A stretch of 64,000 nt of DNA from an uncultured Isosphaeraceae bacterium (lineage in GTDB: Bacteria; Planctomycetota; Planctomycetia; Isosphaerales; Isosphaeraceae): positions 1 through 64,000 of the forward strand of contig CAMFLR010000012.1 in assembly GCA_945957605.1 (NCBI GenBank), read 5' to 3'. Of this stretch, positions 1-64,000 are shown in pieces. The position numbers and the translations under genes were made by a program. How positions within the stretch are numbered: the first letter of the stretch is position 1; every line of letters begins with the position of its first letter. The notes beneath the pieces are model-generated. The model was given only the letters and a program-made list of their open reading frames with translations, searched no databases and was not told the DNA's origin.

Positions 1-30
1 CCGGGGGAAGAGTGGTGTACAAAAAAACTA

Positions 31-113
31 AGTGGCATTGGGCAGAATGCCCCAGGTGTCGGAGTCGAGGTTGGCATCCATTCCGAACTGGGGCATTCTG
101 CCCCAGCCACCCT
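31..113. repeat. Short dispersed palindromic element, copy 1
   Basis: The left end reads AGTGGC followed by a palindrome (GGGCAGAATGCCCC), and the right end carries GGGGCATTCTGCCCC followed by AGCCACCC. The two ends are therefore near inverted copies around about 35 bases of unique sequence. The architecture (GGGTGSC-type end, inner palindrome, spacer, inner palindrome, GCCACCC end) matches elements at 6884-7000, 41036-41151 and 54510-54586, although the inner sequence differs. No transposase is nearby. It lies downstream of the globin gene, beyond its terminator. Confidence 0.55.
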
Positions 114-144
114 TGCTTTAGCCCTTGATTTAGGGTGAATCGAC

Positions 145-182
145 AAAAAAACTCGTTCCGCCGCGAAAGTAGCGGAACGAGT
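145..182 (-). terminator. Rho-independent terminator of the globin gene
   Basis: An 11-bp perfect stem (ACTCGTTCCGC at 151-161 pairing with 172-182) encloses a short loop. On the minus strand it is followed by a run of T (AAAAAA on the plus strand just left of the stem). It sits about 45 bp after the stop codon of the minus-strand globin gene. Confidence 0.8.
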
Positions 183-227
183 GAGAAATTTCTCAAATCA
201 GCGAATCTTAATCGACACGAAAACTGC

Positions 228-1367
228 TCAAGGAACTTCAATAATCTCGCCAGCGGTCGAGCCGACGATCTTCATGAGTTCGGCCTGATCTTTCGAGCTG
301 ACCTTGAACTTGTCGAGCGTCGACTGCAGGTCGGCGGCGAGGGCGGAAAACTCTTCCTTGGTGATGCCCATTCCCTTGTGCGCGGCCTTCATATTCTTGC
401 CCTCGTACTTACCGGGTCCGCCGGTGGTTACGGTGATAAGCTGAACAAGCATCTTCTTGAGATGGGCGACGTTTTCGGGAGTGGGAGCCCACTCGGCGGC
501 GGTCCCCTTGCGGGTGAAGTTCACCTTGGGATCGGTCGCGGCGCGGGCGACGAAATCATCGACAACCGCCACAATCGCGGCTTCACCGCCCAGACGTTCA
601 AACAGATTCTTCACCGTCGGCGGAGCAGGGGCCGAAGTCCCTTCGACGATTTCCTTGCGGGTCGCGGCGATTGCCTTGATCAGTTCATCCTGGTCGGCCT
701 TGGCCACCTTGTACTTGTTGAGCGTCGCAATCAAATCACCCGCGAGCGCATCGAACTGGGCGTTGGTGATTCCCATTCCGGCGTGGACGGTCTTCATGTC
801 GCGTCCGCTGTACTTGAGCGGGCCGCCTGAGACAGCGCTCACGAGCTCGACGAGCGTTTTTTCGAGGTGTTCGACGCCTGATTTGTCGATCGGATATTTG
901 CCGCCTCGCGTGAAGTCGACCTTGGTATCAGTCGCGGCGAGCAGGACGAAGTCGTGAACGACGGCCTTCACCGAGGCCTCGCCGCCCAGGCGGTCCCAAA
1001 GGGGTTTGTCGTTTGGCTTACCGCCGTTGACCACGGCGTAAACTTCGTCGAGCGTTTCGCGCAAGGCGGTGGCGCGAAGCCCCCAATCCTGCTGCGCTTC
1101 GGCGCGGGTAAGTCCGGCCTCAATTTTCTGGGCGAGCCCGGGATGATTGCCGACGACGGAGGTCAGCGTGATGGCCTGACCCTGGTATAGGCGGAAGCAG
1201 CCGTAGTGGTCGCCCGTGTTGTAGAGACCGACGCCAATGTTGATCGTCCGGAAAATTGACTTGCTGAGCGCCTGGTCGGACGGCGATTGGGCCTGCACCC
1301 GCCCGGCCGCCGTGCCGATGAAAACGAGCGCCGCGACCGCGAATCGTTGCCAGCGAATGTGCGCCAC
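228..1367 (-). CDS. Secreted protein with two truncated-hemoglobin domains
   Basis: This is a 379-residue exported protein carrying two group-1-like truncated globin domains. I chose the GTG at 1367 because GGGGAG precedes it and the sequence then opens directly into a signal peptide (residues 1-27, ending VQAQ). Residues about 30-115 form an uncharacterised segment. Globin domains follow at about 122-242 and 254-376. Each keeps the proximal-histidine motif of the family (HAGMGIT with H195; HKGMGIT with H330). The B10 position after the DF pair, usually tyrosine in trHbN, is valine in both domains (V141, V273). Family knowledge suggests heme and small-ligand binding; the exported location and altered distal pocket make the ligand uncertain. 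It is divergent from the kinase gene at 1934 and has its own terminator. The open frame extends back to 1541, but that stretch has no signal-peptide logic. Confidence 0.85.
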
Positions 1368-1933
1368 TGTCGTTACTCCCCGGTAGAAATGAAGGCGCCG
1401 GACGCAGCTCCTCGAAGCGTCCGGCGCGAATTGCACTGGCAGGACCGTACAGAAAAACCCCCGCCAAATCGAGCGGTTTCTCCACAATCGGACGCCAGAT
1501 ACGCACTCATGCGGTAGAAAATCCTCCGCAGAGCGCGCCAACTCATTATCCTGTCTAAATACCTGATACAGAATTAGGTATTCGACGATAACCAGTCTTC
1601 TTTACGGCGATCCCCGGACGTTGTTACGCGTCATTAACAAAACCGCGCCTGTGCTTCTCATTCCCAACCTTGGGCCGGAATCGATGATCCGCGACCCGAA
1701 TTGCCGACAGCGGCGAGGAGTTCGTCCTAGGGTTTTTGGGGTATCCATGCGATAATCGAAAGGCACAGATTGCCTTTCCCGCGCCATTCGGCGGACTTGT
1801 CCTGCGGCTGACGTAACTGTTAGAGTGGGTAAGTTTTTGCTAGCGATCGCTCGCATGTTTATCTCAAGTAGCCGTCCCAGTTTTCCGCGGGTCGGTTCTC
1901 CCTCGGAACTCCTGGACTAGGTATCATCCATCC
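1368..1933. promoter_or_regulatory. Divergent intergenic region between globin and kinase genes
   Basis: No convincing gene is visible in these 566 bases; an 84-codon minus-strand frame (1602-1856) has no recognisable features. The region must hold the promoters of both flanking genes. A short inverted repeat, AATACCT-N11-AGGTATT (1558-1582), could be an operator, but nothing independent supports this. Confidence 0.4.
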
Positions 1934-4765
1934 ATGGTCGATCCGCAGACATCGCGCTTCTGGCGAGTCGCGCTTCAAAGTGGGCTGCTCGACGAGCCAG
2001 CGCTTCAGAAGTGCTGGGACCAGCTTCCGGAAGATAAGCGCACGCCCGACGCGATTGATCGCCGCCTCGCTCGCCAGGCTGTGAATGCGAACCTGATTAC
2101 CATCTGGCAGGCGCAGCAACTGATGACGGGACGCGCGACCGGATTCAGGATCGATCGATATATCCTGCTCGACCTGCTGGGCCAGGGGGGGATGGGCCGC
2201 GTTTACCTGGCCAAGGATACGAGGCTGGGGCGGCAAGTCGCCATCAAGGTGCTTTCGACGAGCCGGATGAATAACCCGCGCGCCATCGCGCGGTTCCAGC
2301 GCGAGGGGAAGGTTGGAGCGCAGCTTCAGCACGAGAATCTCGTCCGAATCTACGACGAAGGTGAATCTTCGCAGATTCGCTATCTTGTGATGGAGTTCAT
2401 CGAGGGGAAGAACGTCTCTCAGCTCATTGGCGAGCAAGGGGCAATCGCATGGCCGGCCGCCGTTCGCCTGGCGCGGCAAGTCGCGCTCGGGCTGGAACAC
2501 GCGCACCAAAAAGGGCTGATTCATCGCGACGTTAACCCGTCGAACATTCTCGTCACGCGCGACGGCACCGCCAAACTGACCGACCTCGGGCTGGCGATCG
2601 ACCTGGCCGACGAAGGAAACGTCACGCGCGATGGCGCGACGGTTGGTACGTTCGACTACATCAGCCCCGAACAGGCCAAGCACTCGCGCGACGTTGACAC
2701 CCGCGCAGACATCTACTCGCTCGGTTGCTCGCTCTATCATATGATTGCGGGTCGCGTACCGTTTCCCATGCCGAGCCTGCCAGAGAAGCTTTACGCCCAC
2801 CAGTTGCACGAGGCCGATCCGTTGCACGCCCTCGTGAGCGACGTACCGGAAGCGCTCTCGCGGATTGTGGCCAAGATGATGGCCAAGACGCCCGAAGACC
2901 GCTACCCCACGCCGGCAGTAGTTGCGGCGGCACTTGAGCCGTTCGTCGACGAATCGGTGCGGCTGAAACCGGTCGCATCCACTGGGCTACGCTCGGGAAG
3001 TGGCGACGCCGTGGTTGAAGCGGCACGAACTCGAATCGCAGCACCCGTAAAAATCGCCGCGGCGGAGAATGCGGCAGCCGCTGGCGCCGCTCAATCTACG
3101 ACTAACACAACCCCCGCGCCTGCTGACGAGGCGAAGGCCCAAGACGGTGGCGGATCTGCGTTTGTCTCCGACCCAGATCTGGCGATTTTCAGCGTCAACA
3201 CCGGGCCTGACGAACCGCTGATGGCCGTGCTTCAGAACAGCAACCGGTCGAAGCAAAAGTCGCGGTTATCGAAGAGTAATAGCGGCGAAAGTAAAGAAAA
3301 CGGATTGCTGGCGAAGAATAAGGCGTGGATAGGAATTGTCGCGGCGGTGGTTGGCATTCTCGTTCTGGGAGCAGCGGTCGCGTTTGTGCTGATGCGGCCC
3401 AAGAATCCGGCTGAGAACCAAACCAAGGGGCAGGTCGCGTCGGGTACCGGCCAGAAAAAGAAGGGGAAGACGACCGACGCAGCAGATGCGGTGAATCCCC
3501 CTCCAGCGCCTGTGAAACACGCGCCGATTGAGGTTGTCGCAGGACGCGATGTGCGCGAAGTCGAAAAGTTGAGCGACGCAATTCAACTTGCGTCGACTGG
3601 CAATGGTGAAGTCGTACTCAACAGCACGAGCCCGATCCGGATCAACTCGTCTGACGCCCTGCGCGTCGTTCGCGGCGAGGTGACGATTCGCGGTCAGAAG
3701 GGGGCTTCGCCGATCATTGCCGTCGAGGTTTCGAACCATACGACGCCAATTACCGTGCTTCCTGGTGCGGCACTCACGCTCAAAGGCATCACGATTATTG
3801 GCCACTATCAGACGGCCGATCGCGGGGTGGCTCACCCTTTGCCGCTCATTGATTCGGGCGGAATCCTTCGGCTCGAAAACAGCGGTTTCATTTCCAAGGG
3901 CAACGTTCATACGAGTGCGGTTCATCACCAGGGAAGTCGACTCGAAGCCAACGGTTGCCTGTTCAGCGGATTTACGCGAACCATCGATGCGGAAGCGTAT
4001 CCCAAGTGCCTGATCAGGATCACGCAGTGCATGATCGTGCGCACGGCCGAAGGCAAGGATTCGCGGCCCTGGGCGGTGCGCATGAAACAAGTTTCGACAG
4101 CGGCGGACAAGCAGGGCACGGTGACTCGAAACGTGGAAATCGATCACTCCACGATCCTTGGCACCGGCGTGCTCGAAGCGATTGACTTCTCGCCGACGCA
4201 TCCGCTCGGTGTGAAGTTCAACCATAACGCCGTGCAAACTCGCGCAATGCTGGCGTGGATGCCGGTCCCGAATAATGGCGGCCAAATCGAGTGGTCGAAG
4301 AGCCTGAAGTGGGCCGGCGTTGCGAACCGTTACGACATTACCGGTGGAAGCTGGATTATGGTGTCGGCTGAACCCGAGAAGCCGATGGTACCGAGTCCGG
4401 GCGATCTGAAAGCGTGGAACGAACTTCTAAAAACGGACATGGATAGCGTCGGGCAGTCGTTCAAATTCGCCGCCGACACTGCGACGCTTATTGTCGATGG
4501 TGCGATCGATCCCGCATCGTTCGAGCTTGTTGGCGACAATATCGTTGGCGTCGGCGCCGATCCCAAGAAGGTTGGCGGTTACATCAAGGCCGACAGGTCG
4601 GAAGCGAAGAACACGCTCGAACCGCTGAATGCTGGAGAGCCCGAGAAGGAAAAAACCGAGGGCAAGGATTCGGCCAAATCCAAAGAAGCGGAAAAAACCA
4701 AAACATCCAAATACGACGCGCCGTTTATGCTGAAGAATCGCTCAGGACTTTCCATCCTCGCGTAA
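1934..4765 (+). CDS. Membrane Ser/Thr protein kinase with beta-helix-like ectodomain
   Basis: This 943-residue Hanks-type kinase has a cytoplasmic kinase domain at about residues 77-335: glycine loop GQGGMGRV (83-90), VAIK lysine K105, HRD at 198-200 with catalytic D200, and DLG (217-219) in place of DFG. The catalytic loop reads HRDVNPSN, with asparagine where lysine usually follows (HRDLKPxN). Residues about 1-75 resemble the N-terminal segment common in planctomycete kinases. A Ser/Thr/Pro-rich linker leads to one membrane span (about 465-487). The outer part (about 510-760) has the repetitive VVLNSTSPIRI / GALTLKGITI pattern of a right-handed parallel beta-helix, which may sense a wall or polysaccharide ligand (inference). 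The tail is charged. The gene ends convergently, overlapping the anti-sigma gene by 24 bp. Confidence 0.9.
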   Translation: MVDPQTSRFWRVALQSGLLDEPALQKCWDQLPEDKRTPDAIDRRLARQAVNANLITIWQAQQLMTGRATGFRIDRYILLDLLGQGGMGRVYLAKDTRLGRQVAIKVLSTSRMNNPRAIARFQREGKVGAQLQHENLVRIYDEGESSQIRYLVMEFIEGKNVSQLIGEQGAIAWPAAVRLARQVALGLEHAHQKGLIHRDVNPSNILVTRDGTAKLTDLGLAIDLADEGNVTRDGATVGTFDYISPEQAKHSRDVDTRADIYSLGCSLYHMIAGRVPFPMPSLPEKLYAHQLHEADPLHALVSDVPEALSRIVAKMMAKTPEDRYPTPAVVAAALEPFVDESVRLKPVASTGLRSGSGDAVVEAARTRIAAPVKIAAAENAAAAGAAQSTTNTTPAPADEAKAQDGGGSAFVSDPDLAIFSVNTGPDEPLMAVLQNSNRSKQKSRLSKSNSGESKENGLLAKNKAWIGIVAAVVGILVLGAAVAFVLMRPKNPAENQTKGQVASGTGQKKKGKTTDAADAVNPPPAPVKHAPIEVVAGRDVREVEKLSDAIQLASTGNGEVVLNSTSPIRINSSDALRVVRGEVTIRGQKGASPIIAVEVSNHTTPITVLPGAALTLKGITIIGHYQTADRGVAHPLPLIDSGGILRLENSGFISKGNVHTSAVHHQGSRLEANGCLFSGFTRTIDAEAYPKCLIRITQCMIVRTAEGKDSRPWAVRMKQVSTAADKQGTVTRNVEIDHSTILGTGVLEAIDFSPTHPLGVKFNHNAVQTRAMLAWMPVPNNGGQIEWSKSLKWAGVANRYDITGGSWIMVSAEPEKPMVPSPGDLKAWNELLKTDMDSVGQSFKFAADTATLIVDGAIDPASFELVGDNIVGVGADPKKVGGYIKADRSEAKNTLEPLNAGEPEKEKTEGKDSAKSKEAEKTKTSKYDAPFMLKNRSGLSILA

Positions 4766-5179
4766 CAGGTGCCGGCTCGAGTTGAGAATGCGCGCGTGGC
4801 GGGATTTCGCAGCCGGCGTGGCGGCTTCGGCCTTCCCCTTGAGGTCGGCGAGGTTCGCCTGGCAGTACGGGCACTCGACGACTTCGATGTGAAAGAGAAG
4901 ATACTCGGCCAAATCTGGGTCGAGTGCGTCGAGTAACAACGTGCCGAGCTGCTGGCGGCTTGGGCATGTGAGGCGCGAACGTCGCCAGATCGCGCCGAGG
5001 GTGTGCAGGCCGGCATCTTCGCGATTCTGGCGGACCGCTTCGAGACGATCGCGCAGCTCTGAGGAGTCGCGGAGCGCCTTTTCGACGCGAGCCAGCTCCT
5101 CGGCGGGCAGGGCGTCGGCAAGATAGGCGCGAAGCGTGTCGGAGTCGATCGCTGTTGGGGCGTGGTGTTCGCCTTCCAT
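4742..5179 (-). CDS. Zinc-finger (ZAS-like) anti-sigma partner
   Basis: This 145-residue soluble protein is encoded 5 bp downstream of the sigma factor at 5185-5814, so the two are almost certainly cotranscribed. The region after residue about 75 holds CPSRQQLG followed by H-x5-C-P-Y-C-xxN, a variant of the H-x3-C-x2-C zinc motif of ZAS anti-sigma factors and typical of proteins next to planctomycete sigma factors. No membrane span is present. The start at 5179 (MEGEHH) is preferred; the frame upstream of it lies inside the sigma gene in another phase. Its 3' end overlaps the convergent kinase gene by 24 bp. The anti-sigma role is inferred from motif and position. Confidence 0.75.
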   Translation of the reverse strand: MEGEHHAPTAIDSDTLRAYLADALPAEELARVEKALRDSSELRDRLEAVRQNREDAGLHTLGAIWRRSRLTCPSRQQLGTLLLDALDPDLAEYLLFHIEVVECPYCQANLADLKGKAEAATPAAKSRHARILNSSRHLLREDGKS

Positions 5180-5184
5180 CGCCG

Positions 5185-5814
5185 TCACCCTTCGCCGAAG
5201 TGTTCGAGGTTGAGACCGGCCCGGCGCGCCATTTCTTTCAGGCGGCCGATCGTCTGGAACTTGTAGCTTGCGACAGCCTGCTCGGTGATATTCAGATATT
5301 TGGCGACGTCCTTGTTCGCCCAGTTCTTGACGATCAACAGCTCGAGGCAGCGCAGACGGTCGAAATCGGCCTTGGCGAGCCACTCGCGGACGAGCGTACC
5401 CATCGCCTCGGTGAGCAAGCGTTGCTCGGCGTCGCGACGTTCGTCTGAGCGGGCGATGCTCGATGCAGCGCGGCCGCCGCCGGGGACCTCGTCGAGCGGG
5501 CGGCCGTGGTCGTCGGACCCAAACTGGTCGATCGGACGCCGCCCTTGCTTACGGAGGTGGTCGGTCAGCTTGTGCGCGGCGATCGAGAAAAGGTACGCCT
5601 CCATGTCGCGCTTTTCGTCGTAGTGCGGCAGGCTCGTCAGGAAGCCGACGAATGTTTCCTGTACGACATCTTCGCTCGCTGCGCGGTCGCGCAGGCGGCT
5701 ATCGACGAAGGCGATGAGGCGGCCTTCGTAGCGTTCGATTAATTGCTGCCAGGCGCGGGCGTCTCCCGAGCGTACCTGGCGGATCAGCAAGCTCTCGGCT
5801 TCGGACGTGGGCAT
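5185..5814 (-). CDS. ECF-type RNA polymerase sigma factor
   Basis: This 209-residue sigma-70 family protein contains region 2 (about residues 22-92; ERYEGRLIAF, SEDVVQETFVGFL, YLFSIAAHKLTDHLRKQ) and region 4 (about 145-200; NKDVAKYLNITEQAVASYKFQTIGRLKE), joined by a Gly/Arg-rich linker. Regions 1 and 3 are absent, as in ECF sigma factors. It is the first gene of a two-gene unit with the zinc-finger protein immediately downstream. The regulon cannot be told from the window; the convergent kinase gene may be functionally linked (inference). Confidence 0.9.
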   Translation of the reverse strand: MPTSEAESLLIRQVRSGDARAWQQLIERYEGRLIAFVDSRLRDRAASEDVVQETFVGFLTSLPHYDEKRDMEAYLFSIAAHKLTDHLRKQGRRPIDQFGSDDHGRPLDEVPGGGRAASSIARSDERRDAEQRLLTEAMGTLVREWLAKADFDRLRCLELLIVKNWANKDVAKYLNITEQAVASYKFQTIGRLKEMARRAGLNLEHFGEG

Positions 5815-5923
5815 CGGAACGACTTAACCTCGCCTCGAATCTCTCGTCACGCAAACCGATCGGCCGGGTTGACCCTTGTTTCTCTTGATAGAATCACAAG
5901 CCCGGGGCGATCTCACGCCTATC

Positions 5924-6424
5924 CTAATCGACTTTCGCCCTGGACGGCGAGAGTTCATCCTCTCGATCCCACGGGCTTTGCGGATTTCCTGAATTCGTCA
6001 TCCGCAAGGTTCCCGCGTCGCTTGGGGCTTCGGGCCAGCGGGTTTTGCGAAAGTTGCGGAACAGCCAGACTCCCGCCGGCGCAGCGAACGTGAGCATGAG
6101 ATACCAGCCGATCTTGTCGAACCGGCCGGAAAACTCGTCGTCTCCGCGGAGCATCAAGAGGCGAAACTCCTGCCGCCAGATCGCGAAGAATACGAGGAAA
6201 ATCACAAAAGCTGAGATGATATAAAAGAATTCCTCGCCGCCGCTTTGAACGAACGGCGTGATGAACCATGCCGTCATGCCGATGATTCCCAGGATCTGCA
6301 TCAGGCGCAGTCGAGGAAAGCCATCGAACAGAGAAATGATCATAAATGCGAGTGTGGGGACAATGATCCAGAAGATCAGAGCACCGATCGGAAAGAAGAG
6401 CAAGATTTCGCCCAATTCCCGCAT
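5924..6424 (-). CDS. Small multi-span membrane protein, paralogue of the upstream gene
   Basis: This 166-residue protein of unknown function has about four hydrophobic spans: residues about 5-33, 42-60, 66-85 and 105-125. A conserved segment (QEFRLLM...DDEF..R.DKIGW...GVWLFRNFRKTRWPE) matches the neighbouring upstream gene (REFLFLM...DDVF..R.DKLVW...GYLLFRAFREAHWP), so the two are diverged paralogues. A charged tail follows. The 43-bp gap to the upstream gene suggests one transcript. Confidence 0.75.
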   Translation of the reverse strand: MRELGEILLFFPIGALIFWIIVPTLAFMIISLFDGFPRLRLMQILGIIGMTAWFITPFVQSGGEEFFYIISAFVIFLVFFAIWRQEFRLLMLRGDDEFSGRFDKIGWYLMLTFAAPAGVWLFRNFRKTRWPEAPSDAGTLRMTNSGNPQSPWDREDELSPSRAKVD

Positions 6425-6467
6425 TCTCCCCTCGGCGTTTAAGGATCGTCTCGACCGTTTGCCTGAC

Positions 6468-6830
6468 TTAGAAGAGGTCGGTCACGGTCGGCGATTCTTT
6501 CTTGATCGGCCAGTGTGCTTCGCGAAACGCGCGAAAGAGAAGATAACCGACCGGAGGCAAGCCCACCATCAGGCCGACCCAGACGAGCTTATCATGTCGG
6601 GCAGGAAACACGTCGTCGCTCAAACGCATCAGGAAGAGGAACTCGCGTGCCCAGGAACGAATGAGCAAAACGCAGCCGACGAAGAGAGCCACGGCGGCGA
6701 TTACGGGAGCCATTGGCAAGATCACGACAGCGAGGCCGACGAGCAGCACCACGCGCCAGCCATCAAGGCTATTGATCCACTGGCCAACGCGGACGATTCC
6801 GTCTTCGATTCGTTCCACATACGCCGTCAT
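6468..6830 (-). CDS. Small membrane protein, paralogue of the downstream gene
   Basis: This 120-residue protein has two hydrophobic segments (about residues 25-60) plus one near the C-terminus, and shares the C-terminal signature with the gene at 5924-6424. I place the start at 6830 (MTAYVERIED), with AAGGAT upstream. The longer frame to 6923 runs into a dispersed repeat element, so its extra 31 codons are repeat sequence rather than protein. Function unknown. Confidence 0.7.
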   Translation of the reverse strand: MTAYVERIEDGIVRVGQWINSLDGWRVVLLVGLAVVILPMAPVIAAVALFVGCVLLIRSWAREFLFLMRLSDDVFPARHDKLVWVGLMVGLPPVGYLLFRAFREAHWPIKKESPTVTDLF

Positions 6831-6883
6831 GATCAGATCCTTGATGGAGTTATGCGATTGAGACAACGCGAAGACTTGGGGTT

Positions 6884-7000
6884 GGGTGGCCTGGACGACT
6901 CGTTGTCCAGGTGGCGCAGCCATAGGAGGCTAGAGCCGAACAAATTGCCATATCCTCTTGTCGCTTCACGATCGGGACAACAAAGTTGTCCCGGCCACCC
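6884..7000. repeat. Dispersed palindromic element, copy 2
   Basis: This is a 117-bp element with inverted ends (GGGTGGCCTGGAC... and ...TTGTCCCGGCCACCC), each containing a palindrome. It is homologous along its length with 41036-41151: both contain GGTGGCGCAGCCA and ATATCCTCTTGTCGCTTC. Similarity continues on the right to about 7040 (GCGTAACACCCATT against GCGTTACTCCCATT). It lies between two minus-strand genes. Confidence 0.8.
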
Positions 7001-7045
7001 TTTGCTTGTCGTATCCGATATTGAGTGCGTAACACCCATTCAGAA

Positions 7046-7972
7046 TCACGCAAGGAAGCGATAGAGAACGACACCTGCCGCTCCGACGCCTGCTGCCGTC
7101 AGCACGCGGAGGCGATTTGTGTAGTACCCTTTGGTTGCTTCATCGGCCCGGATGTAGCTCGAGAGTGCGGCCAGAACGACGAGGATGAACGTCAGGATCG
7201 ACCCGACCTTGATTGTGCGGTCGCGAACGATTTCGCGGTTGTAGGAGTTGATCACCTGCTCACGCGCCGGCTTCGAGAAATCGACCATTGCGCCGGCACG
7301 ATAGAGCGTGACCAGCTCGTCGAGATCCTTCGAGATCGCGCCGGTGTCTTCGATCACCGGTTTGACATACGTTGCCCTGATCAGGCTATCAACGGTTGAG
7401 GTTGACGGCTTCCAGCCGATCGCCACGTCGCCCGCGATCCACTGCGTCACGTCGCGTTCGATCTTCTGATGGAGCTCGTTCCGCGCCTTGGACTCGCTGC
7501 TCGCAAGGCCGCTGACGAGGGCACGATATCCACGAGAATCACCCTTGGCTGCCGCAGCTTCTTCTTCGCTTGTGCGCGGGAACCAGTCGGGTGTGATCTT
7601 GGTTTCGGCGGGCGTTGCAGGTTGTGCTTGAACCGGCGCCTGAGTCGGCTGCGGCGCACGTCCCTTGGTTCGCGGAGGAGCAGGGGGACGGGGCGGCACC
7701 GGTGCTTTTTTCGGCTCCGGAGCCTCGCGATAGACCACGACGACCCGCCCATCAGCGTCGGGCTGGTAAGCGGCCGTGTAGACGTGCTGAGCTTGCGTGA
7801 CGACCGGGGCGGGACGGTAACCATCGTACCTTTGCACCGGCACCTGAACGTACGCGCCAGACGAGGTTCGCTGGACGACGTAGTGGTCTCCCGCCCACGC
7901 ACGGCTGCGGTGCCGCGCGCCGATCGTGAACAGGGCCGCTCCGATGAAGACCAGAACAAGTAGTCGTTTCAT
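7046..7972 (-). CDS. Exported Pro-rich protein with C-terminal membrane spans
   Basis: This 308-residue protein of unknown function starts with a signal-type segment (residues 1-27). A tyrosine- and valine-rich region (about 30-80), a Pro/Ala-rich linker (about 85-125) and a soluble alpha-helical region (about 130-240) follow. Two hydrophobic spans close the protein (about 252-272 and 288-306). This suggests an envelope protein with its bulk outside the cytoplasm. No enzyme motif is recognised. Confidence 0.75.
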   Translation of the reverse strand: MKRLLVLVFIGAALFTIGARHRSRAWAGDHYVVQRTSSGAYVQVPVQRYDGYRPAPVVTQAQHVYTAAYQPDADGRVVVVYREAPEPKKAPVPPRPPAPPRTKGRAPQPTQAPVQAQPATPAETKITPDWFPRTSEEEAAAAKGDSRGYRALVSGLASSESKARNELHQKIERDVTQWIAGDVAIGWKPSTSTVDSLIRATYVKPVIEDTGAISKDLDELVTLYRAGAMVDFSKPAREQVINSYNREIVRDRTIKVGSILTFILVVLAALSSYIRADEATKGYYTNRLRVLTAAGVGAAGVVLYRFLA

Positions 7973-8050
7973 GACGTCGTACCTTCCCCGCCAAGCGATC
8001 TTACGTATTCATTCAGAGCGGTTGCCCGCACGTTGTGTTGTGTCGTTTCG

Positions 8051-8077
8051 CCCGCAGCCAGTTCCCTCGACTGCGGG
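8051..8077 (-). terminator. Possible terminator of the second kinase gene
   Basis: A 7-bp stem (CCCGCAG at 8051-8057 with CTGCGGG at 8071-8077) lies 14 bp beyond the kinase stop codon. There is no clear U-run, only GCGAAACGAC on the minus strand, so the call is tentative. Confidence 0.4.
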
Positions 8078-8090
8078 ATTTATCGATCAA

Positions 8091-10055
8091 TCAAGCCGCA
8101 ACAACCGCTGGCTTGTTCTTGCGAATATATGTCGCATATTTAGCCGCCGCCCGGTTCCACGGCGTCGAGATCTGCGTCGCGAGTGCGATGACCGGAATGA
8201 TCGCCTCGTACCACGTTTCCCGGTAGGGGAAGAGCGGCGTGAGGGCCAGTGTGATCACACCCGTCGCGACGAGCGGGACCAGGCGGACATACGAGCGACG
8301 GTCGCGATCGGCGTGCTTCCACCAGCCGTTCAAGAAGAAGGCTGCGCCGAAGAAGGCGGCGAGCGGCAGAGCGGCTGAAGGAAGCGCGGGAGTCGTCGCG
8401 ATATTCGCGTTGATCACCATCGGCCGGCCGTGGTCGGGCACGAAATCAATGTGGAAGAACGTCGCGAGATAGGCGACACCCAGGCCGACGCCGATGCCTG
8501 TCGCCAGATTCGCGAACCGTCGGCTGAGGGCCGGGGCCTTGAAGGCTTCGAGCATCTTCGACGAAAGCAGCACGCCCCACGTTCCCAGCAACGTTGATGT
8601 GAACAAGAACGCCGCTGCGCCCGTACCAAGATCACGCGTGGGCCGGAAGTCGTTTCTTGCGATGATCAGTGCGAGCACACCGCCGATGACGAGCGCCGAC
8701 TTGACCATCGAGCCCATCACCTCAGCGGTGCGAACCCGTCGCGAAGGGGCGGCCGGTTCGACTGGCGGCGGAGGCGGCGGTGCCTGGACGACCTGCTGTG
8801 GCGGAACGGGGCGAGCCACCGGACGCGCGGCCGGAGCGACCTGTCGCGGCATGACGGCCCGGCGCACCGGAGCGCGACGGATCACCTCGCCCACCCAACG
8901 AATCGGCGGCACGACGACCGGCCGGCGACGCTGGTTGGGAATCGGGCGCGGCGGGCGAGTTTCGGGACCGATGTAGAACACCGGATCGACCTCGCCGATG
9001 CGGAGAACGTCGTCTTCCGGTGGACGGAAGCCCGGCTTTTCGGCGACCTGTTCCTTCTTACCCCACCCCCAGAAGCCGGCCTTTTGCTCGGGAGCACCCT
9101 CGGGCTTGGGCGAAGTCTTCCCTTCGCCGATAAAGCGGACGTCGCGAACCCGCGCACCGTCTTCAGGGCCGAGCAGGTCGTGGGCACGCTTGGGGCGATT
9201 GGTCGGATCCTTTGCCAGCGCTTCGCCGACGATCGTGCGATACGGTTCGGCCAGGCGCGAGAGGTCGGGACGGGTCGTCAGGTGCTTCATAAGCACTTCG
9301 CCGACCGTTTCACCCTCGAACGGCACGCCGCCAGTGAGCATCTCATAAAGAATCACGCCGATCGCATAGACGTCGATCGGTTTGTGATATTTACCCGTGG
9401 AAATCTCGGGCGCCATGTAGTGACATGTGCCGATGCTTTCCGAGTGTTCCGAACCTTGCTGCGGCGAGACGATCTTCGCGAGGCCGTAGTCGCCAATTTT
9501 GACGATGCCTTCCTCGAGGAAGAGATTCGCCGGCTTGAGGTCGCGGTGAACGATGCCGTGGTCGTGCAGGTAGTCGACCCCTTCGACCAACCCTTTCAGC
9601 CACGCCCGTACTTCGTTCACGGGCATGCCGTTGGGGTACTTTTCCAGGACCGCGGCCAGGCTGGGACCGGCGACGTACTCCATCACCACGAACGTCTCGC
9701 CTGAGTCGTTCGAGCGGATGTCGTAGATCGTCAGCAGGTTCTGGCACTTCAGGTTCATGCACTGCGCCACGCCTCGGCGTTCGACGTCAACGTTGCGCGT
9801 GATGAGCTTGAGCGCCACTTCCTTGCCGGAGTCGCTCGTGGCGTAGTACACCTCGCCAAAGCCACCACGGCCGATGGCCCGCTTGATCGTGAATCCATCC
9901 AGAGGCCGCGAGCCCGATCCGTAGGTATATCGGAACGGTGTCTGGGGCGAGGGATTGGCCATGTTCAGAGACCCCGCGGGCCGCTCGGGACCCGATTCGT
10001 AGTCGATGGTTTCGGTCAGCGATTTATCCGGCTTTCTCGGCGCCATCGCGTTCAT
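8091..10055 (-). CDS. Ser/Thr protein kinase with polytopic C-terminus
   Basis: This 654-residue Hanks-type kinase has its kinase domain at about residues 54-310: GRGGFGEV (62-69), ALK lysine K83, HRDLKPAN with catalytic D172, and DYG (189-191) in place of DFG. A Pro/Arg-rich linker (about 320-435) leads to about six hydrophobic spans (440-640) instead of a single anchor with an ectodomain. The kinase therefore appears to be tied to a multi-span module that could itself sense a membrane signal (inference). The start ATG at 10055 is followed by a second ATG three codons on; GGGAG lies upstream. The FHA-domain gene upstream on the same strand may read its phosphorylation. Confidence 0.9.
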   Translation of the reverse strand: MNAMAPRKPDKSLTETIDYESGPERPAGSLNMANPSPQTPFRYTYGSGSRPLDGFTIKRAIGRGGFGEVYYATSDSGKEVALKLITRNVDVERRGVAQCMNLKCQNLLTIYDIRSNDSGETFVVMEYVAGPSLAAVLEKYPNGMPVNEVRAWLKGLVEGVDYLHDHGIVHRDLKPANLFLEEGIVKIGDYGLAKIVSPQQGSEHSESIGTCHYMAPEISTGKYHKPIDVYAIGVILYEMLTGGVPFEGETVGEVLMKHLTTRPDLSRLAEPYRTIVGEALAKDPTNRPKRAHDLLGPEDGARVRDVRFIGEGKTSPKPEGAPEQKAGFWGWGKKEQVAEKPGFRPPEDDVLRIGEVDPVFYIGPETRPPRPIPNQRRRPVVVPPIRWVGEVIRRAPVRRAVMPRQVAPAARPVARPVPPQQVVQAPPPPPPVEPAAPSRRVRTAEVMGSMVKSALVIGGVLALIIARNDFRPTRDLGTGAAAFLFTSTLLGTWGVLLSSKMLEAFKAPALSRRFANLATGIGVGLGVAYLATFFHIDFVPDHGRPMVINANIATTPALPSAALPLAAFFGAAFFLNGWWKHADRDRRSYVRLVPLVATGVITLALTPLFPYRETWYEAIIPVIALATQISTPWNRAAAKYATYIRKNKPAVVAA

Positions 10056-10260
10056 CTCGTTGAGACTCCCTGTCGTTGGTGCCGAGCTGCATGCTGCCCG
10101 AACCTGTTAGTAGTGATTAGAAAACCGCGTCCCGATATTGCCCGAAATCGAACGCAAACCTCGGTTTTTTACGCAGATCCGACGATCCGCCTGCATGATT
10201 AATCGCATGCATGCCGTCGTGATTTTGCCGGTCGTGGCGTGACAGATTGCCGTCTTTTCG

Positions 10261-11754
10261 TTAGCACGGCGAGGAGCGGGAACCCAGAGGCTCGAGGCTG
10301 AAGGAGAACCCTTCGCCGAAGACGCTAGACTGCAAGGTGATTGGGGCTCTGGCCGCGCAGGTGCGGCCGTCGACTTCAAACGCGCCCGGAGCACGGCAGG
10401 CGAGGCCGGTCCCCTGGCGATAGAGAACGATCGAGTCATCGAGGTTCGACGCGGCGATGTGCGCCTGAGGCGGCCTGCCGATGATGCAGGTTTCGGCCAT
10501 CAGGATCACACCGTCGACCGCGAGCGGAAGCCGATGGCGGCTCACGACTTGCAATCGCGCCGTCGTGCTGACCGGACTCGGCTGGCGGAACTCGAGCTCG
10601 ACGCTCGAACCGAGGCGAATGACGTCTCCATCGTGAAGCGCTGCGGTTTCAACGCTCGCGCCGTTCACAAACGTCGGCTTAACGGCTTCGATGACGTAGG
10701 TGTCGCCGTCGCGGGTGATCTTCGCATGGTTCCGCGCCAGGTCGCCCAGGAGCGGCACGTCGGCGTTGCTGTCGACACCAGCGCGGCCGAGGATGATCGT
10801 CGAATCGAGGCAGACGAGGAATCCGCCGACGGTATCGACCCAGAGCAAAAATCGTCCCTTGGGACCGGGCTGACCAGCCTGCGCCAGTGCACGAGCGGGG
10901 ATGGCTCCGCCCTGCGGCCGACCGGGGAGCGACGGCGGCATGCTAACGGGAACGATCGCTTCGCTTACCGGAGGTTCGGGATCGAGCCCGAGACCGGTGG
11001 GAACGATTCGAGGGGCGCGGCTGGGCCATCCGGCTGTTGCGGCCGGTGCGATCGCGCCGATTTGTTGCCAGGCTTTGGTGCGAGCTTGCCGCGCGGCCGG
11101 GTGTTCGGGAACCGTTTCGAGCACGAGGTCGGCTGCGGCGAGGATTTCCGGCCATTTGCCCGATTGAAGCGCTGCGTAGAGGGCTTCAACACGAGGGTGA
11201 GCCGCACCTTGCCGGGTGCCGAGATCGCGTCGAGCTGCCGTGAGAGCGCCGACTGGCGTGTCGCCAACCAATCGTTCGGCGCGGTCGAGTGCTTCATAGG
11301 CTCGGCCGAATTCGCCGCGGCGGGCTTCGTCGAGTGCGAGCCGCCAGGCGTCGGCGATTTCGCGGATACGACGCAGAGCAGGGCCACTGAATTTCATGCG
11401 GGCGAGTTCGTCGACTCGCTCGACAACCCGGGCTGGTTCGCCGGCTTCGAGATCGCTGCGCACTTCGCTCGCCAGGCGTCCGGCGACGTTCAGTCGAGCG
11501 GCCGCGAGGCTATCGGGTCCGACGCCCAGCTTCTCGGCCTGTTCGAAGTCGCTGACTGCGCCGGTGAGATCGTCGGCCTCGGCGCGGCGGGTTCCGCGAG
11601 CGAGGAGGTCGTGCGCCATCTTGCCGCGGAGTGCCACCGCCTGATGGTGTTCGGCCACATCGGTCCGCGACGTGAGGGCGATTGCCTCGTCGTAACGGCC
11701 GGCCTTCGCCGCTTCTTCCGCCTGCTTTAGCGCGATTCGCCAGTTTCCCAGCAT
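10261..11754 (-). CDS. FHA-domain protein with helical repeat N-terminus
   Basis: This protein of about 497 residues begins with alpha-helical TPR-like repeats (about residues 1-215; AEEAAKAGRYDEAI, ALDRAERL). A Pro-rich linker and an FHA domain at about 315-405 follow, with IILGRAG, LLGDLARNHAKI, F/VNG and HDGDVIRLG, where the conserved GR, H and NG positions are visible. A second FHA-like half (about 410-490, CIIGRPP..HI) follows. FHA domains bind phosphothreonine, and a kinase gene lies just downstream (205-bp gap). The start at 11754 is preferred because AAGG precedes it by 5 bases; an ATG at 11781 would add nine residues. Confidence 0.8.
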   Translation of the reverse strand: MLGNWRIALKQAEEAAKAGRYDEAIALTSRTDVAEHHQAVALRGKMAHDLLARGTRRAEADDLTGAVSDFEQAEKLGVGPDSLAAARLNVAGRLASEVRSDLEAGEPARVVERVDELARMKFSGPALRRIREIADAWRLALDEARRGEFGRAYEALDRAERLVGDTPVGALTAARRDLGTRQGAAHPRVEALYAALQSGKWPEILAAADLVLETVPEHPAARQARTKAWQQIGAIAPAATAGWPSRAPRIVPTGLGLDPEPPVSEAIVPVSMPPSLPGRPQGGAIPARALAQAGQPGPKGRFLLWVDTVGGFLVCLDSTIILGRAGVDSNADVPLLGDLARNHAKITRDGDTYVIEAVKPTFVNGASVETAALHDGDVIRLGSSVELEFRQPSPVSTTARLQVVSRHRLPLAVDGVILMAETCIIGRPPQAHIAASNLDDSIVLYRQGTGLACRAPGAFEVDGRTCAARAPITLQSSVFGEGFSFSLEPLGSRSSPC

Positions 11755-12024
11755 GGTTGCCTTACCGTCCGGTTTGACCATGGGGGAGTCCGTTTACTCA
11801 TTGCCACTTGGGAAGGGAAAAGGAGCGATTCGCTGCGCCCACTTCAGATTGAACATAAAACCGCGTTTGCGCGGAGTCATTGCTAACGGTGGGCCGCGTC
11901 TCGCTCCGTCCACTCCACCGTTTCCATTGTACCGAAACAGACCGCCCCTTCGGAGCGAACCAGGCGATTTGCCCAGGTGCGTCCCGACGGGGCGGCGATT
12001 GGCCTCGAAGGGAGGGAGGTCGGC

Positions 12025-12849
12025 TTACAGGCTCTTGTCGGCGGTCGGCTTCTTGGCCGGAGCGCCCAGCTCGTTGTCGACTTCCTTCACAACGTCGCGA
12101 CCGGGCTCAATGATGATCGGCACGCCGCTATCCGAGTACTTGCCTTCCATCTCGGCGACGCGGGCCATCACGTCGAGACGCTTCTCGAGGTCGGACACGC
12201 TCGCCTTGGCGCGGGCCAGGGCGCTGTCGTCGAAGTTGAACTCGCGGCTCGACTGCGTCGTCTCGATCATCTTGAGACGGGCTTCGATACCGTCGATCTT
12301 GGCGAGCAGGGCCTTCTTGGTGGTCGCCATCTGGCCGAGCTGATCCTTCGCGGCGGCGAGGGTCTTCTGCTTGGCCTTCAGGGTCGCTTCCTTGTTTTCG
12401 AGCAGGCGGTTGTTCAGGCGATAGCTATCGAGACGGCGGGCCAGGTCGCTCTTCACTTCCTCAGCCGTGTAGGTCGTCGATCCGGCCAGACGAAGCTCGC
12501 CCGTTTCCAGGCTGTTTCGCAGGGTCTTCATCGTCGTCTTCTCGGTTTCGAGGTTCGCCTTCATCAGGCTGATCTCGCGGCCGAGGTTTTCGATTTCAAC
12601 CTGCGACTGCACGTAGTGAGCGATGCCGTCCTTGATCGCCGGTTCGAGGCTGGCAATTTCCTCACGAGCCCGGTCGATCTCGAACTGGACCGGCACAGCA
12701 CTCTTGGCGTTGTTCCGCACCTTGTGGAAGGCAGTTTTGACGTAGCTCGGGGCCGAGGTGCCAAAGGCGAGATACAACGCCCCAGCGCCAAGTGCGGCGC
12801 CCAGGATCCCCTTCTTGACCATTGAGCAACCTGACAGTCGGCACAGCAT
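12025..12849 (-). CDS. Membrane-anchored coiled-coil protein
   Basis: This 274-residue protein has an N-terminal hydrophobic segment (about residues 13-33) followed by long, charged helices with heptad character (about 55-235; EIDRAREEIASLE, LENKEATLKAKQKTLAAAKDQL). The C-terminus is short and polar. It resembles uncharacterised planctomycete envelope coiled-coil proteins; no function can be assigned. The ATG at 12849 has GGAG ten bases upstream. An internal ATG at 12822 (MVKKGILG) begins right at the membrane span and is an alternative. Confidence 0.75.
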   Translation of the reverse strand: MLCRLSGCSMVKKGILGAALGAGALYLAFGTSAPSYVKTAFHKVRNNAKSAVPVQFEIDRAREEIASLEPAIKDGIAHYVQSQVEIENLGREISLMKANLETEKTTMKTLRNSLETGELRLAGSTTYTAEEVKSDLARRLDSYRLNNRLLENKEATLKAKQKTLAAAKDQLGQMATTKKALLAKIDGIEARLKMIETTQSSREFNFDDSALARAKASVSDLEKRLDVMARVAEMEGKYSDSGVPIIIEPGRDVVKEVDNELGAPAKKPTADKSL

Positions 12850-13020
12850 TGGCGTTCTTCTCCGTAAAATCGTGGTGGACGTGAATCGTGTTGATTTGGA
12901 AAGGGCGGCGGTCGCATCCGTTGTTCTGATCGCGTCGCCCTTACATAGGGAATTCGAGGGGTAGCCGCTCTTATTAGGTTTTCCTTGAAGAAAAATCCCC
13001 AGCGATCTTGCGACCCTGAT

Positions 13021-14388
13021 TCACCTTACGAACAACCACGCCATAACAATAAAAACCGGCAAGAGCACACCCACGCTGTAACCGACATAACCAAAGAAGC
13101 TCGGCATCTTGACGCCACGCGACTCGGCGATCGACTTCACCATAAGATTTGGCCCATTGCCGAGATACGTCATCGCCCCCAGGAAGACCGCCCCAAGCGA
13201 AATCGCCGCCAGCCGGCCGCTATCGACCACGCCTCCGCCCAGAAGCGACACGACGGCGGTACCTACACGCGCCGGCATCGTCCTGGCGATTTCCAGAAAA
13301 ACGATGTACGTGGGCGCGTTATCGAGCAGGCTCGACAGCCCGCCGACCGCCCAGAAGAACGCCGTCGGGGATTCAATCCCCAGTTCTGTCCCGCGCGCCT
13401 GGAGGATCTCGATCGCCGGCTGCATCGTCAGGAAGATTCCCAGGAACAGACACGCGACCTCAATGATCGGCCCGTACGAAAAGCCTGTGAGCAGACGCAA
13501 ACCGCGTGGAGTCGTCGCCAAAGATAGCCCAGCGAGCACCAGAAGAATGGCCTCACGGATGAAATCCCGCGGGATGATTCCCGTTCCTGGGATTGGCTGT
13601 CCCGGAATCACAAGCGCGACCGTGAGCACAACTCCCAGAAGCCAAATTAAGTTGCGCTTTCCACCAAGTCTCGGAGGCATATAAGTTGCGTCGTCGAGGG
13701 CGATTGCGACACGCGATTCGTGCCGATACGCAATTCGATCCCAGATGTAATAAATGGCAAGCAGTACGCTGACGGTAAAAGCCCAGGGGAGGGCGAGCCT
13801 GAGCGTCCAGAAGAATGGCACTCCGCGGAGGTATCCCATGAAGAGAGGCGGATCACCGATTGGCAGCAGGCAGCCGCCGACGTTCGAAACCAGGAAGATG
13901 AAGAAGATAACGGTGTGCTGGACCTTTGCGCGTTCGCTGTTGGTTTGCAAGAGTGGGCGGATGAGGATCATCGATGCGCCCGTCGTGCCAACAAAGCTGG
14001 CGATGATCGCACCGAACGCCAGAAACGCCGTGTTGATGCTTGGTGTTGCGCGGATGTCGCCCTCGACCCACATGCCACCGGCGATGACGTAAAGGCTGAA
14101 CAGCAAAACGAGAAACGGTAGATAGTCCTGCAAGATCGCGTGTTCCAGGACGGCGATAACAGACGCGAATCCGGCCGATGATTCGTGATAGCCCCAGCCG
14201 CGGAAGCCGTAGTGCAGGAGGACGATCGCACCTAAAACCAGGCTCACCAAAAGTTTGGAACGGTTCTTTTCCCACCAGTGGGCGGTCGCTGGGATGATCG
14301 GAAGTAGGGCGATTGCAGCGAGTAGTACCGCGAAGGGCAGGGACATGAGCGGGCTTGGTGCGGAACCCAGGTGCGTCGGTGTCGTCAT
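13021..14388 (-). CDS. CitMHS/NhaD-like antiporter or carboxylate transporter
   Basis: This 455-residue inner-membrane protein has about 11-12 hydrophobic spans throughout. It carries the duplicated signatures of the ion-transporter superfamily: FVGTTGASMILIRP with SNVGGCLLPIGDPPLF in the first half, and LSSLLDNAPTYIVF with GAMTYLGNGPNLMV in the second. These are characteristic of the NhaD-type Na+/H+ antiporter and putative citrate transporter families, so either a sodium:proton exchange or a carboxylate substrate is possible. The start is 15 bp after the stop of the 14404-15723 gene, suggesting cotranscription. Confidence 0.85.
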   Translation of the reverse strand: MTTPTHLGSAPSPLMSLPFAVLLAAIALLPIIPATAHWWEKNRSKLLVSLVLGAIVLLHYGFRGWGYHESSAGFASVIAVLEHAILQDYLPFLVLLFSLYVIAGGMWVEGDIRATPSINTAFLAFGAIIASFVGTTGASMILIRPLLQTNSERAKVQHTVIFFIFLVSNVGGCLLPIGDPPLFMGYLRGVPFFWTLRLALPWAFTVSVLLAIYYIWDRIAYRHESRVAIALDDATYMPPRLGGKRNLIWLLGVVLTVALVIPGQPIPGTGIIPRDFIREAILLVLAGLSLATTPRGLRLLTGFSYGPIIEVACLFLGIFLTMQPAIEILQARGTELGIESPTAFFWAVGGLSSLLDNAPTYIVFLEIARTMPARVGTAVVSLLGGGVVDSGRLAAISLGAVFLGAMTYLGNGPNLMVKSIAESRGVKMPSFFGYVGYSVGVLLPVFIVMAWLFVR

Positions 14389-14403
14389 GTCGACTTATTG
14401 ATC

Positions 14404-15723
14404 TCACGGTTGAAGAGGCTGGCCCGCGGCTGCTCCGATGGCGTCGTTCATGTTAATCCCGTCTGGCAAAGTTTTTAGATAATTCCCAAGCAATTCGCCA
14501 TAAGTTTTCGCTGGTCGGCCGTGTTCAAGAGAGAGCGCACGCTTGGCCATCGCCAACTTGAACTGTTCGAACGTGGTTGCTTCGGCGTCGAGATCTCTGT
14601 ATCTCACACATCCGAAAGAGAAAAATCTTTGGAAGAGAGTATCTTTTGCCCAGGATTCGAGACTCTCGGGAGTCATTGACTTTACGGCTTGCGGGGTCTG
14701 GGAGTCATGGGCGTAAATCCACGAGTTTGCCATAGGAAGCTTTGCCCGAATGGCTGGAGGACGATCGCACCGAGCAAGAAAGTCAGCCGTGACCAAGCGA
14801 AGCAGACGACTCGACCGTTCGGTTTCCCCGCGGAGGAACCTGCGTACCCGACGGGTCGCACTCCACTGGTAAATCCACTTTTCCAACGAGTCTGAGCTTG
14901 CGTAGCGGAGATAGGAGTCCCAGTAGTCTGCATCGTTCAACATGTCACGGGCCAGGAAATACTCGGCACGAACCATTTCCGACATGGGCGAAGTCATCGC
15001 CCAGCACGTCTCGACGTCTTCGATTGCTTTCTGCAAAAGGTCGGGCGTCATTCCAGGATGGTTGATCCAAGCGTCGATTCGAGGCCGCGATTGCTTCAAT
15101 TTCCCCTCACCAATGGCTCGCTGGGTCGCACCCCCGTGTCGTCCCACATGGCGGCTGGCACGAAGAGCAGACCGGTACATTCGCCACGCGCCTGCGAGGT
15201 CGCCGGTCTGTTCGAGTCGGGAGCCTTCGAGAAGCACCATGGGCACGAAGGAGTGGACTGAGTACGCCGCTGGCCAAAGCGACTTATCTACTTCAATTTC
15301 CTCAGGCTGGGCCACCAACGAATCACTGCGATCATTCGCCCGTACCCACGCCTCCAGTGCAAGCCGATGGTCATCAACCCAGCGCCTGACTTCCGGATCC
15401 GCGATCGACCAATCGCTTACATCCCAATCGCTCGGATGGCTGGGGTTATAACCCTTGGTTTCTGCCTGCCCGAACTTCGCGATCACTTCACGATAGGCAA
15501 CCATCGCATTATCGGCATCGGGTACGTCGAGCCGGCCATATTTCACGAGGTCGAATGGCTCGGGAGCATTGGGAAGCCCCCAGAGACACACCGTGCGCCA
15601 GGCGGCTGGGCCGCCGATTACGGCTACCACCACATACAAGACAAGGAGACTTACACGCCTCCAACCGGTTGATCGTTGGAGCAGGGTCAGCGGCGCGAGC
15701 AGAAGATTGACCAGATATGTCAT
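14404..15723 (-). CDS. Membrane-anchored protein, paralogue A
   Basis: This 439-residue protein of unknown function has one N-terminal hydrophobic span (about residues 25-48) and a large helical domain. It is a clear paralogue of the 439-residue protein at 17282-18601: both have LPNAPEPFDL, Y.RLDVPD.DNA.VAYRE.IAKFGQ, LLEGSRLE..GD.AGAWRMYR.ALRASRH.GRHGG and HGRPAKTYGELL.GYLKTLPD. The latter motifs resemble proteins that process TPR-like repeats, but no enzyme motif is evident. It is followed 15 bp later by the antiporter gene. No clear ribosome binding site is seen upstream. Confidence 0.75.
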   Translation of the reverse strand: MTYLVNLLLAPLTLLQRSTGWRRVSLLVLYVVVAVIGGPAAWRTVCLWGLPNAPEPFDLVKYGRLDVPDADNAMVAYREVIAKFGQAETKGYNPSHPSDWDVSDWSIADPEVRRWVDDHRLALEAWVRANDRSDSLVAQPEEIEVDKSLWPAAYSVHSFVPMVLLEGSRLEQTGDLAGAWRMYRSALRASRHVGRHGGATQRAIGEGKLKQSRPRIDAWINHPGMTPDLLQKAIEDVETCWAMTSPMSEMVRAEYFLARDMLNDADYWDSYLRYASSDSLEKWIYQWSATRRVRRFLRGETERSSRLLRLVTADFLARCDRPPAIRAKLPMANSWIYAHDSQTPQAVKSMTPESLESWAKDTLFQRFFSFGCVRYRDLDAEATTFEQFKLAMAKRALSLEHGRPAKTYGELLGNYLKTLPDGINMNDAIGAAAGQPLQP

Positions 15724-15969
15724 TTTTGTCGCAGACCGGTTTTCAACTCGATCATCGATCGCTGAATTCAGGATGGGTGTGCCACAATCCTATGACAGAA
15801 GTAAGGGATTGGCGAGAGGACTTCGGCCAAGTCACGCCTGCGAAGAGATGAAGTTGGCGTGTCGGATCGTTTCGCTTTCATTTGATCCGCATTTTTGTGG
15901 AACCAAATCGCCAACAATCGAATCATATTCATAGAGAAAGCCTCATCGCACCAGCTTGGAGCAGACACC

Positions 15970-16911
15970 ATGCGTGATCGCCGATGGATGGCCGCCGTAC
16001 TGCTTTTCGCTGGCTGTCAGCCTGCCGCTGCTCCGACACCCGCCGCTGATCCGCCCATCAAAATCACGACACCGACTCCCAAACTGCCCGAGCCCGCTAC
16101 ATTCGCATCCTGGCCGAAGGTGACGGACAAACCGGTTCATGTTGGACCGTCGCTCTGGACCTTGTGCCGCGCGCCTGAATCGGGCGAGGTTCAGAAACGC
16201 GAAGCCGAGGCTGCCTTTCACGGACCGCACGTCGGTTCGATTGTGGTACGCGTCAGTCCTGAATCGCTCGAGGCATTCCGGGCCGGTAAGCCGCTTCCCG
16301 AGGGTGCAAGCGTGATCAAAGAAAAATATAAAAACGGTTCCGAAAAGATGAGTGAGTACGCCGTCATGGTCAAGCGGCAACAAGGATATGACCGCGCTGG
16401 CGGCGACTGGGAATTCGCGTACGTCACACTTGGTCCCGATGGGAAGGAATCACGCGGGCAGATGTCGCATTGCGTGAACTGCCACGCCGCAGCCAAGGCG
16501 ACTGACTACCTCTTTCGCTCGTATCACGGTGAATCAACCAATGCCGATCCTATTGCGGACTTTCTTGCCTATTTGAAAAAGAATGGAATTGAGCTCGAAC
16601 CAATCCCAGATTATTCGGGGTTTTGGAAGGTGGCGGGCCGTCCCAAGGACCAGCACTTTGACGTGGTTATCGCGCTAAAATCGTTTCGAGCCGACATGAC
16701 TCCCACGCAAATGCAGAAAGAACTCATGCCGATCAGTCTGGCATTTCTTCTTAACGCTCCGGGGCGTCTGGCGATGTCGCACCCAAGCTTGCGAGGGCTG
16801 CCAGATGACCGCAATAACACGAAATGGCCGGATTCAAAGTCGCTTCCGATTTCGAAAGAATTGCTCCGCCTGTTCAAAGCTTATACCGGACAGAAAGAAT
16901 CAAAATCATGA
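15970..16911 (+). CDS. Cytochrome P460-family lipoprotein
   Basis: This 313-residue exported protein starts with a lipoprotein signal (MAAVLLFAGC, Cys at about residue 16), which decides the start at 15970. After a Pro-rich linker, the domain at about 50-200 contains DWEFAYVTLGPDG...HCVNCHAAAKATDYLF, with the CxxCH c-type heme site typical of cytochrome P460 proteins. The remaining C-terminal region (about 200-313) is uncharacterised. P460 proteins oxidise hydroxylamine or bind NO; some homologues of this type are undefined oxidoreductases, so the substrate is open. Its stop overlaps the next gene by four bases (ATGA). It lies between the two paralogous membrane-protein genes. Confidence 0.85.
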   Translation: MRDRRWMAAVLLFAGCQPAAAPTPAADPPIKITTPTPKLPEPATFASWPKVTDKPVHVGPSLWTLCRAPESGEVQKREAEAAFHGPHVGSIVVRVSPESLEAFRAGKPLPEGASVIKEKYKNGSEKMSEYAVMVKRQQGYDRAGGDWEFAYVTLGPDGKESRGQMSHCVNCHAAAKATDYLFRSYHGESTNADPIADFLAYLKKNGIELEPIPDYSGFWKVAGRPKDQHFDVVIALKSFRADMTPTQMQKELMPISLAFLLNAPGRLAMSHPSLRGLPDDRNNTKWPDSKSLPISKELLRLFKAYTGQKESKS

Positions 16912-17237
16912 ATACTGCATTAAACGATGCGGCTTTCCGGTTGATCTCTCATTCGCTTGCCAGCCAGGATCAGAATAACAGCTCTCCGCGTACCGAAGAG
17001 ACCTTGTGCGACGCGCTGTCGATCTCGTTCCCCGAGGCGACGGCTGATGAGATCAGCGCTGCGTTCGTGATTGCCAGAAGCCTTGAGGACAGGGCCATCG
17101 CAATTGCAGGCACGTTACGGGATGGAGTGAAAGACTCGCCGGTGATGCAAGAGAGCCTGGCCAAAGACTGCCCTGGTTTTTCTGAGATGAGCTACTTCTG
17201 GGCGGTTAACGATGGATTCGTACTGACAAGGAAGTAG
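16908..17237 (+). CDS. Small soluble protein coupled to the P460 gene
   Basis: This 109-residue protein of unknown function has no signal peptide or membrane span. It is acidic and predicted helical, ending in FSEMSYFWAVNDGFVLTRK. The start codon overlaps the P460 stop (ATGA at 16908-16911), so translation is probably coupled. I recognise no family. Confidence 0.65.
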   Translation: MNTALNDAAFRLISHSLASQDQNNSSPRTEETLCDALSISFPEATADEISAAFVIARSLEDRAIAIAGTLRDGVKDSPVMQESLAKDCPGFSEMSYFWAVNDGFVLTRK

Positions 17238-17281
17238 ATCTCGCAGGAGTTCGAGGTTGCGACGCATGAGCGTGGCGGATT

Positions 17282-18601
17282 TCACGGCTGGGTCTTTGGC
17301 GATGTTGGTGCGTTGATGGGATCTTGCGCTTCGATTCGGTCCGGCAGAGTTTTCAGGTAGCCGTTGAGCAATTCGCCGTAGGTTTTCGCGGGTCGGCCGT
17401 GTTCCAACTCGAACGCACGCTCGGCGATTGCCAGCTTGAAAGTCTCGAAAATAACGGGCTCGGCGTCGATATGTCCCATGATCATGCTGCTGTAGGGATT
17501 GAGGTCGTGAATGGCCGAGTCGTTCGTCCAGGCTTCGAGGTCTTCGGGGCTCATCGACCGCAACACGTCGGGTGTCGCTGAATCGCGCGCGTAAATCAAC
17601 GAGTTGGGGAACGCCAGCTTGGCACGAACCGACGGCGGACGATCGCACTGCGCGAGATATCCGGCGGTTATGAGCCGAAGAACGCGGGCCGATCGCTCAG
17701 GATCTCTGCGCAGGAACTGACGCAGCCAGCTCGTTGCGCCGATTTGGTTGATCCAGTTCGCCGACGAGTAGGGGCCCTTGTCCGTCAGCTTGATCCACAG
17801 GCTTGTGTCATAGACCGAATCTCGCGCCGAGTAGTACTCGGCGCGAACCATTTCCGATGCAGGTGAAGTCATCGCCCAGCACGTCTCGACATCGGCAAGG
17901 GCTCGGCGAAGCAATTCGGGCGTCACGCCAGGAGCGTTGACCCAGGCAGCCACTCGCGGTCTCGTACGCTGCAGAGCACTCCAGCCGATGAGACGCGGGA
18001 TGATACCGCCGTGTCGTCCCGCATGTCGGCTGGCGCGAAGCGCTGTTCGGTACATCCGCCAGGCGCCTGCAACGTCGCCAGCGTGTTCGAGCCGCGAACC
18101 TTCCAGTAACGTCAGCCACACATAAGAGCGAACCGATTCCAACGGTTCAAGCAGGGTGCCCATGCGTAATTCGCCCGGTTGCACCAGCAGGGAATTCCCA
18201 CGATCGTTCGCCGCGACCCAGGGCTCCAGCACGGCCCGGTTGTCTCCCACCCAGCGCTGGATTTCGTGATGGGCGAGCGACCAGTCGGTAACGCTTACGG
18301 CTTTGTTATCAGGGATCTTGTAATCCTTGGTTGATAGCTGTCCAAACTTCGCGATCAACTCGCGATACGCCACAATTGCGTTATCCCCATCGGGCACGTC
18401 AATTCGCGCGTATTTCTCCAGGTCGAACGGTTCGGGAGCGTTGGGCAAGCGACTCAAGCACGTCATGCGATACGCGAACGAGCCCAGGACGAGCAACACG
18501 GCGGCATACAAAACCAAGAACCCCTTGCGCTTCCATCCCGACGATCGTTCCAGCAAGGTCAGCGGTAAGAGCACAACGTCGGCCAGGCTTTTTGGTTTCA
18601 T
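17282..18601 (-). CDS. Membrane-anchored protein, paralogue B
   Basis: This 439-residue protein is a paralogue of 14404-15723 and has the same length once the start is placed at 18601, where GGAG lies five bases upstream. An N-terminal span covers about residues 20-45. Shared motifs include LPNAPEPFDL, LLEGSRLE.AGD.AGAWRMYR.ALRASRHAGRHGG, TCWAMTSP.SEMVRAEY and HGRPAKTYGELL. The upstream DNA also resembles that of paralogue A (ATCCTAYGACA...GATTGGCGAGAGGA at 15789 and 18646), so the duplication included its 5' region. Function unknown. Confidence 0.75.
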   Translation of the reverse strand: MKPKSLADVVLLPLTLLERSSGWKRKGFLVLYAAVLLVLGSFAYRMTCLSRLPNAPEPFDLEKYARIDVPDGDNAIVAYRELIAKFGQLSTKDYKIPDNKAVSVTDWSLAHHEIQRWVGDNRAVLEPWVAANDRGNSLLVQPGELRMGTLLEPLESVRSYVWLTLLEGSRLEHAGDVAGAWRMYRTALRASRHAGRHGGIIPRLIGWSALQRTRPRVAAWVNAPGVTPELLRRALADVETCWAMTSPASEMVRAEYYSARDSVYDTSLWIKLTDKGPYSSANWINQIGATSWLRQFLRRDPERSARVLRLITAGYLAQCDRPPSVRAKLAFPNSLIYARDSATPDVLRSMSPEDLEAWTNDSAIHDLNPYSSMIMGHIDAEPVIFETFKLAIAERAFELEHGRPAKTYGELLNGYLKTLPDRIEAQDPINAPTSPKTQP

Positions 18602-18718
18602 CTCCACTCCGCATTTCGTCAACCTGTCAGGATCGGCTCGACATCATCCTACGACAAGAGTCGGAGATTGGCGAGAGGAATGGGCGGTTTGGTCGAGATG
18701 GAGATGGATCACTGCGCG

Positions 18719-18752
18719 CAAAAAAAGACCTCGGGGAGAGGAACCCCGAGGC
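18719..18752 (-). terminator. Terminator of the sigma factor gene
   Basis: An 8-bp GC-rich stem (CCTCGGGG at 18729-18736 with CCCCGAGG at 18744-18751) is followed on the minus strand by a T-run. It lies about 50 bp beyond the sigma-factor stop codon. Confidence 0.85.
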
Positions 18753-18799
18753 CGTCTGGTTTATCGCGCAGGGAAACTGTTTACCAAAATTGCGCTGTG

Positions 18800-19660
18800 T
18801 TAATTGGCGATTCGACTGAATTCGTCGATTTCGAGGCCAGAAATCAGCTTGCCAAGCGCCTGATTTTCAAGCTGCCGGACGCGTTCGCGGGTCAAACCAA
18901 GGTTTTCGCCGACTTCGCGGAGGGTCATGGGTTCGTGGGGTTCGAGGCCGAACCGCATGCGGATGACGCTGGCTTCGCGGTCGTCGAGCTGTTCGATTCG
19001 GGCGAAGATGCGGTCGAGGTCGTCGATCTCGCCCATCACGTCGGCGACGGACGGTGCCTGGTCGGTGAGGACGTCGTCGATCGCGAATCCGCCTTCTTCA
19101 TCGCCTTCGGGGTGGGGCGTGAGGTTGTTGACGCGGATCGCCTTGGCGACGATGCCCAGCTTCTTTTTGGAGAGCCGAAGTGCCTTGCCGACTTCTTCGT
19201 CCGTCGGTGCGCGGCCGAGACGGTCGGTGAGGACGGCGGTCGCCCTGCGCCATTTGGCGAGCAGGCTGACCATGTAGGCTGGAAGGCGAATGACCTTGCC
19301 GTTATTCATCACCGAGCGGCGGATCGACTGCTTGATCCAGTAGCTCGCGTAGGTGCTGAAGCGGGTTTGCATTCCTTCGTCGTAGCCTTCGACCGCTCGC
19401 AAGAGACCGAGGTTTCCCTCTTCGATCAGGTCTTCGAGCGCCAGCCCCTTACCGAGGTAGCCGCGGGCGATGTTGACGACGAGGCGGAGGTTCGCCTTGA
19501 CCATGTGCTCGCGAGCGTAGGGATCACCTTCCGCGATCCGGCGGGCGAGTTCTTGCTCTTCAGGCGCGCTCAAGAGCGGCGTGTCGTTGATGTCCTGAAG
19601 GTAGATTTGCAGCGTCGAGTAGGGGCTGCTCAATTCGCGCCCGTGGGTGCGCGGGGGCAT
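18800..19660 (-). CDS. RNA polymerase sigma-70 factor, group 2 type
   Basis: This 286-residue sigma factor has region 1.2 (YSTLQIYLQDINDTPLLSAPEEQELARRI), region 2 (about residues 50-125; ANLRLVVNIARGYLGKGLALEDLIEEGNLGLLRAVEGYD and FSTYASYWIKQSIRR), region 3 (about 130-205) and region 4 (about 220-280; EPMTLREVGENLGLTRERVRQLENQALGKL). It lacks the long N-terminal region 1.1 and non-conserved region of RpoD, which points to an alternative (group 2, SigB/RpoS-like) factor. GGAGG lies upstream of the start at 19660. Confidence 0.9.
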   Translation of the reverse strand: MPPRTHGRELSSPYSTLQIYLQDINDTPLLSAPEEQELARRIAEGDPYAREHMVKANLRLVVNIARGYLGKGLALEDLIEEGNLGLLRAVEGYDEGMQTRFSTYASYWIKQSIRRSVMNNGKVIRLPAYMVSLLAKWRRATAVLTDRLGRAPTDEEVGKALRLSKKKLGIVAKAIRVNNLTPHPEGDEEGGFAIDDVLTDQAPSVADVMGEIDDLDRIFARIEQLDDREASVIRMRFGLEPHEPMTLREVGENLGLTRERVRQLENQALGKLISGLEIDEFSRIAN

Positions 19661-19911
19661 GGTGAAGGTTCCTCCCTAAAGGGGTCGACAGTCGTGGTCG
19701 ATTTGGGGTCAGTCGTAAACCCCGGCTGGCGATCCTTATTCGCTTTGTTCCGCTTCGATTTCGCGATAACAATGGTTTAAGAATCACTGGGAACGTAGGA
19801 CGCACTTTTACAGACGTCAACAGAACCAGTGTGGCCAATCCCCACACTTGCCGCCACTGCCCACTGACACCGATCTGTCACTCTTTACATTCAAGAATAC
19901 AAATATAACAC

Positions 19912-21381
19912 ATGAATTATTCAGAACTTGAGATTTGGCGTTGGGTTACGTCGATCACCGCACATGGCACAAGGCGGCCAGGTAGTGCCACAGGGATGGC
20001 AGTGGAGCGTCAATTGCGCGATACAGTCGCCGGATTTGGCGGCTTTGAAAATGTCAGAATGGAACCAATTCCGGTCACATTTTGGGATGCGAACTTTAGT
20101 CGACTCGAAGTCATAAACTCCTTGAGCGACGTTGTCTTTGCGCCGGAGATTCAGGCGGTGCCCTACGCGGCCTTTACACCTGCGGAAGGACTCTCTGCGC
20201 CGTTGCTGTTTGTTGACCCTGAATCACTCCCGCCGGCAGAGGTTTGGAAGAATGCCATCGTTGTGACAGAGGTGCGCTTTCCGCAGATCGACACGAAGCA
20301 GCTTTTGAAGCTCTCAATGGGCCGGTATGACCCAGACAATAACCTGGCCGAAGTGAACCATCCGGCAACGTGGATTCGCCTGGGCTGGCACGTATATCGT
20401 GAAGCGGTTCGCCGAGGCGCAGCGGGATTCGTGGGAATTCTCACGAATCAACCCGGCGGATCGTGCCGGATGTTCGCGCCTTATGGATTTCGCGAGGAGG
20501 ACATTCTCGATAAACCCATTCCCGGAGCCTGGGTCGGCCGCGAAGAGGGCAAGCGGCTCAAGCTGTTGGCCCAATCCGGCCAGCACCGCGCGAAACTCAC
20601 AATCACCGGCGAACGCTTTCCATCGCAGACGCACAACATCGTCGCCGAGCTGCCTGGCCGCGATCGCGACGACGAAATCATCGTGCTCCATTCGCACCAC
20701 GATTCGCCGTTTCGCTCGCCAGTGGAAGACGCGTCGGGCTGTGCCGTGGTACTGGCACTGGCCGAACAATTCGCCCGAGAACGCTCACTCAGCCGCAGAC
20801 TTGTGGTTTTGATCACCGCTGGACATTTTTATGGATCAATCGGCACGCGCACGTTCATTCACGACCATCCTGAGATTGTGACGCGAACCGCTGTTGAACT
20901 GTCGATCGAACACATTGCACTCGAAGCCGTTGAAAACGAGGCAGGGGAGCTCATTCCCACTGGCCGTCCTGAACCTTCGGCGCTCTTCTGTTCGTTCAGC
21001 CCGACGCTAGTTCAAACCGCAATCGACGCAATGGCCGCGCACGAGGTCGATCGTTCGATCGTCCTACCTGCCGAAGGGCCGCTGGGCAATTATCCCCCGA
21101 CGGACGGCGGCGATTGGTATCACGCCGGCGTTCCGGTGATCAACTGCATCAGCAACCCGGTTTACCTGCTCACCGACGACGATGACGACTGCTGGGTCGA
21201 TCGCCCGCGGTTAGCCAAGATGGCGGCTGCGTTCGACCAGATCATTCGGCGGCTTGATGTGACGCCTCGGCAAAAATTCAAAACCGCGCCACAGTGGCTT
21301 GGACGAAAACTGGCGATGAAACTGCTGGCGAAACTTGTGCGAGCGAAGGCGACACATTTTGGTCGCCGGGAGATTTATTGA
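19912..21381 (+). CDS. M28-family zinc peptidase
   Basis: This 489-residue protein contains the M28 peptidase core at about residues 245-460: IIVLHSHHDSPFRSPVEDASGC, with the metal-ligand His and Asp of the H-x-D and D-x-x-G type signature, then a middle ELSIEHIAL segment and GGDWYHAGVPVIN near the C-terminal ligand region. Residues about 1-240 include the PA-like insert often found in such proteins (EGLSAPLLFVDP...GAAGFVGILT). No signal peptide is visible, so the protein may be cytoplasmic. Substrate unknown. Confidence 0.8.
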   Translation: MNYSELEIWRWVTSITAHGTRRPGSATGMAVERQLRDTVAGFGGFENVRMEPIPVTFWDANFSRLEVINSLSDVVFAPEIQAVPYAAFTPAEGLSAPLLFVDPESLPPAEVWKNAIVVTEVRFPQIDTKQLLKLSMGRYDPDNNLAEVNHPATWIRLGWHVYREAVRRGAAGFVGILTNQPGGSCRMFAPYGFREEDILDKPIPGAWVGREEGKRLKLLAQSGQHRAKLTITGERFPSQTHNIVAELPGRDRDDEIIVLHSHHDSPFRSPVEDASGCAVVLALAEQFARERSLSRRLVVLITAGHFYGSIGTRTFIHDHPEIVTRTAVELSIEHIALEAVENEAGELIPTGRPEPSALFCSFSPTLVQTAIDAMAAHEVDRSIVLPAEGPLGNYPPTDGGDWYHAGVPVINCISNPVYLLTDDDDDCWVDRPRLAKMAAAFDQIIRRLDVTPRQKFKTAPQWLGRKLAMKLLAKLVRAKATHFGRREIY

Positions 21382-21392
21382 GCCTTAGAATC

Positions 21393-21430
21393 AAACCTCG
21401 GCTCAAATCGTCGCTCGCGCTCCGAGGTTT
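21393..21430 (+). promoter_or_regulatory. Hairpin enclosing the ribosome binding site of the next gene
   Basis: Perfect 9-base arms (AAACCTCGG at 21393-21401 and CCGAGGTTT at 21422-21430) flank a 20-base loop. The right arm contains the GAGG that serves the GTG start at 21434. The hairpin could hide the ribosome binding site or act as a terminator of the M28 gene; the sequence cannot decide. Confidence 0.45.
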
Positions 21431-21433
21431 ACC

Positions 21434-23383
21434 GTGATTAGAAAACATATCCAGATAATATCGATTATTGTATTCCCACTTTTTTGCTCGATGATTCGCG
21501 GCGAGGACGCGCCGCCAGACCCGCGTGCGTTGCTCAAAGAAATCGCGCAAAAGCGGCTGGCGATTCGATCGGGGCTCTTGGAATTGACGTTCAATCCGCC
21601 CGAGACGAAAGAAGGATTTCCGGCGCCATTGCGGCACGTAAGAATTGAGTTCGAGGGAGAGAAGCGCAGGTTCGTTGAGCGTCGACGTTCGTTGCAAGTT
21701 CCCTGGATCCAGTCGGGTTCGTGGGAGGGTTTGGATTCAAGCACGGACGTAAAAGCGCTGGTCAAACTACTTGGCAGTCCTGAAGAAGTTGTGCGTTTGG
21801 GTTTGGGACCCTTGACAGAGATCCGTGGCTATTCGATTTACGATGGCACCAAACTCCTCCGATCTTATGACACCCCATCCATACAATTGTGGGCATTTCC
21901 GCCGGCACGAATTAGCGAGCCGAATCAGGCCAAGGAGTCGGAAAATTTCGACCCTCGAATCCTGGGAATCGCCGGCTCCCTTCTGCACGCCCAAACGCTG
22001 GAACGACTGCTGACACCTTTGCCGGAGCAAACGGTGACGGTTGTCGGTCGTGAGATGGTGAACAATCTTCCGAACTGGCACGTTCTTGTGGCTGGACCGG
22101 CGGATATCAAACGTGACTTCTGGATTGAAAGCGCACCCACACATCGGCTGATGAAAACGAAATTCCGGAGCAAATTCGACGGGTCTGAAACGATCTCCGA
22201 ATACGATCCCGCCGCAAAAGTAAAAATCTTTCCCAACAAAGTTACTTGGACAAAACTTGACGCTGCAGGCGTACCGCAATCGACTCAAGTGATTGAAGTG
22301 AAGAGCGCAGAGTTTGATCTTCCGGAGATCCATCGCAGAAACTGGACTCTCGATGGACTTAACATGCGCTCCGGAACCGAGGTACGGGACGAAACCCTGG
22401 GAAAGCGAGTTGGCTACTGGGACGGTAAGGAATTGTTGCCGCACCGAATGCCCGTATTCAGTTCCAAAGGTCAGCGTTTTTTCGAGATGGGCTTCGGCAC
22501 GCAACCCGTGTTGCTCAACAAGGTCGCGCGTCGAACGCCTGCCAGCCCTCTCGGTTTCGATGCCATGATGGCGATCGTGGGCATTGATCGTGACTCTGCC
22601 GAAGCAGCAGAGGCGATCAAACTGCTCACGGAGCATCATGCGCGTACGCTTGGCGCCGGCTTCAGACTCAGAGCGCGCGAATCGCTGCCCGAGCAGTTCG
22701 AGCCACTCTTCCGCGCGGTGCTCGCTCGGAATCCAAATCACAACGACCAGGGGTATGCCTGTTATGGTCTCGCTACGTTGCTCAAGCAGCGGTCCGAGCG
22801 GTTGGGACTCACGAAGCTTGGCAATTCCGCGGCCGCGGAATCCGAGCAACTTTTCGAGCGGGTGGTCAAATCATACGGCGATGTTTACGGATTCAATTTG
22901 GCGTTGTTGCAGCAAGATGCGAAGGACAATCTTCGCGAGCTTCGTGCGCGGGGAATCGGCAAGGTTGCACCCGAGATCAAAGGCGACAACCTCGACGGCA
23001 AGCCGCTGTCATTACACGCATTTCGTGGCAAGGTCGTGGTTATCACGTTCTGGAGTAGCAACAACCCGACTTGCATCCAAGCCATTCCGCGTGAACTGAA
23101 GCTCGTCGCTCGAATGAAAGACCGGCCGTTCGCGATGATCGGCGTGAATATCGATAGTGAACGCAAGAAAGGTCAGGACGCTGCTGCGAAGTACGGAATC
23201 ACCTGGCCCTCGTTGTGGCAGGGGCGCGGAGAACACTCGACCATAACTGACTGGGGCAATCTGGCCGCTGGCTCGACCTTCATTCTCGACGCCAAGGGCA
23301 TCATCCGGTTCAAGAAGTCGTCCACGGACGACGCCATCGATCGGGCCGTTGAAGCCCTCGTCCAGGAAGCTGAACGAAAGTGA
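21434..23383 (+). CDS. Exported protein with C-terminal TlpA-like thioredoxin fold
   Basis: This 649-residue protein begins at a GTG with GAGG ten bases upstream; residues 1-23 form a signal peptide. The middle (about 25-510) is of unknown function. The C-terminal domain (about 515-645) is TlpA/AhpC-like (VVITFWSSNNPTC...RDRPFAMIGVNIDSERKK..AAKYGITWPSLW). The usual CxxC redox pair is reduced to one cysteine: the WSSNNPTC motif has no first Cys. It is thus unlikely to be a standard thiol-disulfide reductase; a peroxide-binding, chaperone or structural role is possible. Its 5' region carries the hairpin at 21393-21430. Confidence 0.75.
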   Translation: MIRKHIQIISIIVFPLFCSMIRGEDAPPDPRALLKEIAQKRLAIRSGLLELTFNPPETKEGFPAPLRHVRIEFEGEKRRFVERRRSLQVPWIQSGSWEGLDSSTDVKALVKLLGSPEEVVRLGLGPLTEIRGYSIYDGTKLLRSYDTPSIQLWAFPPARISEPNQAKESENFDPRILGIAGSLLHAQTLERLLTPLPEQTVTVVGREMVNNLPNWHVLVAGPADIKRDFWIESAPTHRLMKTKFRSKFDGSETISEYDPAAKVKIFPNKVTWTKLDAAGVPQSTQVIEVKSAEFDLPEIHRRNWTLDGLNMRSGTEVRDETLGKRVGYWDGKELLPHRMPVFSSKGQRFFEMGFGTQPVLLNKVARRTPASPLGFDAMMAIVGIDRDSAEAAEAIKLLTEHHARTLGAGFRLRARESLPEQFEPLFRAVLARNPNHNDQGYACYGLATLLKQRSERLGLTKLGNSAAAESEQLFERVVKSYGDVYGFNLALLQQDAKDNLRELRARGIGKVAPEIKGDNLDGKPLSLHAFRGKVVVITFWSSNNPTCIQAIPRELKLVARMKDRPFAMIGVNIDSERKKGQDAAAKYGITWPSLWQGRGEHSTITDWGNLAAGSTFILDAKGIIRFKKSSTDDAIDRAVEALVQEAERK

Positions 23384-23688
23384 GGGCGATTTCAACGCAG
23401 GTCGCGAGCAATGTTAATTTGAAACGATTGTTGGCGACTTTCCGAGATGAGTTGATTACGCCGGAGGGCTGCGCATCAAGCGCACCGATTCGCTCGCCTC
23501 AGCCACTGATTCGGGTCGATTCCTAAACCTATGAAATCAGTCCCAGGCGAGGCCGTTTCGGCCGCGCGATCGTTTTGGTGAGAGACGGGATGAAAGGCGG
23601 ACGGAATCGCTTCGTCCCAGACGTGACAACTCATCAAACCGGTTTGAGTCGAGGATCTTTCACTAGACTGACGGAAAGGATACCGGCC
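23384..23688. other. Intergenic region
   Basis: I see no gene in these 305 bases. A ribosome binding site (GGAAAGGA) just precedes the ATG of the small lipoprotein at 23689, so its promoter should lie here. Confidence 0.4.
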
Positions 23689-23997
23689 ATGTCTCGGCTC
23701 CGTGCATTCTTGGCGATTTCGGGCCTGGCGATGAGCACCTGGGGCTGCGCCCAGTGCGACACCTGCGACGACTTCCCGGCCCCTTGCGTCGGCCCGAACT
23801 GCGGAATGGGCGCTGGATACAACAACGGTCCCGCCCCCACGACCGCCCCAGCGGCACCTGCGGCTCCGGCCGGCCCGTCGTTGGGCGAAACGAGCGACAC
23901 TGCCCCCCCGCCGCCGGCGACGATGAGCCCCGCCGCTCCCAAGCCGGCCGATCCGGCGCAGTCGAAGCCGCTCGACCTGAACCGGCCGAATAACTGA
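23689..23997 (+). CDS. Small lipoprotein, Ala/Pro rich
   Basis: This 102-residue protein starts at 23689 behind GGAAAGGA. A signal segment ends at a lipobox-like TWGC (Cys at about residue 20). The mature part is short, with a cysteine-rich cluster (CAQCDTCDDFPAPCVGPNC) and then a low-complexity Ala/Pro region (PTTAPAAPAAPAGPS). It probably tethers to the membrane; function unknown. Confidence 0.7.
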   Translation: MSRLRAFLAISGLAMSTWGCAQCDTCDDFPAPCVGPNCGMGAGYNNGPAPTTAPAAPAAPAGPSLGETSDTAPPPPATMSPAAPKPADPAQSKPLDLNRPNN

Positions 23998-24031
23998 CGT
24001 TTCGTCAGCCTGGCCCATTCTGAAACAAATT

Positions 24032-24103
24032 GAGGGCGTGCACCCTGATTTTTCCACGGGTTGCGCGCCCTCGGATTTTTGTTGACGAAACAGGGAGTTT
24101 CGT
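24032..24103 (+). terminator. Hairpins between lipoprotein and glnB genes
   Basis: A 7-bp stem (GAGGGCG with CGCCCTC, about 24032-24073) is followed by GGATTTTTG on the plus strand, consistent with a terminator for the lipoprotein gene. A second hairpin (GACGAAAC-AGGGA-GTTTCGTC, 24083-24103) lies nearer glnB and may be a regulatory element. Confidence 0.5.
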
Positions 24104-24240
24104 CAGAATGGGTTGGTCACAAAAGCTCTTGCGGTTTGGCGACGAGTCGGCTCTCCCCCGATCGGATCGGTCTGACGGTCATGGTGCCCGCTCGGTCCTC
24201 GACGCCCCGTCGGAGATTGTTCCGGAGCGCTGTGTTCGCC

Positions 24241-24588
24241 ATGAAGCTGATCATCGCCGTTATCCAGCCGTCGAAGCTCGAAGCGGTCAAAGAAGCACTG
24301 TCGCAGGTTGAGGTGTTCCGCCTCACCGTGATGGATGTGCAAGGCTTTGGCCGTCAGAAGGGCTACACGGAAGTCTACCGTGGTCACGAAATCACGGTGA
24401 ATCTGCTCCGCAAGATTGAGCTGCAAATCGCTGTGAATGAAGACTTCGTCGAGCCGACGGTCAACGCGATCATCGCGGCCGGCCGCACCGGCGCCGAAGG
24501 CAAGATCGGCGACGGCAAGATCTTCATCCTGCCGATGGACGACTGCATCCGCATTCGCACGGGCGAACGCGGCCCCGAGGCTATTTGA
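24241..24588 (+). CDS. glnB: PII signal-transduction protein
   Basis: This 115-residue protein has the whole PII fold: N-terminal MKLIIAVIQPSKLEAVKEAL, T-loop GFGRQKGYTEVYRGHEITVNLL, and B/C-loop residues GKIGDGKIFILP..DCIRIRTGERG, which bind ATP/ADP in the family. PII senses nitrogen and 2-oxoglutarate. Position 51 is Ile rather than the uridylylated Tyr, and position 49 is His rather than the phosphorylated Ser of cyanobacteria, so neither classic T-loop modification should occur. The start at 24241 matches the family. A HAD phosphatase gene follows after 12 bp; no ammonium transporter or glutamine synthetase is adjacent. Confidence 0.9.
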   Translation: MKLIIAVIQPSKLEAVKEALSQVEVFRLTVMDVQGFGRQKGYTEVYRGHEITVNLLRKIELQIAVNEDFVEPTVNAIIAAGRTGAEGKIGDGKIFILPMDDCIRIRTGERGPEAI

Positions 24589-24600
24589 GTTCGAGTCAGC

Positions 24601-25284
24601 ATGCCGATTCGCGCGGTGATCTTCGATTTCAATGGCGTGCTCGTCGATGACGAGCACGTTCATTTTGAGCTATTCCAAGAAGTTCTAGCCGGTGAAGACA
24701 TCGCGCTAGATGAAACCACCTATCACGACAAATACCTCGGCTACGACGACCGCGGCTGCTTCACCGCCGCCCTCGTCGATAACCACCGGCAAGCACCAGA
24801 CGATCTGATCGCCGCGCTCATCGCGCGCAAGGCGATTCGGTACGTCGAGGTCGCGGAAACCGGCCTGAAATTCTTCCCTTCCGCCGCCGAGTCGATCGCG
24901 CTCCTCTCGGAAACGCTGCCGGTGGCCGTTTGCTCCGGAGCGCTTCGCGCCGAGATCGAATACGCGCTGAAGCGCATCGATGCGCGAAAGTACGTCGTCT
25001 CGATCACCTCGGCCGAAGACACAACGGCCTGCAAGCCCGATCCGCAGGGTTATCTGCTCGCTCTGGAACGCATCCGCGCCGCTTATCCCGATCTCCAGCC
25101 TTCGGAATGTCTGGTGATCGAGGACAGCCTAGCCGGCGTTCAAGCTGCCCGCGCGGCGGGGATGTTTGCCGTCGGTGTAACGCACACGTACACTGCCGAT
25201 GAGTTGACCGAGGTTGGTGCGAACGCGCTGATCGAGGGGCTCGACGAGGTAACGGCAGCCTGGCTTGCTGGACTTGGCGTTTGA
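24601..25284 (+). CDS. HAD-family phosphatase (subfamily IA)
   Basis: This 227-residue protein has the HAD motifs: motif I FDFNGVLVDD (residues 8-17), motif II VCSGALR, motif III K (TACKPDPQGYLLAL) and motif IV VIEDSLAGVQAARAAGM. A helical cap lies between motifs I and II, as in the beta-phosphoglucomutase-like group. In motif I the second Asp of DxD is replaced by Asn, the general acid/base position in phosphatases and mutases. Substrate unknown. It is 12 bp downstream of glnB, probably in the same transcript. Confidence 0.8.
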   Translation: MPIRAVIFDFNGVLVDDEHVHFELFQEVLAGEDIALDETTYHDKYLGYDDRGCFTAALVDNHRQAPDDLIAALIARKAIRYVEVAETGLKFFPSAAESIALLSETLPVAVCSGALRAEIEYALKRIDARKYVVSITSAEDTTACKPDPQGYLLALERIRAAYPDLQPSECLVIEDSLAGVQAARAAGMFAVGVTHTYTADELTEVGANALIEGLDEVTAAWLAGLGV

Positions 25285-25327
25285 TTGAACGGCTTTTTTG
25301 AGCCGGAGAACTTCGGCTGGGCGGGAT

Positions 25328-25389
25328 TCGCCGAACGGGGTAAAAAGGGGGAAGAGATGTCTTCCCGTTACCCCGTGATTTCCGGCGAA
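25328..25389 (+). promoter_or_regulatory. Nested hairpin upstream of the receiver-like gene
   Basis: Three stacked complementary blocks are visible: TTCGCCG (25328-25334) with CGGCGAA (25383-25389), CGGGGTAA (25336-25343) with TTACCCCG (25368-25375), and GGGAAGA (25349-25355) with TCTTCCC (25360-25366) around a GATG loop. There is no U-run after it, so a simple terminator is unlikely. It ends 13 bases before the ATG at 25403. I recognise no riboswitch class. Confidence 0.5.
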
Positions 25390-25402
25390 AGAGTCCGGCG
25401 CT

Positions 25403-25804
25403 ATGAACGAGCCAGTTCCCGCCCCGGAGGGCCAAGGCCCGGCCGGGCTTTTATTGAGCCGCGACCTGATCTTCACCTCAAAGGTCACAGGCACGGCGCG
25501 AATGCTTGGGTTTCAGGTGCTTACGGCCGGAAACTCGGCTTTGGCCCAGGCGATGATCTCGCAGTGGAACCCCCGCGCGGTCTTCATTGACCTTGCGGCC
25601 GGCGATCTCGTAAGTCCTGAAGCGATTGTCGCGTATCGCACAGTCGCCGGACCCGAAACCGCGTTCATCGCGTTTGGGTCGCACGTCGACACTGCCGGGC
25701 TCGCCGCCGCGGCCGATGCCGGTTGCAACCTCGTCCTCCCTCGCAGCAAGTTCTCCGCCGAACTTCCCCAGATCATCACGCGCTTTCTGGAAGGAAAGAC
25801 GTAA
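25403..25804 (+). CDS. Response-regulator receiver-like protein
   Basis: This 133-residue stand-alone protein has a CheY-like pattern: LIFTSKVTGTARMLGFQVLTAG, AVFIDLAAGD (Asp in the phosphoacceptor-like strand), AFIAFGSHVDT and a C-terminal LPRSKF with the receiver-type Lys. Acidic residues at the first strand are missing (LIFTSK instead of a DD pair), suggesting a pseudoreceiver. It is followed after 2 bp by the next gene, so the two are probably coupled. Confidence 0.6.
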   Translation: MNEPVPAPEGQGPAGLLLSRDLIFTSKVTGTARMLGFQVLTAGNSALAQAMISQWNPRAVFIDLAAGDLVSPEAIVAYRTVAGPETAFIAFGSHVDTAGLAAAADAGCNLVLPRSKFSAELPQIITRFLEGKT

Positions 25805-25806
25805 AC

Positions 25807-26772
25807 ATGAACACGTCATGGAAGACGTTTTGCACGGCTTTGACGATCTCGATCTCGCTTCTCTCGCCGGCCCTGGCACAAACGCCCACTGCGGTCAGCG
25901 ATTTTCCCAATACGCCCGAAGGGGCGTACAAGGCGCTCGTTTACGCGATGGCCGCCGGCGACGCGGCGGAACTGCAACGCGTTACGCTCAAAACGCCCGG
26001 CTTGAACCGCCTGCTCGAAACAGCACGTGTGCCCGAGCGTAACCTGCCTGCGCTTCGTGCGCACCTGGTCAAGCGGAACGACGTCCAGCGTCTCGCGGTG
26101 GGCGACACCGTGCGAATGGCCGGCGGTGAGATTTACGCTGTGAAGCAGGCGGACGTTTCGGCAACTCACGCCGTTGTGCGCGATGGCATTTATGGAACGA
26201 TTCCAATCCGCTGCCGCGTCGAAGCTGGGCGGTGGAAGGTCGACGCACGGTTGATCGCCGCAAACCGCACAGTAGCGGGAGTGACCGAGGCGACCGGATC
26301 GAACAAGCAGCCGCATCGCGATGTTTTGATGCCAGGCCCGCTGACCGGCCCGGCGTATCCCAACACGGCCGAAGGGGCCTGCCGCACATTCCTGCTCGCC
26401 TATCTCACCGCCGACGCCCCCAATCTGCACGCCGTTGCCATACCCGCGAGCGGATTCGAACTGTTGCTCAAACGGTCGCCATGCAGCTACGACCAGGCGG
26501 CGAAGTTCCAGTCGGAACTCGATCACCGCACGTTCAAGGTTCTCAAGGCGGGTGAGACGATCGTCGTCAATGGTCGGAAGATGACGATTGGTGCCAAGGA
26601 CGTGACACCAACCCGCGCCCTGATTTCGGTCGACCTTCCCGGCTTCCTGCCGCTGCCGTGCGAGTTTGTCGCCGGCAAGTGGTGGGTTGATCCACGACCG
26701 ATGCTGATCTCGCTCCAGTCTGAGGAAAAAGCAAAAATCGCCGAAAAGCCAAAGGCAACGGCGGTTCGATAA
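25807..26772 (+). CDS. Exported protein with two tandem homologous domains
   Basis: This 321-residue protein carries a signal peptide (about residues 1-24, ending LAQ). Two copies of an approximately 115-residue domain follow (about 35-155 and 180-310): FPNTPEGAYKALVYAMAAGD... and YPNTAEGACRTFLLAYLTAD..., each ending in a (W/R)KVD or WWVDPR strand. The domain resembles nuclear-transport-factor-like folds in layout only; I recognise no family. The start at 25807 follows the preceding stop by 2 bp. Confidence 0.7.
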   Translation: MNTSWKTFCTALTISISLLSPALAQTPTAVSDFPNTPEGAYKALVYAMAAGDAAELQRVTLKTPGLNRLLETARVPERNLPALRAHLVKRNDVQRLAVGDTVRMAGGEIYAVKQADVSATHAVVRDGIYGTIPIRCRVEAGRWKVDARLIAANRTVAGVTEATGSNKQPHRDVLMPGPLTGPAYPNTAEGACRTFLLAYLTADAPNLHAVAIPASGFELLLKRSPCSYDQAAKFQSELDHRTFKVLKAGETIVVNGRKMTIGAKDVTPTRALISVDLPGFLPLPCEFVAGKWWVDPRPMLISLQSEEKAKIAEKPKATAVR

Positions 26773-27018
26773 GTTCTCGGGGTGCCATGCTTCCGCGGAA
26801 CGCGTAAGCATGCGATGCTCTAAGGGTGCCTCGGGCAGAATGCCCCAGTTCCCAACGAATTCTTCGCTGCCTTTGCTACCTTATGTTCAAAACTCAATAA
26901 ATGATTTGGAAGGCAGTGCATTCTGTCATTTGATTGAAGAGATTTTGAACATAAGCAAGCGAAGGTAGCGAAGAACGCAATTTCTCCTATGCAGTGCAAC
27001 TTTCGTGCGGGCTGAGTA
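26773..27018. repeat. Composite intergenic repeat region with an inverted pair
   Basis: This intergenic stretch between convergent genes contains GGTGCCATGCTTCC and AAGCATGCGATGC, then TCGGGCAGAATGCCCC (the palindrome of the element at 31-113). An inverted pair follows: left arm 26860-26892 (TTCTTCGCTGCCTTTGC...GTTCAAAA) and right arm 26943-26975 (TTTTGAACATAAGCAAGC...GAAGAA), about 28 of 33 positions complementary. A single-arm relative occurs at 59050-59080. Confidence 0.65.
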
Positions 27019-28752
27019 TTACTTGCTGTACAAACGCGAAACAAAGCTCGCGAGCGCTCTGAGCCAGACGCCAACGGCAACAGCACCAGGATCGGGATTT
27101 CCGAGAGCGCGTTCACCGAGATAGCTTGATCGTCCGCGCCTGGGGATGAGGTCGGAAGTCGCTTCAGCACCCTGTTCGGCGGCGGTGGCCGCTTCGTTGA
27201 GCGCGGCCGCGAGAGGTCTGTTCTGGCGAACGGCTGCCGAGAAGGCGTCGGACGCAGGGACGAGGGCATCGAGCATCGTGCGCTCGCCAACGCTCGCACC
27301 GCCGATCTGGCCAATGTGCGCGATGCCCTTCGCAAACGCATCGGCCCATCCCGCGAGATTTGCGCCGGCCGAGCCGCTCGTTTTGAGCGAGTCGCCCGCA
27401 GCCAGGAAGAGCATGGCGTATAGCGGTCCCGACGTGCCGCCGAGCGCCCTTTGCAGTGTCACGCCGATGTCACGCAGAGTGGTGGCGGGATCGTCGAGCG
27501 GATAGCCCGGAATGTCCGCTACCACCGCATTCGCCCCGCGCGCCAGGCTGATGCCGAGATCGCCGTCGCCGACAACCTGGTCGAGTTCGGTGAGGCGTTC
27601 GGTCGCCGCGATGAGTGCTGATGCAACGGCGCGAATCGCCTCGCCCGTTGCGCGGCCGAGCGCGGTTGTGGGAGCAAGCGGGGGAGGGGGAATCACGGGA
27701 TTCGCCGAGGCGTTGGGCCACAATGTCGGCTGGTTATCGCGCGGGTGATTCGCGGCGTTGGGCCAGGCGGGGGCGGTGGTCGCTTCGTCGAGATGGTCGA
27801 GCCGTTCGTTGTTCACGCTCATCACTGACAGCGAAATACCCGCCATCTCGAGCGCGGAGAGGAACGTGCCGATGTAAACGCGCTCGACGTTCATGTCGCG
27901 CGCTTCGAGAAACGCGATCGCCTCGCGCGCGGCAATTGCCAGCTCCATCGTCGGCGTCGCGCCGAGGTTGTTCACGAGCAATACGACACGGCAACCGGAG
28001 GGAGGTTGCAACCGCACGAGAATGGCTTTGAGGAGCGTATCGACAAGCGTATCGGCGGGGGCGATTTTCGCCTTGCGCACGCCTGGCTCGCCATGAATGC
28101 CGAGGCCAAGCTCGACCTCGTCTTCCGCCAGACTAAAGCCCGGCTTGCCCGCGGCGGGGACGGTGCAGGGGGAGAGAGCAACGCCCATTGTGGCGACCGA
28201 GTCGGCCGCGGCCTGCGCTTCGGCCGCGACTTCCGCGAGACTTCGGCCCGCTTCGGCTGCTGCGCCCGCGACCTTGTGCACCAAAATCGTGCCGGCGAGC
28301 CCACGTGCTCCGGCGAGGCTTGTGGAACCGACGAGTGCGGCATCGTCAGCGACGATCACCATCTCGACCGGAATCCCTTTCGCTTTCGCCAGCTCGGCAG
28401 CAAGGCCGAAGTTCAAGCGATCGCCGGTGTAATTCTTGACGATCAAAAGAGCACCGGCGGGTCCCGAAACGGCTTCGATGGCGGCGAGCACCGCGTCGGG
28501 ACTGGGTGATGTGAAGACATCACCGGCAACGGCGGCTGAGAGCATTCCGTGTCCGACGTATCCCGCGTGCGCCGGCTCGTGACCGCTGCCGCCGCCCGAA
28601 ATGACCGCGACCTTTCGAGATGCAACCGGCGGCGTATCGGCCCGGACGATCACCGTGTGCCCCGCCAGTCGCTTCAGGCCAGGATAGGCGGACGCCAGGC
28701 CCTGGACCATCTCTTCGACAACCGCATCGGGCCGGTTGATCAGCTTTTTCAT
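27019..28752 (-). CDS. Dihydroxyacetone kinase, DhaK-DhaL fused
   Basis: This 577-residue, ATP-type single-chain dihydroxyacetone kinase phosphorylates dihydroxyacetone in glycerol or triose metabolism. The DhaK part (about residues 1-335) has GGGSGHEPAHAGYVGHGML (residues 53-71) and GIHGEPG (about 215-221), which includes the histidine that forms the covalent substrate adduct. The DhaL part (about 360-577) has GDGDLGISLARGANAV with the Mg-binding acidic residues. The start at 28752 (MKKLINRPD) has GAGG nine bases upstream; an in-frame ATG at 28767 lacks one. It is convergent with 25807-26772. Confidence 0.9.
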   Translation of the reverse strand: MKKLINRPDAVVEEMVQGLASAYPGLKRLAGHTVIVRADTPPVASRKVAVISGGGSGHEPAHAGYVGHGMLSAAVAGDVFTSPSPDAVLAAIEAVSGPAGALLIVKNYTGDRLNFGLAAELAKAKGIPVEMVIVADDAALVGSTSLAGARGLAGTILVHKVAGAAAEAGRSLAEVAAEAQAAADSVATMGVALSPCTVPAAGKPGFSLAEDEVELGLGIHGEPGVRKAKIAPADTLVDTLLKAILVRLQPPSGCRVVLLVNNLGATPTMELAIAAREAIAFLEARDMNVERVYIGTFLSALEMAGISLSVMSVNNERLDHLDEATTAPAWPNAANHPRDNQPTLWPNASANPVIPPPPLAPTTALGRATGEAIRAVASALIAATERLTELDQVVGDGDLGISLARGANAVVADIPGYPLDDPATTLRDIGVTLQRALGGTSGPLYAMLFLAAGDSLKTSGSAGANLAGWADAFAKGIAHIGQIGGASVGERTMLDALVPASDAFSAAVRQNRPLAAALNEAATAAEQGAEATSDLIPRRGRSSYLGERALGNPDPGAVAVGVWLRALASFVSRLYSK

Positions 28753-28854
28753 CGAGCCAAACCTCATCGCGTGATTCTTACACGTTCGCGATGATCAGTC
28801 TGGGTTTTACCCGCCTCGTCCGCAAGAGGCCAGTCTCATATTCAACGATGAAAC

Positions 28855-30009
28855 TTAGTGAATAACAACAAAAGATCCGTCCTTGCGAGCGACGGCCGCA
28901 GGCAAACTCCAGACAGGAATCGCACGATCGACGCGGCCCTTCGCGACAGTCGGCTTACCGGCAGCGTCGTAAACCTGCCAGGCGAGCGCCCCGCCCCGCT
29001 GCCAGCCGGTCCCCTCGGCCCAGGCGAGGAGCGTGAGTCCGCTGGGAGTCGCCGCGAGGGAAGGATGCTTGCGCTCGACACCACGTCCGGCCGCGGCAGC
29101 AGGCTTTTCGCCCCTGGTTGGATGCGAGAAGTAAATCTGTCCGGCGGTTTCCCAGGCGGCGAGCAAGCCGGCAGGACTTTCGACGAGCGACATGCTGCTC
29201 ATCGGGCAGGCGTTGATCTTCCAGGGATGCACGTCGGCGCCGCGGAACGATGCTCCGCTATTGCTGCTCGAAACCAGAACCAGGTCGCGCTCGGTGCCGT
29301 TGTTTCGCGCCGAGCGGTAAATGATGTGAAGCGTTCCTTGAGGATCCACCAGCGCCTTTGTGCCGCAGCAAGCGCAGGCACCCGTCGGTTCGTCGTAGGC
29401 CGCTTTCTCGGGGGCGAAGGTGGCGCCGTCGTCATTCGAAATCGCGAGCCACAATTTGCGGTAAGCTTCGCCCGGCGGTGAGCCGGCTCCCCGGCCATGC
29501 CAGGCGGCGAAGACGTTTCCTTTTGCGTCGGCTGCGATGGTGCCGCCGCCGTCGAGTGCTTCGCTCGTGTTCATCAAATTGCGCTGGGGATCAAACGCCG
29601 TCGCACCGGGCTTCAAACGCGAGTAGAAGAGTTGCGAAGGGTTGCTCTGCGAAACGAACGGGCCATTCCAGACGATGTGCACGAAACCATCGCGACCAAG
29701 CGCAAGCTGGCCGCCTCGAATCGAGCCGATCGCAACCGCTGTGGCCGGTGTGCTGTTGACCCGCAATGGGGCGCTGAAATCATCTTTGCCTGCGGATTGC
29801 TTGACGTAGAAAAGATCGCCGTGCCCTGGGTCGCCTTTGAAGTAAATCAGGTGCAGCGTGCCAGTCTGATCAACAACCGCCTGCGGTTGAATGCCGCCGT
29901 TGGGTGTGGAAATCACATCAACGCGCGGAACAGAGGGCTCATCGGCGCGCGAAGTGAGCGCTGCGACGAGAACGATTCCGGAAAGGACGACTCGTCGAAC
30001 AGCGCTCAT
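28855..30009 (-). CDS. Exported BNR/sialidase-fold protein
   Basis: This 384-residue protein has a signal peptide (about residues 1-23, SRA) and beta-propeller-type repeats: LHLIYFKGDPGHGDLFYVKQS, VHIVWNGPF, SNDDGATFAPEK, LHIIYRSARNNGTERDLVLVSSSNSGASFRG. These Asp-box-like motifs mark the BNR/exo-sialidase fold. Catalytic arginine triads of true sialidases are not evident, so enzymatic activity is uncertain. Cysteines cluster at GACACCGTK. The start at 30009 is preferred over the longer frame (to 30159), which lies in the NapHG gene. It is the last gene of a four-gene operon (29-bp gap). Confidence 0.75.
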   Translation of the reverse strand: MSAVRRVVLSGIVLVAALTSRADEPSVPRVDVISTPNGGIQPQAVVDQTGTLHLIYFKGDPGHGDLFYVKQSAGKDDFSAPLRVNSTPATAVAIGSIRGGQLALGRDGFVHIVWNGPFVSQSNPSQLFYSRLKPGATAFDPQRNLMNTSEALDGGGTIAADAKGNVFAAWHGRGAGSPPGEAYRKLWLAISNDDGATFAPEKAAYDEPTGACACCGTKALVDPQGTLHIIYRSARNNGTERDLVLVSSSNSGASFRGADVHPWKINACPMSSMSLVESPAGLLAAWETAGQIYFSHPTRGEKPAAAAGRGVERKHPSLAATPSGLTLLAWAEGTGWQRGGALAWQVYDAAGKPTVAKGRVDRAIPVWSLPAAVARKDGSFVVIH

Positions 30010-30038
30010 GTTCGGCTCTCTCGAATTGTTGGTGGCGA

Positions 30039-31823
30039 TCAGACCGAAACGAGGTCCTGCGCGTTTTCCTCGACCAACCCCAGCAAGAGCGAGCGATTCT
30101 TGTCGCGCGACTCGCCGATTGCGGTCACGTAAACGGCCGGGTCGTCTTTCACCGGGCATTCATGTTCACAAATGCCGCAGCCGATGCATTTGACCGGGTC
30201 GATGAACGGCCGCTTGAGCTGCAGGGTCGCACCCCAGCGGTCGGTCACCTCGACGTTGCGGGTGAAGATCGCCTTCGGGCTGACCGGGCAAACTTCTTCG
30301 CAAACCACGCACGACGTATCCATCGCCCACGGCAAGCAACGTCCCTGGTTGTAGAACGCGGTGCCGGTCTTGACCGGTCCCTTGCTCTCGAACGGGCCGA
30401 CGCCGAGCTTCTCGGCGATCGAGATTTCGCGGATCGCACCGGTCGGGCAAACCTGCGAGCAGAGCGTGCAGTTCAGCTCGCACCAGCCCATCTTCGAGAT
30501 CATGATGGGCGTCCAGAGCCCTTCAAGACCTGCTTCGAACAAGGCCGGCTGGAGCACGTTGGTCGGGCAGACGCGGATGCACTGGTCGCACTTGATGCAG
30601 CGGCGGAGGAATTCGTCTTCCGCCACCGATCCCGGCGGACGAATCACCGCGCGATTGAAGTTCTTCTTCACCGCGCCCGAAAGGCGGGTCATCGGGAAGA
30701 ACATCAGGCCGAAAATGCCTGCCAGCATGAGCTGACGGCGACCGATTTCGGGATAGGTGATTTCGCTCGCCTTGCGGGGCAGGAAGCGGAACGTGAGAGC
30801 GTCGTGCGGGCACTCTTCGATGCAGTTCAAGCAAACGAAGCATTCACTCTTGCGCAGATCTTTATGCGGGTCGGACGCCCCTTCGCAGCTCTTCAAGCAA
30901 AGGTCGCAATCGGTGCAGCGCACCGGGTCGCGGTCGATTCGCCAGAGCGCGAACCGGCTGAAGACGCCGAGCAAGGCACCGAGCGGACAGATCGCCCGGC
31001 AGAAGAAGCGCGGGATGAACCAGTTGGCGACGAGGAAGCCGATGAAAATCAGGCCTACGACCCACGCCTGCCAGTATTCACGCGGCTCGGTGTAAATTCC
31101 TTCCGACGCCATGTGCACAGTGGGCAGAACGCTCGTCGTCATCGATCGCACAGTCAGCGCGATCGGGTCTAGCAGGCCGATTTGCAGTGTGCTCTTCTTC
31201 GCCTTGTGTTCCTCGGCCGCTGCGCCAATCCCCTGGCCAATCGCACCAAAAACGCGGTCGGGACCGCTGCGTTCGAGCAGCGTGAAGCCTTGGGGAATGG
31301 GGGTCGACGGGGCAACCTTCCACGGTTCCCGTTTGCCGTTGGCATCGACGATCCAGCGCGAGCCGTCGACAACCTTGGGCATCTGTCCGTTATATGCCGA
31401 TATGATCTTGCCTGGTGAATCCCAGGCGGTGGGAATCATCCAGAGCGCGGCCATCGCCAGCATGGCGGCGAGGATGTAATACTTGATCGCGTAGATCTTT
31501 TTATATCGGTTGATTTCGATGAGCTGCTTCGTGTTGCGGCGATTGCCGATCCAGCCGAAGAAGTGGTGCAGGATGCCGAACGGGCACATCCAGTTACACC
31601 AGACGCGCCCGAGCATCATCGTGATGGCGATGATTACGAGGCCCCACACGAGATTGCGATAGATCGTGTGCGTGGTGAGCGCGGTGGAAACGGCGACGAG
31701 CGGGGTCGCTTCGAGGAAAATCGACACAGGCCACCCTTTGAGGTAGCGCAGGTCGGTAATCACAAGGAAAAACAGAAAGAGCCCGAGGAATAGAACCTCG
31801 TAAGCTCGGCGAATCTTGACCAT
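30039..31823 (-). CDS. NapH-NapG-like fused polyferredoxin
   Basis: This 594-residue protein joins two known partners. Residues about 1-345 are NapH-like: four or five membrane spans, two CxxxCP loops (CNWMCP near 80, CRAICP near 278) and two 4Fe-4S motifs (CTDCDLCLKSC, CFVCLNCIEECP). At about 358-380 an internal twin-arginine segment (GRRQLMLAGIFGL) leads into a NapG-like part (about 380-590) with RPPGSVAEDEF..CIKCDQCIRVCP and further CxxCxxC...C motifs (CELNCTLCSQVCP, CVVCEEVCP, CIGCGICEHECP). In Nap systems NapH and NapG pass electrons from quinol to a periplasmic acceptor; the fusion would place both halves in one membrane complex. No napA, napB or napC is present here. It lies between DUF362 and BNR genes, 96 and 29 bp apart. 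Confidence 0.85.
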   Translation of the reverse strand: MVKIRRAYEVLFLGLFLFFLVITDLRYLKGWPVSIFLEATPLVAVSTALTTHTIYRNLVWGLVIIAITMMLGRVWCNWMCPFGILHHFFGWIGNRRNTKQLIEINRYKKIYAIKYYILAAMLAMAALWMIPTAWDSPGKIISAYNGQMPKVVDGSRWIVDANGKREPWKVAPSTPIPQGFTLLERSGPDRVFGAIGQGIGAAAEEHKAKKSTLQIGLLDPIALTVRSMTTSVLPTVHMASEGIYTEPREYWQAWVVGLIFIGFLVANWFIPRFFCRAICPLGALLGVFSRFALWRIDRDPVRCTDCDLCLKSCEGASDPHKDLRKSECFVCLNCIEECPHDALTFRFLPRKASEITYPEIGRRQLMLAGIFGLMFFPMTRLSGAVKKNFNRAVIRPPGSVAEDEFLRRCIKCDQCIRVCPTNVLQPALFEAGLEGLWTPIMISKMGWCELNCTLCSQVCPTGAIREISIAEKLGVGPFESKGPVKTGTAFYNQGRCLPWAMDTSCVVCEEVCPVSPKAIFTRNVEVTDRWGATLQLKRPFIDPVKCIGCGICEHECPVKDDPAVYVTAIGESRDKNRSLLLGLVEENAQDLVSV

Positions 31824-31919
31824 CGGTCCTGGTCCTCGTTATGAGGTCGGGTTGCGATTCAAGCCGGGAAGGACCTCACTGGCCCACGGATTTCCGCTGC
31901 AAAAAGAGGCGAACAAGGC

Positions 31920-33020
31920 TTATGCCAGGTTGACTTCTTTGGTCCACTGGGGACGCCAGTCGTTACCCAGGCCGCGCTGGATGATCTTGTCGAGATAGAT
32001 GATCTCGTGCCGCTGCTTGTCGAGCAAGCGGGTGACGCACCAGCTATCGACGGCCGTGCCCTCAGTGCCGACGACGATCGTGTCGGACTGCTTCACGTCG
32101 TTCAGGCTACCGCCGGTTGGTCCGTTACGCATCAGGAGCTTGCGGCCGTCGGCGATGACGAGCGTCGGCTTGATCATCAACGCGAAGTCGGAAATGATGC
32201 CGTGGATATTTTGATGGAACTGGTTGCGGGGGTTGCCCAGCAGGCCGTACCAGTTCTTCATCGTGACCGTGGCCTTGCACAGGTTGTGGTCTTTGACGGG
32301 TGAGATGCCGATGACCTTCGTCGCCTCGCGGAAGGGGCGATAGAACATCCGCCAGGTGCCGGTGATCGTTTCGCCGCCGACATACAGCTGCTCGAAGTAG
32401 CTGTCTTGCGGCATCATCAGCTCGGCGCCGGCTTTGAGCGCTGCGTCGCCGACTTTGGTTTTGAAGAAGCAGCTTTCGGGGTTGTTGATCGGGTTGTCGG
32501 CGACGATCACCTTGCGGGCACCGGCGTCTTTGCAGAGCTTCACCACGGCCGCGAGGGTATCGGGCTGGGTGGTGGCGGCGAGGTCGGGATTCTTGTCGAA
32601 CGCGACGTTCGGCTTGATGACGACGACGTCGCCTTTCTTGATGAATTTCTCGACGCCACCCATCTCGGTGAGCGCGGCCTTCACCATGTCGAAGGCCTGC
32701 TTTTCGCGAACTTCCATGTCGTGTTCGCGGTTGTCAGTCGACGGCTTGGGAGTCGAGCGGACGACCACGACTGACGGAGTGCTCGATGGCAGGTCCTTGA
32801 TCGCGAAGCTGGGCAGCCGCACGGGCGGCGGCGGCTTGACGCCTTCCATGCCCCACTGGTCGCGGAGCAGGAGGCCGGCACCAACGGCCGCGCCGGCCAC
32901 GGCCGCATATCCGCCAACCTGGGTGGCAAACTGGCGCCGCGAGAACATTTCATCAGCGGGGTTTACGCCGCCGAGACGTTCGAGATTTTTCTGCTGGGTA
33001 CGGGTCAGCTTTTCGCTCAT
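31920..33020 (-). CDS. Tat-exported DUF362-family protein
   Basis: This 366-residue protein carries a twin-arginine signal (SRRQFATQVGGYAAVAG, S27-R28-R29) and a hydrophobic stretch after it. The body (about residues 65-360) belongs to the DUF362 family (GGVEKFIKKGDVVVIKPN, TQPDTLAAVVKLCKDAGARKVIVADNP, IGISPVKDHNLCKATVTMKNWYGLLG). The family is often associated with iron-sulfur or ferredoxin proteins; its chemistry is not settled. It is exported, matching the extracytoplasmic half of the NapHG fusion downstream. Confidence 0.85.
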   Translation of the reverse strand: MSEKLTRTQQKNLERLGGVNPADEMFSRRQFATQVGGYAAVAGAAVGAGLLLRDQWGMEGVKPPPPVRLPSFAIKDLPSSTPSVVVVRSTPKPSTDNREHDMEVREKQAFDMVKAALTEMGGVEKFIKKGDVVVIKPNVAFDKNPDLAATTQPDTLAAVVKLCKDAGARKVIVADNPINNPESCFFKTKVGDAALKAGAELMMPQDSYFEQLYVGGETITGTWRMFYRPFREATKVIGISPVKDHNLCKATVTMKNWYGLLGNPRNQFHQNIHGIISDFALMIKPTLVIADGRKLLMRNGPTGGSLNDVKQSDTIVVGTEGTAVDSWCVTRLLDKQRHEIIYLDKIIQRGLGNDWRPQWTKEVNLA

Positions 33021-33093
33021 CGCGGGCCTCGCAGTCGGGACTGGTGCGGGAGCCGTCGGGCTTGGTAGGAGAAGAGTGCGAAGCGGCGCCGGA

Positions 33094-34902
33094 TCAATTC
33101 TCGGCGCCTTCCTCGGCTTTGGGTTTCTTGTCGTCGCCGGCCGGCTTTTTCAGGTCCGACTCAATCGGCGGGAGGGAGGCAGGGACAGCTTTGACGAAGC
33201 CAGTGGCGAATTTTTCGGTCGAGACGGGATCGGTCCCGCCGTTCGCTCCGCCAATCGTATTGCCGCGCCGGAAGATCGCGTCGACAAGCCCGGTGTTCGT
33301 ACCGATGACGAACTGATCGGCCCCTTCGACGGTCGGCGTCTTGATCGTTGCGCCGTCTTTTTTGGCGGTCGATACGTAGAGGTCAAAAACCGCCTTGGCC
33401 GCTTCGGGCGTCGGGTAAGGACGAACGAAGCCCTGCCAACTGACCTCAACGTCTTTCCCGTCCTTCTTCGTTACTTCCTTATAATCGGCCATGAAGACGT
33501 CGGACAGGAAGCTATATCCGAAAACGTCCTGAGCCACGTACTTCGGCGCAGAGCGACCTTGGCCGGCAGGCAGCAGGTTGAACAGCAAATCGGGTGACGA
33601 GAACGCCACCCCACCGCTCGCTTCGGCATTCGTCTTCTGCTTGGCGACGACCTTCTTCGCCAGCTCGAGCGCGAAGCTGCCGAACTTGGCGTCGTTGTTG
33701 GTCGAGACGATTTGCGTGTAATAGGGGCCCGCGTAGAAGAGGGTCGAACCGGCGGCTTCGTACCCTTCGGTTCCCACCGGAACGAGCTTCGCCCCTTCAG
33801 GCTTTTCCGAGCCGTACTTGCCAAGCGCCTTGAGCGGATTGGCCATCTCGAAGATGTAGATCTGGATCTCGTTCGAGTCGTCGCCGATCGGGTGATAATA
33901 CGTGTAGGCCATCCCCTTCACGTCGTACTGGATGAAGCTCTCAGCGCGGCCGTCGATCTTCTCGAACAGGTTCTCGGCGTTGAAGGTTTCAAGGTGCTTC
34001 GCGCCCGACTTGCCGACTTCCCAGCCGGCCGGAATATCGGCGAGCGGCAGCATGAGCGCGATCTTCTTTTGCGGCTCGGGAACCGAGGCGATTTCGCCGT
34101 CGACAACCGATTGTGGCAAGGCGCCTGGGTTGGTGGGAGCGGCGGCAGGTTGGGCGACAACGGCCGGCGCGGCGACGTTAGGCTGAGCCGGCGCGGGAAC
34201 GTTGTTCATGGCTGGCGGAATGTTGGCGGCGACGGCCGCCCCGCGGATGTCGACCGGCGGCGCGGTGAAGTCCATCAATTGCTGCGGGCCATCGACACCA
34301 ACCGACTTCCGCACGCCTGCAAGCCGTTCGAGCACTTCGGGAACTGCGGCAGCGACCGTGGCCGAGCTACCCGAAACGGAGCGAAGCTTGAGCATCGCCT
34401 CGTCGAGCTTCTTGACGTTGTTCACGAGGTCCTTGCGGATCTCGCCGAGCTCGACTTCCTTCTTCTGTACTGCGCGGTCGGCGGCTTCAAGAGTCTCAAA
34501 TCCACGGCCCTGTTCCAGGACCGACCAGGTCTTATTGGGGTCGAATTCGTAGCGGTTCCTGTCGTAATGCAGGCTCTGGTTGATGAACCCGGCGAAAATT
34601 GCCGGAATGCCCATGCAGAGACCCATACCGCAGCAAATCGACCAGAATTCGGGGCGCTGATAGGTTCGGCCGCGACGGGCTGCGAACCAGTCGAGCCGGC
34701 CGAGGACTGCGAACGCGAGCGGCGTGGTTGCCACTGCGATCAGTGCGGCGGTCAAGGCATAACCCTTCACTGGGTCGTCGGCCATTTTGGTCCAGACGGC
34801 CTTGAAGGCGAAAGGAATGCCTGCAAGTAAGATGATCGCAGCCAGCACGGCCGCGCCACGAACAGGGTCGGATCGGAGTGATTCGACGATCTTCTTGGCC
34901 AC
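33094..34902 (-). CDS. Membrane protein with large soluble domain
   Basis: This 602-residue protein uses a GTG start with GGAGG seven bases upstream. Three membrane spans cover about residues 15-35, 47-68 and 83-105. A coiled-coil segment (about 130-180) is followed by a Pro/Ala linker (about 215-260) and a large alpha/beta soluble region (270-600). No enzyme motif is recognised. It is the first gene of the probable operon with DUF362 (73-bp gap), NapHG and BNR, and may be a structural or assembly partner. Confidence 0.7.
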   Translation of the reverse strand: MAKKIVESLRSDPVRGAAVLAAIILLAGIPFAFKAVWTKMADDPVKGYALTAALIAVATTPLAFAVLGRLDWFAARRGRTYQRPEFWSICCGMGLCMGIPAIFAGFINQSLHYDRNRYEFDPNKTWSVLEQGRGFETLEAADRAVQKKEVELGEIRKDLVNNVKKLDEAMLKLRSVSGSSATVAAAVPEVLERLAGVRKSVGVDGPQQLMDFTAPPVDIRGAAVAANIPPAMNNVPAPAQPNVAAPAVVAQPAAAPTNPGALPQSVVDGEIASVPEPQKKIALMLPLADIPAGWEVGKSGAKHLETFNAENLFEKIDGRAESFIQYDVKGMAYTYYHPIGDDSNEIQIYIFEMANPLKALGKYGSEKPEGAKLVPVGTEGYEAAGSTLFYAGPYYTQIVSTNNDAKFGSFALELAKKVVAKQKTNAEASGGVAFSSPDLLFNLLPAGQGRSAPKYVAQDVFGYSFLSDVFMADYKEVTKKDGKDVEVSWQGFVRPYPTPEAAKAVFDLYVSTAKKDGATIKTPTVEGADQFVIGTNTGLVDAIFRRGNTIGGANGGTDPVSTEKFATGFVKAVPASLPPIESDLKKPAGDDKKPKAEEGAEN

Positions 34903-35202
34903 GTGTGATCCTCCCCCACGACCCGGTTGTTATCGGCACACAGGCAGCCTCGGCGGCCCGCCCGTGGCAGGTTCAACAACAATTTGACTCGACCTCGCTG
35001 ATTATAGCGGCCGTTCCACCGACCGGGCAATTGGATCGCAGGTCAGAGTGGCTCAAATTGTCCCAAAACAGACGCATCCCTTGATCAAGGTAGCGTCGAA
35101 TAGGGGATTTCCGCCCCGAGAGGCGCGCAAAAACGGCGGTACGGACGCGTTTTGGGAAGCGCCCGAACCACCGGTTCTGCATCAAGTTGGAACGTCTATC
35201 GG
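34903..35202. promoter_or_regulatory. Intergenic region upstream of the redox operon
   Basis: No gene is visible in these 300 bases. The region should contain the operon promoter; no clear operator is seen. Confidence 0.4.
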
Positions 35203-35568
35203 TTAAGAAGCACGCCGCATGGCCTCGAACATCGCCTCGAGGCCCGGTTCGGTGGGGTGGCGGTCGTGCTCGGGATGCCAGCCGATCGGGATATGACGCG
35301 GCCGTTCATGAGGAGCGGGCAAATCGGCCGACTCGAGTTCGAGCTCCCAGAGCAGGGGGTCGACCTCGGACCGAATTGCCGGCTCGGCCGATTCGAGCGC
35401 ATGAATAAGTGCTTCAACCTCGGCAAATGCGCTGAAGTCCATTCGGAATGTAATGCGGTGGCCGCGCGGATCGAGCTGGATGCGAGTCGGGTCGATTCCC
35501 CACTGCCTCAGCCAGTAAGCAGCCCTGTGAAAAGTCTCCGGCCGCGCGAAATCATGAGCGAAAAGCAT
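35203..35568 (-). CDS. Small hypothetical protein
   Basis: This 121-residue soluble protein (MLFAHDFARPETFHRAAYWLRQWG...) has a strong AGAGGTG ribosome binding site eight bases before its ATG. It is histidine- and proline-rich near the C-terminus (HERPRHIPIGWHPEHDRHP). I recognise no family. It is followed by the 300-base gap before the redox operon. Confidence 0.6.
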   Translation of the reverse strand: MLFAHDFARPETFHRAAYWLRQWGIDPTRIQLDPRGHRITFRMDFSAFAEVEALIHALESAEPAIRSEVDPLLWELELESADLPAPHERPRHIPIGWHPEHDRHPTEPGLEAMFEAMRRAS

Positions 35569-35702
35569 GGTCTATCACCTCTCGAACGTATGTGCTCGCA
35601 TATTCAGCGTAAAACCTGGCAACGCGACGGTTGAAGCGTCCAGCCCGGACTGGACGCAATCATCCCGGATCCGGCATGGCGTAAACTTGCCAACCGATCG
35701 CG

Positions 35703-36032
35703 TTAACAGCGCAGAACCAGCGAACGTCCGTCCGGACGAAAGGCACCGCGATGCGCGGGCCAAACCGCGCGAAATCGCAGTGAGCCGCCGTCAAAACCGA
35801 GGACGTTTTGCACCAAACCCAGAACGGGTTCGGTGTCGGAGTCGTCCTCGGCGTCCCATAATTCGTCGCGTTCCGACCGGGCGGATCCCGTCTGAACGAG
35901 TGCGACGAGCGTTGCGGAGGCGGCGTGGATACAGGGAGCGTTCGCCTTGCTCGTCGTGAGGCTGGACTCATCGAGCCCGCCCCACGTCAGCAGCATCACC
36001 GCGCCAAGAATCGCGGAAGGGAACATCACCAT
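35703..36032 (-). CDS. Small exported hypothetical protein
   Basis: This 109-residue frame begins with a signal-like segment (about residues 1-18, AILGAVMLLTWGG) and has a plausible secreted body with three cysteines. There is no strong ribosome binding site and no recognised family; it may be a false call in GC-rich DNA. Confidence 0.35.
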   Translation of the reverse strand: MVMFPSAILGAVMLLTWGGLDESSLTTSKANAPCIHAASATLVALVQTGSARSERDELWDAEDDSDTEPVLGLVQNVLGFDGGSLRFRAVWPAHRGAFRPDGRSLVLRC

Positions 36033-36200
36033 GGGGATCCGATGAACGCCCCATCGCCTCCGTGAGTTTGGATATCTAGACCCATCTATTCTAGAGGGTC
36101 AGTCCGTTTTGAATAGACGGAAAAAACCTGACAGCCACGCGCCCTGTCTTCGAGTGCAATCTTTGCGCCGAACCGTGATAAATTTATTCCTGCTAAAGAC

Positions 36201-37199
36201 TCACTCGAGCTCACAAAGGCCGCCGTGGAGTTCGCCTCGATCCTTGGCGGCCAGATCGGCCAAGTGGCGATCGAGCCGTTTGTCGACATTTTCTTGCCTG
36301 ACCAGCACGAACAAGATGGACCCAAGCGAAACAATGGCGGCACTCATGAATAACAAGCCGGGATCCGTGATTCGTTGCCTGAACACAACCAGGAGAGCAA
36401 CGATGATGGCAAAGACGACAGTCACCCGAAGACTGAACTGAAGAGAGGGGCTGGACCGAACGACCGTCGAAATCCTGCGATCAACCCGCCCCTGAAGCGG
36501 CACTCCCAACCGGAGGGTAAACCAACCCAACAAGGTTGCCACGGGTCCAGCGATAAAGGCGATTTCGAGGATCGTGAAATCGCCGGTCATCCGCCAGGTC
36601 ACGACGCCGAACGCGCAGACCGCGAGAACAAACGGCAAACCGAAATAAAGCAATCGCCGATCCCAATATGAACGATGGACAAGAATCTCTTCCGGGCCGG
36701 GTTTCGTCCGAGCTTGCCGGGCCGCGCGTTTTTGTTCTTTGTAAATAAAAAGGTTCCAATCGACTTGAACGGCAGGGTCGATCGTCGACCGCAGATGTCG
36801 AATCATTGATTCCCGGTCGGATTCGTTATAGGACGACAATTCGATCGACAATCTCGCCGTTGGACTGCGCAGCCCCACGCTGGATAAAGGCGTCCATCGC
36901 GCTTGCGTCACCGCTTTCAGGCTGAGATTCGTGGTTCCAAATGGGCCACGGACGCTCACGCTTTCGTTATGAATGGTGACCAAGTGTCGGTAGTAGTCGA
37001 GGATCGAAAAAACGCCTGCACACGCGAGGGCGAGCGCGAATCCCCAGAAAAACGTCGACGCCGCTAAGGGATAGGGAACTTTCGGGTCGGTTAACGCGAA
37101 GTACCCCTGCGCAATAAACAACGCCGGCATAAAGGTCGACGCAAACAGGACGCTGAAAAGCTCAAACTTCGATCGCCGTTTGCGAAAGCTTGCGTCCAT
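36201..37199 (-). CDS. Hypothetical membrane protein
   Basis: This 332-residue protein has hydrophobic spans at about 15-33, 45-65, 185-210, 217-235 and 262-310, with soluble loops between. A middle segment (about 75-130; HLVTIHNESVSVRGPFGTTNLSLKAV) looks like a PH-like or bPH2 beta-rich domain. Function unknown. Confidence 0.7.
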   Translation of the reverse strand: MDASFRKRRSKFELFSVLFASTFMPALFIAQGYFALTDPKVPYPLAASTFFWGFALALACAGVFSILDYYRHLVTIHNESVSVRGPFGTTNLSLKAVTQARWTPLSSVGLRSPTARLSIELSSYNESDRESMIRHLRSTIDPAVQVDWNLFIYKEQKRAARQARTKPGPEEILVHRSYWDRRLLYFGLPFVLAVCAFGVVTWRMTGDFTILEIAFIAGPVATLLGWFTLRLGVPLQGRVDRRISTVVRSSPSLQFSLRVTVVFAIIVALLVVFRQRITDPGLLFMSAAIVSLGSILFVLVRQENVDKRLDRHLADLAAKDRGELHGGLCELE

Positions 37200-37384
37200 C
37201 GTAAGGCAAATCCTGGCGGTCGGTGCGCCTCATTCCGCGTTCGAGTGCAAACCACGCCATCGCCGTCTTGAATACGCGAAACCAATGGGATTGGAACGAA
37301 GCGGACTGCGCAATGACTGGCTCGGGATGAAATTCGTCGACCGTCTCCAGTCATTCCGACTTTTCGCCTCGCCAAATCACCCCA

Positions 37385-38290
37385 TCAAGAAAACAACCCT
37401 TCAACAAACAAATCCGGGTCAAACGGCTGCAAGTCGTCGATCCCTTCGCCCACGCCAATAAACTTAACAGGCAGGCCAAGCGTCTGGCGTACGGCGACGA
37501 CGATTCCCCCCTTGGCGGTGCCGTCGAGCTTCGTCAGGATCACGCCGGTGCAGCCGATCGACTTGGTGAAAACCTCGGCCTGACGAATTGCGTTCTGGCC
37601 ATTGGTGGCGTCGAGGACGAGTAGCGATTCGTGCGGGGCGCCCGCGATCTTGCGCGCCACGACGTTGCGCACCTTTTCCAGCTCGCGCATGAGGTGCGTT
37701 TGCGTGTGGAGGCGGCCGGCGGTGTCGACGATTAGAATATCGACTCCGCGCGCCAGGGCGCGGTCGCAGGCGTCGTGCGCGACGCTCGCTGGATCAGCGC
37801 CTGGGGCTCCTTTGACGATGTCGGAGCCTGAGCGCTCGGCCCAGATCGTCAACTGATCGGCGGCGGCGGCGCGGAAGGTGTCGCAGGCGGCGAGGAGGAT
37901 CGATTTTCCTTCGTTTTTCAGTCGCTGCGCCAGCTTGGCGATCGACGTCGTCTTCCCCGCGCCGTTGACTCCGGCGATGAGATAAACGGTCGGTTTGCGA
38001 GGAGCTGTGATCAGAGTTCCTGGCCTGGGATCGGCCAGCAGGGTGCGAAACTCGCTCTTTACGAACTCGACGAGGTCTTCGCCGGCGGTCTTGTCGGCGA
38101 ACGCTTCGCGCACCCGGTCGACCACCGTCGCAGTCGATTTCACGCCGACGTCGGCCTTGATGAGCGTTGCTTCCAGGTTATCGAGGAAGGCCTGGTCAAC
38201 CTTTTTGCCGAACCAGCCGCGCACGTTGAAAAGCTGAGCGGTCTTGAACAGACCCTTCTTGAACCGTTCGAGCAAGTCTTTGAATGCCAT
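37385..38290 (-). CDS. ftsY: Signal recognition particle receptor FtsY
   Basis: This 301-residue SRP GTPase docks SRP-bound ribosomes at the membrane. The N domain spans about residues 1-95. The G domain has G1 GVNGAGKTT (107-115), the SRP-specific DTFRAAAADQL, G3 DTAGRLHTQTHLMRELEKV, G4 TKLDGTAKGG and the closing FIGVGEGIDDLQPFDP. The acidic A domain of E. coli FtsY is absent; only a short N-terminus precedes the N domain. A PHP phosphoesterase gene precedes it at 38399. Confidence 0.95.
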   Translation of the reverse strand: MAFKDLLERFKKGLFKTAQLFNVRGWFGKKVDQAFLDNLEATLIKADVGVKSTATVVDRVREAFADKTAGEDLVEFVKSEFRTLLADPRPGTLITAPRKPTVYLIAGVNGAGKTTSIAKLAQRLKNEGKSILLAACDTFRAAAADQLTIWAERSGSDIVKGAPGADPASVAHDACDRALARGVDILIVDTAGRLHTQTHLMRELEKVRNVVARKIAGAPHESLLVLDATNGQNAIRQAEVFTKSIGCTGVILTKLDGTAKGGIVVAVRQTLGLPVKFIGVGEGIDDLQPFDPDLFVEGLFS

Positions 38291-38398
38291 GGCGCTAGGT
38301 TCGCGATCTCAGAAAGGACCTTATACATCAAACCGGCCGACGCCGGTGATTTTCTACCACGTCGTCTTCAGAATCGTACGCGATTTATGGGTCAGATA

Positions 38399-39286
38399 TC
38401 AAACCCGGTCGCCCTGGACCGCGAGAACCGCAGACGAGGCAAGCGCGCGAAGACGGGCAAGATCATCTGCACTGGTTGTGATCGCACCGACCCATCGGCC
38501 AGGACGATCAGGCGCATGGAAATCGGTGCCGGCGATCGCTGCCAATCCCAGCGAGTTGGCCCAATTTCGCCAACGGGCACCAACGCGACGATCGACGCCC
38601 GGCCCGGCGACTTCAATCGCCCCGAGACCGGCTTGAGCGTATTCCTGCAGCGTCGCTTCCCAGAGATCGAAGGGAGGATGTGCCAGCCCTGCGACGCCGC
38701 CTGCGCTACGAATCAAATCGATTGCTTCGCGCCAGGGGATGCGTGGCTTTGGGACGTTTACCTTGCCGCCGTCGCCCAGGAATTCCTGGAATACGGCGCG
38801 ATAATCGTGCACCTGGCCGCTCTTCACCAGCCAGTCGGCGAGATGCTTGCGGCCGATCGTGGCACGCGAAAACACCCGGCGAATCTCAGCCAGGTTGACG
38901 CTTAGACCCAGTTCGCCCAACCGCGCGACCATTGCCTCGATGCGCAACACGCGCCGTTGGCGCAAGTCATCGGTCGCGGCGACGAGTGTGGGATCATCGT
39001 GCCTGATGAAATGGCCCAGGATGTGGATTTCGCGGCCATCGCGTTCGGCGGTCAACTCGATGCCGGGGATCAACTCGATTCCGAATCGTTCTGCTTCCAA
39101 TTGCGCCGGCGCAATGGCGGAAAGCGTGTCGTGATCAGTAATTGCGACCGCTCCCAGGCCGACGCTCGCCGCATTGCGGACGATTTCGGCCGGGGTGCAC
39201 GCGCCGTCGGAGTGGGTTGTGTGAACGTGCAAATCGGCCGCGTCGGCCAGGGGCGAACGGCGAGCCGGTTGGCGGCGCTGCGCCAC
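38399..39286 (-). CDS. PHP-domain phosphoesterase (RNase AM/TrpH-like)
   Basis: This 295-residue protein has the PHP metal-binding motifs: DLHVHTTHSDG (H20, H22), ITDHD (D51-H52-D53), LIPGIELTAE with E, HILGH, and later AGLAHP and GTDFHAP. Such proteins (YciV/TrpH family) cleave nucleoside 3',5'-bisphosphates or 5'-ends of RNA. Its start lies 2 bp after the nusB stop, so the two are cotranscribed. The match is to the family; the exact substrate is not shown by sequence. Confidence 0.85.
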   Translation of the reverse strand: MAQRRQPARRSPLADAADLHVHTTHSDGACTPAEIVRNAASVGLGAVAITDHDTLSAIAPAQLEAERFGIELIPGIELTAERDGREIHILGHFIRHDDPTLVAATDDLRQRRVLRIEAMVARLGELGLSVNLAEIRRVFSRATIGRKHLADWLVKSGQVHDYRAVFQEFLGDGGKVNVPKPRIPWREAIDLIRSAGGVAGLAHPPFDLWEATLQEYAQAGLGAIEVAGPGVDRRVGARWRNWANSLGLAAIAGTDFHAPDRPGRWVGAITTSADDLARLRALASSAVLAVQGDRV

Positions 39287-39288
39287 GT

Positions 39289-40167
39289 TCAGGCCTCGCT
39301 CTCGGGCGGAGCTTCGGCGGCTTCCGCCTCGGCCGGCAGCACGTGGGTATCAGATTCCGCGGGTGCGGAGATCGTTGTGCCGTCGGCCGAAAGCAGGCGG
39401 TCGAGGATGCCGTTGACGAACCGGCTCGATTGCGCGGTGCTGTAACGCTTGGCCAGTTCAAGCGCTTCGTTGATCGCCACCTTCGCCGGTACGCCGTTAT
39501 CAAACAGCATCTCGAACGCGCCGATGCGGAGGATGTTGCGGTCGATGGCCGCCATGCGGTCGAGCCGCCAGTTCTCGGCGACGCTTGTGATCAGGCCGTC
39601 GATCTTTTCCTGATGGCTTTTCACGCCAGACACGAGCGAGCGGGCGAATTCGCAGAGCTTCGGCTCTTGAAGCCGGCGCTGGAGGAACCGATCGACATCA
39701 GCCGCGGGGAGCCCGGGATTTTGCTCGACCTGATAAAGCACCTGAAGCGCAACTTCGCGGCCTCGAGTCCGGCGCTGCTGGCGTGCGTTCGCATTGACGC
39801 CGCGCGGCTCGGACGGAGCCATCGTCGCCTTTGAAGGGGCGGGCCGGGGTGCAGTATCGGAAGGACGCTCGTTGTCGCGTGAAGAGCGCGAAAGCGGCCC
39901 TTTTCCCGAAAGCGTCGGCCGCGCGGCTGACGGTGCGGCCGGCTCGGGTGCTTTGGGCTCGGCCGCCCTGGGAGCGGCGAGTTGCAGGCCGATCATCTTG
40001 TCGAGCGTGTCGCGGTCGACCGTTCCGCCGACCTTCATGCCATAGACGTTGAGGAGAATCTGCGCCCCTTCAGGTCGAAGGTCGTAGACCATCACCTCAT
40101 CGTCATCGCGAATCTCGCGAAGGATGTGAGCGGATTTGTCTTCACTTTGGAGAAACAGGACCGGCAT
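39289..40167 (-). CDS. nusB: NusB with long N-terminal extension
   Basis: The C-terminal part (about residues 133-265; RRTRGREVALQVLYQVEQNPGL...DRMAAIDRNILRIGAFEML...PAKVAINEALELAKRYS...RFVNGILDRLL) is the transcription antitermination factor NusB, which acts with NusE at boxA of rRNA operons. It is preceded by about 130 residues without a stop: an ordered-looking segment of about 65 residues (MPVLFLQSEDKSAHILREIR... to ...LDKMIGLQLA) and an Ala/Pro-rich linker. A 30-residue acidic tail follows. ATG 40167 is preferred to the upstream GTG at 40185; neither has a strong ribosome binding site. Usual NusB is about 140-150 residues. The PHP gene follows after 2 bp. Confidence 0.85.
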   Translation of the reverse strand: MPVLFLQSEDKSAHILREIRDDDEVMVYDLRPEGAQILLNVYGMKVGGTVDRDTLDKMIGLQLAAPRAAEPKAPEPAAPSAARPTLSGKGPLSRSSRDNERPSDTAPRPAPSKATMAPSEPRGVNANARQQRRTRGREVALQVLYQVEQNPGLPAADVDRFLQRRLQEPKLCEFARSLVSGVKSHQEKIDGLITSVAENWRLDRMAAIDRNILRIGAFEMLFDNGVPAKVAINEALELAKRYSTAQSSRFVNGILDRLLSADGTTISAPAESDTHVLPAEAEAAEAPPESEA

Positions 40168-40301
40168 CGCAATGTTATCCGTCACATAAAAATCAACAAT
40201 CGGCCAGAGTCGGCTCGACCATCCGAACCAGGCCGATCGTCACTCCTCGCGCGTGCTCAACGAATGTCAATCATACGCCAAGGCCAGGTGTCGCGGAAAG
40301 A

Positions 40302-40997
40302 TCACCCGTGTGATTCGCCTGATTCATCAACGGGCGCGTCATCAAAAATCGGCGGCGGATCCTCGACTATTGGCCGGCGAATTGGCCGGCGAAGCCCGAC
40401 GCGCAAGAGAGCGCTCACAATGATCAGACCGACAATCGCCAGCACCACACCATCCCAGGGCGATTTTTCCGCTGGCGGCTGTGCCGTGACATCCAAACGT
40501 TGCGGAGGCGTTCCGCCCACGATCAACGGCGCAAGACGGTCGACATCGCCCGATTTGTAGCGAATTTTTCGAAGAAATGTGCCAGTGAAATCAACTGTTT
40601 CCCCCAGCCGCGGACTCTTATCCGCCGATTCGGGAAAAACGAGGCAAAACGGGTCGGAAGTTGGATCAAACAACCAGGCTTCGACCAACGCGGGAAACTG
40701 CCCAACCGCCGGCTTGTGAAAAAGTGTCACCACGCGGCCACGAACCTGCACTCGAGCGTCGCGAAACTGGTCGGGGCGATCCCACAAGTCGCGAAAAGTT
40801 GCGGGTTGAGGCGATTCGGTGGTCGATTGCGCGGAGATTGCTGCGCGAAGGCGCGGAAGATCGGCGATGGTTAATGCGTCATCATCGGCTGCTCGGGCAT
40901 TGAGGGAAAGCGCAAAAACCACCGCGACGGCCACGAATACGCTGCCACCGTGAAATCTTCGAGTTGAGTGCCAGTGATCTTGCTGTTTCGATTCCAT
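40302..40997 (-). CDS. Exported protein with OB-like region and C-terminal anchor
   Basis: This 231-residue protein begins with a signal peptide (about residues 20-37, ARA). A central region (about 70-155; QFRDARVQVRGRVVTLFHKPAVGQFPALVEAWLFD, GETVDFTGTFLRKIRY) looks like an OB-type beta barrel. A single membrane span (about 185-203) and a charged tail follow. Function unknown. Confidence 0.7.
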   Translation of the reverse strand: MESKQQDHWHSTRRFHGGSVFVAVAVVFALSLNARAADDDALTIADLPRLRAAISAQSTTESPQPATFRDLWDRPDQFRDARVQVRGRVVTLFHKPAVGQFPALVEAWLFDPTSDPFCLVFPESADKSPRLGETVDFTGTFLRKIRYKSGDVDRLAPLIVGGTPPQRLDVTAQPPAEKSPWDGVVLAIVGLIIVSALLRVGLRRPIRRPIVEDPPPIFDDAPVDESGESHG

Positions 40998-41035
40998 GGG
41001 AGCTATGCGGTTGGGTCAATGCAATGGATGGAGTT

Positions 41036-41151
41036 GGGTAGCCCGGACAACTCGTTGTCCGGGTGGCGCAGCCACAAGAGGGCAATGCAGAGCAGATTGC
41101 AATATCCTCTTGTCGCTTCGCGACCCGGACAACGAGTTGTCCCGGCCACCC
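41036..41151. repeat. Dispersed palindromic element, copy 3
   Basis: This 116-bp element is homologous with 6884-7000 along its length. Its ends (GGGTAGCCCGGACAACTCGTTG... and ...GAGTTGTCCCGGCCACCC) are inverted repeats each containing a palindrome. It lies between the exported OB-like gene and the ExbD operon. Confidence 0.8.
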
Positions 41152-41254
41152 TTATCCTCCTTATTTCCACCACCAAGCGCGTTACTCCCATTGCAAACAA
41201 GAGCACTGACCTAGCCAGTGGCACCCGAGTTTTAGCCACAACAAAGCGCACACA

Positions 41255-41770
41255 TCACGGCCGGCCAACTCGCGCCTGGCCAGGATCTGCCAGGCGGACC
41301 GAATCAACTCCCGCAGTCGAACAGGCCCCCACAATTCGTGCCGCTTCTTCATAGCGTAGGCGATCGTCGGCCACCACCCGGACGCGCAACGGACGGCCGT
41401 TGAGCACGCGCTGATACCGCTTGAGACGATCAGTCAGCGCACCCACACCATTCAATTTCTGATCGCCCAAACTCAATGCCTTAAGATCGCCCAAATCATC
41501 AGCCTCGGCGCGAATCCAGAGGTCGTTTTCGAGGTCAAGATCGGCGCGACGCGTCGGTGTTTCGGTCGCCTGGCCTTCCGCCGACCCTGGCAAGGCGGCG
41601 GGCGATGCGGGCAAGTAAAGGTCGAGCCGCGTTTCGGCCGTCGGGCTCTGAAACGTCAGCACGAAAAACGCGAGCAGTTGAAACGCCATGTCGAGCATTG
41701 GCGTGACGGGAAACTGCACCTCGATAGGCGGCCCCATTCGTCGCGACGAGCCAGTGCGTCGTGGCATCAT
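41255..41770 (-). CDS. ExbD/TolR-like protein 2
   Basis: This 171-residue protein has a short cytoplasmic N-terminus, one membrane span (about residues 20-40; PVTPMLDMAFQLLAFFVLTFQ, with the conserved Asp of ExbD/TolR) and an outer domain with a C-terminal ExbD-like strand set (RVVADDRLRYEEAARIVGACSTAGVDSVRLA). Its ATG overlaps the stop of the upstream exbD-like gene (41767-41770), so translation is coupled. It forms part of a proton-driven energising complex with the ExbB-like protein. Confidence 0.8.
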   Translation of the reverse strand: MMPRRTGSSRRMGPPIEVQFPVTPMLDMAFQLLAFFVLTFQSPTAETRLDLYLPASPAALPGSAEGQATETPTRRADLDLENDLWIRAEADDLGDLKALSLGDQKLNGVGALTDRLKRYQRVLNGRPLRVRVVADDRLRYEEAARIVGACSTAGVDSVRLADPGQARVGRP

Positions 41771-42243
41771 CCCGGCCCTCGCAAGACGACGAGCGTGAAC
41801 CGCACGAACCCCTGATCCTGCGCAGTGCCGAGCAATCGTCGCACCGAGCCGTACGACGCATCTTTATCAGCCCGAACGACGACCAGAGTCGGCAACTCTG
41901 TCTCCGGATCGACGCCAAGAGCGGCCTGACCGTCTTTACGCGTTTTCGCCTGCTTTGCCCACCAGGCCGAGGCCGACGCCTCGTCAAACGTGTTCCCTTC
42001 GACGAGCAGCGTTCCGCTCGAATCGACTGAAACCACCAGACGATCGAGCCCGAGATCGCCGCCCGGAAGCGCAGCCGGAGTCACCGGCAAACGGATCGAT
42101 TTCGATTCCCCTTCGAGCTTCGAGCCGAAGTGGATCAGCATCATGAAAAACGTGATGAGCTGGAGCACCACGTCGAGCAGCGGCGTGAGGTTCGGACTAA
42201 GCGCCGAGTCGGACGCCGCCCGTTCCCGGTAGCGACGAGTCAT
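41767..42243 (-). CDS. ExbD/TolR-like protein 1
   Basis: This 158-residue protein has one span near residues 18-40 (LSPNLTPLLDVVLQLITFFMML, with the ExbD Asp) and a short periplasmic domain (VVVRADKDASYGSVRRLLGTAQDQGFVRFTLVVLR). Four-base overlaps with the ExbB-like gene upstream (42240-42243) and the second ExbD downstream make this one transcript with coupled translation. Two different ExbD subunits per ExbB are typical of planctomycete ExbBDD operons. Confidence 0.85.
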   Translation of the reverse strand: MTRRYRERAASDSALSPNLTPLLDVVLQLITFFMMLIHFGSKLEGESKSIRLPVTPAALPGGDLGLDRLVVSVDSSGTLLVEGNTFDEASASAWWAKQAKTRKDGQAALGVDPETELPTLVVVRADKDASYGSVRRLLGTAQDQGFVRFTLVVLRGPG

Positions 42244-43055
42244 GGGTTCGGCCCGCCAATCGAGCGCTGGCCGGCCATCGCTGCTGTCGCGAGCGGATGA
42301 GGCGTGCGCACGCCGGGCGCGAACTGTTCGAGCAGCGTTTCAGCCGCGAGCGCCACTTCGAGCGACAGCCGGGCGATCCGGTTGCGGAAAACGGCGTGAA
42401 AGTAGATCGCTGGAATCGATAGTGCGATTCCTTCAAGCGTCGCGAACAACGCAGTCGAGATACCACCGGCAAGCTGGCTAGCCTGGGGAGAGCCGCCTGC
42501 CGTCGCGATGACGCGGAAGCTCTCGATCATGCCGTAAACCGTGCCAACGAGCCCAATCATCGGCCCGAGTGTACCAACCGTTGCGAGATAGGTGGTGCGG
42601 TGTTCCATTGCCATCGTGGCGTCGTCGTTGGCGAGTTCCATCGCGCGCTGGGCCGAAGGAAGGCCGGAAGGAAGCTTCCGAACGCCTGCGGTAAGCACTC
42701 GTGCAAAGAACGAAGGGTCCGCCGCGATTTTCTGATACGCCTCAGTGTACAGCTTTGAGCCGACCATATCGGTCACTTCGCGTATGAGCGCCGGCGGCGC
42801 AGCGACCGATCGGCGGTATTCAAACGCCATCCAGGCAATCAACGCGACGAGATAAAACGACATGAGCAAAAGGACAATCCCGAGCTTACCCGACGCCCGC
42901 ACCATCCAGTGCAGGAATGACTCGTTCGCATCGACCTTCGCCACGCCCGCGCCACCGGCCTGAGCATCCTGCGCATGGCACTCAGCCGGCCAACCCGCTG
43001 CGAGAATCGCCCAAAGAACGGCCAAGATCACCGACCGCCGGCACAACGTCAGCAT
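42240..43055 (-). CDS. ExbB/TolQ/MotA-type proton channel protein
   Basis: This 271-residue protein has an N-terminal signal-like segment (about 1-28) and MotA/TolQ/ExbB spans at about 55-75, 165-190 and 205-235. The conserved region (DATMAMEHRTTYLATVGTLGPMIGLVGTVYGMIESFRVIA) and GGISTALFATLEGIALSIPAIYFH mark the proton-channel family. It is the first gene of the ExbB-ExbD-ExbD operon. Confidence 0.9.
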   Translation of the reverse strand: MLTLCRRSVILAVLWAILAAGWPAECHAQDAQAGGAGVAKVDANESFLHWMVRASGKLGIVLLLMSFYLVALIAWMAFEYRRSVAAPPALIREVTDMVGSKLYTEAYQKIAADPSFFARVLTAGVRKLPSGLPSAQRAMELANDDATMAMEHRTTYLATVGTLGPMIGLVGTVYGMIESFRVIATAGGSPQASQLAGGISTALFATLEGIALSIPAIYFHAVFRNRIARLSLEVALAAETLLEQFAPGVRTPHPLATAAMAGQRSIGGPNP

Positions 43056-43303
43056 CGCGTAACGTCCCCAAACGAGGCAGGAAAGGCGTCTGGTCCAAGC
43101 TTATCCATAGAGGCGACATCCGACAACGCCGGGGCCCGAGGATCGTCCTGCGCTTCCTTGGATAGTGGGAGCGGCAACCGGGCCAGCCCCACGCTTCAAA
43201 ACGTATCGAATCGCGCCCCGACGGTTAATAATTGGTTCAGGGCAACGATTGATCTGGTGCAAAACGAAGCCTTGCCAGCCCCGACGCAATAGGGACCGAT
43301 CGA

Positions 43304-44890
43304 ATGGGCGTCCAGAAACCACACTTAATTGCACTGGCGCGGTCTTGGCCAAGACTGCGTCTCGGAGCATTGATTCTGCTCGTGGCGCTGGTCGCGCTCG
43401 TTTTCGGCGGAATAAGGGGAATCTCCCAGCTCAGGCAGCGATACCGTGTCAATCAGGCCGTCGAATTCGCTCAGACGGCGGGCCCCGGTTCCAATTGGTG
43501 GCTCAATACAATCGATTTTGCCATAGACGACAACTATCGTGCCCTCCTGAGCGACCGGGAACGCGTATTCGAAATTCTCATCCGATCCGCCGTGGATGAT
43601 CCCGAAGAAGCTCGTCGAGTACATTCCGTGCAAACAATTCGAGTGATCCTGGGCCCTCGCGGATCATCCACGTTGCGAAAGCGCGGCCTGAATTGGGCGA
43701 TCGGTGAGTTGGCAGAGGCTCGACTCTCGCCCGCCGTCGAAACCGAGCTGGCCACCGCTATCGCCGAATGGGCTAGGATCGAGGGCCTCAATTCAACGCA
43801 ACGAAGCGTGATTCTGTCGAAATCGAAGAGTGCGTCGCCTGCGCTCTTACGGGCGTGGGCACACGTTCTGACGACTATCGGCGGCCGCGAGGAGATGGAG
43901 TTTCTCATCAGCATCGGCGACACTCACGATCCCACGTTGCTCCTCGCAGTTCACTTCTCGGCGCTCAGAGGAAGTTGCTGGCCACCGCTTTTGCCGGCTT
44001 TGAAACGTTGGCTCGACGATCCGATGGTTGCTCCCCACGCGCTCAAATACTCGCTTCTCTCGCACAGTTCCGAAGGCCGAAAGCTCCTGCTCGCGTATGC
44101 CATCGCCGCTAATCATCCTGCGAAACTCCGACAGCGAGCCGTCGAGGGGCTTCAAGAGACGATCCCCGGAACCAAGCTTCTGTTGGACGCGATTGAAACC
44201 CCCAACTTCCGCGAAAGCCTCGCAAACAACATCGGCGGCGACCCCCGCGCGAAATTCCAGGCCGCGCTGGCGAAGCTCGAAGAACGCAACGGAAAGGAAT
44301 TCTGGTCGGAACTGATTGGAGCAGTTGATTCACAATATCCGAACCAACTTCCGTCGCCGACGACGGACATCGAAAAAGCCGTGAACAAAGCGGGGAGTCG
44401 CGCTCGACAAGAAAGCAGCGAACAAGCCCTGCGCTGTCTGAAATGGATCACCGGTCGGACCGACCTTCAGACCCAAACCGACTGGCAAAGTTGGTACGTG
44501 ACAACTCGAACTTCTGCCTTGGCTCAGCGCGAGTTAGTCGCACTGGTTCTGAAGCACCCCGAGGCGCTCGGCCAGGTCGCAATCCTCCGGCGCATCGTCC
44601 CGCACCACCTCGGCGAGCTGCCGGCCGATTGCATCCCGCTCTACGAACAGATGGCCCGAAACGGCCCGCCCGCGTCGCAGTACTGGGCGTGCATGGCTCT
44701 CCTCCACTACACGCCCAAAACCGATGTAACGCCGCTTGTGATCAATTTGCTCAGCCAGGAACAACGAGACAACAGCGCGAAGACAAGCTCAGGGCTGCTT
44801 GATCTACTCAAACGGCGTTTTGCTGAGAACTTCTACTGGGACGTTCCGGCCTGGCGGGAATGGTGGGCGGAGCAAGATCGAAGACCGTAA
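43304..44890 (+). CDS. Membrane-anchored helical repeat protein
   Basis: This 528-residue protein has one N-terminal span (about residues 18-38) and a long all-helical body with HEAT/armadillo-like pairs (ALLRAWAHVLTTIGGREEMEFLISIGDT, HSSEGRKLLLAYAIAANHPAKLRQRAVEGL). No catalytic motif. It is divergent from the ExbBDD operon. Confidence 0.7.
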   Translation: MGVQKPHLIALARSWPRLRLGALILLVALVALVFGGIRGISQLRQRYRVNQAVEFAQTAGPGSNWWLNTIDFAIDDNYRALLSDRERVFEILIRSAVDDPEEARRVHSVQTIRVILGPRGSSTLRKRGLNWAIGELAEARLSPAVETELATAIAEWARIEGLNSTQRSVILSKSKSASPALLRAWAHVLTTIGGREEMEFLISIGDTHDPTLLLAVHFSALRGSCWPPLLPALKRWLDDPMVAPHALKYSLLSHSSEGRKLLLAYAIAANHPAKLRQRAVEGLQETIPGTKLLLDAIETPNFRESLANNIGGDPRAKFQAALAKLEERNGKEFWSELIGAVDSQYPNQLPSPTTDIEKAVNKAGSRARQESSEQALRCLKWITGRTDLQTQTDWQSWYVTTRTSALAQRELVALVLKHPEALGQVAILRRIVPHHLGELPADCIPLYEQMARNGPPASQYWACMALLHYTPKTDVTPLVINLLSQEQRDNSAKTSSGLLDLLKRRFAENFYWDVPAWREWWAEQDRRP

Positions 44891-44977
44891 TTCATTGGCT
44901 AATTCTCTCAATCCGTTCAAAGTTCGAGCAGATACATATAACGATGTAAAATAATTGGTAGCGCGAAGCGTTGACAT

Positions 44978-45466
44978 TCAAATCCGAGGACGCGCATACC
45001 ACCGCTCGACCGCGATGCGGACCTCCTTGCTTCCTGGCTCGCCAACGAGTTGCGTTATTTCATCGGCAGTTTTGTTCAGATGTAGTTCGAGATCCGTCTG
45101 GCTAATTACGACGTCATCGACCTTCATGGGAAGATTCAAGCGTAATGCCAACTTCGACGAGTACTCCGAAAAAATAGGGATTCCCGACCGAGGCTGAGTC
45201 GCGATCAAATACTTGAGTGCGAGGCGATTCCATTGGCCGCGATTCTCGAAAAGCTCGGTATCATCGTGATAGATATATGCGCTGACATAGCTATCCGATT
45301 GCCAGATGGGAATCGCCGGCTTTTTCGGCCGGCGGACTTCGAACCCCAATCCGCGCAGCTTGAACCCTTCTTCGCGAAGTAATCGCCAAAGGGCAGCGAC
45401 AGACTGCCCCTGACTTGGTTCCAGCACAACTTCGACAGATTGCACGACCGGAACAATGGGCTTCAT
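44978..45466 (-). CDS. Hypothetical protein
   Basis: This 162-residue soluble protein begins at ATG 45466 (MKPIVPVVQSVEVV), with GAGA six bases upstream. A GTG at 45505 overlaps the preceding stop (GTGA) and would add 13 residues, but lacks spacing for a ribosome binding site. Beta-rich, no recognised family. It follows the SnoaL-HTH gene and is probably cotranscribed. Confidence 0.6.
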   Translation of the reverse strand: MKPIVPVVQSVEVVLEPSQGQSVAALWRLLREEGFKLRGLGFEVRRPKKPAIPIWQSDSYVSAYIYHDDTELFENRGQWNRLALKYLIATQPRSGIPIFSEYSSKLALRLNLPMKVDDVVISQTDLELHLNKTADEITQLVGEPGSKEVRIAVERWYARPRI

Positions 45467-45501
45467 CGAATTTCTCAGATCGGTGTAAAGGGCGTCAGAC
45501 C

Positions 45502-46176
45502 TCACACCTTCGACTCGCGCCCTTCTTCAAAACGTGGCCCTTCACCCTTGAGCAACCACAACGGCCGAACCCCGGTCTTTTCGATGATTTCCAGCAGGAT
45601 TTCTCCCGGAACCGCCACTCCGGTTTCGTAGTTGTACCAGGTGCGGGGCGGCACGTTCAGAAAGCGTGCCATTTCGGGGCCGCCATCCTCCCCGAACAGG
45701 GCGATCCGAAGTTCCCGGAGCCTCGTGGCCAACGAACTGCGCGTGGTAGCGCTTCGCTCGCGATGTTCGTCGCTCCCTTCGCGAAGACGTTGCAGCAGCG
45801 CTTCCTGGTTCCAACTATCCCAGACTTCGACCATCTTGCCGTCGCGATAACGGTGCCAGGTCATCCCGTTGACTTGCACCGTTTGCCCGGTCGGCGCAAG
45901 GCCGAGCCCTTCACCGGTATGCGTACCCACAGCGCTCCAGCGAGTTACGACGTCATTGCCGTCCGAGACCATGTCCTCGACGGTCAGCGTGAGGTCGGGG
46001 ATCGCCGCGAGGAATTCGCCGCGGACTAGCTTGAATGGTTCGGCCCCGACAATGTCGCCCGATTCCATGTGCCCAACGCAGTTAGGGCAGACGACCTCCG
46101 CAAGAATGTCGTCACTTCGCTCGTTCCAGGCCTCGTTGAACCATCGTTGCGACAGGGTACGATTCGGGACGCTCAT
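45502..46176 (-). CDS. SnoaL-like domain fused to a phage-type HTH
   Basis: This 224-residue protein joins two domains. Residues about 1-125 are a SnoaL-like/ester cyclase fold (RWFNEAWNERSDDILAEVV, IPDLTLTVEDMVSDGNDVVTRWSAVGTHTG, VNGMTWHRYRDGKMVEVWDSWN). Residues about 150-215 form a CI/XRE-type helix-turn-helix ending RPLWLLKGEGPRF, characteristic of phage-repressor N-terminal domains. The start at 46176 has GAGG five bases upstream. The SnoaL fold could bind a small ligand and control DNA binding (inference). Confidence 0.75.
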   Translation of the reverse strand: MSVPNRTLSQRWFNEAWNERSDDILAEVVCPNCVGHMESGDIVGAEPFKLVRGEFLAAIPDLTLTVEDMVSDGNDVVTRWSAVGTHTGEGLGLAPTGQTVQVNGMTWHRYRDGKMVEVWDSWNQEALLQRLREGSDEHRERSATTRSSLATRLRELRIALFGEDGGPEMARFLNVPPRTWYNYETGVAVPGEILLEIIEKTGVRPLWLLKGEGPRFEEGRESKV

Positions 46177-46326
46177 ATCAACCTCGGGCGTTGGGGGGAT
46201 GACCGGGGACGCCCGATGATAGTCGAATTATTGGGAGACGCTAGAGGTTTGGAGGGTTAGCGTGGGCAAGTTCCCGCTCCCATTGGCGGCCGATCGCCAT
46301 GCGGCTGAGTCGTGTCGAAATAACAT

Positions 46327-46364
46327 GCGTTGAAAGCGCCGCCGCGTGGAGGCGCTTTCAACGC
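46327..46364 (-). terminator. Terminator-like hairpin downstream of the PEP-CTERM gene
   Basis: A 14-bp perfect stem (46327-46340 with 46351-46364; core GTTGAAAGCGCC/GGCGCTTTCAAC) lies ten bases beyond the PEP-CTERM stop. There is only a weak T-rich tail (GTTATTTCG). Confidence 0.65.
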
Positions 46365-46373
46365 GATTGTCAA

Positions 46374-47075
46374 TTAACTAATGCGACGTCGGCAAACCAT
46401 CGCGCCAAGGCCCGCCAGCACGGCGACGCCCGCAGAAATCACGGTCGAAGGCTCGGGTGTGCCGACGGTGGCGGCTCTCGTGGTCACAACGAGGCTGTTG
46501 TCGTCGACGAAGGCATCGAGGTCGTTTCCGGAGTGCCGGATGAATTCCATCGTGTAGGCGATGGTGCGTGTTCCGATCGGGATGGCAAAGCTACCGGTGA
46601 AGTTCTGCCATGCGCCGTTGTGCGAATCGGCCTCTGGGGTCGAAACCGAACTCAGGACGGTTGAGCTGCCGTCGAGGAAGCTCAAAGTCACACGAGCGTC
46701 GTCGCTGGGGGTGCCCTGGTTAAGCCCTTGCTCGAAGAAGCTGACACCGGCGACTGCTGTTCCGTTGTCGATCAGAGCGGCGGTAATCCCTTGAGTACCA
46801 ACCAGCGTAACATCTTGCGTTAAGGTTCCCGACGCTCCTGTGTGACCGTAGAAGTCGAAGGTGCCGGAGTTGGGATTGATTCCGGGATCGAAGCTTCCGC
46901 TGTCAACGCCTGGGTTAGACGTTCCCCCGACCGTCCAACCGGCGATGCTGCCCGCTTCCGCTCCTGGATTACTCAATAGGTTCGTGGTTGTGCCCGCCTG
47001 GGTGCGTCCCGCGGCTGCGCCTAACAAGATGCTCAAGATTGCTAGCTTCAGGGCCTTGCGCATTGATTTGGTCAT
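46374..47075 (-). CDS. PEP-CTERM exported protein
   Basis: This 233-residue protein has a signal peptide (about 1-25) and a C-terminal PEP-CTERM sorting signal: PEPSTVISAGVAVLAGLGAM followed by CRRR, which in exopolysaccharide-producing bacteria is processed by an exosortase. The body is beta-rich with Gly/Thr/Asn, typical of surface proteins (NLLSNPGAEAGSIAGWTVGG). ATG 47075 has GGAGAGG upstream, ruling out the longer frame to 47153. Confidence 0.85.
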   Translation of the reverse strand: MTKSMRKALKLAILSILLGAAAGRTQAGTTTNLLSNPGAEAGSIAGWTVGGTSNPGVDSGSFDPGINPNSGTFDFYGHTGASGTLTQDVTLVGTQGITAALIDNGTAVAGVSFFEQGLNQGTPSDDARVTLSFLDGSSTVLSSVSTPEADSHNGAWQNFTGSFAIPIGTRTIAYTMEFIRHSGNDLDAFVDDNSLVVTTRAATVGTPEPSTVISAGVAVLAGLGAMVCRRRIS

Positions 47076-48033
47076 AGGTCCTCTCCAAACAACCATGAAG
47101 ACTTGTCCCCGCAGCATCGTAAGAATGATGTTTAAGAACCACAACTTAATCATGGATGTTTTAATGGACGATGTTTCCCAAAATCATCGCTTATCGTAAA
47201 TATTTAAGTCTGTTCGAAAAATCGCGCGTGTCGGAATCGACGGCGTTGCAGGCAAAAACAGGGAAAATCCTGCAAATTCTCGACCGTAATCACGTAGGCG
47301 AAATCGCTAACTCTGCAGCAAAACAAGACAAAGAAAGCAATCAGAATGAGATCACGTAAGGACCGATCTCACTGTCATTTCGTGCGAGAGGAATCCGACT
47401 CAAATCTGCTTGATCATTGATATTACGTGATTTTTTATTGTCGAATTCTGTACTGGTTCCATCGAATTTGGATTCGTTGTGTCGACCGCACCACCAGCGC
47501 CATAGCCGCCGATTCCGATCGCAAGACGCCATTTTTGCGACGATCACAAAGTTGCGAGAATGGCGGAACTTCCTGGAAGTAGGGACATATCAATGTAGAT
47601 CATGAATGATGTCGAGCGAGCAGTGTTGCGACCACGCATGAAAGCGACTTCATGCGATGCTCTGGGGCAGGGTTTGGCGCTACTGTTAGCCGACGAGGAA
47701 AAGGTGACCTTATGCTGATCGCGCGTTTTATTTGAAGAAATAACAAATAAACACTAAATAGAGTCGGATTCTCGATTTGTGCGAAATTGAAAACGTCGCC
47801 ACTCATGTCCGTGTTTCGCTGCGACTTTTCACGTGATTGGTTGATGCGTTGTCGGCGTCTTACTCACCGTGAAGGGGCCTTGAGTTCAGCGCCGCGATCG
47901 CCAGGTTGGTTTCGCATCGACTGGATTTCTCCAGCGGACACGTGTATACTAACTACACTTCCAATCAGGTCCGTTTTCAGAGAAACCGCCCGCCAGTCAC
48001 TTTTGGTTTTCATTTAAGAGGACACACCCAGGG
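47076..48033. other. Long AT-richer intergenic region
   Basis: These 958 bases hold several short frames (the longest about 76 codons) with no recognisable product, and are more AT-rich than the flanks. A small palindrome GCATGAA-N6-TTCATGC lies near 47638. The uvrA promoter region is at the right end. Confidence 0.45.
47942..47958 (+). promoter_or_regulatory. Candidate promoter and operator of uvrA
   Basis: TATACT (47945-47950) fits a -10 hexamer about 85 bases before the uvrA start. It is embedded in the inverted repeat GTGTA-N7-TACAC (47942-47958), where a repressor could block the promoter. A good -35 hexamer is not seen. A link to SOS control is only a hypothesis; the motif does not match a LexA box I know. 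Confidence 0.4.
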
Positions 48034-51000
48034 ATGGCCACGACGGATATCCGCATCCGAGGCGCGCGCGAGCATAATCTCCGCGATGTGTCGCTCGACC
48101 TGCCTCGGGGTGCCCTGATTTGTTTCACGGGCGTGTCCGGCTCGGGAAAAAGCTCGCTCGCGTTCGACACGCTGTACGCCGAAGGACAAAGACGTTACGT
48201 CGAAAGCCTGTCGAGCTATGCACGCCAGTTTCTCGGGCAAATGCCCAAGCCCGAGGTCGATAAGATCGAAGGTTTGAGCCCGTCGATCTCGATCCAGCAA
48301 AAAACCGGCGGACGCAACCCGCGCAGTACCGTCGGCACGATCACCGAGATCAACGACTACTTGCGCGTGCTATACGCGAGGGTGGGGCAGGGGCACTGTC
48401 CCCAGTGCGGCCGGCCGGTTGCCGCGCAAACGCGCGAGCAGATCGTCGCCCGCATCGCCTCGATTCCCGAAGGGACGGCGTATTCAATCCTCGCCCCCGT
48501 CATTCGCGGCCAGAAGGGGGAATACAAGGATCTCTTCGAGGAACTTTCTCGCGCCGGTTATGTTCGCGCCCGCGTGAACGGCCAGGTCGTTTCGCTGACC
48601 GACCGCCTCGCGCTCGACCGCCAGACGAAGCACTTCATCGAAGTCGTGATCGACCGCCTGAAATCAGGCCCCGCTGTGCGGCCGAGGCTCGCGGAAGCGG
48701 TCGAGCAGGCTCTCAAGCTGGGTGAAGGGGCGGTCATCATTTCGGTCGAAGGGCAGCCCGATTTGCTGCTCTCGTCCGACTACGCCTGCAGTTCCTGCGG
48801 GATTAGCTTCGAGCCGCCCAGCCCGCAGCTTTTCAGCTTCAACAACCCGCAAGGGATGTGTCTGGCGTGCGACGGCCTGGGCGTGCGCCATGTGTTTGAT
48901 CCCGACCTGCTCGTCCCCAACCCCGCGCTTTCGCTCTGGGACGGGGCGGTTGAGATCATTGGACCCGTGAAGAAGATGGGCAAGTGGCGCCGTCATATGT
49001 TCGACAGCGTCGCGCGCAACCTGGAAAGCGACCCCGGCGGTCCGGCCAAGGGAACTCTGCTCAAAGGACCGTGGAAGAATCTCAGCCAGAAGTATCGCGA
49101 CGCGTGGCTGCACGGCCTGGGCGAACGGCTGATTATTGCGCACTGGAAAGGGCGCGGTAAGGCCTGGGCGCATTCGGAAAAATGGCCGGGAATCGCTACG
49201 GACTTGATGGAGAAGTACAAAGCGGCGGCCGGCGGTCCCACGAAGACGATGCTCGAGCCGTACCTCAAGAGCATGACGTGCCCCGACTGCGGCGGCACCC
49301 GGCTCAACCCGCGCGCTCGAAGCGTGCACGTCGGCGGCAAGAGCATGGTTGAGGTTGGCACGATGCCGATCGGCGAATGCTCGGGATTTTTCGACAAGCT
49401 CGCCGATGGCACGAGCGAATTTCCGCTCGATCCCCTCTCGCGCACGATCGCCGAAGAGTTGCTCAAGGAAATTCGCGGCCGACTCGGATTCTTGACGAAC
49501 GTCGGCCTCCACTACCTCTCGCTCGACCGCTCGGCCCCTACGCTTTCCGGCGGCGAAGCCCAGCGCATCAGACTGGCGAGTCAGGTCGGCGCGGGGCTCG
49601 TCGGCGTGCTCTACATCCTTGATGAGCCGTCGATCGGCCTCCACCCGCGCGACAACGACCGGCTCATCGCCACGCTGCAAAAGCTGCGCGACGTGGGAAA
49701 CACGGTGATCGTCGTCGAGCACGACGAAGACACGATGCGCGCGGCCGATCACCTCGTCGACTTCGGTCCCGGCCCCGGCGTGAAGGGGGGCGAATTGGTG
49801 GCGATGGGAACGATCGCCGACCTCGCCAAGGCCCCCGCCAGCCTGACTGGTCAGTACCTCTCGGGCGGGAAGTCGATCGCGATTCCGACCGATCGCAAAA
49901 AGCCTGGCGACAAGTCGCTGACGATCGTTGGCGCGCGGCAGCACAACTTGAAGGGGATCGACGTTACGATCCCGCTCGGCCTGTTCGTCTGCGTGACGGG
50001 CGTGTCGGGTTCGGGCAAAAGCTCGCTCGTCAATGATATTCTGCGCGATGCCCTGGCCCGCGACCTGAATGGTGCCCTCTCGGAACCTGGGCCGCACGAA
50101 CGGATCGACGGTGTTGATGCGCTCGACAAAGTCATCGACATCGATCAATCGCCGATTGGCCGCACCCCGCGCTCGAACCCGGCAACGTATATCAAACTGT
50201 TCGACCTGATTCGCGACCTCTATACTAAACTGCCCGAAGCCAAGGCGCGGGGATATCAGCCCGGCCGGTTTAGTTTCAACGTGCCGGGCGGGCGCTGCGA
50301 GGCGTGCCAGGGGAACGGCTCGAACCGGCTCGAAATGGATTTTCTGGCCGACGTTTGGGTGACCTGCCCCGTCTGCGAAGGAAAGCGGTTCAATCGCGAA
50401 ACGCAGCACGTTCGTTTCAAAGGCAAGAGCATTGCCGACGTCCTTGAAATGGACGTGCAGGAAGCGCTCGAACACTTCGCGAACGTCCCCAAAATCGCCG
50501 GCATGCTGCAAACCCTGCACGACGTCGGCCTCGACTATTTGAAGCTCGGTCAGGCCTCGCCCACACTTTCCGGCGGCGAGGCCCAGCGCATCAAGCTGGC
50601 GCGCGAGTTGGTCAAACGCGGCACCGGCCGGACGCTCTACATCCTCGACGAGCCGACCACCGGCCTGCACTTCGACGACGTTCGCAAGCTGCTCGGCGTG
50701 CTGCATGGCTTCACCGCGCTTGGCAACACGGTGGTGGTGATCGAGCATAATCTCGACGTCGTCAAAACTGCTGACTGGGTGATCGAACTTGGTCCCGAAG
50801 GGGGCGGCGGCGGCGGTCGGATTGTCGCTGAAGGGACGCCCGAGGTTATCGCCGCGCACAAGGAAAGCGCCACGGGGGCGGCCCTGAAGCGCGTGCTCGA
50901 ACCTCGGCCGGTTGTGAAAGCATCGAAAGCAAAATCGAAGAAGCCCGCGAAGCGAAAATCGTCAGAAATCGGCCTGGAATCGATCTCGATTCGCGGCGGT

Positions 51001-54000
51001 CGGCAGCACAACTTGAAGGGCGTAGACCTCGACATTCCGCGACACAAGATGACGGTGTGCAGCGGGCCAAGCGGTTCAGGCAAAAGCTCGCTGGCGATCG
51101 ACACGCTTTATGCCGAAGGCCAGCGTCGCTATGTCGAAAGCTTGTCGAGCTACGCCCGGCAGTTCCTTGCTCCTCTGCAAAAGCCCAAGGTCGACCAGAT
51201 TTCGGGGCTCTCGCCGGCGGTTTGCATCGAACAAAAAACGACGAGCAAGAGCCCACGTTCGACCGTCGGCACCGTCACCGAAATTCACGACTACTGGCGC
51301 ATTCTGTTCGCCCGCCTGGGACAGCCGCATTGCCCCAAGTGTGGCACGGCGATCGGCACGCAATCGGCCGATGAGATCGTCGAAAAGATTCTGCATTTGC
51401 CCGAAGGGTCGAAGATCTACGTCATGGCGCCGGTCGAACGGCGCGACAACGAAGATTACGCCGCGCTCTGGGACGAGCTTCGCGCCTCGGGCTTCAATCG
51501 AGTGCGGGTCGACGGCGTTTCGACCAGCCTCGACAAACCGCCCAAGCTCAGCCATCGCCGCAAGCATCAGGTCGAAGTGGTCATCGACCGCGCGGTCGTC
51601 CGGCGCTCGACGCGCTCGCGCCTGGCCGACTCGGTCGAAGCCGGTCTCGACCTCGGCAAGGGCGTGCTGCACGTCGCGCACGTCGGCGATGAGGCCAAGG
51701 AAGCGAAGTGGGTTGTCGATCGCTACAGCCAGCATCGCTCGTGCGATACTTGCGGGCGCAGTTTTGAAGAACTCTCGCCGCACAACTTCTCGTTCAATAG
51801 CCCGCTCGGCTGGTGCCCCGGCTGTGAAGGATTGGGCACGCAACAAGGCGCCAACCCCGCGACCTTGATCCCTGACATGCGGCTGTCGATGCGCGACGGC
51901 GCGGTGGTCGTTTGGCCGGATTTCCGCGAATTCCCTGAGTTCGCTCGCACGATTGGCGCGATGTGCGAGGCGCTTGGGATCGATCTCGATACGCCGTTTG
52001 AAGAGCTCGACGCCCGCCATCGCCGGATCATCCTCCACGGCGCGGGGGAAACCTGGTTCACCGTCCCGGCGACGAAGGATCAACCAAGTTTTTCTTATCA
52101 ATATAAAGGCTTGTTCCCGGCGATCGAGGAAGCCGCGCGAGTTTCGTTCCTCTATCGTTTCAAGCTGCAAGGAATGGTCGACGACGTCCCTTGCGCCTCG
52201 TGCATGGGCGCCCGGTTGCGTGACGACGCGGCGGCCGTGAAGTTCCGCGGATTCACGCTCGACCAGATCAACGGCTGGCCGCTGGGCCGAACGCTCGAAT
52301 TTGTCACCAAGCTCGACATGACCGAAGACGAGCGGCACATCGCCGGCGACCTCATTCGTGAGATTCGCGAACGGCTGCAATTTCTCAATGATGTCGGTCT
52401 CGATTACCTCAGTCTCGGTCGCGGTACCCCCACGCTCTCGGGCGGCGAAAGCCAGCGTATTCGGCTGGCGAGCCAGATCGGCAGCGGCCTGACCGGCGTG
52501 CTTTACGTGCTCGACGAACCGACGATCGGCCTCCATCCGCGCGACAATGCCCGACTCCTCGGCGCGCTCAAGCGATTGCGCGACCTGGGCAACACGCTCG
52601 TGCTCGTCGAGCACGATCGCGAGGTGATCGAAGCGGCCGATCATCTCGTCGACTTCGGCCCCGGCTCGGGCGATCTCGGCGGGCAGATCACCGCGGCCGG
52701 AACGCCGCGCGAGGTCGAGCTGCGCGATGAATCGCTCACCGGGCGCTATCTTGCGGGGCGCGCCGCCATACCGGTTCCCACAAATCGACGCTCCATTTTG
52801 CCCAACGGCCCCGCGATCACCGTACGCAACGCCCGGCACCATAATCTCAAGAATGTCGATGTGTCGTTCCCGCTCGGCGTGGTGACGGTCGTCACCGGCG
52901 TTTCGGGATCGGGCAAGAGTTCGCTCGTCGAGGATATTCTCTGGAAGGCCGCCGCCAAGAAGCTGCACCGCGCCCAAACGACGCCAGGCGCGCACGATAG
53001 CATCGAAGGGTTTGAGCATATCGATAAGGTGATCAGCGTCGATCAGGCGCCGCTCGGCGGCACGCCGACGTCGACGCCCGTCACCTATTCCGGCGCGTAC
53101 GATCTGATTCGCGAGCTGTTCGCCAAGATGCCCGAAGCGAAGGTGCGCGGGTACTCTCCGCGCCGGTTTAGCTTCAATCAAAAGGGTGGACGATGCGAGG
53201 CGTGCGAAGGGGCCGGGCAAAAACGGATCGAAATGCACTTCTTGCCCGATGTCTGGGTCACGTGCGACGCCTGCCATGGCCAACGCTTCACGCCCGAAAC
53301 GCTCGCAGTGAAGTTCCGCGGCAAAACAATCGCCGACGTGCTTAACATGAAGGTCGACGCGGCGCTCGAACTGTTCGCGAGCGTGCCCAAGATTCGCAAG
53401 GTGATGCAAACGCTGTCCGACGTCGGCCTGGGTTACCTCCCGCTCGGTCAGTCGGCCCCGACACTTTCCGGCGGCGAAGCCCAGCGCGTGAAGCTCGCAG
53501 CCGAACTCGCTCGCCCCGACACCGGCCGCACGCTTTACGTCCTCGACGAACCAACGACCGGCTTGCACCTCGACGACACGAAAAAGCTGCTCGCCGTTGT
53601 GCATCGTCTGGCCGATTTGGGTAACACGGTCGTCATCATCGAGCACAACCTCGAAGTGATCAAAACCGCCGACTGGCTGATTGACCTCGGTCCCGAGGCG
53701 GGCGGCAAGGGAGGCGAAATCGTCGCTGAAGGGCCGCCCGAAAAAATCGCCAACGAGAAGAAGAGCCTCACGGGTCGAATCTTGAAAGAAGTGCTCGCCG
53801 CCGGCCCACGCGAGGCTCGCACGAAGTTCGATCCCAAGAAGGCCGCGGCCAAACTGCTCGAAGCGGCCAAGGCCAGCGCGCCGGTGACGATTGAAACCAA
53901 TGCGGCCAAGTCTCCCTGGGAAATCGATGGCCGCAAGTGGCATACGAAGGATCGCGTCGGAGCGCGGTCGGGTCGGACTGGGCGGTGGGATGGCCGCATT

Positions 54001-54429
54001 CTTGAAAAAGTTGTTGATGCGGTTGAAGCGACGAAGAAATTTGGCGAGACCGACTGGAGCCAGCAATTCGTCGTCAAAATCGGCGGGACGAACTCGAAGG
54101 ATCGCCCGTTCCTTCGCGCATCGACCGGTCACGAGTGGATTCTGACGCTCCGCTTCACCGTCCCGCGCAATACGTTCAAGCCAGGCTCACTCGACCGCAC
54201 GCTCGGCCTCACGCCGTTCCACCTGCTGCCAGTTCCCGTGCTGAGCGATGCCGATCGTGTGGTGGTCGTCGAAGATTCACGAGGGGGGATGCAAGAGGTT
54301 ACGATCACGTGCCACAGCTACGATGAGATGAACACTCCGGCGTTCGAAACCTTCGTGAAGAAGGCCATTGAGGCGTATCTCGGCACTCCGACGCGAGCCA
54401 AGCTGACAAAAGCCAGCGATCTCACATAG
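48034..54429 (+). CDS. uvrA: Tandem double-length UvrA excinuclease subunit
   Basis: This single frame of 2131 residues encodes two complete UvrA units. Walker A motifs (G.SGSGKSS) occur at about 33, 655, 1011 and 1622; four LSGG(E)(A/S)QR signatures and four DEP(S/T) Walker B segments follow. Each half keeps its zinc sites: CSSCG...CLACD and CEACQ...CPVCE in the first, CDTCG...CPGCE and CEACE...CDACH in the second. A Lys-rich linker (about 957-978) joins them. Usual UvrA is about 940 residues and dimerises, so this chain could act as a covalent dimer in nucleotide excision repair. A further domain of about 170 residues (1960-2131), with no UvrA motif, lies at the C-terminus. The frame is uninterrupted. 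Confidence 0.95.
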   Translation: MATTDIRIRGAREHNLRDVSLDLPRGALICFTGVSGSGKSSLAFDTLYAEGQRRYVESLSSYARQFLGQMPKPEVDKIEGLSPSISIQQKTGGRNPRSTVGTITEINDYLRVLYARVGQGHCPQCGRPVAAQTREQIVARIASIPEGTAYSILAPVIRGQKGEYKDLFEELSRAGYVRARVNGQVVSLTDRLALDRQTKHFIEVVIDRLKSGPAVRPRLAEAVEQALKLGEGAVIISVEGQPDLLLSSDYACSSCGISFEPPSPQLFSFNNPQGMCLACDGLGVRHVFDPDLLVPNPALSLWDGAVEIIGPVKKMGKWRRHMFDSVARNLESDPGGPAKGTLLKGPWKNLSQKYRDAWLHGLGERLIIAHWKGRGKAWAHSEKWPGIATDLMEKYKAAAGGPTKTMLEPYLKSMTCPDCGGTRLNPRARSVHVGGKSMVEVGTMPIGECSGFFDKLADGTSEFPLDPLSRTIAEELLKEIRGRLGFLTNVGLHYLSLDRSAPTLSGGEAQRIRLASQVGAGLVGVLYILDEPSIGLHPRDNDRLIATLQKLRDVGNTVIVVEHDEDTMRAADHLVDFGPGPGVKGGELVAMGTIADLAKAPASLTGQYLSGGKSIAIPTDRKKPGDKSLTIVGARQHNLKGIDVTIPLGLFVCVTGVSGSGKSSLVNDILRDALARDLNGALSEPGPHERIDGVDALDKVIDIDQSPIGRTPRSNPATYIKLFDLIRDLYTKLPEAKARGYQPGRFSFNVPGGRCEACQGNGSNRLEMDFLADVWVTCPVCEGKRFNRETQHVRFKGKSIADVLEMDVQEALEHFANVPKIAGMLQTLHDVGLDYLKLGQASPTLSGGEAQRIKLARELVKRGTGRTLYILDEPTTGLHFDDVRKLLGVLHGFTALGNTVVVIEHNLDVVKTADWVIELGPEGGGGGGRIVAEGTPEVIAAHKESATGAALKRVLEPRPVVKASKAKSKKPAKRKSSEIGLESISIRGGRQHNLKGVDLDIPRHKMTVCSGPSGSGKSSLAIDTLYAEGQRRYVESLSSYARQFLAPLQKPKVDQISGLSPAVCIEQKTTSKSPRSTVGTVTEIHDYWRILFARLGQPHCPKCGTAIGTQSADEIVEKILHLPEGSKIYVMAPVERRDNEDYAALWDELRASGFNRVRVDGVSTSLDKPPKLSHRRKHQVEVVIDRAVVRRSTRSRLADSVEAGLDLGKGVLHVAHVGDEAKEAKWVVDRYSQHRSCDTCGRSFEELSPHNFSFNSPLGWCPGCEGLGTQQGANPATLIPDMRLSMRDGAVVVWPDFREFPEFARTIGAMCEALGIDLDTPFEELDARHRRIILHGAGETWFTVPATKDQPSFSYQYKGLFPAIEEAARVSFLYRFKLQGMVDDVPCASCMGARLRDDAAAVKFRGFTLDQINGWPLGRTLEFVTKLDMTEDERHIAGDLIREIRERLQFLNDVGLDYLSLGRGTPTLSGGESQRIRLASQIGSGLTGVLYVLDEPTIGLHPRDNARLLGALKRLRDLGNTLVLVEHDREVIEAADHLVDFGPGSGDLGGQITAAGTPREVELRDESLTGRYLAGRAAIPVPTNRRSILPNGPAITVRNARHHNLKNVDVSFPLGVVTVVTGVSGSGKSSLVEDILWKAAAKKLHRAQTTPGAHDSIEGFEHIDKVISVDQAPLGGTPTSTPVTYSGAYDLIRELFAKMPEAKVRGYSPRRFSFNQKGGRCEACEGAGQKRIEMHFLPDVWVTCDACHGQRFTPETLAVKFRGKTIADVLNMKVDAALELFASVPKIRKVMQTLSDVGLGYLPLGQSAPTLSGGEAQRVKLAAELARPDTGRTLYVLDEPTTGLHLDDTKKLLAVVHRLADLGNTVVIIEHNLEVIKTADWLIDLGPEAGGKGGEIVAEGPPEKIANEKKSLTGRILKEVLAAGPREARTKFDPKKAAAKLLEAAKASAPVTIETNAAKSPWEIDGRKWHTKDRVGARSGRTGRWDGRILEKVVDAVEATKKFGETDWSQQFVVKIGGTNSKDRPFLRASTGHEWILTLRFTVPRNTFKPGSLDRTLGLTPFHLLPVPVLSDADRVVVVEDSRGGMQEVTITCHSYDEMNTPAFETFVKKAIEAYLGTPTRAKLTKASDLT

Positions 54430-54509
54430 GCGCAAGGGGGCCGTCGGGTCAGAATGAGAATGGATTGGCTCTTGATGGATTTCGGGGTGGCGGTCGAGCT
54501 TAGACCGTC

Positions 54510-54586
54510 GGGTGCCACTGGTGGTACCCCACCAGTGCGCCTTGAGTGATGTCCAAGACACTGGTTGAGTACAACCAGTGGCACCC
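54510..54586. repeat. Dispersed palindromic element, copy 4
   Basis: This 77-bp element starts GGGTGCCACTGGTGG and ends CAACCAGTGGCACCC. Each end carries its own palindrome (CACTGGTGG-TACC-CCACCAGTG at 54517-54538 and CACTGGTTG-AGTA-CAACCAGTG at 54559-54580). It lies between uvrA and the vWA gene and gives the vWA frame a false N-terminal extension. Confidence 0.7.
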
Positions 54587-54674
54587 AGAAAAGGCAGACC
54601 TGGGCGCAATTTGGCTCAAGACCCTGAATTCCTGTCTGAGCCTACGAATTGAGAAGGGCGCGACAGAGAACCAC

Positions 54675-55700
54675 ATGTCCACCGCCAAATCCATGCTTCG
54701 GGAATCACCCCTCACCGACCCGCGTTCGGTCGTGATTTCGTTGCTTTTCAACGGCGCACTCCTTCTCGCCGCGTCGTTCATGGCGCTGACGATCGTCATC
54801 CCGCACGATGAAACCCCCACCCCGCGCGTTCTCAAAGGGGAGTTCGAGTCGACCGACAACCGTGCCCCTTACCAGGCAGGCGGCGGTGCTCCTGGTGAAC
54901 TTGGCGGCGAGGGGATGCAGCTTTCGTCCGACCGTACCAACCCTGTCGCCCACACACGCGATGCCGCAGCCGACGCACTCCTGTCCGAAATCTTGCCCAC
55001 CAAGCCGCAGAAAAAGCTTTCGGCCCGCGCACTACCCGGTCCGTCAACAAGCGGCCTGGGCCTGGTTCCCGGCAAAGGAGCAGGGGGCGGCGGTGGCGAA
55101 GGGACGGGCACCGGCGGCGGTAAGGGGGCCGGCCTTGGCCTAGGCACTGAATTCTTCGGCCTGCGCGATCGTGCCGGTTCGTATGCCTATGTGATCGATT
55201 GCTCAGGCAGCATGATTCTGGCGATCGGTAAGTCGGGGCGGATCATCCTCGACGTCGCCAAGACGGAATTGCTCGCCAGCCTCGATCAACTCTCGCCCGA
55301 AGTGATGTTCGGCGTCACCTTCTACAACCAGAATGCGCGGGTACTAACGGACCCACTCGGCCGTTCCGACCTGATGCGTGCGAGCGCTTCGAACAAAGCG
55401 CGGGTGCGAACCCAGCTTGAACAGGTTACGCCCTATGGCGGCACCGACCACATGCTTGCGTTTCGGACCGCGCTGGCGATGAAGCCCGAGGTGATTTTCT
55501 TCCTGACCGACGCCGACTTCTTCGGTCGTTACGACGCCGAACTGATCCGTCGCGAGGCGGGGAAAACCCGCATTCTCGCCGTTGAATTCGGTATCGGCGG
55601 CGCAGCGCGGTCGTCGGCCCCGCTTCGCTGGCTGGCCGAGGCGACGGGTGGATCGTATAAATACATTGACACGAGATTTCTCGAAGAACAGGCGCGTTAG
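54675..55700 (+). CDS. Membrane-anchored vWA-domain protein
   Basis: This 341-residue protein has a short N-terminus, one membrane span (about residues 16-38), a Gly-rich linker (about 120-155; GGGGEGTGTGGGKG) and a vWA domain (about 165-335). The metal-ion site is complete: DCSGS (about 174-178), a Thr in PYGGTDH and Asp in LTDAD. The domain is thus able to bind a partner through a metal. The start at 54675 (MSTAKSMLRES) is used because the longer frame from 54546 runs out of the repeat at 54510-54586. Confidence 0.8.
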   Translation: MSTAKSMLRESPLTDPRSVVISLLFNGALLLAASFMALTIVIPHDETPTPRVLKGEFESTDNRAPYQAGGGAPGELGGEGMQLSSDRTNPVAHTRDAAADALLSEILPTKPQKKLSARALPGPSTSGLGLVPGKGAGGGGGEGTGTGGGKGAGLGLGTEFFGLRDRAGSYAYVIDCSGSMILAIGKSGRIILDVAKTELLASLDQLSPEVMFGVTFYNQNARVLTDPLGRSDLMRASASNKARVRTQLEQVTPYGGTDHMLAFRTALAMKPEVIFFLTDADFFGRYDAELIRREAGKTRILAVEFGIGGAARSSAPLRWLAEATGGSYKYIDTRFLEEQAR

Positions 55701-55985
55701 GTTTCGGTCACGAAGAAGTGACGGCTGGGCGGCAAAGGCACGGGTTCTACACCCTTCCCCGCGAGCGATTCGTGGTGTCTAATCGGAGGTGAATAACCGC
55801 CGAGGCAAGGCACGCGCTTTGCTCGGTCACGTCTGCGGGGTTTGAACCAGGTTCGGCGTTAGACGCAATACGACGCGATCAAGAGGCTCTCTTGCGAATC
55901 GCCGTCGGTGCCGATGCTCTTTCACATCGACGAGGCACAACGACTCAGGATCGATTCGCACACAACACAAACGGAGGCGCGACCC

Positions 55986-58712
55986 ATGACGCGACGTAGG
56001 ATTTTCCTCCCGATGATTGTGGCCATGCTGGCCCTTGGCATTTTCTCCAACTTCGTCAAAGCCGCCGATCCTCCGGCGCAGCCCGCGGCCGATAGCCATA
56101 AATTCGAGTATTTCAGTTTCCTGAAAGGCGCAGAGCCCGGAAAAGAAGCTCAGTACGCGCTCACTGAACAGATCGCGCTGTTCGTCGTTCTGGCCGTGGC
56201 TTTCGCCGGTCTGATCTACGCCGGTGCTCTCGTCGGCCAGGTCCTTGGTGCCGATCAGGGCACGACGAAAATGCAAGAAGTCGCGCGTGCCATCAAACAG
56301 GGGGCAAATGCCTATCTGGCACGGCAGTTTCGCGCGATCATATTACTGGTGTTTGTCATCACCGGAATTCTCTATGCGAGTACCGCCGGTGACGACAACC
56401 AAACGCACATCGCCATCGGCCGCGCGGCCGCGTTCTTCATCGGCGCGGCGTTTTCGTGGACGGTGGGATATGTCGGCATGAGCCTCGCGGTGCGCGGCAA
56501 CTTGCGCGTAGCGGCGGCTGCCCGAACGAGCTATGGCGGAGCTTTGCAGCTTGGCTATCGCACCGGCACGATCACCGGCATGCTTACCGATGGTCTCGGC
56601 CTCCTCGGCGGCACGCTGATTTTCATGGTCTATGGCGAACACGCATACGAGGTGCTGCTCGGTTTCGGCTTTGGTGGAACGCTGCTCGCACTCTTCATGC
56701 GAGTCGGCGGCGGCATCTACACGAAGGCGGCGGACGTCGGCGCCGACCTCGTCGGTAAGGTCGAACAGAACATCCCCGAAGATGACCCGCGCAACGCTGC
56801 AACCATTGCCGACAACGTGGGTGATAATGTCGGCGATTGCGCCGGGATGGCGGCCGACATTTTCGAGAGTTACGAAGTCACAATCGTCGCGGCGATGATT
56901 CTGGGTTACGCCAGCTTCGGCCACAAGGGGGTCATTTTCCCGCTCCTTGTGCGGGCGATTGGCGTCATCGGTTCGATCATCAGCACGTACAGCGTGAAGG
57001 CCGGCCCGAACAGCACGAGCGACGAGGCGCTGCACTCGGTGCACCGAGGATTCATTCTCGGGTCGATCATCAGCGTCGTCGGCTTTTTCGTGCTCGGTTT
57101 GGGATATCTTCACTTCCCAGACAAATATATCCGTCAATATCCTCAGGCGGTTGAGGGTTACGTTCAGAACGACACGTTTAAAGCCGAACGCGAGGCGGCT
57201 CGCTCCAAGGTTGACGCTGCGTTTGCACTGGCGAATGCCGAGCTGAAAGTCAAAGACCCCGGCGAATACGCCCGCAAGCTGGGCGCCATCGAATCCGTGG
57301 CCGATCGCGCGTTCATCCAGGGTTACACAGGGCCGATTCTGTCGGACAAGCAACCGGTCTGGTCGACGTTCTTCATCGGCTCGGGATTCGGACTCGACAT
57401 GCGGCCAGCGCTCACGTGCCTGATCGGCATCATCCTGGCCATCGCGCTCAACAAGTGCACAAGTTACTACACGCACACGCAATACACGCCGGTGAAAAGC
57501 CTGGCGAAGGCGTGCACCACCGGCCACGCGACGAACATCATCCAGGGGTTCGCTGTCGGGTATGAATCAACGGTGGTTTCGGTGGGAATCATCGCGGTGG
57601 CGATCCTCCTTTCCGTTGTGATTTACAGCGGCGCGAGCCCGATCTTCATTGCCTACGGCGTGGCGATGTGCGGCATTGGCATGCTCACGCTCACGGGCAA
57701 CACAATCAGCATGGACGTCTTCGGGCCGGTCGCCGACAACTCGAACGGCATCGGCGAAATGGGTTACGACCGCGAAGAAATGGGTGAGGAAAACTACAAG
57801 CGTGCCCGCCAGATTCTCGCCGACCTCGACGCCGTCGGTAACACGACCAAGGCCGAGACGAAGGGGATTGCGATTGGCTCGGCCGTGATTGCCGCTGTGA
57901 GTTTGTTCGCGAGCTTCATTGCCGTAATTGCGGTCGGCAGCGAGTCGAAGATTGGTGAGATGACGCTCGGACAATATGCGTCGGAAGCCGCGAAATTGTC
58001 GGTCGCTCAGCCAGAGGTGTTCATCGGGATGCTGATCGGCGGTGCGGTGCCGTTCCTGTTCAGCTCGATGCTGATTCGTGCGGTGGGCCGTGCGGCGTTT
58101 TTGATCGTCAAGGAATGCCGGGCTCAGTTCCGCGACAAGGAAATCTGGGCCGGCACCAAGACGCCCGATTATGGCCGGGTCGTCAATATCTGCACCGCAG
58201 CCGCGCAGGGCGAGTTGATCGGTCCAGGCTTGCTGGCGATCGTCATGCCGATTCTGGTGGCAATTTACCTCGGCGCGTATGCTCTGGGCGGATATCTTGC
58301 AGGGATGATCGTCGTCGGTCAGCTTCTCGCCGTGTTCATGGCGAATGCGGGCGGTGCGTGGGATAACGCCAAGAAGACAATCGAAGACGGCATTTACGGC
58401 GGCAAGGGGTCCGAGGCGCACAAGGCGGCCGTTACCGGCGACACTGTGGGCGACCCGCTCAAGGACACCGCCGGCCCCGCGCTCAATCCGCTGATCAAGG
58501 TGATGAACATGGTCGCCTTGCTCGCGATTGGTCCTGTGCTCGCGGCCGGCCGAACGGGTCACTCGTGGATTCTCTGGCTCGTCGGGTTGCTCGGCGTCGC
58601 GGGAGTCGGCTGGGCGATCTGGCGGTCGAAGACGGAAAGCAAGGAGCTACGCGAGATGGAGGCCGAGCTTACCGGCAACAATCCCGCGGAGCTGGAAGCC
58701 GTGGGACATTGA
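55986..58712 (+). CDS. hppA: Membrane-bound proton-translocating pyrophosphatase, enlarged
   Basis: This 908-residue protein couples PPi hydrolysis to ion pumping. It has the signatures DVGADLVGKVEQNIPEDDPRNAATIADNVGDNVGDCAGMAADIFESYEV and the C-terminal GDTVGDPLKDTAGPALNPLIKV. GNTTKAETK (about residues 617-625) has the Lys/Thr pair of the K+-independent, proton-pumping class. Known enzymes are about 650-770 residues; here an N-terminal signal-like extension (about 1-45) and an approximately 90-residue insertion (about 371-461; HFPDKYIRQYPQAVEGY... to ...SDKQPVWSTF) account for the excess. GGAGG lies 8 bases before ATG 55986. Confidence 0.9.
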   Translation: MTRRRIFLPMIVAMLALGIFSNFVKAADPPAQPAADSHKFEYFSFLKGAEPGKEAQYALTEQIALFVVLAVAFAGLIYAGALVGQVLGADQGTTKMQEVARAIKQGANAYLARQFRAIILLVFVITGILYASTAGDDNQTHIAIGRAAAFFIGAAFSWTVGYVGMSLAVRGNLRVAAAARTSYGGALQLGYRTGTITGMLTDGLGLLGGTLIFMVYGEHAYEVLLGFGFGGTLLALFMRVGGGIYTKAADVGADLVGKVEQNIPEDDPRNAATIADNVGDNVGDCAGMAADIFESYEVTIVAAMILGYASFGHKGVIFPLLVRAIGVIGSIISTYSVKAGPNSTSDEALHSVHRGFILGSIISVVGFFVLGLGYLHFPDKYIRQYPQAVEGYVQNDTFKAEREAARSKVDAAFALANAELKVKDPGEYARKLGAIESVADRAFIQGYTGPILSDKQPVWSTFFIGSGFGLDMRPALTCLIGIILAIALNKCTSYYTHTQYTPVKSLAKACTTGHATNIIQGFAVGYESTVVSVGIIAVAILLSVVIYSGASPIFIAYGVAMCGIGMLTLTGNTISMDVFGPVADNSNGIGEMGYDREEMGEENYKRARQILADLDAVGNTTKAETKGIAIGSAVIAAVSLFASFIAVIAVGSESKIGEMTLGQYASEAAKLSVAQPEVFIGMLIGGAVPFLFSSMLIRAVGRAAFLIVKECRAQFRDKEIWAGTKTPDYGRVVNICTAAAQGELIGPGLLAIVMPILVAIYLGAYALGGYLAGMIVVGQLLAVFMANAGGAWDNAKKTIEDGIYGGKGSEAHKAAVTGDTVGDPLKDTAGPALNPLIKVMNMVALLAIGPVLAAGRTGHSWILWLVGLLGVAGVGWAIWRSKTESKELREMEAELTGNNPAELEAVGH

Positions 58713-58725
58713 AAGTTTCATCAGG

Positions 58726-58757
58726 CCGCGCGGTTGTCGATATCGAGAACCGCGCGG
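58726..58757 (+). terminator. Terminator of the pyrophosphatase gene
   Basis: A perfect 10-bp stem (CCGCGCGGTT at 58726-58735 with AACCGCGCGG at 58748-58757) around a 12-base loop is followed by TTGTCATTTCC. It starts 13 bases after the stop codon. Confidence 0.75.
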
Positions 58758-58788
58758 TTGTCATTTCCTCGCAGAGATGAGTTGCTCA

Positions 58789-59013
58789 ATGGATCAGATA
58801 TGTCAATTCACCGCACTCATCGTACGCGAGGGCGATCTCTATATCGCGCGCTGTGCTGAACTTGATATCACAAGCGAAGGGGCCAGCGTTAACGAGGCGC
58901 GTGCCAACTTGACCGAGGCGATCAGCCACTATCTCGAAACGGCTGACCCGGAAGATGTCACGCGCCGGATGCGTGCGGCACGCGAGGCGAACGAAGCGAA
59001 GCACGACGATTAG
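58789..59013 (+). CDS. HicB-like protein, apparent orphan
   Basis: This 74-residue protein resembles HicB-type antitoxins of type II toxin-antitoxin systems (CQFTALIVREGDLYIARCAELDITSEGASVNEARANLTEAISHYLE), with the RNase H-like fold pattern. No HicA toxin (short dsRBD-fold frame) is visible on either side. Many HicB-like orphans exist. The start at 58789 or 58777 is uncertain. Confidence 0.65.
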   Translation: MDQICQFTALIVREGDLYIARCAELDITSEGASVNEARANLTEAISHYLETADPEDVTRRMRAAREANEAKHDD

Positions 59014-59049
59014 TCACGTCAAGAATTCAGCCACATTAAGTCGGATCGA

Positions 59050-59080
59050 TTTGAACAGAAGTGAACGAAGGCAACGAAGT
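59050..59080. repeat. Single-arm relative of the inverted repeat at 26860-26975
   Basis: TTTGAACAGAAGTGAACG followed by AAGGCAACGAAGT matches the core of the arm at 26943-26975 (TTTTGAACATAAGCAAGC then GAAGGTAGCGAAG). Its position between a HicB-like gene and a small membrane protein gene is intergenic. Confidence 0.55.
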
Positions 59081-59132
59081 GAAAGCCCGCTATTTTTCAG
59101 CCGAGATACTCTCGATCTAGGGAGGTATCCCC

Positions 59133-59351
59133 GTGCGACCAGTCCTCGGATGCCAACTGATGTTGCTGGGATTCGTGCTGGGAATTTTTGTTGGAAAGAT
59201 ACTGGGACCGTACTACGAAGGTGTCGAGGCTCAGCGCACGTTTTTTACGCTTGTGTGCGGTGCATTCGGGGTTATGGCCGTCCCATGCATCGTCGTAGGT
59301 TTCCTCGAGGGGCCCAGGTCAGAGAAGCCAGTCTATGATGACCTGGAGTGA
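59133..59351 (+). CDS. Small two-span membrane protein
   Basis: This 72-residue protein starts at GTG 59133, with a strong GGAGGT six bases upstream. Two spans cover about residues 6-27 and 36-56. No family recognised. It is convergent with the gene at 59371. Confidence 0.7.
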   Translation: MRPVLGCQLMLLGFVLGIFVGKILGPYYEGVEAQRTFFTLVCGAFGVMAVPCIVVGFLEGPRSEKPVYDDLE

Positions 59352-59370
59352 TTCGGCAGCCAAGCGCCGA

Positions 59371-60144
59371 TCAATCGTGCAAAAACATCATCGCATCGAC
59401 GATCTGCTGCGTGGTTAACATCCGGCCAATCTTCAAATCATTCTCGCGCAAAAGACTGAGCACTTGCTCAATCTCTTCTTCACGCGGACGAATCGGGCGC
59501 AAGGCTCGCGCCAGAATCGGGAGAATCTTCCGTTTGGTGTAACGGCCGCCGTCGCGCGCGATGAGAATCAGCGTGAAAACACCGAGAATCCCGCCAACCA
59601 CAAGCGCCGCGACGATGGCATTTTCGGTGTTCATCTGGCCGAGTGTTTCAGCAATCGCTGCCGCGCCAAAGGCGGCGACGATCGTCGTCATACAACCGGC
59701 GCCGCTCAGGCTGTCGAGCCGCATTTCGCCCGTACGCATTTCGAGCAGCAGGTTGGCGAGGCCGAATGACTCGACCATCGCGTCCATCCGTTCCTGTGGC
59801 GATGTCGTACCGCTCCGCAGTCTGGCCTCATGGCTCAGGCGTTCAGCCCAGTCGGCTTTCGCGTTGGGATTCGTCTCGGCGAGTAGCCATTCGAGATCGG
59901 CCCGACGATCGCGCAGGACGGCCGGTTCGGGCTCGCCGGGTTGGATCGTTCGCATCGACCCGCACGACTCGCACGTCTGTTCCAGGTTCAGCGACGTTCC
60001 GCGTCCGAGCGGGATGTAATAGACGTGGCCAACGCGTTTGACGTTCACCACTTTCGCTGGCTGAAATCCGCGGCACATCCGGCAATAGTCGGCGGTCCGC
60101 CCCATCCAGGCACGGACCACCTTGGTTCCGGCGATGATATACAT
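59371..60144 (-). CDS. Membrane protein with N-terminal zinc ribbon
   Basis: This 257-residue protein has a zinc-ribbon-like pattern (CRMC at about 21-24 and CESCG at about 58-62) and two membrane spans (about 155-200). A charged C-terminus follows (REEEIEQVLSLLRENDLKIGRMLTTQQIVDAMM), possibly an SHOCT-like short C-terminal domain. Function unknown. Confidence 0.7.
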   Translation of the reverse strand: MYIIAGTKVVRAWMGRTADYCRMCRGFQPAKVVNVKRVGHVYYIPLGRGTSLNLEQTCESCGSMRTIQPGEPEPAVLRDRRADLEWLLAETNPNAKADWAERLSHEARLRSGTTSPQERMDAMVESFGLANLLLEMRTGEMRLDSLSGAGCMTTIVAAFGAAAIAETLGQMNTENAIVAALVVGGILGVFTLILIARDGGRYTKRKILPILARALRPIRPREEEIEQVLSLLRENDLKIGRMLTTQQIVDAMMFLHD

Positions 60145-60209
60145 GAACCCGCATCCTCGTCGCAGACAGATCGCCGGCGATCACTTGATCAATGTGACGA
60201 GGATCGATT

Positions 60210-60587
60210 TTATCCTTCAGCGACCGGCGGTTCGACCGGTTTGTCGTCGGGATCGAAATAGCGGTCGAAATGAATGAAGAGCGTGCGCGACATCCGGAAC
60301 ACCCACGGCACCAGCGGCAAGAACAAGACCCAGACGAGCAACACAGACTTGTACAGCGGCCACTTTGTGATCCACCAAACGATGAGCGTGCCGGCGGTGA
60401 TGATCGGAATGCCGAGTGCGTAGCTGAAGTACATCGCGCCGGTGAAGTAACCCGGCCCGCGCTCGAATTTGAGTCCGCACTTCGGGCAGTTCGGGTTCAT
60501 GTGCCAGCGCGAGTCGAAAATCTTCCCTTCGCCGCATTCGGGACAGCGCTCGTGCCACATCGTCGAGAGCTGAAAGTGGTGACCCAT
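60210..60587 (-). CDS. DUF983-family protein
   Basis: This 125-residue protein has two CxxCG zinc-ribbon motifs (CPECGEGKIFDSRW and NCPKCGLKFERGPGYFTGAMYFSY) and two C-terminal membrane spans, the standard DUF983 layout. I place the start at 60587 (MGHHFQLSTMW). The longer frame (to 60689) crosses the terminator hairpin of the upstream gene, so is less likely. Confidence 0.8.
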   Translation of the reverse strand: MGHHFQLSTMWHERCPECGEGKIFDSRWHMNPNCPKCGLKFERGPGYFTGAMYFSYALGIPIITAGTLIVWWITKWPLYKSVLLVWVLFLPLVPWVFRMSRTLFIHFDRYFDPDDKPVEPPVAEG

Positions 60588-60627
60588 GAGCGTGAAAATC
60601 CTTGCGAAACCAACAGACAAAGCCATC

Positions 60628-60663
60628 CCACGCGGCCGCTTCTCCGGAAGGTCGGCCGCGTGG
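60628..60663 (-). terminator. Terminator-like hairpin of the Gfo/Idh/MocA gene
   Basis: An 11-bp perfect GC-rich stem (CCACGCGGCCG at 60628-60638 with CGGCCGCGTGG at 60653-60663) lies about 50 bases beyond the oxidoreductase stop codon. No T-run follows. Confidence 0.6.
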
Positions 60664-60713
60664 AATTGGGAGAGTGGGACCACTCCCATTATCGCGAAGG
60701 AGTCAATCGCCGG

Positions 60714-62117
<1,404 letters not shown>

Positions 62118-62635
62118 GTGCGACCGCTCCCCTGGTTGGAGATACCTGACTCGACTCCAGTTAGTCCCTGGAGCCTACCGGGCCAGTCGCCCTGCCGCCA
62201 GGGGTGGTCGTGTGTATGGAGATTCTGTTTGCCCGGTCGTGCCGTCAAGAGTTCAAGAGATCATAAAACTCTATGCGTGATACCGATAAGTCGATACTTG
62301 TCGCCTTAATCATTTGCAACCGAAAACACGAATTGCGTAAACTATCACGGGCACACCGAATTTCTTAATTGACGATTGCTTTTCAGTCTAGCGGCGACAT
62401 CGGAGGTGTCACGGCGATTCTGGTTTCGATGAGTCGTGGATGCGAAAGTCCCAGGGCACTCCGATCGCTCGTTGAAAGATCTGAAACCGCTCCGGCACGA
62501 AGCGGTGAATCACTACGGCTTTGGAAGCCGTAAAAACGTGCTCGTATTCACGTACCAATTCGCGATGAAATGTCGCGCCGGATGTTCTGCGCGCAGTTCG
62601 CGACACTCGAACTACCCCCCATTCGAGGTGTTTCC
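62118..62635. promoter_or_regulatory. Divergent intergenic region
   Basis: I see no convincing gene in these 518 bases. The region separates the divergent oxidoreductase and the gene at 62636 and should hold both promoters. Confidence 0.4.
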
Positions 62636-63256
62636 ATGCTCAAACGATCAAATTCGACCGCGGATACTCCGCAGGTCAGCCCCACCGAACTTACGCCTGT
62701 CCAAACCGGTCGACGATGGATACGTGGCCTTTTCATGGGACCGATTTTTCCGGTCGCTGGCGTGGTCATCGCGACGGTTAGCTTGCTGCGATCGTGCGGC
62801 GACAGTCCGTTTTTTCACGGTCTCGGTGGCCGCGACCTGGCTGAAATTGAGGAGACGATCAAAGCACCGGCGTCTCGTCCCAAGGTGCTTTATCCCGCGA
62901 GTTTGCTCGCAATTCTGAGCAAGGCGGAGCCCGGCGCGTTGAACTTCGCGTGGTTCGAACGCGAGTGGATTCGCACGCACGATAAGCCGTGCGAACTGAA
63001 GTTTCTGATGCCGAATTGGAGTTATCAGAACCCAACGACGGGTTCGGTTCAGAAAGGCTGGCAGCCAGGGCCGGGGAGCGAAATCGATCCTGCGACCGGC
63101 GCCCGGAAAACGTTGTGTCCCATCACGGCGGCGAACTGGAGCTTTGTCGTTTCCATCGACGAAATTCGTCGGAAATCGGGCGATGGTTGTGGGGTTGATG
63201 AATTGACGGGTTATCGTTTCGAGCCGTTCGACGATGATAAGCCTGCCGGCAAGTGA
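62636..63256 (+). CDS. Hypothetical membrane-anchored protein
   Basis: This 206-residue protein starts at 62636 with GAGGTG upstream. A hydrophobic segment (about residues 28-48; GLFMGPIFPVAGVVIATVSLL) is followed by a soluble domain. No family recognised. It is convergent with the AhpD-like gene. Confidence 0.65.
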   Translation: MLKRSNSTADTPQVSPTELTPVQTGRRWIRGLFMGPIFPVAGVVIATVSLLRSCGDSPFFHGLGGRDLAEIEETIKAPASRPKVLYPASLLAILSKAEPGALNFAWFEREWIRTHDKPCELKFLMPNWSYQNPTTGSVQKGWQPGPGSEIDPATGARKTLCPITAANWSFVVSIDEIRRKSGDGCGVDELTGYRFEPFDDDKPAGK

Positions 63257-63260
63257 AATG

Positions 63261-63318
63261 AAAACAGCCTTCACGATGCGTCTGCCCAAGGGACTCGGGC
63301 CGTGCGTCGTGAAGGCTG
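63261..63318 (-). terminator. Bidirectional terminator hairpin
   Basis: A perfect 12-bp stem (CAGCCTTCACGA at 63265-63276 with TCGTGAAGGCTG at 63307-63318) lies between convergent genes. On the minus strand it is followed by TTTTCATTT. Confidence 0.75.
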
Positions 63319-63343
63319 AAGGAGGGGGGATTCCGACTGCGGT

Positions 63344-64000
63344 TTATTCTTCGATCGGCAGACCAGCGGCTTCGGTCACGCGATCGAGCCAGGCGCGGGT
63401 CGTCACGAAGCTGATGAGCTGCACGGTGTCACGCGGACCGTTGAGCTTCACCGCTTCGGCGACATCCGAGTCGGTCAGGACGACCGGCGACGATGCCAGC
63501 TTGCGAGCGACGGTGAACGCTGCGCGATCGGCTTCGCTGAAGTCGGACCAATCGCCGTCGAGCTTGTAGATCTGCTCATCGGTCTGGCCAAGTTCCTTGA
63601 GCTTCTTCTTCGCCAGGCCAGCGGCATACCAGGCGCGATCGCCTCGGGCGATGATCCACGCCGCTTGAGCCTTGAGCAACGGCTTCAGGTTCGTCTTCTC
63701 GTCGTGGTTACGCACGGCCGCAACGCGGTTGGTGCCTTCACGCGGGAAGTTAGCGGCAAGGCGAACCCAGTTCGGCAGCGGACCTTCGGGCCAGATTTCC
63801 GAGAACGCGGCGCGGGCCTTGGCTTCATCAACCATCGGCAGGCGAGCGGTGCGCTTCTTGGCCGCTTCGAGGGCCTTTTCGGTTTCCTCGCGCGATTCGA
63901 GCTTGGGACGCACGCTTACGGTGCGGCTGGTCGCAGCGCCGGCCGAATCAAAAGTCACCGCGGCAACCTTCGAGATCGTCTTCTGGTTCTTCTCGGCAGT
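63344..64000 (-). CDS. AhpD/carboxymuconolactone-decarboxylase-like protein, 5' part cut by window
   Basis: The reading frame is open to the right edge (codons upstream of a GTG at 63958 read TAEKNQKTISKVAAV...), so the true start lies beyond the window. At least 218 residues are present. The C-terminal region (about the last 120 residues; WIIARGDRAWYAAGLAKKKLKELGQTDEQI...LDGDWSDFSEADRAAFTVARKL) resembles the all-helical AhpD/CMD family. The usual CxxC of AhpD is not present here, so redox activity is doubtful. Confidence 0.65.
   Translation of the reverse strand, partial: TAEKNQKTISKVAAVTFDSAGAATSRTVSVRPKLESREETEKALEAAKKRTARLPMVDEAKARAAFSEIWPEGPLPNWVRLAANFPREGTNRVAAVRNHDEKTNLKPLLKAQAAWIIARGDRAWYAAGLAKKKLKELGQTDEQIYKLDGDWSDFSEADRAAFTVARKLASSPVVLTDSDVAEAVKLNGPRDTVQLISFVTTRAWLDRVTEAAGLPIEE

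Follow-up and report, generated by a model that had tools for sequence, protein, structure and literature searches.

Quinol dehydrogenases of the NapGH type, as found in E. coli and Wolinella, consist of two polypeptides that feed NapA. A single-chain relative was studied by Tooke et al. in 2017 (PMC5449189): the polytopic polyferredoxin PFD (Q1NSB0) of the delta proteobacterium MLMS-1, which is a NapH-NapG fusion by the authors' own statement, is dual-targeted by Sec and Tat, and the part beyond its fifth transmembrane segment (TM5) is exported Tat-dependently with a C-terminal reporter located outside. The function of the protein was not the subject of that study, and its text does not mention DUF362. 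LarA binds the nickel-pincer nucleotide (NPN) through R75, K184 and H200 and uses H174 in catalysis (PMC7583248; for K184 and H200 also PMC12611868). DUF362 and DUF2088 are already known to share one Pfam clan, CL0471 (PMC11770544), and other DUF362 proteins bear 4Fe-4S modules in cis (PMC5742341, PMC7955657). Our literature search yielded no paper on DUF362 in connection with NapH, on any DUF362 function or on DUF6599.

Here, we analysed a stretch of 64,000 nucleotides from an uncultured Isosphaeraceae bacterium (the window), taken from contig C12 in a genome of 8.8 Mb. It harbours four minus-strand genes grouped around a NapH-NapG fusion, with the following features:

35001..35030, minus strand: promoter-like site TTGCCC-18-TATAAT upstream of gene 1 (10/12 consensus positions)
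33094..34902, minus strand: gene 1, membrane-anchored DUF6599 protein, 602 aa, GTG start (Pfam, hydropathy, AlphaFold)
33469..34002, minus strand: DUF6599 domain of gene 1, residues 301-478 (Pfam PF20244)
31920..33020, minus strand: gene 2, putatively Tat-exported DUF362 protein, 366 aa (PF04015; conservation of the twin arginine)
32934..32939, minus strand: twin-arginine pair of gene 2, R28 R29 in S-R-R-Q-F (ORF sequence, alignment)
32013..32759, minus strand: residues 88-336 of gene 2, predicted to fold like the LarA cofactor domain (AlphaFold, VIA-align)
32214..32288, minus strand: H245...K255...H269 triad of gene 2 (no exception among 83 DUF362 proteins of such operons; hhalign)
30039..31823, minus strand: gene 3, NapH-NapG fusion, polytopic polyferredoxin, 594 aa (Pfam/NCBIfam, motifs, gene neighbourhood)
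30789..31823, minus strand: NapH half of gene 3 with TM1-TM4, two CxxxCP and two cytoplasmic 4Fe-4S motifs, C303-C338 (profiles, alignment, hydropathy)
30735..30740, minus strand: internal twin-arginine pair R362 R363 before TM5 (motif, alignment column)
30669..30731, minus strand: TM5 of the fusion, residues 365-385, predicted to be Tat-dependent (hydropathy, homology with PMC5449189)
30123..30659, minus strand: NapG half with four predicted extracytoplasmic 4Fe-4S motifs, 16 cysteines, C409-C556 (NapG NCBIfam profile, cysteine list)
28855..30009, minus strand: gene 4, exported BNR-like protein, 384 aa counted from an internal ATG (weak BNR match)

A NapH-NapG fusion in a tight gene array

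The ORF coordinates agree exactly with the four-gene array described in an earlier note on this DNA: spacers of 73, 96 and 29 bp separate the genes in the order from gene 1 to gene 4, and 87 bp downstream of gene 4 comes a dihydroxyacetone kinase gene of the same orientation. A scan for promoters and terminators found no more sites than expected by chance, and the promoter-like site in front of gene 1 is included in this count.

In searches with NCBIfam profiles, the N-terminal half of gene 3 matches NapH (5e-20) and the C-terminal half NapG (7.8e-24). All of its 28 cysteines fall into cluster-type motifs, namely two CxxxCP pairs and six four-cysteine groups, two N-terminal and four C-terminal to the twin arginine. 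Hydropathy analysis yielded four transmembrane segments and a weaker fifth one straight after R362-R363; the internal motif G-R362-R363-Q-L-M-L thus sits immediately before the hydrophobic stretch (mean hydropathy 1.43), which has four Lys/Arg residues within the next 15 positions, and the twin-arginine segment that had been noted at the start of the NapG part was found directly ahead of TM5. Gene 3 hence combines the traits of dual Sec/Tat polyferredoxins: a NapH-like N-terminal half with four transmembrane segments and CxxxCP pairs, and a twin arginine right before a weakly hydrophobic TM5 that is followed by positive charges. With MLMS-1 PFD it shares the four transmembrane segments, the fifth one preceded by the twin arginine, the four outer 4Fe-4S motifs and the positive charges behind TM5, whereas the authors of that study count seven clusters, three of them cytoplasmic, and gene 3 has two clear four-cysteine motifs plus the two CxxxCP pairs in place of the latter. 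As the architecture is otherwise the same, the topology is very probably the one first read from the sequence, with the C-terminal ferredoxin half outside the membrane, by analogy with the experimentally tested homologue (PMC5449189). Most fusions carry the twin arginine at the same alignment column, including 69 of 83 with an adjacent DUF362 gene, and several of those lacking it there have RR one column off or KR instead. Between TM3 and TM4, the protein of the window has a loop with some 80 extra residues, which its aligned relatives lack.

NapH and NapG had been taken to be normally separate. This view needs amending: such fusions are widespread and already described (PMC5449189); neither the fusion nor its internal Tat signal is new. 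The same fusion is encoded in the independent Isosphaeraceae MAGs L071 and L072, which contain the closest proteins (identity up to 92%), and in many other phyla, and these loci rule out an assembly error as its source. Compared to NapGH of E. coli and Wolinella, gene 3 has the cluster motifs, the NapH transmembrane half and the Tat-directed NapG half in common, but is a single chain and has no NapA at its side. In line with the earlier reading, the window ORFs that we scanned include no NapA-type or other nap reductase gene.

Gene 1 carries a C-terminal DUF6599 domain (PF20244, 2.3e-46, 158.1 bits versus a gathering threshold of 27), predicted from hydropathy to be extracytoplasmic, behind three predicted transmembrane segments and a coiled region. 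It had been described as a membrane protein with a coiled coil, which leaves the DUF6599 domain unnamed. The AlphaFold model (mean pLDDT 74) contains an ordered domain at about residues 276-575, mostly above 85. A sequence search gave no solved homologues; in structural comparison the two halves of DUF6599 resemble lipoprotein and sensor folds (PknH sensor, TiME, TP0453) with Z of about 7-11, which we do not take as functional evidence.

Conservation of the module and its local variation

A relative (E < 1e-40) is present in 58 of 294 sampled Planctomycetota. Scanning GTDB genomes resulted in 80 named loci, which belong to Planctomycetota, Verrucomicrobiota, Gemmatimonadota, Acidobacteriota, Myxococcota, Thermodesulfobacteriota, Nitrospirota, Pseudomonadota, SAR324 and a number of candidate phyla; the 73 loci with at least 1 kb of upstream sequence were used for neighbour counts. 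The DUF362 gene adjoins the fusion in 66 of these 73 loci, 65 times upstream (within 700 bp, same strand) and once downstream, and in two of the remaining seven (L071 and L149) it lies upstream beyond the 700 bp limit. In the planctomycete branch made up of families f45 and f76 (f45/f76) the two genes are often unlinked in the genome; an orthologous DUF362 protein (60-89% identity) is kept in all 14 genomes tested with such a split arrangement. DUF6599 is encoded upstream in 29/73 loci and the gene precedes that of the DUF362 protein in many lineages. In the f45/f76 branch, the NapH-NapG protein bears DUF6599 as a C-terminal fusion, as exemplified by an 815 aa protein (L045; PF20244 1.8e-21 at residues 543-742), which places DUF6599 on the outer side together with the NapG half.

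The fourth gene is a different case. Gene 4 matches BNR models only below threshold (E 0.05), has no homologue in any other locus and none in the two Isosphaeraceae relatives L071 and L072 by tblastn. The BNR protein is thereby ruled out as a module member and is a local addition outside the conserved module. The BNR gene stands where other loci have a Tat-exported aldo/keto reductase (AKR). This reductase is the usual fourth gene elsewhere (19 loci), located directly after the fusion or directly before the DUF6599 gene. In an alignment of 17 copies, all share the Tat twin arginine, the catalytic tetrad (D98, Y103, K129 and H164) and both C331 and C338, and 16 also have C393; one of three copies scanned matches Fer4 models as well. 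The genome under study encodes several aldo/keto reductases of that type on other contigs. An AKR with conserved C-terminal cysteines in other phyla points towards hydroxy or carbonyl substrates.

Fusions outside the window's clade in our tree keep other company: some are paired with a NapA-like protein (L053, L054), others with proteins that look FMN-binding by eye (L048, L051 and others). Such pairings in other branches mark the fusion as a general conduit, and its adjacency to the DUF362 gene is by itself no proof of an electron flow to the DUF362 protein. The conduit is known already; it is its DUF362 partner that is uncharacterised, and the conserved pairing of the fusion with a DUF362 protein that is exported and has the LarA fold seems not to have been described.

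A predicted LarA-like fold in the DUF362 protein

Gene 2 is a clear DUF362 member (PF04015, 6.5e-40, 137.8 bits versus a gathering threshold of 24). Its twin arginine is invariant among 83 aligned relatives and a Tat motif occurs in 63 of the 65 DUF362 proteins encoded upstream of a fusion. Hence, both partners should be exported, as had been proposed for the DUF362 protein. Across the 83 aligned operon DUF362 proteins there is no invariant cysteine; the invariant residues include K136, N138, K243, H245, K255, N256, R265 and H269.

In the AlphaFold model of gene 2 (pLDDT 92), the fold corresponds to the cofactor domain at the N-terminus of LarA-family proteins. Twelve LarA-family entries reached Z scores of 14.4-16.2 in VIA-align, with the next, unrelated folds at 5.4, and Foldseek gave an E value of 6e-6 for the LarA fold; the match covers the N-domain only (gene 2 residues 88-336 versus LarA 33-270). 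By sequence, a search for solved homologues returned nothing meaningful and hhalign found no match to one or two LarA sequences. With a profile of 34 LarA homologues, a score of 35.2 (P 8e-4) was obtained, whereas shuffling the columns 30 times never gave more than 20.0 and reversed profiles did not exceed 16.6. H245 and K255 align with the equivalents of LarA H174 and K184 in most template leads (K255 in 9/9), while H269 falls on H200 in 3/9. K143 coincides with the R75 equivalent, a position occupied by Arg in 63 of the 83 relatives. The predicted model thus has the cofactor-domain fold, and the NPN-binding Lys and the Ni-ligand His have invariant counterparts in K255 and H269, but the DUF362 alignment holds no conserved His at the position of the catalytic H108 and the C-terminal domain with K298 is missing. 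For these two reasons we did not file gene 2 as LarA. Relative to the LarA superfamily (DUF2088/Lar_N; e.g. Isosphaera pallida LarA, 9eid), it shares fold, residue equivalents and clan, and differs in its predicted export and its pairing with an Fe-S membrane conduit. It has the DUF362 core in common with those DUF362 proteins that carry Fe-S modules in cis, but is itself predicted to be Tat-exported and free of a ferredoxin module, with the clusters residing in the partner protein. In the literature searched, we found no earlier report of this DUF362-LarA residue correspondence.

A probable extracytoplasmic redox module and competing readings

But, what could an exported LarA-like protein gain from a polyferredoxin in the membrane? 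We favour, with a probability of roughly 60%, a conserved extracytoplasmic redox module in which the fusion is a quinone-linked electron conduit and the DUF362 protein its catalytic partner. Gene 3 would act as a single-chain NapGH-type quinone/quinol-linked conduit with four helices inserted by Sec, two 4Fe-4S motifs on the cytoplasmic side, a Tat-dependent fifth helix and four 4Fe-4S motifs outside. The exported DUF362 protein would trade electrons with these outer clusters and do the chemistry; the fusion would thus supply in trans what other DUF362 proteins have in cis (PMC5742341, PMC7955657). Gene 1 would add an extracytoplasmic accessory domain that is anchored in the membrane and probably serves as a dock or scaffold. 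In other phyla the aldo/keto reductase joins the set. Gene order, conservation, motifs, the predicted fold and the invariant residues come from computational tools, and the Tat dependence of the homologous fusion from the literature; the electron exchange between both proteins, the quinone link, its direction and the substrate are what we infer. Gene order, motifs and conservation support the extracytoplasmic redox operon centred on the fusion that the earlier note suggested, and the DUF362 protein, adjoining the fusion so frequently, is its likely redox partner. Against this reading stand the lack of an invariant cysteine in the DUF362 protein, the frequent separation of both genes in the f45/f76 branch and the other partners of F-like fusions in other branches, an F-like fusion being a relative of gene 3.

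A special case of the favoured module, kept apart as it commits to a cofactor, is rather unlikely on the present evidence: the DUF362 protein might be an exported enzyme with NPN or a similar pyridinium cofactor, passing hydride to or from an extracytoplasmic hydroxy/keto substrate, with the fusion linking the cofactor to the quinone pool. A membrane-bound dehydrogenase or reductase would then have been built from a racemase fold. The fold match (Z about 16), the profile alignment well above its controls and the placement of K143 are consistent with this, although Arg is not invariant at the latter position and the H108 equivalent and the K298-bearing domain are absent. Tat export would fit an enzyme that receives its cofactor in the cytoplasm, and homologues of LarC, LarE and LarA are present in this genome. 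Of the 40 sampled Planctomycetota that have both DUF362 protein and fusion, 37 have LarC, compared to 183 among the other 254 (p = 0.005 in a Fisher test that takes no account of phylogeny or genome completeness). A strict requirement for LarC does not follow: of the three exceptions, G206 has LarE, and G175 and G182 have neither protein above the cut-off, G182 being 93% complete and encoding both DUF362 protein and fusion. In addition, 17 of 119 genomes with DUF362 lack LarC, and the H-x9-K motif also occurs in the two other clear DUF362 paralogues of this genome and is hence not module-specific. Slightly more doubtful still is the wider proposal that DUF362 proteins are redox enzymes with NPN or a related organometallic cofactor, represented here by an exported hydroxyacid/carbonyl dehydrogenase or reductase wired via NapHG to the quinone pool; if true, NPN chemistry would serve net redox rather than racemisation.

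The fusion could also serve maturation instead of turnover. The conduit would then be a generic low-potential one and the DUF362 protein a chaperone, assembly or reactivation factor, with electrons spent on maturation and not on metabolism; a possible client would be the AKR or another exported metalloenzyme. We consider this improbable, about to the same degree as the pincer enzyme. It would suit a DUF362 protein devoid of cysteine ligands, DUF6599 halves resembling lipoprotein/sensor folds (Z 8-11), which fit a scaffold role, and the lack of a metabolic neighbour universal among the loci. However, invariant Lys, His, Asn and Arg residues in a LarA-type pocket suggest catalysis, and many loci with DUF362 protein and fusion have no recognisable exported enzyme alongside. 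That the locus is a nitrate-type (nap) electron-transfer locus which lost its reductase is very improbable: among named families, gene 3 comes closest to NapH and NapG, and a NapA-like gene lies directly upstream of the related fusions in the planctomycetes L053 and L054, but these NapA-linked fusions are far from the window's clade, gene 3 is far under the curated equivalog cut-offs (NapG 84 bits versus 269, NapH/MauN 72 versus 213, NapH 68 versus 234), the conserved neighbour is the DUF362 protein and not NapA, and the molybdopterin oxidoreductase-like matches of this genome are diverged and on other contigs only.

With the redox module as the favoured reading, the widespread and uncharacterised DUF362 family gains a concrete and testable frame that combines the cofactor fold of LarA with three invariant residues (H-K-H), export by Tat and a transmembrane Fe-S protein as its dedicated partner. 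Should the protein prove to hold a pincer-type cofactor, NPN chemistry would reach beyond the hidden redox of racemases into extracytoplasmic redox linked to respiration. If NPN plays no part, the set still defines a respiratory module common to many phyla, many uncultured ones included.

DUF362 and LarA relatives in the same genome

A LarA homologue at C11:102673-103227 in the organism's own assembly (L155/L160) is matched by the Pfam model Lar_N and, weakly (2e-4), also by that for DUF362, so that at the sequence level it appears to bridge the two families. Two further DUF362 paralogues of this genome, L157 and L159, keep the K-x-H-x9-K motif, which suggests from their sequences that the motif is general in DUF362.

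Further genes of the window

27019-28767, minus strand: ATP-dependent dihydroxyacetone kinase (DhaK-DhaL)
48034-54429, plus strand: tandem-UvrA protein, 2131 aa
55908-58712, plus strand: membrane proton-translocating pyrophosphatase, 934 aa (H_PPase match, 6e-233)

The kinase gene lies 87 bp beyond the BNR gene on the same strand, and the two could be co-transcribed. In the 2131-aa protein, two UvrA units are arranged in tandem, with two UvrA interaction domains and two UvrA DNA-binding domains.

Variants and possible partners of the proposed NapH-NapG conduit

Gene 3, the NapH-NapG fusion, carries an insert of ~80 residues (about residues 131-212) in the extracytoplasmic TM3-TM4 loop, which is missing in the aligned relatives from other families. 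NapH-NapG-DUF6599 triple fusions of about 815-850 aa were found at L042, L044, L045, L056, L060, L065 and L067-L070; genes judged by eye to be rpsO-like and pnp-like lie downstream in several of these loci. Exported proteins precede each of the related fusions at L048, L051, L055, L061 and L064, and with a C-terminus resembling, by eye, the FMN_bind domain, they look like another class of partners for the same conduit.
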